35,723 nucleotides of DNA from Sulfurospirillum sp. SCADC (GTDB lineage: Bacteria > Campylobacterota > Campylobacteria > Campylobacterales > Sulfurospirillaceae). The translations under genes and the position numbers were made by a program. A model generated the notes under the pieces. That model did no database searches. It was given only the letters and a program-made list of their open reading frames with translations, and was not told the DNA's origin. The stretch's first letter is position 1; each line of letters starts with the position of its first letter. Below are positions 1-35,723 of this stretch, in pieces. The stretch lies in contig NZ_JQGK01000022.1 in assembly GCF_000743525.1 (NCBI RefSeq), forward strand, positions 1 to 35,723, in the 5' to 3' direction.

Positions 1-13
1 ACCCCTTGTTTAT

Positions 14-26
14 GGTCGAAATTATA
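14..26 (-). promoter_or_regulatory. Leftward -10 promoter core like that of tRNA-Asn
   Basis: The minus strand reads TATAATTTCGACC here. The same 13 bases form the -10 box and discriminator of the tRNA-Asn promoter at 1897-1909. The promoter would fire leftwards off the window. No good TTGACA-like -35 is seen 16-18 bases upstream. Sharing the -10 plus discriminator with a tRNA promoter suggests a stable-RNA gene (rRNA or tRNA) just beyond the left edge; that is inference. Confidence 0.4.
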
Positions 27-42
27 CTACAAAATTGCTTCT

Positions 43-64
43 AAAGCCCTAAAAATAAGGGTTT
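43..64. terminator. Small hairpin in the left-end repeat
   Basis: AAAGCCCT at 43-50 can pair with AGGGTTT at 58-64 (one G-T pair) across a short A-rich loop, and a T-rich stretch follows on the plus strand to position 75. It could be a weak terminator or a leader structure of the repeat described for 67-88. No gene ends directly upstream in the window, so its role cannot be told. Confidence 0.25.
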
Positions 65-241
65 TACTTGTTTTTCAGGGTCGACTATTTATTAGCCAAA
101 GAGATTGCACGAAGGATTTATCAAGAACTGCATTCTGAATTTTATTATGAAATATACCATGTGGATAATCCAAAGCATCAGGCTATACTTGAAGCTAGCA
201 TTGAAGAGGTGAGAAAAATTCAACAAAAGAACATGGGCTAA
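59..241 (+). pseudogene. 3' fragment of an unknown gene
   Basis: An open frame runs from the stop at 56-58 to a TAA at 239-241 and encodes about 60 residues. The C-terminal part looks protein-like (AKEIARRIYQELHSEF, then NPKHQAILEASIEEV), but there is no ATG or GTG near its beginning, and its first ten codons lie in the repeat that also occurs at the right end. The simplest reading is the tail of a gene cut off when the repeat or island boundary formed. I recognise no family. The rest of 242-370, up to the integrase stop, shows no supported feature. Confidence 0.35.
67..88 (+). repeat. 22-bp terminal inverted repeat, left copy
   Basis: These 22 bases are the exact reverse complement of 35702-35723, the last bases of the window. 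Identity stops at position 89 on the inner side. On the outer side the right copy runs off the window, so the true repeat may be longer. Reading outward from each copy gives the same sequence, as expected if both ends enter copies of one repeated locus. Confidence 0.85.
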
Positions 242-370
242 TGCTTATAAAAAAGAGTGTTTATCAAACATTTACTGCCCCACATCAAGAGACGAAACTT
301 TAATTCCTCAATAGTTTACTCTTAGTGTATTTTTCAATAGGCAGGAATGAAAACAATAAATTCTCATTAG

Positions 371-1621
371 TTATAAGTTATCGATAAAGTCAGCCCACCA
401 CTGCATAAGTATTTTCATTTGAGCAGTATAATCTGCTCTGTGTGTGTAAGCACGTTTTTTAACATCTTGTTCATGATGGTCTAAACAAGCTTCTCTACTT
501 GCTTCACTTACACCATGCTGTCGCTCATATGTTTCTGCTAAACTTCTAAAAGTACCACGGAAAGAGTGCGTTCTTTGTCTTCTCCCTGCATCCTCATCAT
601 TAAATCTCATGCGCTCTAAAGCACGGTTACATGTCTCTTTATTCATTGGTACAGTTTCATTCTTGCCATGAAAAACCCATGTACCCCAACCTGTTAATTT
701 ATAAATTTCTTTCATTAATCGTACCGTCTGTGTGGATAGAGGTAGAATAAAATCGCTGAAGTTTTTATTTTTTATTTTCATTTCATTGCGTGGTATTGTT
801 ATAATGCCCTTTTCTAAATCAACATATTCCCATTTTAAAGTCGTTAAATTCATAGCTCGGTAAGGATTTAAAAGAAGAAATTTTAATGCGTATCGCGTTA
901 ATTGGCTAGGATATGCTTCAATTGCTAATATAAGCTCTTGTAAAATTGATTCATCTGTAATTTTAGGGTGATGAGTGACTTCATATTTTGCTAATCCTTT
1001 CCTTGATATATTAGCAATAATATTGATATTAATAAGTCCTCTATTGATCGCATATAACCAAATGTCATTACAATCGTTTAGGAGCCTTCTAGCTGTATCT
1101 ATTGAGGTATTTTCTTTAGCTTTAATAATTTCAAATACTTGCCCATGCGTAATATCTTTGATATGAGTAGAAAAAACTATATTTTGATGTGCATCATATT
1201 TACAAAAAAATGGGAAAACATCTCTTTCAAAATTACGAGTTTTTTTATTAAGTGTTATGGGTGCTAGTTTCAGCATCTTAAGCCAATCATAGACAACCAA
1301 ATGAAATTGCCCCTGAATATCTTGCTCCTGCTCCAATTTGACCTGTTTTTTTAAGTGGGTAGGGTTAAGACCTTCCATTGCAGTAGTTTTGTATTGATCT
1401 TTAATTTTTCGAGCATTTGCAAGAGTTACTTTAGGATATGTGCCAATAGTTGTTTTTGTTGTTTTACCATTGATTGTATAGCGAACTTCCCATACTTTAG
1501 AGCCAATAGCTTTAACAAGTAGTTGTAATCCATCGCCATCAGGGAGCGTATAGTCTTTTTCTTTTGGTTTGGCTGTTTTTATGAGGGTATCGTTAAGTGG
1601 AGCAACACGCCTATTTGCCAT
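371..1621 (-). CDS. P4-type tyrosine integrase
   Basis: This 416-residue site-specific recombinase of the phage P4 integrase group would insert or excise an island at a tRNA gene. Residues 1-90 match the N-terminal arm-binding domain (DUF4102 type), with a GDGLQL stretch and TIGTYPKVTLANAR. The core-binding domain follows, then the catalytic domain: Arg255 (NPYRAMNL), His352-x-x-Arg355 (HSFR), His382/383 and the nucleophile Tyr392 (RAYTHRADY). All catalytic positions appear intact and the length is normal. The ATG at 1621 lies about 190 bases from the 3' end of tRNA-Asn and in the same orientation, the usual arrangement for this family. No excisionase, cargo or second att site is visible, so the island is either mostly outside the window on the left or decayed. 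Confidence 0.93.
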   Translation of the reverse strand: MANRRVAPLNDTLIKTAKPKEKDYTLPDGDGLQLLVKAIGSKVWEVRYTINGKTTKTTIGTYPKVTLANARKIKDQYKTTAMEGLNPTHLKKQVKLEQEQDIQGQFHLVVYDWLKMLKLAPITLNKKTRNFERDVFPFFCKYDAHQNIVFSTHIKDITHGQVFEIIKAKENTSIDTARRLLNDCNDIWLYAINRGLININIIANISRKGLAKYEVTHHPKITDESILQELILAIEAYPSQLTRYALKFLLLNPYRAMNLTTLKWEYVDLEKGIITIPRNEMKIKNKNFSDFILPLSTQTVRLMKEIYKLTGWGTWVFHGKNETVPMNKETCNRALERMRFNDEDAGRRQRTHSFRGTFRSLAETYERQHGVSEASREACLDHHEQDVKKRAYTHRADYTAQMKILMQWWADFIDNL

Positions 1622-1635
1622 GGTTTTCTCATCTC

Positions 1636-1699
1636 TTAATGTACTTTTTTAGGAAGCTTTTTATAAATCTTATCCGAAGTACATTAAAAAGTACATTAA
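1636..1699. repeat. Three AAGTACATTAA sites upstream of integrase
   Basis: The 11-mer AAGTACATTAA occurs at 1677-1687 and 1689-1699 as a direct repeat with a 12-base period, and inverted at 1636-1646. All lie within 80 bases of the integrase start, between it and tRNA-Asn. Clustered repeats in this position fit arm-type integrase binding sites or an autoregulatory operator; the repeats are seen, the role is inferred. Confidence 0.5.
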
Positions 1700-1808
1700 T
1701 GTCGTAGATGGTGTTGGTTTTTACTGGATTTCAATAGACGAACAAAATCGTCACAGTCTCGATAGCTAGGGGGGTTTAGACTTTATTGGATTGTATTAGA
1801 AAAAAGAG

Positions 1809-1883
<75 letters not shown>

Positions 1884-1903
1884 ACACTTTGAATGAGGTC
1901 GAA

Positions 1904-1932
1904 ATTATAGTCAAAAAATACTTTATTGTCAA
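1904..1932 (-). promoter_or_regulatory. Sigma-70 promoter of tRNA-Asn
   Basis: The minus strand shows TTGACA (1932-1927), a 17-base spacer and TATAAT (1909-1904). This is a perfect consensus, about 20 bases upstream of the tRNA 5' end. A TTTCGACC discriminator follows the -10 box. Confidence 0.85.
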
Positions 1933-2077
1933 GACATATTTGAATAAATTTCTTAAAAAGTTTTTTGTGACACAAATCTTAAAAATAACATAAATCTTAC
2001 ATAAATGTGTTGATTCATTCAAGAAAAGGTAAGAAGAAACATTGTAGGATAAAAAGATTTAATTTTAAGGAGTCCCT

Positions 2078-3031
2078 ATGAATAAGAAACTTATTGGCTT
2101 AGCATTGGCTGGAACACTGAGCGTTCCTATGTTTGCAGCAGAGTTCATCACGATTGGTACGGGTGGCGTTACAGGAACGTACTATCCAACGGGTGGTGCT
2201 ATCTGTCAAATGGTGAACAAAAACAAAAAAGAGACGAACATCCGATGTTCTGTAGAGTCCACGGGTGGTTCAGTTTACAATGTCAATACGATCAAAGCAG
2301 GTGAGCTTGATTTTGGTATATCCCAAAGTGACACGGCTTACCAAGCGTTTAAAGGCGAAGGTAAGTTTGAAGGTGCTGCGGCTGTACCAGAACTTCGTAG
2401 TGCGATTGCCATTTACCCAGAACTGCTAGCCCTGGTTGTCAGTCAAAAATCAGGCATCAAAACGATGGCGGATCTAAAAGGTAAAAAACTGAACTTAGAC
2501 TCACCAGGTTCTGGAACCAACATGACGGTTGATGTTATTTTTGAAGCGCTTGGCATCAAACGCTCCGACTTAGCGCTTGTCAATGAACTCAAATCAACCG
2601 AAGGTCCAACGATGCTTCAAGACAACCACATCGATGGTTACTTCTTCGTTGCAGGTCATCCAACGGCGAACATTAAAGACGCATCAAACTCTGTAGACAT
2701 TAACATCGTTCCTATCGATGGTCCTGCCATTGATGCGTTGGTTAAAAAATACCCTTATTATGCCAAAGGCACCATCTCAGGTTCATACTATAAAGGTGTG
2801 CCAAATGATGTTCCAAGCATTGGTGTTAAAGCGGTTCTTATAACCAGCAGCAAAGTGAAAGATGAAGTGGTTTACCAAGTTGTAAAAACCATCCTTGACA
2901 ACTTTGACAAATTTAAAGAGCTTCACCCTTCGTACAAAACGATTACCAAAGAGAGCTTACTTGAAGGCTTAAGTGTACCACAACATCCAGGTGCAATTAA
3001 AGCATTTAAAGAAGCTGGACTGCTTAAATAA
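2078..3031 (+). CDS. TAXI-family TRAP transporter solute-binding protein
   Basis: A periplasmic receptor that captures a substrate and hands it to the fused TRAP permease downstream. The 317 residues begin with a signal peptide (MNKK, hydrophobic core, cleavage near MFAA-EF). The mature start FITIGTGGVTGTYYPTGGAI is the typical opening of TAXI (TRAP-associated extracytoplasmic immunogenic) proteins, and LNLDSPGSGTNMT is another TAXI hallmark. The ATG at 2078 follows a strong AAGGAG site at 2067-2072. A hairpin separates it from the permease gene, which could raise the receptor:permease ratio. TAXI substrates include glutamate and other organic acids, but the sequence does not tell which one applies here. 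The 190-base upstream region has two AAATCTTA copies but no confident promoter. Confidence 0.95.
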   Translation: MNKKLIGLALAGTLSVPMFAAEFITIGTGGVTGTYYPTGGAICQMVNKNKKETNIRCSVESTGGSVYNVNTIKAGELDFGISQSDTAYQAFKGEGKFEGAAAVPELRSAIAIYPELLALVVSQKSGIKTMADLKGKKLNLDSPGSGTNMTVDVIFEALGIKRSDLALVNELKSTEGPTMLQDNHIDGYFFVAGHPTANIKDASNSVDINIVPIDGPAIDALVKKYPYYAKGTISGSYYKGVPNDVPSIGVKAVLITSSKVKDEVVYQVVKTILDNFDKFKELHPSYKTITKESLLEGLSVPQHPGAIKAFKEAGLLK

Positions 3032-3052
3032 CTCTACAAACTATTTTTTACA

Positions 3053-3083
3053 TGTAAGGCTTTTTGAAAAAAGAAGCCTTACA
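3053..3083 (+). terminator. Intercistronic hairpin between TAXI receptor and permease
   Basis: TGTAAGGCTT (3053-3062) pairs perfectly with AAGCCTTACA (3074-3083), and T/A runs extend the inner stem. No U-run follows, so it is more likely an mRNA-stabilising or partial attenuation structure than a full terminator. It overlaps one TACATGTA palindrome (3049-3056). Confidence 0.55.
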
Positions 3084-3104
3084 GATTGACACAAAGGTTT
3101 ACGC

Positions 3105-5180
3105 GTGAAAACACTTGAAGAACGACTCGATGATGCAAAACTCATCAGCGAATTTGAAGGACATAGAGATTTTGAAAGCAATACATGGCAATACTGGTTT
3201 GTAGCTGCCATTGCTTTTTGTTGGTCTTTATACCAACTTTACATTGTCATCGATCCAGGCAACAGTGCTCATGTTAGAGCCGTTCACTTGGCATTTGGCA
3301 TCGCCCTTGCATTTGCAATGCATGCTATCAGTAAAAGCCCAAAACTAAGATCGACGATCACATGGTATGACTTTGCTATTATGCTTGTAGGCGTTGCGGC
3401 GGTTTTATACCAATGGTATGCCTATAAAGACCTTGCAATGCGCTCAGGTGCATGGACACAAATGGACATCATCGTAGGTGTTGCGACACTTCTTATCGTC
3501 CTTGAAGCATCACGAAGGGTTATGGGTTTGCCTTTGATGCTTGCAGCGGTTGTCTTTTTACTCTACGACTATTTTGGTCCTTATCTTCCCGATATGATCG
3601 CGCACAAAGGTGCGAGCATCAATAAAATCATGGGACAGATGGTACTCACAACAGAGGGCATTTTTGGTGTTCCACTGGGCGTTAGTGCTAGTTTTGTCTT
3701 TTTGTTTGTTCTTTTTGGCTCACTTCTTGACAAAGCAGGAGCAGGTGAATACTTCATCAAAGTCTCTTACACCATTTTAGGCAGATACGACGGAGGCCCT
3801 GCCAAAGCAGCCGTTGCCGCTTCGGGTATGTTTGGTATGATCTCAGGCTCCTCTATCGCCAATACCGTCACCGTAGGTACATTTACCATTCCACTGATGA
3901 AACGTCTTGGATTTAGTTCGCACAAAGCAGCAGCCGTTGAAACAGCCGCTTCGGTTAATGGTCAACTCATGCCTCCAATTATGGGCGCTGCTGCGTTTAT
4001 TATGGCGGAGTTTTTAGGGCTTGATTATACCGACATCGTTTTTGCAGCCTTTATTCCTGCCTTTACATGTTATGCCGCACTGTTTTACATCGTTCACTTA
4101 GAAGCCAAAAAGCACGGCCTTAAAGGTGAAGACCCCAGTGTCCTAGGACGTACATGGCCTATTTTCATCAGAGGGATTCACTATCTTATTCCGATCTTTT
4201 TCTTGATTTACACACTCATTGTCCTACGACAATCCGCACAAAGTGCCGCCTTCAGTGCCATTATGTTTTTGATGATCATCATGGTCGTTCAAAAACCTTT
4301 TAAAGCATATTTGAACAAAGAAAAAATAACGCTACCTCTTATCATGGAAGGATTTTCCGATATTGGAAACGGCATGGTCATGGGGGCTAAAAATATGGTT
4401 TCGATTGCCATTGCAACAGCCGTTGCAGGCATCATCGTAGGGTCTGTCACCCTAACAGGCATTGGTTTGGTTCTAGCCGAAGTGATTGATAATCTCTCAG
4501 GTGGGTACATCTTAGCGGTTCTTTTCCTGACTGCTTTTGTCTCACTCGTACTGGGTATGGGGCTTCCAACAACAGCAAACTACATCGTTATGGCTGCGTT
4601 AACGGCACCGATTATTATGGATTTGGCTGCCAGTAATGGGTATTTGATTCCAACGATTGCAGCACACATGTTTGTTTTCTATTTTGGTATTTTAGCTGAC
4701 GACACGCCACCTGTGGGTATGGCAGCCTATGCTTCGGCGGCGATTGCGAAGAGTGATCCTATTATTACGGGTATTCAGTCGTTTATTTACGACATACGAA
4801 CGGGCATCTTGCCGTTTATGTTCTTCTTTAATAACGAACTTCTGCTCATTGGCGGTGTTGATCCTGAAGATCCAAACGATGCCTCTAAATGGCAGTGGAT
4901 CACCAATCCATTTGAAATTGCCCTTATTTTTGGTGGCGCAGTGTTGGGTATGTTTGCCTTCACCTCCGCCACGCAAAGCTTTATCTTAACGAAGATCAAT
5001 ACGATTGAACGTATCGGTTTGATTGTCGTCATTCCATTCTTGATGCTTCCAAAGATTATGACTGAAAAACTAGGACTTCCAAGCTACTACGTCTCTTATG
5101 TGATAGGGCTAGGCATTTATGGAGTTATCTATTTTAATCAACGCATTAAGTATAAAAAACAACAGTTAGCACTGACGTAA
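3105..5180 (+). CDS. TRAP transporter fused permease (DctQ-DctM type)
   Basis: An inner-membrane permease of 691 residues that joins the small 4-TM (DctQ-like) and large 12-TM (DctM-like) TRAP subunits, the form that pairs with TAXI receptors. It uses an ion gradient to import the receptor's ligand. Residues 1-170 hold the first TM group. The DctM part shows the signature GSSIANTVTVGTFTIPLM, followed by ETAASVNGQLMPPIMGAAAF and later GMGLPTTANYIVMAAL. The start is GTG at 3105 behind an AAAGG site at 3092-3096. It lies 73 bases after the TAXI gene and ends at a bidirectional terminator. Substrate unknown. Confidence 0.95.
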   Translation: MKTLEERLDDAKLISEFEGHRDFESNTWQYWFVAAIAFCWSLYQLYIVIDPGNSAHVRAVHLAFGIALAFAMHAISKSPKLRSTITWYDFAIMLVGVAAVLYQWYAYKDLAMRSGAWTQMDIIVGVATLLIVLEASRRVMGLPLMLAAVVFLLYDYFGPYLPDMIAHKGASINKIMGQMVLTTEGIFGVPLGVSASFVFLFVLFGSLLDKAGAGEYFIKVSYTILGRYDGGPAKAAVAASGMFGMISGSSIANTVTVGTFTIPLMKRLGFSSHKAAAVETAASVNGQLMPPIMGAAAFIMAEFLGLDYTDIVFAAFIPAFTCYAALFYIVHLEAKKHGLKGEDPSVLGRTWPIFIRGIHYLIPIFFLIYTLIVLRQSAQSAAFSAIMFLMIIMVVQKPFKAYLNKEKITLPLIMEGFSDIGNGMVMGAKNMVSIAIATAVAGIIVGSVTLTGIGLVLAEVIDNLSGGYILAVLFLTAFVSLVLGMGLPTTANYIVMAALTAPIIMDLAASNGYLIPTIAAHMFVFYFGILADDTPPVGMAAYASAAIAKSDPIITGIQSFIYDIRTGILPFMFFFNNELLLIGGVDPEDPNDASKWQWITNPFEIALIFGGAVLGMFAFTSATQSFILTKINTIERIGLIVVIPFLMLPKIMTEKLGLPSYYVSYVIGLGIYGVIYFNQRIKYKKQQLALT

Positions 5181-5184
5181 TTCA

Positions 5185-5206
5185 TAGTGGGCGAAATCGC
5201 CCACTA
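5185..5206. terminator. Bidirectional terminator between convergent genes
   Basis: TAGTGGGCGA (5185-5194) is followed by AA and the perfect complement TCGCCCACTA (5197-5206). The permease gene ends at 5180 on the plus strand. The radical SAM gene's TAG stop (5206-5204) lies inside the 3' arm on the other strand. Flanking runs are only mildly T-rich. Confidence 0.75.
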
Positions 5207-6157
5207 CACTACTTTATAAAAATCCACCCCTGCAATATTCTTTACATGTAAACGCTTTTCTTCGACCAAACGGTTGAGATTTTCAAGACTTTGTGCATCA
5301 AAACACAGAGCTATATCTTCAAAACTTTGGGGTCTTCGTTTGAGAAGTTCGAGTATCTCCTCTTCACTAAAATGACGCTTTTGGGGTATGTAATTTTTCT
5401 TGTACGCAATGTTTACATGTAAGCCTTCAAGAAGGCTTGAAAGCTCTACTAAACGCTCGATACTCACACCTTTTACCGCATAAGCAGGTGGACGATCAAT
5501 TGTTCCTACATCGATGCGATCAGGCTTGATTTCTTGCAAAACGGCATTCAGCGCTTTAAACTCTTCTTCGGTATCATTTAACCCTTCAACCACTAAGATT
5601 TCGATGACCAATTCACCTTTATAAAGCGTTCTAAAGCGTTTCATACCTTCAATTATCTCTGCAATCTCAATGCCTTTATGCGCGCGATCAAGTTTGTGAA
5701 AGCATTTTGGGCTCACACAATCTAAAGAGAGTTTGACGATATCTAATTTTGAGAGAATGTTTTGAATGGAAAGATCCGCAATCGTTGACCCGTTAGAGAG
5801 TATCAGCAGTTTCGTCTCTTTTTTGATGCTTACAATACCATCCACTAACATGCCAAGTTCAGGGTAAAGTGTCGGCTCACCATTGGCTGTCAGCGTAATC
5901 ACATCAAGATTTTGATGTTTGAGCAATGCCTCACCAAGCGCATCTAACACTTCTTGCACATGAGGGGCATCACTCACTTTATCGACTGTTTTGGCGCCTC
6001 TCAGTTCGCAGTAAAGGCAGTCAAAATTGCACTGTTTGGAGGAGGGGCTCAGGTCGATGCCAAGAGATTGCCCAAAACGTCTGGAGGTAATGGGTCCAAA
6101 GATAATGTGACTGATGGAAAATCCTTTACATGTAAAGAGTGTGCTTGGAAAGTCCAA
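5204..6157 (-). CDS. Radical SAM protein, COG0731-like
   Basis: A radical S-adenosylmethionine enzyme of about 317 residues. The cluster-binding CxxxCxxC is seen as CNFDCLYCE, preceded by the typical IFGPITSRRFGQSLGIDLSP. A glycine-rich ANGEPTLYPEL follows, as in SAM-binding strands of this group. The C-terminal 70 residues look like a small winged-helix-type module (HFSEEEILELLKRRP). The substrate is unknown; some relatives resemble the tRNA wyosine enzyme TYW1. The only usable start near the conserved N-terminus is TTG at 6157; no ATG, GTG or TTG occurs between it and the conserved block. That TTG lies in a hairpin (6141-6161). The gene follows hemE by 11 bases and is the last of the asd operon. 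It carries three TACATGTA palindromes. Confidence 0.88.
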   Translation of the reverse strand: MDFPSTLFTCKGFSISHIIFGPITSRRFGQSLGIDLSPSSKQCNFDCLYCELRGAKTVDKVSDAPHVQEVLDALGEALLKHQNLDVITLTANGEPTLYPELGMLVDGIVSIKKETKLLILSNGSTIADLSIQNILSKLDIVKLSLDCVSPKCFHKLDRAHKGIEIAEIIEGMKRFRTLYKGELVIEILVVEGLNDTEEEFKALNAVLQEIKPDRIDVGTIDRPPAYAVKGVSIERLVELSSLLEGLHVNIAYKKNYIPQKRHFSEEEILELLKRRPQSFEDIALCFDAQSLENLNRLVEEKRLHVKNIAGVDFYKVV

Positions 6158-6161
6158 GCAC
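6141..6161 (-). promoter_or_regulatory. Hairpin covering the radical SAM start
   Basis: GTGCTTGGA (6141-6149) and TCCAAGCAC (6153-6161) form a perfect 9-bp stem with a 3-base loop, between the hemE stop and the radical SAM coding region. The presumed TTG start lies in one arm. It could slow initiation or act as a weak terminator; a TTTACATGTAAA site follows within 5 bases on the coding strand. Confidence 0.5.
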
Positions 6162-6168
6162 AGAATGA

Positions 6169-7191
6169 TTAGATTTTGGTGCGAGTTTGAACTTGTTTGA
6201 TGAAGTATTTTGCATGTTCAACAGGAATGTCAGGCAAGATGCCATGTCCTAAGTTAAAGATATGTCTCTCGTTTTTCATAACGGTGATGATATGCTCAAT
6301 GCCTTCATCAATCGCCTCTTTGCTGTAAAGACGTGTTGGCTCCATATTGCCTTGAAGGACATATTTGCCTCCCAATTTCGCTTTGGCAAGCTCAATCGGT
6401 GTTGACCAATCCACACCAAAAACGTCAAATTCACCATCGATTTTATCCAAGTATCCGCTAATGCCTTTAGGAAATAAAATGACAGGAACATGCGGATATT
6501 TGGCTTTTAAATACGCACTAATCTCTTTCATATACGACCAGCTAAATTCAAAATACGCACTCTCTTCAAGTGCGGCTGCCCATGAATCAAAGATCATCAC
6601 GACATTCGCACCACTTTGAATCTGGCGCTCCATATAACCTTTAAGCACTTCGGTCACTTTTTTGAGCAATGCGTGCATAAACTGCGGATTAGAATAGATC
6701 ATTTTCTTCACAAGCGCATACGTTTTTGTTCCCTGTCCTTCGATCATATAGGTCGCCAATGTCCAAGGAGCACCACAAAAACCAATCAGTGCTTTATCGG
6801 CAGCGAGTTTACCGCGAATCAATTTAATCGTCTCATAAACGTATGCTAAGCCGTCAATGGCTTTTTCAACACTGAGTTTGTCAAGATCAGCTTGATTTTG
6901 AATCGGGTGTGAAAAGACAGGACCTTCGCCTTTTAAAAACTGAAGCTCCATGCCCATTTCAAGGGGTACAACTAAAATATCGCTAAATAAAATGGCTGCA
7001 TCCACGCCCAAAATATCAACCGGCTGAAGCGTGACTTCACACGCTTTTTCAGGGTCTTTACATAAACGTAAAAAATCTCCTGCTTGGGCTCTTACTTTCA
7101 TATACTCCGGCAAATAACGCCCTGCTTGGCGCATCATCCATACCGGTGTATACGGTGTTTTTTTACCAAAACAAGCATCGACAAAAATCAT
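6169..7191 (-). CDS. hemE: Uroporphyrinogen decarboxylase
   Basis: Decarboxylates the four acetate side chains of uroporphyrinogen III to give coproporphyrinogen III in cytoplasmic haem synthesis. At 340 residues the length is normal. The N-terminal signature [16 protein letters not shown], which carries the conserved Arg of the active site, is present, as is [18 protein letters not shown] in the middle. [10 protein letters not shown] and [15 protein letters not shown] near the C-terminus are also family hallmarks. Its ATG overlaps the stop of the upstream UPF0114 gene by one base (TGATG), so translation is probably coupled. It sits third in the operon asd-UPF0114-hemE-radical SAM. Confidence 0.98.
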
Positions 7192-7703
7192 CAGTGTTTT
7201 CCTCCATTTTTATGTAAGAAGTAAAGCCCCAATGAAAGTGCTAAAATGGATGCTGAAAGATAGAGCATCTCTAAAGCACCCTTGTATTCGGCATGAAGTA
7301 CACGTTGAAAGAAACTTACGATCAATACCATCACAATGACTTTTGCAATCTTATCTTTAAGCTCATCGAGAGAACTAACATACAAAATCTTATCGCCGCC
7401 TGTACCTTTGGCAATATCGATTTCAGAGATGAAAAGCTCATAAATACCAAAGCCAAAAATGAGCAAAACTACGGCGATCAAATAAAGATCAATTGCCCCG
7501 ATAATTTCAGCAACAATATCAGCATGAAAATTTTCAGGATGAAACGTCGTAAAGAAGTATTTATACGTTAAAACTAAAACATGGTAAAGATCTGCACTGG
7601 CTAAAAAAAAGAGTGCAAAGGCTGCTAAAATACTAAAGATCACCGCTGAGAGAGTCATCAGTCGTGTTGACCATAACCCTCTCTCAAATAGTTTTTCTAA
7701 CAT
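7191..7703 (-). CDS. UPF0114 (YqhA) family membrane protein
   Basis: A 170-residue inner-membrane protein of the YqhA/UPF0114 family. About four hydrophobic segments can be seen: [20 protein letters not shown] near residue 15, [18 protein letters not shown] near 75, [16 protein letters not shown] near 120 and a last one near 145. Typical family stretches are [14 protein letters not shown] and the conserved [19 protein letters not shown]. The biochemical role of the family is not established. The gene is locked between asd and hemE with one-base stop/start overlaps on both sides (TAATG and TGATG), so it is surely co-translated with them. Confidence 0.88.
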
Positions 7704-8731
7704 TAAGCCTCTTCCCGCTTAATCCATTTTTGTGCAATTCTAACGGCATTAGTCGCTGCACCTACACGAATCTGATCGGCAACACACCATACATGAAGGA
7801 CGTTATCGCGGTTGATGTCTTTACGAATTCTTCCTACGTATGTTTCATTCGTATCGGTTGAGATGATTGGCATTGGGTACTCTTTTTTGGCTGGATTATC
7901 CAAAACAACCACATTTTCTGCATTTTTCAAGGCTTCAATCGCTTTGTCTAAATTGACATCTTTTTCAAAATGAATCGTAATCGCTTCAGAGTGACTTCTC
8001 ATAACAGGAACGCGTACACACGTTGCGCTGATTTCCATTGTTTTACCCAAGATTTTCTGAGTCTCGTTGACCATTTTCATCTCTTCTTTGGTGTAGTCAT
8101 TGTCCATAAAAACATCAATATGAGGAATGACATTGAGCGCAATTTGATGTGCAAATGTTTTTGGTTCACATTGATCCAGTTTAAAGGCAAAGAAGTCTTG
8201 CATTTGGTTCACAAGCTCTTCCATACCACTTTTACCTGCACCACTCACGGCTTGATAGGTTGCAACATCCACACGTGTAATGTTAAAAAGATCATCGAGT
8301 GGTTTTAAAACTTGAACCATCTGAATCGTTGAACAGTTTGGATTCGCAATAATCCCTCTGTTTTGCCATTGGTCAATGTCGTCTGGGTTACACTCAGGTA
8401 CCACCAAAGGAACATCTGGATCCATTCTAAAATGGCTGGTGTTATCAATCACCACAGCACCTGCTTCGGCAGCAAAGGGAGCATAATGGGCTGAAATATC
8501 GCCACCTGCACTAAAAAATGCGATCTCAACATCGTTCTCTTCAAACGCTTTTTCAGTAAGCTCAAGTACTTTATACGTTTTGTCCTTGAACTCAACTTCA
8601 AGCCCTGCACTCTTACTACTTGCGAGTGGAACGAGATTGTTGACAGGAAAATCAACCTCTTCTAAAACTCTACACAGCTCTTCGCCAACCGCACCCGTAG
8701 CTCCAACGATTGCTACATTGTACTTTTTCAT
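7703..8731 (-). CDS. asd: Aspartate-semialdehyde dehydrogenase
   Basis: Reduces aspartyl phosphate to aspartate semialdehyde with NADPH, the branch point to lysine/diaminopimelate, threonine and methionine. The 342 residues start with the nucleotide loop VAIVGATGAVGEEL. The catalytic cysteine is in NPNCSTIQM near residue 133, and the substrate-binding/His region is CVRVPVMRSHSEAI. The length is typical. It is the first gene of a four-gene operon. The upstream gap to flgR (8732-8821) holds a long inverted repeat. In Campylobacter asd also follows flgR. Confidence 0.98.
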   Translation of the reverse strand: MKKYNVAIVGATGAVGEELCRVLEEVDFPVNNLVPLASSKSAGLEVEFKDKTYKVLELTEKAFEENDVEIAFFSAGGDISAHYAPFAAEAGAVVIDNTSHFRMDPDVPLVVPECNPDDIDQWQNRGIIANPNCSTIQMVQVLKPLDDLFNITRVDVATYQAVSGAGKSGMEELVNQMQDFFAFKLDQCEPKTFAHQIALNVIPHIDVFMDNDYTKEEMKMVNETQKILGKTMEISATCVRVPVMRSHSEAITIHFEKDVNLDKAIEALKNAENVVVLDNPAKKEYPMPIISTDTNETYVGRIRKDINRDNVLHVWCVADQIRVGAATNAVRIAQKWIKREEA

Positions 8732-8755
8732 TTCGCTTACCTTATTGTTTATGTG

Positions 8756-8806
8756 AGACTTTTTTAATAACCCAATAGAGTTGGTATTAAGTTATCAAAA
8801 AAGTCT
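8756..8806. terminator. Long inverted repeat between flgR and asd
   Basis: The 16-base arms 8756-8771 and 8791-8806 are complementary with one mismatch, separated by 19 bases that themselves contain CCAA/TTGG. Each arm holds a six-base T or A run. Placed after the flgR stop (8822) and before the asd start (8731), it is probably a terminator for flgR and may isolate the asd operon from the gyrA-flgR operon. Confidence 0.6.
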
Positions 8807-8821
8807 ATATTCTTTTTATTA

Positions 8822-9985
8822 CTATGAACTAAACCAGTTTCGGCTCTCTAAAAAGAGATCTTCTTTGCTGATCGCCTCAGTATCGCTTAAGATCACGGCA
8901 CGCTCAACAACAGAGATCAACTCTCTGATATTGCCTGGCCATCGATAAGTCATCAAAGAGTCTATCGCTTCCTGCGAAAAATAACGTTTTTGCAGACCAT
9001 ATTTCTTCGTCACACGCTCCAAAATCACCTCACAAATCGGTAAAATTTCCTCTTTGCGTTGACGAAGTGGCGCTATCTCAATTGGAATCGTATTGAGCCT
9101 GTAGTAGAGATCTTCTCTAAATTGCCCTTCTTTAATGCTTCGTTTAATATCGGCATTCGTTGCAGAAACAATACGCACATCAATCGGTAACTCTTTTGTA
9201 CCACCCACACGCACCATTACACGTTCTTGAATGACCCTTAAAAGCTTGGCTTGAAGCATCATAGGCATCTCACCAATTTCATCTAAGAAAAGGGTTCCCC
9301 CATTAGCAACTTCAAAATAGCCTTTTTTCTCGGCAATCGCATCGGTAAAGGCACCTTTTTCATAGCCAAACAGCTCACTTTCCAAAAGATTTTCTGGAAT
9401 TGCCGCCATATTGATCGCGACAAACGGATTTTTAGCACGTGGAGAGTTCTTATGCACATAATTGGCAAAAAGCTCTTTTCCAACACCACTCTCGCCTAAA
9501 AGAAGCACACTAACATCGGTTTTTGCCGCTTTTCTTGCAATACTCAGTGCTTTTTCAAGCTCAGGAGACGACGCTATAAAATCGCCATTATCTTCTTTGG
9601 AACTGTCGATCTTCTCAAAACTCTCTTTAACTTTAGTGCGAATTTTATCGTGACGCTTAATGGCTTCAACGAGTGTTTCAATCTCAAAAGGTTTCGTTAA
9701 AAAGTCTTTGACACCCAAACGCACGGACTCAATGGCACGACTCAGTGTCGCATTGCCGGTGATGACAATAATGTCATACTGCCCATCCAGTTTTTTGATA
9801 AACTCAATGCCATCCATACCGGGCATATTGATGTCAGTCACGATCAAATCAACACTTGAATCAATCTTTTTAAGAGCATCCAATGCACTTTTGTAGGTAG
9901 AAATTTTAAATTCTTCATATTCACCTAGAGCGATTTCTAGGGATTTTCTCATATTTATATCATCTTCTACAATTGCAACGTGCAT
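8822..9985 (-). CDS. flgR: Sigma-54-dependent flagellar response regulator FlgR
   Basis: An NtrC-type activator that drives sigma-54 flagellar genes after phosphorylation by the sensor FlgS. Residues 1-115 form a receiver domain with the phospho-acceptor Asp in DLIVTDINMPGMDG and a Lys in FLTKPF. The AAA+ domain shows Walker A GESGVGKE and Walker B GGTLFLDEIGEM. The sigma-54-contacting loop reads GAFTDA instead of the usual GAFTGA. YRWPGNIREL and the arginine-finger region are present. The protein ends about 25 residues after the AAA+ core (LFLESRNWFSS), so the usual Fis-type DNA-binding domain is missing, as in Helicobacter FlgR. It is downstream of gyrA-flgP-flgQ. Confidence 0.92.
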   Translation of the reverse strand: MHVAIVEDDINMRKSLEIALGEYEEFKISTYKSALDALKKIDSSVDLIVTDINMPGMDGIEFIKKLDGQYDIIVITGNATLSRAIESVRLGVKDFLTKPFEIETLVEAIKRHDKIRTKVKESFEKIDSSKEDNGDFIASSPELEKALSIARKAAKTDVSVLLLGESGVGKELFANYVHKNSPRAKNPFVAINMAAIPENLLESELFGYEKGAFTDAIAEKKGYFEVANGGTLFLDEIGEMPMMLQAKLLRVIQERVMVRVGGTKELPIDVRIVSATNADIKRSIKEGQFREDLYYRLNTIPIEIAPLRQRKEEILPICEVILERVTKKYGLQKRYFSQEAIDSLMTYRWPGNIRELISVVERAVILSDTEAISKEDLFLESRNWFSS

Positions 9986-10012
9986 TTTGAATCAATCCTG
10001 CCAAAAAGAGTT

Positions 10013-10405
10013 TTACCTAATGGCATTTATGGTAGCGAATTCATCTTTAAAGTCTACTGTAAAACGTACCGGCTCGATGACCAACTCTATTCTGTCATTG
10101 CCAGATTTGAGATGTTGTTCATTCCATGAAAGAAGATGCGATGAGAGTTGGTAAAAGCAAGGAAGGATCGTATCAAAATGCTGTCGTAAAAACTGCTCTT
10201 TAGGAAGGTTTTTAGGATTACTTAATTCAAGCGTGCATAAGGTTTGCGCTTGTCCCATATACGGAATTGTTACGGAGGCAATATTTTTCTGCTCGTAAAT
10301 CACAAGGCTATTTGCAGTGACGATTTTGTATGAAAACCAAAAAAGATCACTGCAAAAAAGTGTTTGTGTTGTACCTAAAATTAATAGGCAAAAAGTTCGT
10401 GCCAC
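10013..10405 (-). CDS. flgQ: Flagellar accessory protein FlgQ-like
   Basis: A 130-residue protein with an N-terminal signal-like segment (MARTFCLLILGTTQTLFCSD), so probably exported. The rest has no motif I can place with certainty. The name rests mainly on position: between an LPP20-type lipoprotein (FlgP) and flgR, after gyrA, the order I recall for C. jejuni flgP-flgQ-flgR, where FlgP and FlgQ are needed for motility. Its start lies 25 bases inside flgP, so the two are translationally coupled. flgR begins 27 bases downstream. A shorter start is possible but would remove the signal peptide. Confidence 0.6.
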   Translation of the reverse strand: MARTFCLLILGTTQTLFCSDLFWFSYKIVTANSLVIYEQKNIASVTIPYMGQAQTLCTLELSNPKNLPKEQFLRQHFDTILPCFYQLSSHLLSWNEQHLKSGNDRIELVIEPVRFTVDFKDEFATINAIR

Positions 10406-10818
10406 CTACGTGCGCTCATTGTAATTTCCATTCGGATGCTGTACAAACCATCTTTAAAGGTTGCATCTGTTATAGCTGCATCTTTAACCAAGGCATTCAC
10501 AGACGCTACGATACGAGAGTCTTTTAATGCAGCATCTTGAACGGTCTCACTCGAATTAATTTTTACACCGTAAAGCTTCTCACCCAGTTGACGATAGCCA
10601 TCGGTTATGGCTGCTCGTTTTGCTAGGGCTATTGCTTGCGCAGGAGAAACTGTATTTTTGGGTGCAATACCTTCACCGTAAACAACAAATGATTTTTCGT
10701 TGCTAAAATCATACATTGCCGCTTTTGGATCTTTTACAGGTTCAGCCTTTGATGAACAACCCGAAATCACTAGTATCAAACCTAAACTTGCCAAAAGTGT
10801 CACAAACCATTTATTCAT
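10381..10818 (-). CDS. flgP: LPP20-family outer-membrane lipoprotein, FlgP-like
   Basis: A lipoprotein of about 145 residues. The signal peptide MNKWFVTLLASLGL ends in the lipobox LVISGC with the acylated cysteine at residue 21. The body contains the LPP20-type region (AQAIALAKRAAITDGYRQLG, then IRMEITMSARRWHEL). In Campylobacter, FlgP forms a disk-like part of the flagellar motor. I chose the ATG at 10818 because AAAGGTG lies just upstream and the signal peptide starts there; an earlier ATG at 10854 would add 12 polar residues before it. It follows gyrA by about 48 bases. The assignment to FlgP rather than another LPP20 protein rests on gene order. Confidence 0.8.
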   Translation of the reverse strand: MNKWFVTLLASLGLILVISGCSSKAEPVKDPKAAMYDFSNEKSFVVYGEGIAPKNTVSPAQAIALAKRAAITDGYRQLGEKLYGVKINSSETVQDAALKDSRIVASVNALVKDAAITDATFKDGLYSIRMEITMSARRWHELFAY

Positions 10819-10866
10819 AGCTACACCTTTTAATATTTTTTTATCTTTAAGCAACTACCATTCCAA

Positions 10867-13404
10867 TTACTCATCGCTTGGTGCGTCAGGTGCGTCATCT
10901 GAGACAATCAAACTGCCATCGTTTGAAGTTTCTTCATCATCCAAAGCTTCATCACCTTCGTCAATCTCTTCTTTAGGACAACGCGCAAGACTTTGAACCA
11001 CATCTTTGCCTTCGACAGAAACCACTTTAACACCACTGGTATTGCGCCCTGCTTTTCGGATGGTTTCCATATCCACACGAATCATCTTACCGCTGCTGGT
11101 CAGTGCCATAAGGTCTTTGTCTTCATCGACAATAACAACACCTACTAGATCGGCTGTTTTAGCTGTCAACTTCATAGCGATAACACCTTTACCACCACGA
11201 CCTTGCAATCTGTACTCTTCTGCAGTTGTGCGTTTACCAATACCTTTTTCCGTGACAGTTAAAAGCTCTTCTTGGTCATTGTAAATGACAGCAGCACCGA
11301 TAACGCGATCATTCTCCTCTTTAAAGCGAATGCCCGTAACACCACGCGCTGTTCTTCCGATCTCTCGTGCATCACCTACTTCGAAACGGATGCACATACC
11401 TTTTTTCGTGACGATGAAAAGGTATTTTGTGTCATGGGTGACTACTTTTGCGGTGACTAACTCATCGTCATCATCCAGCGTAATCGCTCTAACACCCACG
11501 GAGCGGATATTTTTAAATTCACTGAGGTTCGTACGTTTAATCACACCGTTTTTGGTAAAAAATGCCAATGATTTGGTCTCATCAAAGTCGGTTGTTGGAA
11601 TAATTGCCATAATTTTTTCATCCGCTTGTAGCTGAATGAGGTTCACGACTGCTTTACCTTTTGCGGTTCGGCTTCCTTCAGGAATTCGGTAGACCTTGAG
11701 CCAGTAGAGTTGTCCGCGATCCGTCACAAACATCAAGGTATCGTGTGTATCGGAGACAAAGAAGCTTTCGATAAAGTCATCATCATACGTTGTTACGGCG
11801 ATTTTGCCTTTACCACCACGTTTTTGTTTCTCATACTGTTTAAGCGGAACACGTTTGATGTAACCACGATGGGTAATGGTAACCACCATCGACTCATTGG
11901 CGATCAAATCTTCCACATCAATATCATCGTAATCATCGACGATTTCAGTGATACGTTTGGATTTGAATTTATCTTTAATTTCGACTAGCTCTTCTTTAAT
12001 TAACGCATTTAAAAGTGCTTCACTGCGTAAAATATCGCTGAGACGCCCGATCTCTTGAAGAAGCTCTGCAAGCTCGTTTTCGATCTTATCTCTCTCAAGT
12101 CCAGTAAGACGTTGGAGTCGCATATCAAGAATCGCACCTGCTTGAACTTCACTGAGGTTAAAGCGTTCAATCAAGCCATCCTTCGCACTTTTGGTATCGG
12201 CGCTGCCTTTAATAAGGGCGATAATCTCATCGATATTATCAAGCGCGATTTTAAGACCCTCTAAAATGTGCGCTTTGGCTTTGGCTTTTTCAAGTTCAAA
12301 AATCGTACGGCGAATAATAACCGTTTTGCGATGGCGTAAGAAAAGTTTTAAAAGCTCAATCAGTGTAAAGACTTTTGGCTCTTTGTTGTGAATTGCGAGT
12401 AAAATAACACCAAACGTCACTTCAAGATTGGTTGATTTGTAAAGATTATTCAGGACGATCTCACTCATCGCTTCACGTTTTAGCTCAATGACAAGGCGAA
12501 TACCATCTCTATCACTCTCATCTCTGATTTCGCTGATACCTTCGATCATCTTCTCTTTAACGAGGGCTACAATCTGCTCAATCAAACGTACTTTATTGAC
12601 TTGATAGGGAAGCTCATCGATAACGATGATGTCTTTATTGCCTTTTTTCTCGATATGCACTTTTGCGCGCACTTTGACACGACCACGTCCTGTGCTGTAC
12701 GCCTCTAAAATGCCTTTTTTACCAAAGATAATACCGCTCGTTGGAAAATCTGGCCCTTTGATAAACTCCATGACCTCATCCAACGTAGCCTCTGGATTTT
12801 CAATCAAAAGAAGTAGCGCGTCCAAGAGTTCATCGAGGCAGTGTGGAGGAATGTTCGTTGCCATACCAACTGCGATACCGCTTGAACCGTTCAGTAACAA
12901 GTTAGGAACGCGACTTGGTAATACATCTGGCTCGATCATACTGTCATCGTAGTTGGGAACAAAATCAACGGTGTCTTTATCAAGATCACGTAAAAGCTCT
13001 TCCGCAAGCGGTGTCATACGTGCTTCCGTATAACGCATCGCAGCGGCGTTGTCGCCGTCAATTGAGCCGAAGTTTCCTTGACCATCTACCATCGGAATAC
13101 GCATGGAAAACGGCTGTGCCATACGAACAAGCGCGTCATACACCGCGGTGTCACCGTGTGGGTGGTACTTACCGATAACGTCACCGACGATACGCGCTGA
13201 CTTTTTATAGGGGCTTCGTGAAGAGATCGCAAGATCGTTCATCGCATATAAAATTCTTCGGTGTACGGGTTTAAGTCCATCGCGTGCATCGGGGAGTGCA
13301 CGCCCGATGATAACACTCATCGAATAATCAAGATAACTGGTCTTTATCGACTCTTCAATACTGATCGTCTTGATGTCTTGGTTCGAATCAAAAATATTGT
13401 CCAT
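10867..13404 (-). CDS. gyrA: DNA gyrase subunit A
   Basis: The cleavage/religation subunit of gyrase, 845 residues. The active-site tyrosine is in [10 protein letters not shown]. The quinolone-determining region reads [17 protein letters not shown], with the wild-type Thr and Asp expected for Campylobacterota, so no classical fluoroquinolone-resistance change is seen. The GyrA box is present as QKRGGKGK, showing a true gyrase rather than topoisomerase IV. Six beta-pinwheel repeats follow. The last 40 residues are strongly acidic ([14 protein letters not shown]). It heads the gyrA-flgP-flgQ-flgR unit. Only about 60 bases separate its start from a RAYT element. Confidence 0.99.
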
Positions 13405-13432
13405 TCATTAACCTTACATGTAAAATTGCTTC

Positions 13433-13461
13433 ATTGTACTTTACTTTACCTTTCATTTCCA
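13433..13461 (-). promoter_or_regulatory. Candidate gyrA promoter
   Basis: The minus strand has TACAAT at 13438-13433 and TGGAAA (4 of 6 to TTGACA) 17 bases upstream at 13461-13456, ending about 29 bases before the gyrA ATG. The RAYT element begins 3 bases further upstream, so the core promoter seems to have been spared. A TACATGTA palindrome (13415-13422) lies in the leader. Confidence 0.5.
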
Positions 13462-13464
13462 TAG

Positions 13465-13492
13465 GGGTCAGGGCTAAACTTTTAACTTTTTA
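13465..13492 (+). repeat. RAYT element inverted repeat, gyrA side
   Basis: 28 bases exactly complementary to 14281-14308. The transposase TAA stop (13484-13482) lies inside this repeat. Confidence 0.9.
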
Positions 13493-14240
13493 GGATTTTA
13501 CTGACGCCTGCAACGCTTAGAGAGCAATTTCGTGCAACGTCACTTTTGCTATACCCATCTTCATAGGCTTTTTTGATCGCTTCATTTCGCTCTGATTTAC
13601 TCTTTACATGTAAGAAATAATTTTCAAGTACATCTTGGTGCAAAGGCACTATTTGACCCTCTTCGCATTTGTATTTTGTTTGATGAAAAGCGTCTATATT
13701 TGAGCGTTCTGTCACACTGAGCGGAATGTTTAAAAGCTCCAATAACTCTTTGGTGTTGTAATCGCGCAAGACAAACGAATTTTGCAAAAAAGGAGGTACC
13801 GCATCTTTTAAAATGCTGTACGTTGCACAGTAGAGATATTCGCCTATTTTTTGACTTATCCCCGCTTTAACAGGGTTGTTTTCAATGTATTTAAAGAGGG
13901 TAAAAAGGTACTTTTCATCTAAAACGTACCACGATTTGAAGCGATCTTGCCACAAATGCCCCACGCGGTCATGACGTTTATTGAAATAACTTGCGTACTG
14001 GGCACCCAGTTGGCGCATCCCTGAGGAGAGATTTTCGCGAGTGTTTTGCACTAAAATGTGATAGTGATTATCCATCAAACAAAACGCATGAATGTTGAAC
14101 TTATACTCTCTAGCAGCACTTGCCATCAGTTCGATAAACTTCGCTTTGTCCTTTTCATCTTCAAAGACCTTCCCCTTAGCAACACCACGGTTGTAAACAT
14201 GATGGTAGCCCAAGCTTTCGATGCGTAATCTTCGTGGCAT
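13482..14240 (-). CDS. REP-associated tyrosine transposase (Y1 HUH family)
   Basis: A 252-residue HUH endonuclease of the IS200-like RAYT group, which moves or maintains REP-type palindromic sequences. The HUH pair is His59-Tyr-His61 (MDNHYHILVQ). The nucleophile is probably Tyr85 (QYASYFNKRHDRVG), followed by the family's GHLWQDRFKS and YIENNPVKAG. Unlike classical IS200 enzymes it has a C-terminal extension ending in a helix-turn-helix-like segment (AYEDGYSKSDVARNCSLS), probably for site recognition. All key residues are intact. The gene contains one TACATGTA palindrome, so it has shared the host's sequence bias or carried a site in. Confidence 0.92.
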   Translation of the reverse strand: MPRRLRIESLGYHHVYNRGVAKGKVFEDEKDKAKFIELMASAAREYKFNIHAFCLMDNHYHILVQNTRENLSSGMRQLGAQYASYFNKRHDRVGHLWQDRFKSWYVLDEKYLFTLFKYIENNPVKAGISQKIGEYLYCATYSILKDAVPPFLQNSFVLRDYNTKELLELLNIPLSVTERSNIDAFHQTKYKCEEGQIVPLHQDVLENYFLHVKSKSERNEAIKKAYEDGYSKSDVARNCSLSVAGVSKILKS

Positions 14241-14280
14241 ACTTACCCTCTTTTTTTGCTAAAATTGTACCACAGAATGT

Positions 14281-14308
14281 TAAAAAGTTAAAAGTTTAGC
14301 CCTGACCC
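14281..14308 (+). repeat. RAYT element inverted repeat, distal side
   Basis: 28 bases exactly complementary to 13465-13492, lying about 40 bases upstream of the transposase start at 14240. It marks the outer boundary of the element. Confidence 0.9.
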
Positions 14309-14339
14309 TTTTTTGCTGACCCCTTTTGAAAGAATGTGC

Positions 14340-14846
14340 ATGAATGAATCTGTTTTAAAAGTCGTGATTATTGTAGCGATTCTTTTGATGTTTGGTCTTC
14401 TTTATATGACAGGTGTCGCTTTTGTGCTGGATCATCATTCTTCTTTCAATCTATCTTTGCATAAGCTATCAGCACTTTTTATTATTGGGCTTTTGGGCGT
14501 ACATGCTTGGTTGCGAAGATGTACCATTCGAAAGCTTTTGCAAGAGTGTATCGCGATCATGTGCAACAAACAGATCCGCCACGAAGACAATATAGATTTT
14601 TTGATTCGTAGTACCAAAAACCAATCGTTTCACGAACTCTGCTCACTCTTTAATTGCGATGTCTCGTTTCTTCAACAAAAGCTCTTAGAAAACCACGTAA
14701 AAATCGACAATGTTGACGATACGTTAAAGACAATTGCAAAGGCAAATGACAAAGATATGTACCAAATACTTTTACTGATGATCAAGTTACATGTAGAAAA
14801 AAATAGCCCTTCGATCATTGATACGAGTTCCTGTGCTAGCGCGTAA
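14340..14846 (+). CDS. Small membrane protein with C-terminal helical domain, DUF4405-like
   Basis: About 168 residues with two transmembrane helices (VVIIVAILLMFGLLYMTGVA and a second at LSALFIIGLLGVHAWLRR) flanked by histidines (LDHHSS, LHKL, GVHAW). This recalls the two-helix DUF4405 fold of the protein at 18317. The C-terminal half is soluble and helical and ends in a segment (DDTLKTIAKANDKDMYQILL) resembling the C-terminus of that protein. I start at 14340, where GAAAGA lies 6 bases upstream. ATGs at 14334 and 14313 are also in frame, but the latter lies almost in the RAYT end. Function unknown; haem or quinol binding by the histidines is a guess. Monocistronic. Confidence 0.65.
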   Translation: MNESVLKVVIIVAILLMFGLLYMTGVAFVLDHHSSFNLSLHKLSALFIIGLLGVHAWLRRCTIRKLLQECIAIMCNKQIRHEDNIDFLIRSTKNQSFHELCSLFNCDVSFLQQKLLENHVKIDNVDDTLKTIAKANDKDMYQILLLMIKLHVEKNSPSIIDTSSCASA

Positions 14847-14882
14847 ATAAGCTTCTCTGAAAGCTCATTTTAACTTTCTTCT

Positions 14883-15455
14883 CTAGCCTTCTTTCGCATC
14901 CGCCAACACCAGTGCAAAAAGAACATTAACGCCCTGCTTTTTGAGTGTCTCATGCGCCTCTTGCAAAGTACTTCCAGTCGTGACAATATCATCGATCAAA
15001 ATAGCATCTATTTCATCTTTACATGTAAAGACAAAATCACGTTTATTGGCTTGTCTATAGGCTCTGCTTTTACCCGAATAACTCTCATAATTTTGCGCTC
15101 TTAAACTTCCGTACAATGGCGTCACATAAGGCTGGGTTGCTTTGGCTAAAATCGCACTGTGCGAATAGCCGTGCCTGACATGATCGTCAATGGGAATGGC
15201 GCAGATGCCTTTGGGAAGTTCAAAGGTTTTTAAAAATTCAAAGAAGGTGTGCTTTCCTAGTTGAGCGAAAATTTTGGCGCCAATGTAAGTGTGTTTGGTG
15301 TGAAGCAGTGGTGCTAGGTCGCTGTAGTTGTAAAACGAATAGACTTTAAGCCCACTTTCTAACACCCTAAAAGCAGGCGTTGGAGCTAAAATGCTCTGGA
15401 GACACTTTTTGCAAAGCGGTTGCCAACTGAGGTTTAAACAAAGATGGCAACGCAT
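14883..15455 (-). CDS. comF: ComF-family phosphoribosyltransferase-like protein
   Basis: A 190-residue protein of the ComF/GntX family. The N-terminus has a zinc-ribbon pattern of four cysteines (MRCHLCLNLS, then PLCKKCLQS). The C-terminal half is a type I phosphoribosyltransferase domain with the PRPP loop AILIDDIVTTGSTL. In naturally competent bacteria ComF takes part in moving incoming single-stranded DNA into the cytoplasm, while in others its role is unclear. It starts two bases after the lepA stop and shares the prs-lepA-comF operon. One TACATGTA palindrome lies inside. Slightly shorter than the usual 200-240 residues. Confidence 0.9.
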   Translation of the reverse strand: MRCHLCLNLSWQPLCKKCLQSILAPTPAFRVLESGLKVYSFYNYSDLAPLLHTKHTYIGAKIFAQLGKHTFFEFLKTFELPKGICAIPIDDHVRHGYSHSAILAKATQPYVTPLYGSLRAQNYESYSGKSRAYRQANKRDFVFTCKDEIDAILIDDIVTTGSTLQEAHETLKKQGVNVLFALVLADAKEG

Positions 15456-15457
15456 TG

Positions 15458-17251
15458 TTAGTCGATTTTGAGAATGGTGAGAAACGCCTCTTGCGGTAGT
15501 TGGACTTTACCGATGGATTTCATACGTTTTTTACCCTCTTTTTGTTTATCAAGCAGTTTTCGTTTTCTGGTAATATCGCCACCGTAACACTTCGCGGTCA
15601 CGTTTTTACCCATCGATTTCACCGTTTCGCGCGCGATGACCTTGGTGCCAATGCTCGCTTGGATCGCCACTTCAAAAAGTTGCCTTGGAACGATCTCTTT
15701 CATCGCTTTGACAAAGTCACGGCCCCTAGTTTGGGCACTGACACGAGGAACAATGATGGAAAGCGCATCCACTGGCTCACCTGCAACAAGCAAATCCAGC
15801 TTCACCAAATCACCGACTTGGTACCCGATAGGCTCGTAATCAAAGCTGGCGTAGCCTTTAGAGACCGATTTGAGTTTGTCGTAAAAGTCCATCACAATTT
15901 CATTGAGGGGAATTTCGTACTCCAAAAGTACACGCTCAGGACTGAGATAATCCATTTTCTTTTGCATACCCCGTTTGTTATTCATCAAAATGATGATATT
16001 GCCCAAAAATTCACTCGGTGTTAAAACAGTGGCTTTGACATAAGGCTCTTGAATCTCTTCAAATTCATTCACGGGAGGCAGTTGACTTGGATTTTGGATG
16101 TCCAAAACCGTCCCTTTGGTCGTTTTCACTTTATAGGTTACGGTGGGTGCCGTAGCAATCAGATCGAGATCAAACTCCCTCTCCAAACGCTCTTTAATAA
16201 CTTCCATATGAAGAAGTCCTAAAAAACCAACCCGAAAACCAAAGCCAAGTGCAGCGGAGGTTTCAGGCTCATAGGAGATGCTTGAGTCATTGAGTTTGAG
16301 TTTATCTAACGCGTCTCTGAGTTCTTCAAATTTATCGGTTTCAATCGGATAAAGTCCCGCAAAAACAAACTGTTTAACCTCTTTAAACCCAGCGATCGGT
16401 TCTTTTGTTTTGGTACGAAAATCGGTGATCGTATCGCCCACTTTAACATCACCTACGTTTTTAAGCCCCAAAACGACAATGCCCACTTCGCCCGTTTTAA
16501 TCATTGGTGTTTTTTCTAACACAAGTGGATGCGGATACATCAGGTTTAACACTTCGTGTTTTTTACCCGTACCCATCACGTATACTTCCTGCCCTTTTTT
16601 GATCGTGCCATCGTAGACGCGAACCAACGCAAGTGCCCCTAAATAGTTATCAAACCAACTATCGTAAATCAATGCTTTAGTCGGAGCATTTTCATCACCC
16701 GTAGGAGCAGGGATTTTATCGACCAGTGTATCAAGAAGTTCTCTGATACCAATGCCGCTTTTAGCACTCACACTAAGCGCTTCCGAACAATCAAGTCCGA
16801 TGGTATGCTCAATCTCATCTTTCACGCGCTCAGGATCCGCTGCAGGAAGGTCGATTTTGTTAAGAACGGGGATAATTTCTAAGTTATTTTCCAAGGCAAT
16901 GTACACATTGGCAATGGTTTGGGCTTCAACACCCTGAGAAGCATCGACCACCAAAAGCGCTCCATCACTCGAAGCTAAAGAACGGCTCACTTCATACGAG
17001 AAGTCAACGTGACCGGGAGTGTCGATAAGATTTAAAATGTAAGGCTGTCCATCTTTGACATACGTCAAACGAACACTTTGCGCTTTGATGGTAATGCCAC
17101 GCTCTTTTTCGATGTCCATGGTATCCATCATCTGCGCGGTCATTTCACGTGCACTGACCGCGCCGCACTCTTGAATGAGACGATCGGCTAAGGTGCTTTT
17201 ACCATGGTCGATATGAGCGATAATTGAGAAGTTACGAATATGTTTCTGCAT
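15458..17251 (-). CDS. lepA: Elongation factor 4 (LepA)
   Basis: A ribosome-associated translational GTPase of 597 residues, the expected length. G1 is [15 protein letters not shown]3 [12 protein letters not shown] and G4 [10 protein letters not shown]. Domains II and III follow, and the C-terminal LepA-specific domain includes [12 protein letters not shown] and the conserved end region around [22 protein letters not shown]4 is thought to back-translocate or remodel stalled ribosomes, or to help 30S assembly. Its ATG overlaps the prs stop by one base (TAATG). Confidence 0.98.
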
Positions 17252-18180
17252 TAAATAAACAATCCATTGACACTTTCATTGTGATAGACACGACGAATCA
17301 CTTCGGCAAATACAGGCGCAACGCTTAAGACTTTGATTTTGTCATTGGCTTCTTTAAGAGGAATGGTATCGGTGACAACCAATTCATCTAACTCGCCTTT
17401 CGCAATGCGCTCATACGCAGGGCCACTTAAGACTGCGTGTGTACAACATGCCATCACACTCGTAGCACCTTTTTTCTTCAACACCTCCGCCGCTTTGACG
17501 ATGGTTCCAGCCGTATCGATCATATCGTCCACCAAGATCACGTCTTTGCCTGTTACGTCGCCGATGATATTCATCACCTCAGACTCATTGGCTTTTTCAC
17601 GGCGTTTATCGACGATGACCATATCAACACCGAGTAATTTTGCAAAACTTCTTGCACGAGCAACACCACCGATGTCAGGACTTGCAATAATAGGGTTTTT
17701 GAGATTTTTAGCTTTCACGTAGTCATTAAAGACGATTGAGCCATAGAGGTTATCGACGGGGATATCAAAGAAGCCTTGAATTTGACCGGCATGAAGGTCG
17801 ATCGTTACGACACGATCAATGCCTGCGGTTTGCATCATATTCGCGACCAATTTGGCTGTGATCGGAACCCTAGGGGCTGCTTTTCGATCTTGTCTTGCGT
17901 ATCCGAAGTAAGGAACAACGGCGGTAATGCTGTTGGCTGAACTTCTTCGCAGAGCATCGGTTAAAATAAGCAATTCCATTAAATTAATATTTGCCGGCGC
18001 ACAGGTGGATTGAATGATGAAAACATCTTTTCCTCGTACACTCTCACTGACTTGCACACTGATTTCGCCATCGCTAAATCGTTTAATCTCCGCTGCTGAA
18101 AGAGGCAGAGAGAGATGTTTTGCCACTCGTTTTGCAAACTCTGGATTTGCCGTTCCTGCAAAGACTTTATAGCCTCTCAT
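17251..18180 (-). CDS. prs: Ribose-phosphate pyrophosphokinase
   Basis: Makes PRPP from ribose 5-phosphate and ATP for nucleotide, His, Trp and NAD synthesis. The 309 residues show the family signatures: [20 protein letters not shown] (ATP/flexible loop), [18 protein letters not shown], the [12 protein letters not shown] catalytic flexible loop and the PRPP-binding [11 protein letters not shown]. Class I type. It is the first gene of prs-lepA-comF. The 136-base region upstream is shared with the divergent gene at 18317. Confidence 0.98.
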
Positions 18181-18240
18181 ATGAAATATCCTTTACATCA
18201 AAAAGTGCTCTATTTTATCCAATAGGGACTTAAGATAGCG

Positions 18241-18257
18241 TTAACACTCCTTTAACA
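18241..18257 (+). promoter_or_regulatory. Candidate OmpR/PhoB-type operator (TTAACA direct repeat)
   Basis: TTAACA at 18241-18246 and 18252-18257 are direct repeats starting 11 bases apart, the helical-turn spacing typical of OmpR/PhoB-family response regulator sites. They lie about 60-76 bases upstream of the gene at 18317 and opposite prs. The repeats are seen; the regulator is unknown and not encoded nearby. Confidence 0.4.
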
Positions 18258-18316
18258 TTAAAGTGCCATAATAACAGAAGTATTTCTGAACATGATACAT
18301 ACATTAAGGATTTCCT

Positions 18317-19000
18317 ATGACTTCGCTACGCCGTTTTATCTCTTTGTGTATCAGTTTTTCATTTCTGATCATGAGCTACACGGGCATTATGCTTTTTATA
18401 GCACCCAAAGGCAGGGTTGCTAGATCGATGAACTGGGAATTTTTAGGATTGGAAAAGAGCGAATTCACGAATTTACATGTAACCTTTATGGTGCTTTTTT
18501 TAGTGGGTATGCTTTTTCATATTTACCTTAACTGGGGATCGCTCCTCAATTACCTCAAAAACAGAGCCAAATCCTTTTCACTTTTAACAAAAGAGTTTTT
18601 AATTGCACTGGGATTGAACCTATTTTTTATCGTAGGAACCCTCTATTATTGGGCACCTTTTGAGCAATTTTTAGACTTTCAAGAAGAGGTAAAAGCTTCG
18701 TGGGAAACAAATGGTGCCCCAATCGCTAAAGAAAATGACAAATCGCCTACTCAAAATAATAACCCTATTAATGTCAAATCACAAAGCCTTAATGAAGGTG
18801 GAGGATACGGTCAATTAACGCTTAAAAATGCGAGCGTGCAACACACGTTTGCACTGGAAAAGGCATTAGAGCATATCCGAGAAAAAGGCTTTAATGCCAC
18901 TGAAAATTCTACCCTCAAAGAGATCGCTGATGCTTTACATGTAAAGCCCATTGAGCTCTTAGAATTACTGAAAACATCTACCCAAAAGGAGTCAAAATGA
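18317..19000 (+). CDS. DUF4405-like membrane protein
   Basis: A 227-residue protein with three predicted membrane helices: residues 8-30 (SLCISFSFLIMSYTGIML), about 53-72 (HVTFMVLFLVGMLFHIYL) and about 96-116 (LIALGLNLFFIVGTLYYWAP). The histidine-bearing pair NLHVTFM and LFHIYLNW resembles the DUF4405/cytochrome b561-like fold, so haem binding is possible but unproven. A periplasmic or cytosolic tail ends in TLKEIADALHVKPIELLELL, a helix-turn-helix-looking module also echoed in the protein at 14340. Its stop overlaps the start of the EF-hand gene (ATGA). The upstream TTAACA repeats suggest two-component control. Confidence 0.8.
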   Translation: MTSLRRFISLCISFSFLIMSYTGIMLFIAPKGRVARSMNWEFLGLEKSEFTNLHVTFMVLFLVGMLFHIYLNWGSLLNYLKNRAKSFSLLTKEFLIALGLNLFFIVGTLYYWAPFEQFLDFQEEVKASWETNGAPIAKENDKSPTQNNNPINVKSQSLNEGGGYGQLTLKNASVQHTFALEKALEHIREKGFNATENSTLKEIADALHVKPIELLELLKTSTQKESK

Positions 19001-19320
19001 AAAAATATTTCATGTGTTTAGCACTGGTGAGTCTGGTCAGTTTGAGTTTAAATGCAGCGGACACAACGCGAGGTCCCATCGGATTTGAAGCGTACGATAC
19101 CAACAAAGATGGGATAATGACCCAAGAGGAGTTTAATGCCGTTAAAGCCGAGCGAATGAGTGCAAATGCGCAAGCGGGAATGCCGATGCGAAATGCTGCT
19201 AATTCACCTGATTTTGCCTATTTTGATGCCAATAAAGACGGCAAAGTGACCAAAGAAGAGTTTCAAGCAGGGCAATTAAAGTATATGCAGGAAAACAGGC
19301 AAAACAGAGGTATGAAATAA
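18997..19320 (+). CDS. Exported EF-hand protein
   Basis: A 107-residue small protein with a signal peptide (MKKYFMCLALVSLVSLSLNA, cleavage near NAAD). Two EF-hand loops are clear: YDTNKDGIMTQEEFNAV and FDANKDGKVTKEEFQAG. Each has Asp at loop positions 1, 3 and 5 (with Asn at position 3 in part) and Glu at position 12, so Ca2+ binding in the periplasm is likely. Short EF-hand proteins paired with a DUF4405-like membrane protein suggest a sensing or protective pair, but the function is not known. It overlaps the upstream gene by four bases and is followed by a hairpin at 19334-19351. Confidence 0.88.
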   Translation: MKKYFMCLALVSLVSLSLNAADTTRGPIGFEAYDTNKDGIMTQEEFNAVKAERMSANAQAGMPMRNAANSPDFAYFDANKDGKVTKEEFQAGQLKYMQENRQNRGMK

Positions 19321-19333
19321 CCTTACATGTAAA

Positions 19334-19351
19334 GAGGCGATGCTTCGCCTC
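19334..19351. terminator. Hairpin between convergent genes
   Basis: GAGGCGA (19334-19340) and TCGCCTC (19345-19351) form a perfect 7-bp stem with loop TGCT, between the EF-hand gene (ends 19320) and the SMR-type gene (ends 19360 on the other strand). The T run is weak on both strands. A TACATGTA palindrome is directly adjacent. Confidence 0.5.
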
Positions 19352-19359
19352 AACCCTGC

Positions 19360-19722
19360 TTATCCACGACTCGAGATAACAATACCCAGCACGATCAACG
19401 CAAGACCCAGAATTTTATACAGCGTCACACTCTCATTAAATAAAAAGACCGAAGAGACAAATACCACCACAAACGTCAGTCCCATAAACGGATAGGCGTA
19501 GCTTAGTTCAAACTTGGTCATCGCCGCCATCCAACAAAGAGATGCTACAAAGGCAGAGATAAAGCCACTTAAAATAAACGGGTCTAAAAAGAGTTTGAGA
19601 AGAAAAACAATCTTTTCAGCCGACGCATCGGGTAAATGCCCATGAAAAGGGATGCGCCATTTGATGACAAGCTGTCCATAGACGGTAAAAAAGATCGTTC
19701 CAAAAATGTATAAATGCGCCAT
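19360..19722 (-). CDS. SMR/EamA-type small membrane protein (ArnE/F-like)
   Basis: About 120 residues with four transmembrane helices (LYIFGTIFFTVYGQLVIKW; FILSGFISAFVASLCWMAAM; YAYPFMGLTFVVVFVSSVFL; ILGLALIVLGIVISS). This is the size and shape of small multidrug resistance proteins and of ArnE/ArnF, the subunits that flip undecaprenyl-phosphate-aminoarabinose. The motif KFELSYAYPFMGLTFV is typical of the group. Context in a sugar cluster favours a flippase role over drug efflux. I choose the ATG at 19722, which overlaps the wecE stop by one base (TAATG); an ATG at 19737 is also in frame. Confidence 0.75.
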   Translation of the reverse strand: MAHLYIFGTIFFTVYGQLVIKWRIPFHGHLPDASAEKIVFLLKLFLDPFILSGFISAFVASLCWMAAMTKFELSYAYPFMGLTFVVVFVSSVFLFNESVTLYKILGLALIVLGIVISSRG

Positions 19723-20855
19723 TAACATGCACTCCATTTCATCAAAATGTCACACACTGCGTCTATCTCTTCATTGGAAATACCATAATACAGTGGCAAA
19801 CGAACCAAGCGCTCGCTCTCTTTGGTCGTGTACACATCTTCGCCAAACATACGACCATATTTAAGACCAGCAGGAGCACTGTGCAGTGGCAAATAATGAA
19901 ACACTGCGCCGATATTTTGCGCTTTAAACTGCTCTAACAGAGCCGTTCTCGTCTCTAAATCTTGCACTTTAAAGTAGAACATATGCGCGTTATGCACACA
20001 TCCCTCAGGGATAAATGGAAGTTCAATCAACCCTTTTTGAGCCAAACCTTCAAGTTTTGTATAGTACATTTTCCACACATTCAAACGATGATTTTGAATC
20101 GCATCCACCTCTTCTAAATTACCCCAAAGGTAAGCGGCTTGAAGCTCACTGGGCAGGTAACTGCTTCCGATGTCCATCCAACCGTATTTATCGACCATGC
20201 CTCTAAAAAACTGGCTACGGTTCGTCCCTTTTTCGCGAATGATCTCAGCACGTTGTGAAAAACGTTCATCGTTAATAAGGAGTAGCCCACCCTCGCCACC
20301 GCTGGTCACATTTTTAGTTTCATGGAAACTAAAGGCGCCCAAATGCCCAATCGTTCCAAGCGGTTTGCCTTTGTAGGTTGCTTCAAAACCTTGCGCGGCA
20401 TCTTCAACGACAAAAAGGTTATGACGTGTTGCAATATCCATAATCACATCCATATTGCATCCCACACCGGCATAATGCACAGGCACAATGACTCTCGTTT
20501 TAGGCGTAATCGCCGCTTCAATTAAGCGTTCGTCCATATTCATGGTCTCAGATCTAACGTCCACAAACACGATCTTCGCCCCACGCAAAGCAAACGCATC
20601 GGCAGTACTCACAAACGTATAGCTAGGCATGATGACTTCATCGCCTTCTTTGATGTCAAGCAACAAGGCTGCCATCTCAAGTGCATGGGTACACGAAGGT
20701 GTGAGCAACGTTTTAGGACAACCATAACGTTTTTCAAACCACTCTTGGGAGCGTTTACCAAAGGCACCATCGCCCGAAATTTTCAGGCTATTCATTGCCT
20801 CTAACACATACTTGTCTTCGTTTCCTGTTCGGGGAGGTTTATTAAAATGGATCAT
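19722..20855 (-). CDS. wecE: dTDP-4-amino-4,6-dideoxygalactose transaminase (WecE/RffA)
   Basis: A PLP-dependent DegT/DnrJ/EryC1 aminotransferase of 377 residues. It closely resembles E. coli WecE (RffA) along its whole length: LLTPSCTHALEMAALLLDI, GDEVIMPSYTFVSTADAFAL, REKGTNRSQFFRG and YTTKESERLVRLPLYY. The PLP lysine is in FHETKNVTSGGEGG. WecE converts dTDP-4-keto-6-deoxyglucose to dTDP-4-amino-4,6-dideoxygalactose (Fuc4N) using glutamate. The rmlA/rmlB enzymes it needs are not in the window. It follows the WbqC gene after a 124-base gap with two hairpins and is coupled to the SMR-type gene downstream. Confidence 0.93.
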   Translation of the reverse strand: MIHFNKPPRTGNEDKYVLEAMNSLKISGDGAFGKRSQEWFEKRYGCPKTLLTPSCTHALEMAALLLDIKEGDEVIMPSYTFVSTADAFALRGAKIVFVDVRSETMNMDERLIEAAITPKTRVIVPVHYAGVGCNMDVIMDIATRHNLFVVEDAAQGFEATYKGKPLGTIGHLGAFSFHETKNVTSGGEGGLLLINDERFSQRAEIIREKGTNRSQFFRGMVDKYGWMDIGSSYLPSELQAAYLWGNLEEVDAIQNHRLNVWKMYYTKLEGLAQKGLIELPFIPEGCVHNAHMFYFKVQDLETRTALLEQFKAQNIGAVFHYLPLHSAPAGLKYGRMFGEDVYTTKESERLVRLPLYYGISNEEIDAVCDILMKWSAC

Positions 20856-20879
20856 TGTCTGCTCTTAAATAAGTTTTAT

Positions 20880-20925
20880 AGAGTTGTAACAACTCTTGAC
20901 ACGCTTTTAGAGCAAAGCTCTAAAA
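20880..20925. repeat. Two perfect hairpins in the WbqC-wecE gap
   Basis: AGAGTTGT-A-ACAACTCT (20880-20896) and TTTTAGAGC-AAA-GCTCTAAAA (20905-20925) are perfect stems 8 bases apart. The whole 20856-20979 gap has no coding capacity. It may hold a processing site, an attenuator, or the relic of a small repeat; no clear -10/-35 for wecE was found. Confidence 0.6.
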
Positions 20926-20979
20926 ACTACGCTAACGCTGAGTTCTCTTCGACAGAGTGCCCGCACACCTTTGGTACTT

Positions 20980-21669
20980 TTAGTGACTACTTTTAAGAAA
21001 ATTTTTGGCGTTTTCGCCTTCATTGAAGATGAGATCGATCACACTCACACCATGCTCAAACGGTGGAAACAGTTGATGGTACTCGTTATACCCACTGTAA
21101 TCCATCCACTCAACCGCTATGCCTGCTTCTTTAAAAATGGATTCATCCAAATAATCTTTCGCCGCGGGGCCGCTCAGATACGTTGTTGCACCCAAATCTT
21201 GGCACAATGCCAAAAGCCTCTCACTTTTACCATTGGCTAATACAAATTCTCTAGAATCGCGAATGATCGTTTTGATCTCTAGCATCGTACAGATCGCATC
21301 AATAAAATGGCGATTGATCTCGCTGATGCTCTCCATCGTCGCATTCATATACAAAGCTTCAAACTGCTCTTTATACGCCTTAAAATGAGGCGCTTTGGCA
21401 TAGCTTTGCGCGATGCTTCGCCAATGATTAACGTTCCATTTTGGATCGGTAATTTTCGTTTCATTGATTTTTTGATGCAAACTCTCTTGACGTACAGGAA
21501 TACTGAGCCATTGAAGTCCATTTTGTGTCTTAATCTTGTTACGATTGCGCCAGTCATTTTTGGTGTACTGCATATCATCGTACAAAACAAACTCATCCAC
21601 ACTGCCAATAATGTCAAAATACCCCTTCCACGGGATATAATTTGACTGTAAAATTGCTATTTTCTTCAT
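20980..21669 (-). CDS. WbqC-family protein
   Basis: A 229-residue protein of the WbqC-like family found in O-antigen and surface polysaccharide loci. The N-terminal hallmark IAILQSNYIPWKGYFDIIG and YDDMQYTKNDWRNRNKIK are clear, as is TYLSGPAAKDYLDE further on. Members are thought to modify (possibly acylate or amidate) amino sugars or to act with aminotransferases such as WecE, but the reaction is not established. The ATG at 21669 overlaps the stop of the GT2 gene by four bases. It is separated from wecE by a hairpin-rich gap. Confidence 0.9.
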   Translation of the reverse strand: MKKIAILQSNYIPWKGYFDIIGSVDEFVLYDDMQYTKNDWRNRNKIKTQNGLQWLSIPVRQESLHQKINETKITDPKWNVNHWRSIAQSYAKAPHFKAYKEQFEALYMNATMESISEINRHFIDAICTMLEIKTIIRDSREFVLANGKSERLLALCQDLGATTYLSGPAAKDYLDESIFKEAGIAVEWMDYSGYNEYHQLFPPFEHGVSVIDLIFNEGENAKNFLKSSH

Positions 21670-22595
21670 AAATTAATGGTCTCTTGAATCAGATAAAGCG
21701 GTCGTCGTTTGACCTCGTCAAAAATCTTGCCGATGTAAAGCCCTGTAATGCCAATGATGGCAAACAAAAGTCCAAACATAAAAAACATCGACACCATCAA
21801 ACTCGTCCAACCCTCAGCAGGTGTGTGGTAGAAAAAGTAACGAATAACCAGCCAACTCGCATACACAAGGCTTGCTAACGCGATGAAAAAACCCAGTTGA
21901 ATCGAAAGCCTAAGCGGTTTATTGGAGTGGGAAATAATCGAATCAATCGCCAAACGAAACAGTTTTGAGAAATTATAGGAAGATTCGCCATGCGCACGGG
22001 GAGCGTGTTCAATGTCAATTTCAACTTTTTTAAATCCGACCATTTGAGCAAAAAGTAAAAAATCGCGGCTGTGTTCACGGTAACGATTGATCGTCTCAAC
22101 CACTTTGTGGGCATAAATGCCAAAATTGGCGATGCTGTTATCGTGTTTGGTTTCGGTGAAATACTCTAAAACGCGGTTAAATGCCATCGAGCCAAACCGT
22201 TTGATAAAACTATCTTTACGCTCTGCGCGTCTTCCAAAAACGATGTCGTAACCCTCTAACGCTTTGGTGTAGAGCTTAATGATCTCTTCGGGTCTATCTT
22301 GTAAATCGCAATCCATCACCACAACCCAATCGCCCGTTGCGTGATCAAGCCCAGCAGTGATGGCGTAATGTTGCCCAAAATTTCGGGAGAGGTTAATGCC
22401 TTTGACGCGAGGATCTTTCGCGCATAACATTGCAATGCGCTCCCACGACGATTGCGGACAGGCATCATTGACCAAAATGATCTCGAAGTTTTCAGTAATT
22501 TGGCTCAGTGTCTTGACTAAACGATCGTAAAGTTCAAACAGGCACTCTTTACAGCCATAAATGGGGGAGATAACACTTATCATAACAGACTCCAC
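21666..22595 (-). CDS. GT2 undecaprenyl-phosphate sugar transferase (ArnC/GtrB-like)
   Basis: A 309-residue family 2 glycosyltransferase with a cytosolic GT-A domain (VISPIYGCKECLFEL, LVNDACPQSSWE, metal-binding VVVMDCDLQDRPEE, FGRRAERKDSFIKR) and two C-terminal transmembrane helices (about residues 232-253 and 265-290). This is the architecture of ArnC, GtrB and DPM synthases, which transfer one sugar from a nucleotide to undecaprenyl or dolichyl phosphate. The donor here could be the WecE product, but that is inference. It starts 20 bases after the GT-C-like gene, across a gap that holds a TACATGTA palindrome. Confidence 0.9.
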   Translation of the reverse strand: MESVMISVISPIYGCKECLFELYDRLVKTLSQITENFEIILVNDACPQSSWERIAMLCAKDPRVKGINLSRNFGQHYAITAGLDHATGDWVVVMDCDLQDRPEEIIKLYTKALEGYDIVFGRRAERKDSFIKRFGSMAFNRVLEYFTETKHDNSIANFGIYAHKVVETINRYREHSRDFLLFAQMVGFKKVEIDIEHAPRAHGESSYNFSKLFRLAIDSIISHSNKPLRLSIQLGFFIALASLVYASWLVIRYFFYHTPAEGWTSLMVSMFFMFGLLFAIIGITGLYIGKIFDEVKRRPLYLIQETINL

Positions 22596-22615
22596 GTAAC
22601 ACCTTTACATGTAAA

Positions 22616-24304
22616 TTAAGGAGCCGTCATTATACGCTTTTTCTTCCTAGCTTCAGCTTTAGCTCTTTTCACGTAGAGTGGATTTTTTTCAAAAACAAAA
22701 ATCGTATATTTATCATAATTAAACTGATCAATGGGATCGGGCATATTGAAATCTTTCATCGCACGGTACATATCATCAATATCTTCAGGGATCACCATAA
22801 AAAAGACTTTTCCATCGGTGGAATCTCTTTGGTACCAGCGATCACTGGAGAGCCATTTGACCAGTTTCATACCCTCGGTTTCACTAAATTCAATCGGGCG
22901 AATATCGACCTCGCCATCGCTAAACACCGTATAAATATGCGAATCCCAATACTCAGCATAGCCAAAGTGAAGCCCTCTACTTTTAAGCTCCTCCACCAAA
23001 GCGATACGTTCATCGACAATGCCTCTCCACTCTTTGGGAGAGACATAATTCCACGAAAGTCCGAGTGCAATCGTCAAACTAAGCGATAAGATCAATTTGA
23101 TAAAGAGTGAAAAGAAACGCCACATGATGACATTACAGACTAAAATCATCATAATAAACGGTGAAATGTAGCGAATGTTATTGCGCGCTGCCCACGCATG
23201 TTCATGCAGTGCCGTTGTCGAATACAAGATATAAATAATCGCAAATCCGACATACGAAAAGAGCACAAAAAAGCGCTCCGTTGCGCTCATTTGATAAAAC
23301 GATCGCTTTACATGTAAAGCCGGTATAAGCAAAACAAAGGGATAAAGTGCAAATTTTAAAAGGGAGATGACCCCTTCAAGGGATGAAGCACGCACACCCT
23401 CGTTCCACTCCGCGCCAATAAAATTGAGCAATCCCAAAAGAGCATGTGCTGCGTGTACGGGTAAGATTTCAAGCGAGACAAGACCGGCATTGTTCGCGCC
23501 ACCGGCTAAATGCAAGCTTTCTAAAAGGTTGAAATGTGCCATGGTGGCAAGCACCATCACAATACAGGCGAACGCAAAAATAATGATTCGTTTAATGGAC
23601 AAAAGACGATACATCGCATGTTCAAACGTTTTAAGGCTATCCCGCGCAAAATAGACACTCAGAGTCAATGCTCCAAAAAAAGGTGCGACATAGTAGACCA
23701 AAAAGCGTACAGGATTGGCAAGAACGAGCAGATACAGCAAAATCATAAAGAGAATAAACGCTTTAATTTGCGTACTTTTACTGATCACATGGGGGCTAAG
23801 TTTGCGAAAAATAAACATAAAGGCAATCATAAAGAGAAAATACCACGTGTATGCGGCTTCTCCGTAGAGTTCTCTCAGATACATCGGTGAGTACCCAATG
23901 CAAACAACCACACTTCCCATAATCGAAGAGGTGCGAGAGAGCATAAGGGAGCGTAAAAAGAGGTAGATAAATACGATCATAAAGAGGCTGACTTCAAAGA
24001 CCGTAAAGGCATGGGCAAAATAGCCATTTTTACCTGCCAATACCCAAGGAATCACTAAAAGCTGTTTGTAAAAAATCCACAAATCGTTATTGACATACCA
24101 CCAATGGCTTGGAAAAAAACTTTCTGCAACCACCATCTCTTCGGCTAAAATATTGGCAATAGCGGCATCTGAATTAAAGAAAGCACGATAAGTTTTAAAA
24201 ATATAAAAGCTAATTTCATAAATCACACATCCCAACAATATCACCGCCCCTAAAAAAGGTAAGTGCTTGTTAATGTGAGTGTGTAAAAAGATTCGTGGGT
24301 GCAT
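22616..24304 (-). CDS. Multi-spanning GT-C-like membrane protein
   Basis: 562 residues with roughly ten to twelve transmembrane helices up to about residue 415, then a soluble, probably periplasmic, C-terminal domain of about 145 residues (EWRGIVDERIALVEELKSRG onward). The first loop after TM1 carries FNSDAAIANILAEEM; an acidic residue here is typical of GT-C (ArnT/GT39-like) transferases, which use lipid-linked sugars. There is no close family I can name, so this may be a new branch. Context (Und-P sugar GT2 plus flippase subunit) supports a periplasmic transferase. It starts two bases after the LOG gene. One TACATGTA palindrome inside. Confidence 0.65.
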   Translation of the reverse strand: MHPRIFLHTHINKHLPFLGAVILLGCVIYEISFYIFKTYRAFFNSDAAIANILAEEMVVAESFFPSHWWYVNNDLWIFYKQLLVIPWVLAGKNGYFAHAFTVFEVSLFMIVFIYLFLRSLMLSRTSSIMGSVVVCIGYSPMYLRELYGEAAYTWYFLFMIAFMFIFRKLSPHVISKSTQIKAFILFMILLYLLVLANPVRFLVYYVAPFFGALTLSVYFARDSLKTFEHAMYRLLSIKRIIIFAFACIVMVLATMAHFNLLESLHLAGGANNAGLVSLEILPVHAAHALLGLLNFIGAEWNEGVRASSLEGVISLLKFALYPFVLLIPALHVKRSFYQMSATERFFVLFSYVGFAIIYILYSTTALHEHAWAARNNIRYISPFIMMILVCNVIMWRFFSLFIKLILSLSLTIALGLSWNYVSPKEWRGIVDERIALVEELKSRGLHFGYAEYWDSHIYTVFSDGEVDIRPIEFSETEGMKLVKWLSSDRWYQRDSTDGKVFFMVIPEDIDDMYRAMKDFNMPDPIDQFNYDKYTIFVFEKNPLYVKRAKAEARKKKRIMTAP

Positions 24305-24306
24305 GC

Positions 24307-25041
24307 TTACTCTTGATTGGACAAGAATTCTACGGTTTTTTGGTAATGACGGCTCTGGTCTAAGCCTTCGTTTTTAAGCTCATTCGTGTAGATCACCAAA
24401 CGCTCATCGATCTTTGCCACGATCTCATCCATATCATCGGTTAATGTAATCAGTTCGACATCTTCAGGGCGAATCGTATGATGCTCTACAAGCGTGGTTG
24501 CAATAAAATCATAGAGCTTCTCCCAATAGCTTTTCCCATACAAAAAGATGCTAATTTTAGTAATTTTTCCCGTTTGTGTCAGGGTTAACGCTTCAAAAAG
24601 TTCATCAAGCGTGCCAAACCCTCCCGGAAAGATGACATAGGCAAGGGAGTATTTAATCAGCATCACTTTACGGACAAAAAAGTAGTCAAAGGTAAGGTGT
24701 TTTGTGGTAAATTGGTTGCTTGATTGTTCATGCGGAAGATTGATATTAAGCCCAATGGATTGGCAATTTTTGGCATCAAACCCACCTTTATTGGCTGCTT
24801 CCATAATGCCTTTAGAGCCACCGGTAATGATGGTGTAGCCCTTTTTTCCTAATGTATAGGCTAACGTATGCGCATCGTGATAGTAGCGGTGATTGGCATG
24901 AAAACGTGCACTGCCAAAAAAGGTTACCGATGGTCCTAAGTCTTGAAGTTCATCAAATCCTTTAACAAAATCGGACATAATGCGAAGAACACTCCATTCA
25001 TTCGAGTGTTCGGTATCTTTAATGTGCTGTTTCTCTTCCAT
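24307..25041 (-). CDS. LOG-family protein
   Basis: A 244-residue Rossmann-like protein of the LOG family. The diagnostic PGGFGTLDELFE motif and GGSKGIMEAANKG are present, as are the VTFFGSARF start and a conserved Arg in FVRKVMLIKYS. Plant and some bacterial LOG enzymes release free cytokinin bases or ribose 5-phosphate from nucleoside monophosphates, so a nucleotide phosphoribohydrolase activity is plausible. It starts 8 bases after fliY and precedes the sugar genes by 2 bases, so it is probably co-transcribed with both, though no functional link is evident. Confidence 0.88.
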   Translation of the reverse strand: MEEKQHIKDTEHSNEWSVLRIMSDFVKGFDELQDLGPSVTFFGSARFHANHRYYHDAHTLAYTLGKKGYTIITGGSKGIMEAANKGGFDAKNCQSIGLNINLPHEQSSNQFTTKHLTFDYFFVRKVMLIKYSLAYVIFPGGFGTLDELFEALTLTQTGKITKISIFLYGKSYWEKLYDFIATTLVEHHTIRPEDVELITLTDDMDEIVAKIDERLVIYTNELKNEGLDQSRHYQKTVEFLSNQE

Positions 25042-25049
25042 AATCTTTT

Positions 25050-25913
25050 CTATCGCAATTTTTCTAAGCGTTCACGTTTCGTTCCAATCTCGCCGATTTG
25101 AACACCAAAGTTACCATCGACGATGACCACTTCACCCATGGCAATCACTTTATCGCCTACTAAAATTTCCAAAGGATCATTGGCTAACTGATCTAGCTCG
25201 ATGACAGAACCTATATCCATACTTAAAACATCTTTTAAAAGCATCTTTTTAGAGCCAATTCGTACACGAATTGGAAGTCTGACATCTTTAATCAGTTCAA
25301 TATTACTCATCTCTTCAGGACTCATTCCCACCACAACTTTTTTAGGCTCTTCATAGATATATTCTTCTCGTTCATCACTGACAAAAGAGGGGGCGATCTC
25401 CTCACCAATAAGCGGTATAAGCTCATGTGTAATGGCAAACGCAATGATGTCGTGAGAATTATGAACGGCTAAATTGTAAATAAAAAGCTTCTCATACCCT
25501 TTAAAATCGATCTGACTATTCGCATCAATGTACTCAATGCTATCAATGTCAAAATCTAGTTTCGGCATATTTTTCTGACTGCCAAGTGAGCGTGAAAAAG
25601 AGCTTAAAATATTGGAGATAATCTCTTTGGTCGCATCAAGATCTTCGGCGTCCATCTCCTCTTTTTCATCCCCTTCACCACCTAGCATCATGTCGCCAAT
25701 GGCTGTTGCAATTGACGTTGCAATCGTAACACGCATTTTACCGCGTAGTTCTCCACCTACGGTAACATCAAGCTTTGCAAGGGGAGGACTGAGTTTGAGT
25801 TTACTCTCACCATTCTCCTCTTTGTTGAGTTCAACGGTAGGTGCGATGCCTGTTAAGCCTTCAATGGTAGAGATAACCTCTTGTTGTAATAATTGTACAA
25901 ATGTATTGTTCAC
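25050..25913 (-). CDS. fliY: Flagellar motor switch protein FliY
   Basis: A 287-residue C-ring component. The N-terminal two thirds resemble the CheC/FliM middle region (LDVTVGGELRGKMRVTIATS, then DLDATKEIISNILSSFSRSL). The last 90 residues are a FliN/SpoA domain (DVRLPIRVRIGSKKMLLKDV, IELDQLANDPLEILVGDKVI, RGEVVIVDGNFGVQI-type end), so it is FliY rather than the short FliN. In some bacteria FliY is a CheY-P phosphatase; its catalytic residues cannot be assigned safely here. It starts 3 bases after the fliM stop. Confidence 0.95.
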   Translation of the reverse strand: MNNTFVQLLQQEVISTIEGLTGIAPTVELNKEENGESKLKLSPPLAKLDVTVGGELRGKMRVTIATSIATAIGDMMLGGEGDEKEEMDAEDLDATKEIISNILSSFSRSLGSQKNMPKLDFDIDSIEYIDANSQIDFKGYEKLFIYNLAVHNSHDIIAFAITHELIPLIGEEIAPSFVSDEREEYIYEEPKKVVVGMSPEEMSNIELIKDVRLPIRVRIGSKKMLLKDVLSMDIGSVIELDQLANDPLEILVGDKVIAMGEVVIVDGNFGVQIGEIGTKRERLEKLR

Positions 25914-25916
25914 ACC

Positions 25917-26978
25917 TTACCCCTGCTGCGATGTATCAAATGATGAAATTTTTGATTTACGAATATGTTCTAGCTCTTCGAGCGCACTTTTGACTTCATC
26001 TTTATCGGTTCGAACCAAACTCTCTATTTTAATCGATTTACGGAAACGATGCAAGCCAATCTCCGCTAAAAAGAGCTCTTTTTTATCAATCATCACAATG
26101 GCTTTATCATCTGCGGCACGATCCAGCCTGATAATGTCCCCTTTTTTAAGCTCTAAAAGCTCTCCTACGCTCAGTTCTGATTGCCCAATGATGGACTCAA
26201 TAAAGACTTCTGCGCGCGAAATGAGCGTATTTAACTCTTTATTGCGACTTTTTTTTGCACTCGTTTCACCCAGCATAATATCACGGTTTGCAAGGCGTGA
26301 GAGAATCGGCTCTAAATAAATAACAGGATAGCATAAGTTGATCATACCGCTGGAATTGCCAATAATAATCTCCATCACGACCATGATAACAATCTCATTT
26401 TGCGAAACGATTTGAACAACGTTAGGACTCGATTCTTTGGTCTCAACCGTTGGATACATGTCGGTAATCGGAGCCCAGCCCTCTTTGAGGCGTTGCATGA
26501 TAATACGCAAAATGGCATCCAGAAGATTGAGCTCAATGTCCGTTAACTCGCGGGTTGATTCATACGACTCTCCCAGTCCTCCCAAGAGTCTATCGATCAT
26601 CGGAAACGCGATGGATGGGTTGATCTCGATGATGCAGTTACCATCCAATGGCTTAATCGAAAAGACGTTAAAGCTCGTTGGGCTTGGAAGTGACATCAAG
26701 AACTCACCATAGGTCATCTGATCAACAGAGTGCAGTTGAATCTCTACGATACTGCGCATAATCGAAGAGATCTGCGAAGCGAGATTTCTCGCCATCTTGT
26801 CGTGAATACCTTTTACGGCACGCAGCTGCTCTTTTGAAACACGATTGGGTCGTTTAAAGTCATATAAAATGACTTGTCTGGTGTCGGAATGTTCAACTTC
26901 TGAGGAGAGAGTATCACCCTCTTCTTCGACAACTTCTAAGAGTGCATCGATCTCTTCTTGACTTAATATATCAGCCAT
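25917..26978 (-). CDS. fliM: Flagellar motor switch protein FliM
   Basis: A 353-residue C-ring protein that receives CheY-P. The N-terminal CheY-binding peptide is clear (ILSQEEIDALLEVVE). The middle domain contains NLASQISSIMRSIVEIQLHS and EINPSIAFPMIDRLLGG, and the C-terminus is a SpoA domain (ELSVGELLELKKGDIIRLDR). The length is typical. Its start overlaps the fliA stop by eight bases, and fliY follows. Confidence 0.98.
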   Translation of the reverse strand: MADILSQEEIDALLEVVEEEGDTLSSEVEHSDTRQVILYDFKRPNRVSKEQLRAVKGIHDKMARNLASQISSIMRSIVEIQLHSVDQMTYGEFLMSLPSPTSFNVFSIKPLDGNCIIEINPSIAFPMIDRLLGGLGESYESTRELTDIELNLLDAILRIIMQRLKEGWAPITDMYPTVETKESSPNVVQIVSQNEIVIMVVMEIIIGNSSGMINLCYPVIYLEPILSRLANRDIMLGETSAKKSRNKELNTLISRAEVFIESIIGQSELSVGELLELKKGDIIRLDRAADDKAIVMIDKKELFLAEIGLHRFRKSIKIESLVRTDKDEVKSALEELEHIRKSKISSFDTSQQG

Positions 26979-27690
26979 GGTTGATTCCCAACTGTTCTTT
27001 GATCTTTAGCAAAAGTTTTTTATGAATTTGAGAAATTCTTGATTCGCTAATCTCCAAAATCTCACTGATCTCTTTGAGGTTGAGTTCTTCAAAATAGTAG
27101 AGTTGAATGATCATCTGTTCTCGCTCATTAAAGGTTGTAAGAATGTTTTGCACCATCTCCATCAGTTCATCTTTTTCCACTCTTTGTGCCGTATCTTCAC
27201 CTGAGAGGATGGTGATCTGCTCATTAAGAGACATAACAGAGACTATCATAGCACTATTTCTTGCTTCTGCTATTTTTTCAATATCTTCATTTAAAAGTTG
27301 CGCTAAGTAAGCATCATCTGGCTCATTTCCATGCTCGCCTAAATAGGCGGTGATTTCATGATCGACCATTTTGATGAGGCGTCTGTTGGCTCGGCTCATC
27401 GTATCTAAAGAGCGTAAGAAATCGAGCATTGAACCGTACACACGTTTTTTACCATACCCCCAAAAAGAGTCATTTTGGTCTTTATCATAGCGACGGGATA
27501 GTTTGATCATCTCCTCCGTTCCAATGGAAATCAGATCATTCACATCCACTGAGGCAGGAAGTCGTTCACGAAGGCGATACGCCATAGCACGCACGGCAGG
27601 AAGGTACTGCAAGACAAGTTCATCTTGCTCTTTTTTTATATTTTGGCGGTAAGGATTAGGCTGCTGCTTTTTTAGTAGTGTAGGATTCAT
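26971..27690 (-). CDS. fliA: Flagellar sigma factor FliA (sigma-28)
   Basis: Directs transcription of late flagellar genes such as flagellin; normally held back by FlgM. The 239 residues show sigma region 2 (LPASVDVNDLISIGTEEMIK, then FWGYGKKRVYGSMLDFLRSL), region 3 and region 4 (LTTFNEREQMIIQLYYFEEL, followed by the HTH around LKEISEILEISESRISQIHK). Its start lies within the end of the upstream small gene (35-base overlap), and it overlaps fliM at the other end, so expression of all three is coupled. Confidence 0.97.
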   Translation of the reverse strand: MNPTLLKKQQPNPYRQNIKKEQDELVLQYLPAVRAMAYRLRERLPASVDVNDLISIGTEEMIKLSRRYDKDQNDSFWGYGKKRVYGSMLDFLRSLDTMSRANRRLIKMVDHEITAYLGEHGNEPDDAYLAQLLNEDIEKIAEARNSAMIVSVMSLNEQITILSGEDTAQRVEKDELMEMVQNILTTFNEREQMIIQLYYFEELNLKEISEILEISESRISQIHKKLLLKIKEQLGINHG

Positions 27691-28030
27691 TACTCTCCAT
27701 TGAGCCTTTCATGATCTTATCATAGTGCTGGTTCATATTATCAATGCTTGCTAAAAGACTGTCCATCACTTTTTCTCTGTTCTCAAGCTCTTGAATAAAA
27801 TAATCGCCAATATTTTCGTGATCTTTTTTGTCGAAAATAAATGTCGCCATACGATCAAAATCAAAGAAATTCATCACAGCCACATGGATAATGAGATAAA
27901 AAACCAACGTTATCTCTAACGTGTAAAAGAGTATCTCTTCTGGCTCTGAAAAATTCAGTATCGAAAACATCAATCCTATAAAAAATCCACATATTGTGAA
28001 AAAGTAGATGAAATTTTCTGATTTGACCAT
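27656..28030 (-). CDS. Small membrane protein between flhG and fliA
   Basis: 124 residues with two close transmembrane helices (IYFFTICGFFIGLMFSILNF and ILFYTLEITLVFYLIIHVAV) and a cytosolic C-terminal half that looks coiled-coil (NIGDYFIQELENREKVMDSL). No known domain is recognised. A small membrane protein in the same place is, as I recall, conserved in Campylobacter (between flhG and fliA), so it is probably a flagellar accessory protein. Its last 35 bases overlap the fliA start. It follows flhG by 23 bases. Confidence 0.75.
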   Translation of the reverse strand: MVKSENFIYFFTICGFFIGLMFSILNFSEPEEILFYTLEITLVFYLIIHVAVMNFFDFDRMATFIFDKKDHENIGDYFIQELENREKVMDSLLASIDNMNQHYDKIMKGSMESNESYTTKKAAA

Positions 28031-28053
28031 ATAAACGCCTTTACAAAATGTAT

Positions 28054-28926
28054 CTAAAATTGCTCAATAATACGCTTAAAAAAGCTTCCGAAGCTCTTAT
28101 TCGTATCACTTTTAAGCACTTTTCGTTCCAATTTATAGACTAAATTATTGACAATGCGTTTCATATCCAAAGATGCCAAAGAATTGGGAGCATCGTTGGT
28201 AAAAAGTGTGCGTTGTTTGATGCTTTTAGAAATCAGTTTATCCTCAGGCAATTTACCAATCAAATTGAGTTTGAGTCCATTGCCAATATTCGCCATGGCA
28301 ACTTTATTGATCTTATCAAAAATGAGTTGCGCCTCTTTTTCGCTTTTGGTCATATTTAAAATAACATGAATATTAGACTGTGTTTTACTCGTAATCTTAA
28401 TGGTCGCGTACGCATCCGTAATCGCTGCAGGATCAGGCACCGTGACCACAATGACCTCATCGGCAGCCTCTAAAAAGAGTTGGATGTGCTCGCCAATACC
28501 AGCCCCCGTATCGATAATCATAAAATCAAGGTCGTTGAGCACTTTCGTCTCTTCTAAAAAGCGTTCAAACAAAAACTGCTCGGAGTATTTTAAAATCTCA
28601 TCGCCACTTTCACCTGGGATCAGCAAAAGGTTTTTCTTAATCGGAACAATGACGTCTTTGAGTGTACACTCGCCTTTGAGTACATGTAAAATATTTTTAT
28701 CAATGCGAACGTTTAGAATGACATCCAAATTTGCCAGTCCAATATCTGCATCAAAAAGCCCTACTTTATAACCATTGTTTGCAAGAATATTTGCCATATT
28801 GGCACTAACGGTACTTTTACCCACACCACCTTTACCACTTGTGATGGCAATAAATTTTGTATGGCTATGTTCGTTAGCAGAAGCTGCACCGACCAGTTCT
28901 TGGAGCTTATTCGCCTGCGTTTCCAT
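28054..28926 (-). CDS. flhG: Flagellum number regulator FlhG (FleN/YlxH), MinD-like ATPase
   Basis: A ParA/MinD-type ATPase that works with FlhF to limit flagellar number and, in Campylobacter, also affects division site choice. The deviant Walker A is ITSGKGGVGKSTVSANMA and the second signature DADIGLANLDV. DTGAGIGEHIQ corresponds to Walker B. The N-terminal ETQANKLQEL matches the DQAxxLR-type peptide that stimulates FlhF GTPase. I place the start at the ATG at 28926, since AGGTG precedes it; an ATG at 28953 would add nine residues. It overlaps the end of flhF by 20 bases. The C-terminus (SFGSFFKRIIEQF) could be a membrane-binding amphipathic helix. Confidence 0.95.
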   Translation of the reverse strand: METQANKLQELVGAASANEHSHTKFIAITSGKGGVGKSTVSANMANILANNGYKVGLFDADIGLANLDVILNVRIDKNILHVLKGECTLKDVIVPIKKNLLLIPGESGDEILKYSEQFLFERFLEETKVLNDLDFMIIDTGAGIGEHIQLFLEAADEVIVVTVPDPAAITDAYATIKITSKTQSNIHVILNMTKSEKEAQLIFDKINKVAMANIGNGLKLNLIGKLPEDKLISKSIKQRTLFTNDAPNSLASLDMKRIVNNLVYKLERKVLKSDTNKSFGSFFKRIIEQF

Positions 28927-30187
28927 GTTCACCTCTTTTTTTCTCAAAGCCATCTAAAATACATTCAACCAAAAAGTCACTCGATGCAGGGACAATGTCA
29001 TCGGGAACCTCTTGACCAATGGAAAAATAACTTACGGGTTTGTCAATATCGTAAATCAAAGAAAATATCGTTCCAAAAACCTTCGTTTCATCAAATTTCG
29101 TAAAAATAAGCGTATCAATGTCTAAAAAAGAGAAGTTTTTATAGATCTCTTTAAGGTCTTCCAGTTTACTTCCTGCGGAGAGTACGAGGTTAACATCGAT
29201 TTGCAGTTGTGAGCTTTGCAGAAACTTATTGAGCTTGATCAGTTTATCTTTATCGTACTGTGAACTTCCTACCGTATCAATCAAAATGACATCGCAATGG
29301 CTGAGCGACGAAAGCGCATTGTTAAAATCATTCGGATCAACCACATCCTCAATCGGCAAACGCATCATCTTCGCATACTGAAAAAGTTGCTCAACCGCTC
29401 CAATACGATACGTATCAAGCGTTATAATGCCCACTTTCGCACGCTTTTCTTGAATGTAGGAGTAACGTGCCGCAAGCTTGGCAATCGTGGTTGTTTTGCC
29501 CACACCGGTTGGGCCTACAAACATCATCACTCGCTTATTGCCTTTAGGAAGTTCCGTTTCCATGCGCACGGGAATGAGTTTGCGAAGCAACACTTGAAAA
29601 TAGCGTTTGATCGTCTCAGAACTGTTTTTCATTTTGACAGGCATGTGCTCTAACGTCAGATTCATGATGTTTTCTAAATGATCTTCACCCATGCCACTGG
29701 TTTTGGCGAGTTTATAAATCTCTGAAAATTCGGAAGGAATCGCTAAATGATTGCGGTGGGGGGCTCGCTCTTCCCAGAACATCTCTTGGATGAGTTTGAT
29801 TTTATCGGCGAGCTTATTGATCTCGCATTTGATCTCACCAATACCTTCACTGTTTTGAGCTCTCTCTGCTTGTTTTGAAGCGTTTGAGCTACCCATATCG
29901 CCTGTGGCTTGCGCAATTTGCGAAATCTGTTTGGCAGCTTCTGAGAGACTAAAGAGAACATCTTCGCCACTTTTGTATTTGGGTTCAACTCTGGGTTCTG
30001 GTTTTCTAGGAGCTGGTGCTGGTTGATCTTCTTCGACAGCAACAACCACTTCATAGAGTGCGGAAGTACTAATGGTCTTTTTGCGAATCTGTTTGGTGCT
30101 TATCACAAGCGCATTTTCACCGCAGTCTTGTTGAGCCTGTTTGAGTGCTTCTGCTGGTGTTTCTCCACTAAACGTATGAAATTTCAC
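28907..30187 (-). CDS. flhF: Flagellar placement GTPase FlhF
   Basis: An SRP-type GTPase that marks the pole for flagellar assembly and, in Campylobacterota, is needed for sigma-54 flagellar gene expression. The 426 residues comprise a B domain with the start MKFHTFSGETPAEALKQAQQ, a low-complexity charged linker, an N domain, and a G domain. G1 is VGPTGVGKTTTIAKLAARY near residue 225, G3 DTVGSSQYD and G4 TKFDET. It begins immediately after the folK stop and overlaps flhG. Confidence 0.97.
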   Translation of the reverse strand: MKFHTFSGETPAEALKQAQQDCGENALVISTKQIRKKTISTSALYEVVVAVEEDQPAPAPRKPEPRVEPKYKSGEDVLFSLSEAAKQISQIAQATGDMGSSNASKQAERAQNSEGIGEIKCEINKLADKIKLIQEMFWEERAPHRNHLAIPSEFSEIYKLAKTSGMGEDHLENIMNLTLEHMPVKMKNSSETIKRYFQVLLRKLIPVRMETELPKGNKRVMMFVGPTGVGKTTTIAKLAARYSYIQEKRAKVGIITLDTYRIGAVEQLFQYAKMMRLPIEDVVDPNDFNNALSSLSHCDVILIDTVGSSQYDKDKLIKLNKFLQSSQLQIDVNLVLSAGSKLEDLKEIYKNFSFLDIDTLIFTKFDETKVFGTIFSLIYDIDKPVSYFSIGQEVPDDIVPASSDFLVECILDGFEKKRGEHGNAGE

Positions 30188-30189
30188 CT

Positions 30190-30678
30190 CTATCCTTTAA
30201 AACTTTTTAGCGTAAAAAGTGGAACGATAACCGATGCACGCTCCCTCCATCGAGGGTGGGGAACAATTAAGTTAGGTTGATTGATCTTTTGATTATCGAA
30301 AAATATTATATCTAAATCCAGCGTTCTTGGTCCATTTTTAAAGAGCCTCACACGCCCAAACAGATGCTCCAAGCGTAAAAGCACTTTAAGCAATGCTTTT
30401 GCGCTTAAGGAAGTTTGTAACACGATCACCGCATTGTAAAAATCGGGCTGATCCAAGTAGCCAAACGGCGGATTTTGAAACACCATGGAACTCTCTTGAA
30501 CATAAAAACGCGGATCGTTTAACAATAGACGGTAGAGTTTGACAAAACGCTTCTTCACATCACCTTGATTGCCACCCAGTCCTATGACGGTTCGGTGCAA
30601 AAAATGAGATTTGGCACTTTTACATGTAGGAAAAAAACGGATGCGTTCTAACTTCACCCCATAACCTCTGCGCCGCAT
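30190..30678 (-). CDS. folK: 6-hydroxymethyl-dihydropterin pyrophosphokinase
   Basis: Transfers pyrophosphate from ATP to 6-hydroxymethyl-7,8-dihydropterin in folate synthesis. The HPPK core is present: GLGGNQGDVKKRF, DFYNAVIVLQT, RLFKNGPRTLDLDIIFFDN and VPHPRWRERASVIVPLF, with the Mg-binding DxD in LDLDI. The first 28 residues precede the normal HPPK start and include FPTCK, encoded by a TACATGTA palindrome. The start overlaps the end of pepQ by 25 bases. It adjoins flhF, as in Campylobacter. Confidence 0.95.
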   Translation of the reverse strand: MRRRGYGVKLERIRFFPTCKSAKSHFLHRTVIGLGGNQGDVKKRFVKLYRLLLNDPRFYVQESSMVFQNPPFGYLDQPDFYNAVIVLQTSLSAKALLKVLLRLEHLFGRVRLFKNGPRTLDLDIIFFDNQKINQPNLIVPHPRWRERASVIVPLFTLKSFKG

Positions 30679-31682
30679 TTTCTCACAATAATCGTATCTT
30701 CGATTCTCACGCCAAACTGCTCTGGTAAGTAAATGCCTGGCTCAATGGTAAAGACCATATTTTCTTCGATAATGGTTTCGGAACGGACACTAATGACAGG
30801 AAGTTCATGAATATCAAGTCCGACACCATGCCCCGTGGAGTGAATAAAATAGGCTCCAAATCCCGCTTTATCGATGACATCGCGCGTCGCTTTGTCGATC
30901 TCTTTGGCTTTGACACCGATTTTGACCGCTTTCAGTGCGGCTTCTTGCGCGAGCAGCACTGTATCATAAACTTTCTGTTTCAAGGCCTCGCTGAAGCGTT
31001 GCTCTTTTTCAAAGTTGAACCCTTCATCAAAAAAGCTCGTGCGTGTGCGATCAGAACAGTAGCGCTGATACTTCACGCCCGCATCTAAAAGGACAAGTTC
31101 ACCTTTTTGAAGTGTTTTACATGTAGGCAGTGCGTGCGGTTTGGCAGCGTTGGCTCCAAGCGCGATAATCGGCTCAAAACTGAGTCCTAGTTCACCGTGG
31201 TGTTTTAAGATCGCTTCTGCTTCAAAGAAGGCACGCTTTTCATCGATGCCCTCACCGTGAGTTTTTAAAAATTTTCCAAAATGGGTAAATGCATCTCGAC
31301 CAAAGAGTGCCGCTTTCTTGAGAATTTCAAGTTCAGTTTCACTTTTGATGATGCGTTTTTGTTGCGAAAAATTGGGCTTTTTCTGAAACGTGATGTTCAG
31401 TTTTTCATTCAAACGTGCAAACACTTCCACATTCCATTCAGCAGGATTATACGCAAGGGTTTTAATACCACTTTTGCGAATCAACAAACGCGCTGTTTTG
31501 AGCAGGTCGCGCCTGTCGCCTTCCAAAACGGTTGCGTTTTTGATGATCTCCGAAGCCTCGGTTGTATACCGCGCATCGGTGATAAAAAAGGCTTCGCTCC
31601 CCAGTTTCAAAAAAACCGCATGGTCGCATGAAAACCCGCATTCAAAGTAGAGCGCGTTTTCATCTTGGAGAATGTAGTTCAT
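30654..31682 (-). CDS. pepQ: M24-family aminopeptidase/prolidase (PepQ-like)
   Basis: A metallopeptidase that cleaves X-Pro dipeptides or removes an N-terminal residue before proline. All five metal ligands of the pita-bread fold are visible: Asp in LLDAGVKYQRYCSD (two Asp), His in HSTGHGVGLDIHEL, Glu in FTIEPGIYLP and Glu in GVRIEDTII. About 342 residues; I use the ATG at 31682, one base after the aroQ stop, because the M24 creatinase-like N-domain begins there (MNYILQDENALYFECG). An ATG at 31736 would overlap aroQ by 53 bases. One TACATGTA palindrome inside encodes PTCK. Confidence 0.93.
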   Translation of the reverse strand: MNYILQDENALYFECGFSCDHAVFLKLGSEAFFITDARYTTEASEIIKNATVLEGDRRDLLKTARLLIRKSGIKTLAYNPAEWNVEVFARLNEKLNITFQKKPNFSQQKRIIKSETELEILKKAALFGRDAFTHFGKFLKTHGEGIDEKRAFFEAEAILKHHGELGLSFEPIIALGANAAKPHALPTCKTLQKGELVLLDAGVKYQRYCSDRTRTSFFDEGFNFEKEQRFSEALKQKVYDTVLLAQEAALKAVKIGVKAKEIDKATRDVIDKAGFGAYFIHSTGHGVGLDIHELPVISVRSETIIEENMVFTIEPGIYLPEQFGVRIEDTIIVRKCGAEVMG

Positions 31683-31683
31683 C

Positions 31684-32169
31684 TTACGCTTTTGCTGCTT
31701 GTTGTTGTGCCGCTTGTGCTTTGCGAAGTGCGTCAAGCTCGCCTAGCATTTGCATCATCGAGATCATCGCAAGGTGGTAACCAAACGGTCCAAAACCACT
31801 GATTTGACCGGTGCAAACCGCTGCGGTCATGCTTTTTTGACGAAACTCTTCACGTCGGTAGATGTTACTGATATGCACTTCAATCGCTGGTAAAGCAACC
31901 GCGCTAATCGCATCACGAATCGCAATTGAGGTATGTGTATATGCCGCTGGATTGATGATGATACCATCGGCATCGCCAAGACATTCTTGGATACGATCCA
32001 CAATTTCACCTTCTAAATTGGATTGAAAAAATTCGATTTCAAAACCATTTTGTTTTGCGACCGTCTCCATTTGAGAGTGAATCTCTTCAAGTTTCATGCC
32101 ACCGTAGATGGTTTGCTCTCTGTGACCGAGCATATTAAGATTTGGACCTTGAATCACAACAATTTTCAT
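31684..32169 (-). CDS. aroQ: Type II 3-dehydroquinate dehydratase
   Basis: Dehydrates 3-dehydroquinate to 3-dehydroshikimate in the shikimate pathway. 161 residues, forming a dodecamer in relatives. Hallmarks are [20 protein letters not shown] (with the catalytic Tyr region), [18 protein letters not shown] and [17 protein letters not shown]. The C-terminus is alanine/glutamine-rich ([13 protein letters not shown]). It is the first gene of a 12.8-kb co-oriented run, with AAAGG upstream of its ATG and a TATAAT -10 at 32204-32199. Confidence 0.98.
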
Positions 32170-32198
32170 GAGTTACCTTTTGTTTAAAATTTACTCTT

Positions 32199-32204
32199 AT
32201 TATA
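32199..32204 (-). promoter_or_regulatory. -10 box of the aroQ-flagellar run
   Basis: The minus strand has TATAAT here, about 30 bases upstream of the aroQ ATG. The region 17 bases further upstream falls in the terminal repeat of the small element at 32210-32374, where GGGTTA is the best -35. The element may therefore have reshaped this promoter. Confidence 0.5.
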
Positions 32205-32209
32205 TCAAT

Positions 32210-32374
32210 AGACTTCTTGCATAACCCTTGAAAAGATTCAAGAGTTTGTTCAAAGTGCGTCAATTTTTAAAACTCAAAATTGAGTCATAGCCGTAGCTAT
32301 GGCGATGTTTTTAGTTTTAAAAAGTGGTGTGCTATGGACGATACTCTTTTTTCAATGGGTTATGCAAGAAGTCT
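32210..32374. mobile_element. MITE-like 165-bp non-coding element
   Basis: Perfect 18-bp terminal inverted repeats (32210-32227 and 32357-32374, AGACTTCTTGCATAACCC at the left) enclose AT-rich DNA that is itself partly palindromic. TTGAAAA continues the left repeat and recurs, inverted, next to the right one. TTTTTAAAACT recurs near both sides, and the centre CATAGC-CGTA-GCTATG (32286-32301) is a perfect hairpin. There is no open frame. The ends recall IS5-type termini, but no target duplication is certain. It fills the gap between aroQ and the divergent amidohydrolase gene. Confidence 0.65.
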
Positions 32375-32390
32375 CAAGCTTAGTTTAGGA

Positions 32391-32396
32391 TACAAT
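32391..32396 (+). promoter_or_regulatory. Candidate -10 box of the amidohydrolase-sppA operon
   Basis: TACAAT at 32391-32396 lies 20 bases upstream of the GTG start at 32416 and just outside the right end of the MITE-like element. No clear -35 is seen, as is common in Campylobacterota. Confidence 0.45.
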
Positions 32397-32415
32397 TACG
32401 CCAAAAAGGATCGAT

Positions 32416-33642
32416 GTGAAACTGTTAATTGCAGACTTTGTAGTACCCTGCAACGCCTCTTTTGAGATCATAGAAAAAGGTGCTGTTGCTTTTGATGAAA
32501 CCATCATTGATGTAGGACAGAGCGAAGATTTAAAACAAAAATATCCTCATGCAGAATTGATTGAAACACCTCCAAACAGTGTTATTTTGCCTGGCCTTAT
32601 CAACAGCCATGTTCACCTCGAATTTAGTGCTAACCAAAGCATGCTTCGCTATGGTGATTTTATCCCATGGCTTCGCTCTGTCATTAAGCATAGAGAAGAA
32701 CTGAGTGCTCTTGCGACAACGGAACTCATTACATGTAAACTTCACGAGATGCTTAAAAGCGGTACCACCACCTTGGGTGCCATCAGCAGTTTTGGCGCTG
32801 ACTTGGAGGCGTGCTCTCAAACCCCTCAACGTGTGGTTTATTTCAATGAAGTCTTAGGCTCCGTTCCAATTGCCGTGGATGCGATGTATGGGGATTTTAG
32901 AGGACGTCTTGAAGCCTCCAAAACGTTTACATGTAAACGTTTTATTCCTGCAGTTTCGGTGCATTCACCTTACTCAACGCATCCGATTTTGGCTAAAAAA
33001 GCGCTTCAAATTGCCAAAGAAGAGGGGTGTGTGGTCTCCACGCATTTTATGGAAAGCCCTGCGGAGCGTGCGTGGATCGATGAAGGAAAGGGCGATTTTG
33101 AAACGTTTTTTAGTGCGTTTAATCCTCATGCAAAACCGATGTGTTCAAGCGTAGAGTTCCTTGAGCTTTTTGAACAAAACAAAACGCTATTCACCCACGC
33201 GGTACAAGCAACGCAAAACGAGCTAGAGATTATTGCTGAGCAAAAAGCGACTTTGACGCATTGTCCTGTTTCCAACCGACTTTTAGGCGTAGGCAAACTC
33301 GACCTTGAAGCCGTGCAAAAAGAGAACATCAACCAAACATTAGGAACCGATGGACTGAGCTCCAACACCTCGCTCAGCCTTTGGGATGAAATGCGCTCTG
33401 CCTTAATGATGCACGCTGAATGTGAACTTTCAAGCCTCGCTAAAACACTTCTGCAAAGCGTTACATGTAACGCTGCCAAAGCGTTGCAACTGCCATGTGG
33501 CGTGCTTGAAAAAGAGCGTTACAGTGACCTTATCGTGGCAACCTTGCCCCAAGCGTGTGAAAAAGAGGATGTGGCACTACAGCTCATCTTGCACACACAC
33601 CAAACCCATTTAACTTTTATTGACGGAGAACAACCATGCTAG
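32416..33642 (+). CDS. Metal-dependent amidohydrolase, aminofutalosine deaminase family
   Basis: A 408-residue amidohydrolase of the MqnX/aminofutalosine deaminase-like group, which acts in the futalosine route to menaquinone in some bacteria. Metal ligands are seen in order: INSHVHLEF (HxH), STHFMES (His), LTHCPVSNRLLG (His) and LGTDGLSSNTSLSLWDEM (Asp). Since many Campylobacterota hydrolyse aminofutalosine directly by MTAN, the true substrate may differ. The start is GTG at 32416 with AAAAAGGA 5 bases upstream; the ATG at 32414 is out of frame. It overlaps sppA by 7 bases. Three TACATGTA palindromes lie inside, two of them embedded in longer palindromes. Confidence 0.85.
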   Translation: MKLLIADFVVPCNASFEIIEKGAVAFDETIIDVGQSEDLKQKYPHAELIETPPNSVILPGLINSHVHLEFSANQSMLRYGDFIPWLRSVIKHREELSALATTELITCKLHEMLKSGTTTLGAISSFGADLEACSQTPQRVVYFNEVLGSVPIAVDAMYGDFRGRLEASKTFTCKRFIPAVSVHSPYSTHPILAKKALQIAKEEGCVVSTHFMESPAERAWIDEGKGDFETFFSAFNPHAKPMCSSVEFLELFEQNKTLFTHAVQATQNELEIIAEQKATLTHCPVSNRLLGVGKLDLEAVQKENINQTLGTDGLSSNTSLSLWDEMRSALMMHAECELSSLAKTLLQSVTCNAAKALQLPCGVLEKERYSDLIVATLPQACEKEDVALQLILHTHQTHLTFIDGEQPC

Positions 33643-34496
33643 ACCTACTTAAAAAACCTTTTATCTGGATAGGCGCCATTTTGGGCTACATCCAAAACCA
33701 CTTTAAAGCGATGCTTTTTATACTGCTTTTGGTGCTCATTTTTGGTTCCCAAGAAGAGCTAAATAACCCCAACCTTGCGATCATCAAAATCGAAGGTGAA
33801 ATCTTAAACGTTGAAGAGATTTTAGAGAACATCGACAAAGCAGATAAAGACGAACACATCAAAGGCGTGCTTTTACATGTAGACTCTCCGGGTGGTGCAC
33901 TAGCCCCTTCCATCGAGCTTTCGATGGCGGTAAAACGTTTGAGCGAGCACAAACCTGTTGTAGCGTATGCCGCAGGAAGTATGACCAGCGGAAGTTATTA
34001 CGCTTCCATCTGGGCCAATCATATCATCGCTAATCCGGGTGCCTTTGTAGGCTCTATCGGTGTGCTCTTCCAAGCGCCCAATGTAGCAGAACTGGCTAAA
34101 AAACTGGGCATCTCAGAGCAGATTATTACCGCAGGTGAGTACAAACAGATGGGTACGTTTACGCGTGAATGGACCCCAAAAGAGCGTGGTGCGCTTAAAG
34201 AGCTGATCGATGATGCGTACACCCTTTTCATCACCGACGTTGCCACGGCACGTGGTCTGAATCTTGCCAAACCCAATGAATTTGCCAATGCGCAAGTGTT
34301 TATCGCCAAAAAAGCACTGGGTCTTCATCTCATCGACGAAGTGGGCTCCATCCAAGATGCTAAAAATAAGGTCGAGGAGCTCGCCCAAGTCAAATCAGCC
34401 GTTTGGGAAAAACCAGATGCGATGGATAAATGGATGAAAAAATTAGAAAGTAGCTCCAAATTGCCTATATTTAATTTGATGGGGTATCTCAAATAA
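33636..34496 (+). CDS. sppA: Signal peptide peptidase SppA (short form)
   Basis: An inner-membrane serine protease that degrades leftover signal peptides or membrane protein fragments. 286 residues, the short single-domain form. One N-terminal transmembrane helix (MLFILLLVLIFG) is followed by the protease domain: HVDSPGGALAPSIELS, the nucleophile Ser in AAGSMTSGSYYAS and the catalytic Lys in AGEYKQMGTFTREWT. It overlaps the upstream amidohydrolase by 7 bases, and its stop overlaps the YitT start by one base (TAATG). Same neighbours as in C. jejuni, as I recall. Confidence 0.95.
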   Translation: MLDLLKKPFIWIGAILGYIQNHFKAMLFILLLVLIFGSQEELNNPNLAIIKIEGEILNVEEILENIDKADKDEHIKGVLLHVDSPGGALAPSIELSMAVKRLSEHKPVVAYAAGSMTSGSYYASIWANHIIANPGAFVGSIGVLFQAPNVAELAKKLGISEQIITAGEYKQMGTFTREWTPKERGALKELIDDAYTLFITDVATARGLNLAKPNEFANAQVFIAKKALGLHLIDEVGSIQDAKNKVEELAQVKSAVWEKPDAMDKWMKKLESSSKLPIFNLMGYLK

Positions 34497-35347
34497 TGAA
34501 ACTGCCTTCACGCTCTCTAGCCTTTCTGCAATACCTCTACGTGTTTTTAGGCACCATGTCGATGGCATTTGCCGTCGTCTGTTTTTTGTCGCCCAATAAT
34601 ATGGTCACGGGTGGTGGCATTGGTATCGCACTGATTGTGCACTACCTTGTGACATCACTCACGCTTGGAACGCTCATTATGTTAGTAAGTGTTCCTTTCA
34701 TCCTTTTAGGCTTTATCTATTTTGGGAAGCAGTACACCTTTAAAACCCTGCTTGCAATGTTTTCCACCTCATTTTTCACCGACCTTTTTCGAGAATTTTT
34801 GCACCTCAATCCACTCACCGATGATGTTCTGTTAGCTGCTGTTTTTGGTGGTATTTTTATCGGTCTTGGGGTTGGGCTGGTCATTAAAGGACGCTCCTCG
34901 ACGGGAAGTACCTCGGTGGTGGGTGAAATCGTCGCAATGAAGAGTAAATTTAAAGCTTCAGAGGTGCTTTTAAGCATTGATGTCACCATCATGTTTGCCT
35001 ATATCTTCGTCTATAGTGATCTTAAAAAAGCACTTTACAGCATGATCGGTGTGTATGTTACCGCTAAAGTTATCGATGTCATTCTCACCGGTCGCCCTTC
35101 TAAAAAAGTCGTTAAAATCATCTCTAACAACGTTGAAGCACTCACCGAACAGATCAGAGAGCGCATCGAAGAGCATGGTACGATTTTCACAGGCATTGGA
35201 CTGCACCATCAAAAGCAAACCAAAACGATGATTTTGCTTACCGTAGAAATGTCAAAAATTCAACTGCTCAAGGACATCATCCGTGAGTATGACCCCGAAG
35301 CGTTTTTGATTATCTCCGAAGCTTCTGAGTTTTTGGGAAGAGACTAA
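34496..35347 (+). CDS. YitT-family membrane protein (DUF161-DUF2179)
   Basis: A 283-residue membrane protein with about five or six helices (LQYLYVFLGTMSMAFAVVCF, MVTGGGIGIALIVHYLV, LIMLVSVPFILLGFIYFG, VFGGIFIGLGVGLVI, further ones to about 200). It has the repeated DUF161 glycine-rich signatures NNMVTGGGIGIAL and KGRSSTGSTSVVGEI, then a cytosolic DUF2179 ferredoxin-like domain (VVKIISNNVEALTEQI to the end). Function in the family is unknown. Third gene of the amidohydrolase-sppA-yitT operon, coupled to sppA. Confidence 0.92.
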   Translation: MKLPSRSLAFLQYLYVFLGTMSMAFAVVCFLSPNNMVTGGGIGIALIVHYLVTSLTLGTLIMLVSVPFILLGFIYFGKQYTFKTLLAMFSTSFFTDLFREFLHLNPLTDDVLLAAVFGGIFIGLGVGLVIKGRSSTGSTSVVGEIVAMKSKFKASEVLLSIDVTIMFAYIFVYSDLKKALYSMIGVYVTAKVIDVILTGRPSKKVVKIISNNVEALTEQIRERIEEHGTIFTGIGLHHQKQTKTMILLTVEMSKIQLLKDIIREYDPEAFLIISEASEFLGRD

Positions 35348-35369
35348 AACACACTTAAAAGGATTTTTT

Positions 35370-35705
35370 ATGTATGAACAAGCGAAGCAAGAAGCTAAGA
35401 CATTATTACAAGAGCGTGCTAAGTTAAGAAATGTCATAACTTATTCCGAGCTTGCTGGGGAAATTTCATCTGCCTCTTTTGAAGCACATGATCCCAGATT
35501 ATTTAGGCTTTTAGAAGAAATTTCAAGAGAAGAAAATGCTTTAGGGCATGGCATACTATCGGTTATTGTCGTACATAAAGATGGAGATGGGAAATCTGGT
35601 AAAGGCTTTTTTGAGCTTGCCAAGGATTTAGACCGTGATACAACAGATCTTCTGAAATGTTGGATTTCCGAACTGAACAAAGTATATGAGTATTGGAGTA
35701 TATAG
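35370..35705 (+). CDS. Conserved hypothetical protein, 111 residues
   Basis: A soluble protein with a distinctive core (ITYSELAGEISS, DPRLFRLLEEISREENALG, LSVIVVHKDGD, GKGFFELAKDLDRDT, LKCWISELNKVYEYW). I recall proteins of this pattern in many unrelated bacteria, often in accessory DNA, but no function. It starts 22 bases after the yitT-type gene with an AAAAGG site, so it may be co-transcribed with it. Codon use looks more A/T-rich than its neighbours. Its TAG stop (35703-35705) lies inside the 22-bp repeat that ends the window, so its 3' end coincides with a repeat junction. Confidence 0.75.
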   Translation: MYEQAKQEAKTLLQERAKLRNVITYSELAGEISSASFEAHDPRLFRLLEEISREENALGHGILSVIVVHKDGDGKSGKGFFELAKDLDRDTTDLLKCWISELNKVYEYWSI

Positions 35706-35723
35706 TCGACCCTGAAAAACAAG
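35702..35723 (-). repeat. 22-bp terminal inverted repeat, right copy
   Basis: Exact reverse complement of 67-88. It begins one base before the TAG stop of the 111-residue gene and runs to the last base, so its outer boundary is unknown. If it continues like the left copy, a hairpin and a rightward TATAATTTCGACC promoter core should follow. Confidence 0.85.

Follow-up and report, generated by a model that had tools for sequence, protein, structure and literature searches.

A probable IS5-type miniature transposon between aroQ and an amidohydrolase operon of Sulfurospirillum has a structured core that recurs in small elements of Campylobacterales

The window, i.e. the whole analysed stretch of 35,723 nt from Sulfurospirillum sp. 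SCADC, harbours a 165 bp element inserted between aroQ and an amidohydrolase gene (type A, positions 32210-32374, plus strand). A preliminary description had proposed a MITE-like element with perfect 18-bp ends and a partly palindromic interior devoid of genes, and the sequence bears this out. The left terminal inverted repeat AGACTTCTTGCATAACCC (32210-32227, plus strand) recurs as an identical 18-mer in inverted orientation at the right end (32357-32374, minus strand). The terminal arms extend to 25 nt with 88% complementarity, the inner arms (32248-32291 and 32296-32339) are 70% complementary around 4 nt, and no listed ORF of at least 80 aa lies inside. The interior contains a 68-nt hairpin core (32260-32327, plus strand) matched by our covariance model R1, the window copy itself being among the 27 rows used to build the model. 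Its apex hairpin GAGTCATAGCCGTAGCTATGGCGA (32282-32305, plus strand) is the portion common to other element types. The predicted RNA fold of the 165 bp element amounts to -81.4 kcal/mol for the plus strand (z -13.1) and -61 kcal/mol for the minus strand (z -10.3).

Allowing up to 3 mismatches, the 18-bp end occurs 3 times in the window (0.03 expected). In the whole genome 17 forward and 15 reverse occurrences were counted, compared to 0 and 0 for the control. The genome contains 13 near-full copies of the element including that of the window, to which the remaining 12 show 85-93% identity, and element matches are present in 16 of 24 Sulfurospirillum genomes. The gap between aroQ and the amidohydrolase gene lacks the element in all relatives with a readable site (20/20); three relatives stand outside this count, two without an aroQ match and one with a partial match. 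In the empty site of G007 the two -10 boxes bordering the gap are separated by 18 bp versus 186 bp here. The excess of 168 bp corresponds to 165 + 3 bp, that is, the element length plus a 3 bp duplication. Hence the genome search for the ends and the comparison with an empty site, both suggested in the preliminary description, turned out as expected for a MITE: further copies exist, a parent IS is present in G006 (see below) and the readable relatives are empty.

The left 3-bp target copy AAT is located at 32207-32209, while the right flank reads CAA, so that the duplication around the window copy is imperfect; it has either decayed or was never exact. For the type A family the duplication is 3 bp long and mostly AAT or ATT. 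It is exact in 26 of 60 copies as compared to 12.0 after shuffling, with a maximum of 21 among 2000 shuffles. This 60-copy set leaves out L074 (no hit), four loci shorter than 155 bp, two of which are empty extractions, and copies sharing sequence and left flank. In L013 and its orthologues, the duplicated base T followed by the element's AG forms TAG at each end, and this TAG seems to supply the stop codon of the neighbouring gene.

G006 carries four copies of a 907-bp IS with ends AGACTTCTTTCATAACCC and an ANT 3-bp duplication in 4/4 cases. Both of its ends differ from the left repeat of the window element by one base. Two overlapping frames comprise HTH_Tnp_4 plus DDE_Tnp_4/DDE_Tnp_1, Pfam domains scoring over cut-off, and the two halves reach 54.8 and 107.5 bits with NF033581 (IS5 family), each under the cut-off of 140. 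We infer a frameshifted transposase. Going by the ANT duplication, the IS presumably belongs to an ISL2-like subgroup. Parent IS and MITE share 18-20 bp at each end and nothing further, so that descent of the MITE from the 907-bp IS is documented for the ends only; as judged from the compared sequences, the interior is not derived from the known parent IS. Copies of a cousin IS, with ends TAGACATCTTGCAAAACTCA, abound in G004, G005 and G007, and partial matches to the parent IS occur in G013 and G020. Neither parent nor cousin IS was detected at DNA level in the window's genome, which yielded no DDE_Tnp_4 hit and a single DDE_Tnp_1 hit at a contig end, whose available flank shows no such ends. 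An assembly gap or loss may possibly account for the absence of the parent IS here.

The element is short and gene-free, has inverted ends, many copies, an empty site, a family-level duplication and, in G006, an autonomous partner with matching ends. Based on the repeated, dispersed copies, the empty orthologous sites and an IS of a sister species that agrees in type of ends and duplication, the MITE assignment holds, and we regard the element as very probably a non-autonomous miniature transposon of IS5 type, an account that includes the shared core described below. It resembles the IS of G006 in ends and 3-bp ANT duplication but differs by lacking a gene and any shared interior. According to the part of a review on IS-derived prokaryotic MITEs that we consulted (PMC10969869), such elements are likewise short, AT-rich and intergenic, with inverted ends, target duplication, stem-loop potential and a transposase provided in trans by an IS. 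The conservation of the interior across differing ends and duplication lengths, as seen here, goes beyond the description in that part of the review.

Shorter forms exist as well. A 51-bp element with related inverted ends (8756-8806, plus strand), probably a deletion derivative, lies between two minus-strand genes and has no intact 3-bp duplication. Deletion derivatives of type A of 80-95 bp occur, as do 32-bp hairpins with little beyond the ends, e.g. L125, L129 and L134 with intact duplications. The short hairpins L050, L055, L056 and L059 of this genome contain AGACTTCTTGCAAAACTC and resemble the ends of the cousin IS; despite these hairpins, the cousin IS of G004, G005 and G007 was not found in this genome. 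REP/BIME-type palindromes are repeated intergenic palindromes too, and the 32-bp derivatives look similar to them, yet the elements described here differ in having ends of transposon type, duplications and a parent IS of the DDE type.

The insertion is framed by the -10 box of aroQ (ATTATA, 32199-32204, TATAAT on the minus strand) and that of the amidohydrolase operon (TACAAT, 32391-32396, plus strand), positioned as originally described and 186 bp apart. Both are present in 20/20 empty sites and are hence ancestral. It had also been claimed that the terminal repeats occupy the -35 regions. This is correct with respect to position, since with a 17-bp spacer both nominal -35 positions lie within the element, but a -35-like sequence is missing: the hexamers GGGTTA and GAAGTC match TTGACA at 2/6 and 0/6 positions. 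A promoter scan of 32100-32480 returned one site (1.1 expected) and neither of the two -10 boxes. The element could act as a regulator or insulator by splitting two interlocked divergent promoters and bringing in new upstream sequence. Indeed, each -10 box of the empty sites is located near the other's -35 place and the insertion moves the boxes apart, and of the 12 copies classed for this genome, 7 sit between divergent genes. We nevertheless judge this very unlikely. Besides the missing -35-like hexamers, the apparent preference for divergent promoters, striking in this genome, disappears genus-wide: among 46 unique sites 25 are tandem, 17 divergent, 2 convergent and 2 unclassed, and 400 kb of this genome contain 15627 tandem, 9435 divergent and 3441 convergent intergenic bases, so that there is no excess of divergent sites and the pattern is explained by intergenic space. 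Moreover, of 21 species read at this site, one carries the element, which the divergent gene pair hence does not need. The proposed coordination or rewiring of the two operons is not supported in view of the ancestral -10 boxes, the nature of the ends and the lacking excess of divergent sites, and the term flagellar/sugar run was itself loose, the leftward order being aroQ, M24 peptidase, HPPK and SRP54-type GTPase. At the level of sequence, a regulatory role at the aroQ-amidohydrolase site is not supported. The event at this site is an ordinary MITE insertion.

The core extends well outside type A. Two further families of the order contain full-length relatives with 73-80% identity (G198, G030). 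Inside elements with different ends, the apex pattern was detected in 29 of 398 genomes of the order and 8 of 87 genera, with 0 control hits; a search of viral contigs gave 0 hits. R1 (68 positions, from 27 cores) matches in 31 of 397 genomes of the phylum and 10 of 68 genera. The 27 cores, although of different types, have 18 invariant columns in common. The preliminary description had named two findings that would speak against its reading, the lack of any other copy and an interior conserved as a structured RNA. The former is false, the latter partly true as the interior is both conserved and structured.

Most loci examined outside type A contain larger elements. Of 47 loci chosen, 43 yielded elements of 264-269 bp, where the extraction accepted end pairs roughly 237-290 bp apart and 12 of the 43 are G167 copies; the remaining four loci (L367-L370) yielded no element. 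Listing end pairs without a spacing limit gives pairs spanning 50-161 bp too, and L299 is an exception with 232 bp. Three classes of ends can be distinguished. Class I ends are AGACTTCTT-like with a 3-bp duplication, exact in 3 of 9 longer elements versus 0.9 after shuffling, next to the 26 of 60 counted in type A. Class II ends (ACTGACCTT) are compatible with a TA duplication that does not exceed shuffles (4/7 vs 3.4). Class III ends are GGGCACCTCT-like with a 4-bp duplication in 16 of 27 cases versus 2.3 shuffled, 12 of the 27 being G167 copies that represent 9 distinct sequences. The majority of end pairs in G167 cover 265-266 bp, and a pair of IS length is absent among the matches listed; many near-identical class III elements of 265-266 bp are found on its contig 1 (L355-L366). 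Class III end pairs spanning 158 bp and 50-88 bp were seen in G133 (contigs 13 and 22) and G216 (contig 1), which parallels the short forms of class I. At L323 (G000 contig 11, 51700-52600) element ends form a perfect inverted repeat with nothing but NN between them; a longer, two-domain element was probably lost there in an assembly gap. The structured core is present in small Campylobacterales elements whose ends and duplications represent a minimum of two clearly distinct types, and probably three.

The larger elements were aligned after removal of 14 near-duplicate or close rows (29 left) and of the poorly aligned L351. In the resulting 28 rows the ends form an outer stem, followed by hairpin P2, which bears the apex, a small hairpin (CCC/GGG) and hairpin P4. 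Pairing is found in 86.8% of cells versus 64.1 shuffled and at most 48.8 slid. As many as 88 of 105 pairs change on both sides (69.4 shuffled), with 693 double-change cells versus 240.1 shuffled; these covariation figures are biased in favour of the structure, which was derived from the same 28 rows. Under a scheme scoring both kinds of mismatch alike, the P2 arms show 109 G.T to 21 A.C oppositions and the P4 arms 7 to 42. The signs of this bias are the same in each of the three end classes, and the outer stem is balanced, with 23 to 25. When P4 is read from the opposite strand, its resemblance to P2 exceeds all 100 shuffles in 16 of 28 rows. Given the opposite bias and this likeness, the elements appear to consist of two strand-oriented hairpins in mutually inverted arrangement, of which the window form has one. 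A long-range helix between the domains (TAACGAAG/CTTCGTTA, AGGCA/TGCCT) was considered as well; it occurs in class II and some of class I, is not general, and more plausibly follows from the relation of the two domains, the second representing the first in inverted form.

Within type A, 96.9% of hairpin cells are paired across the 60 copies, and 115 cells are changed on both sides versus 31.1 in shuffles. Such covariation could be a mutational footprint, polymerase template switching matching the arms of a palindrome with nothing being selected. Several observations point in this direction. At one site common to six species, L122 (G007) carries the core in inverted orientation relative to L013, L085, L103, L111 and L124; inverted loops are found at two further sites (L079 versus L077, and L080 and L082 versus L068). 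Arm homogenisation and spacer inversion are described as products of template switching (PMC8604942, PMC8794818). At seven two-copy sites, the similarity of the element exceeds that of both 100-bp flanks in six cases and falls between them in one; the L068 site shows an element less alike than its flanks, the L013 site is mixed. The single changes of type A are weakly strand-biased (33 G.U and 24 A.C distinct). However, template switching leaves unexplained the invariant unpaired bases across end classes, the opposite-sign arm bias of the two domains and the recurrent length of 264-269 bp. It can account for the arm matching and the core inversion, not for the conserved unpaired bases, and as an explanation of the entire covariation we hold it to be quite conceivable, though we lean slightly against it.

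Alternatively, the interior may be a functional RNA: transcripts running into the element would adopt the hairpin fold and serve as a 3' end, stabiliser or small RNA. The opposite P2/P4 bias with an even outer stem would be in line with this, implying that on each strand the first hairpin is the RNA-competent one; likewise, the type A consensus has 7 G.T to 1 A.C oppositions, and the 18 invariant columns span cores of differing types. The apex oppositions, however, lean the other way (15 G.T to 30 A.C), and in full two-domain elements neither strand folds markedly better than the other. Adaptation to the strand transcribed by the host was discarded, as type A copies in tandem gene pairs are distributed 17 versus 19 without strand preference and their private changes do not track the transcribed strand. 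The window copy lies between outward-pointing promoters and by the present reading on neither transcript. A stable hairpin with covarying stems is shared with the structured RNA families of Rfam 15, but none matched at gathering score, the only hits being sub-threshold miRNA and snoRNA hits. We therefore consider a functional RNA rather unlikely.

Returning to the miniature transposon, we propose that a transposase acting on the 18-bp ends, probably of IS5 type, would have inserted the element, duplicating 3 bp (ANT), into the gap where the -10 boxes of aroQ and of the amidohydrolase operon stand back to back, after this species split from the sampled relatives. Its interior would be the single-hairpin form of a structured core spread across Campylobacterales. 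The complementarity of the arms may be kept in part by template switching at the DNA level, as suggested by the inverted core at one orthologous site and the inverted loops at two others, while the conservation of the apex and of the unpaired bases beside it hints at a degree of selection acting on the folded core.

MITEs are usually regarded as IS remnants with an interior of no importance. Here the core itself may matter, being common to several kinds of small mobile elements with different ends. A bolder and tentative reading, towards which we remain on the sceptical side, is that the folded core constitutes an independent module rather than passive filler: a conserved two-hairpin structure, with one hairpin in the window form, carried over much of Campylobacterales by different IS5-like transposases via end exchange and acting as folded RNA or single-stranded DNA. 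The openly licensed literature gave no recognised description of the element, and six end or core strings were absent there; the core apparently belongs to an undescribed, order-wide set of structured small elements. The findings also serve as a warning that palindrome repair can mimic a functional RNA. The recurrence of related interiors with different ends, duplication lengths and covarying stems makes two questions directly testable, namely selection on the non-coding interior of a transposon and the change of transposases by such an interior.
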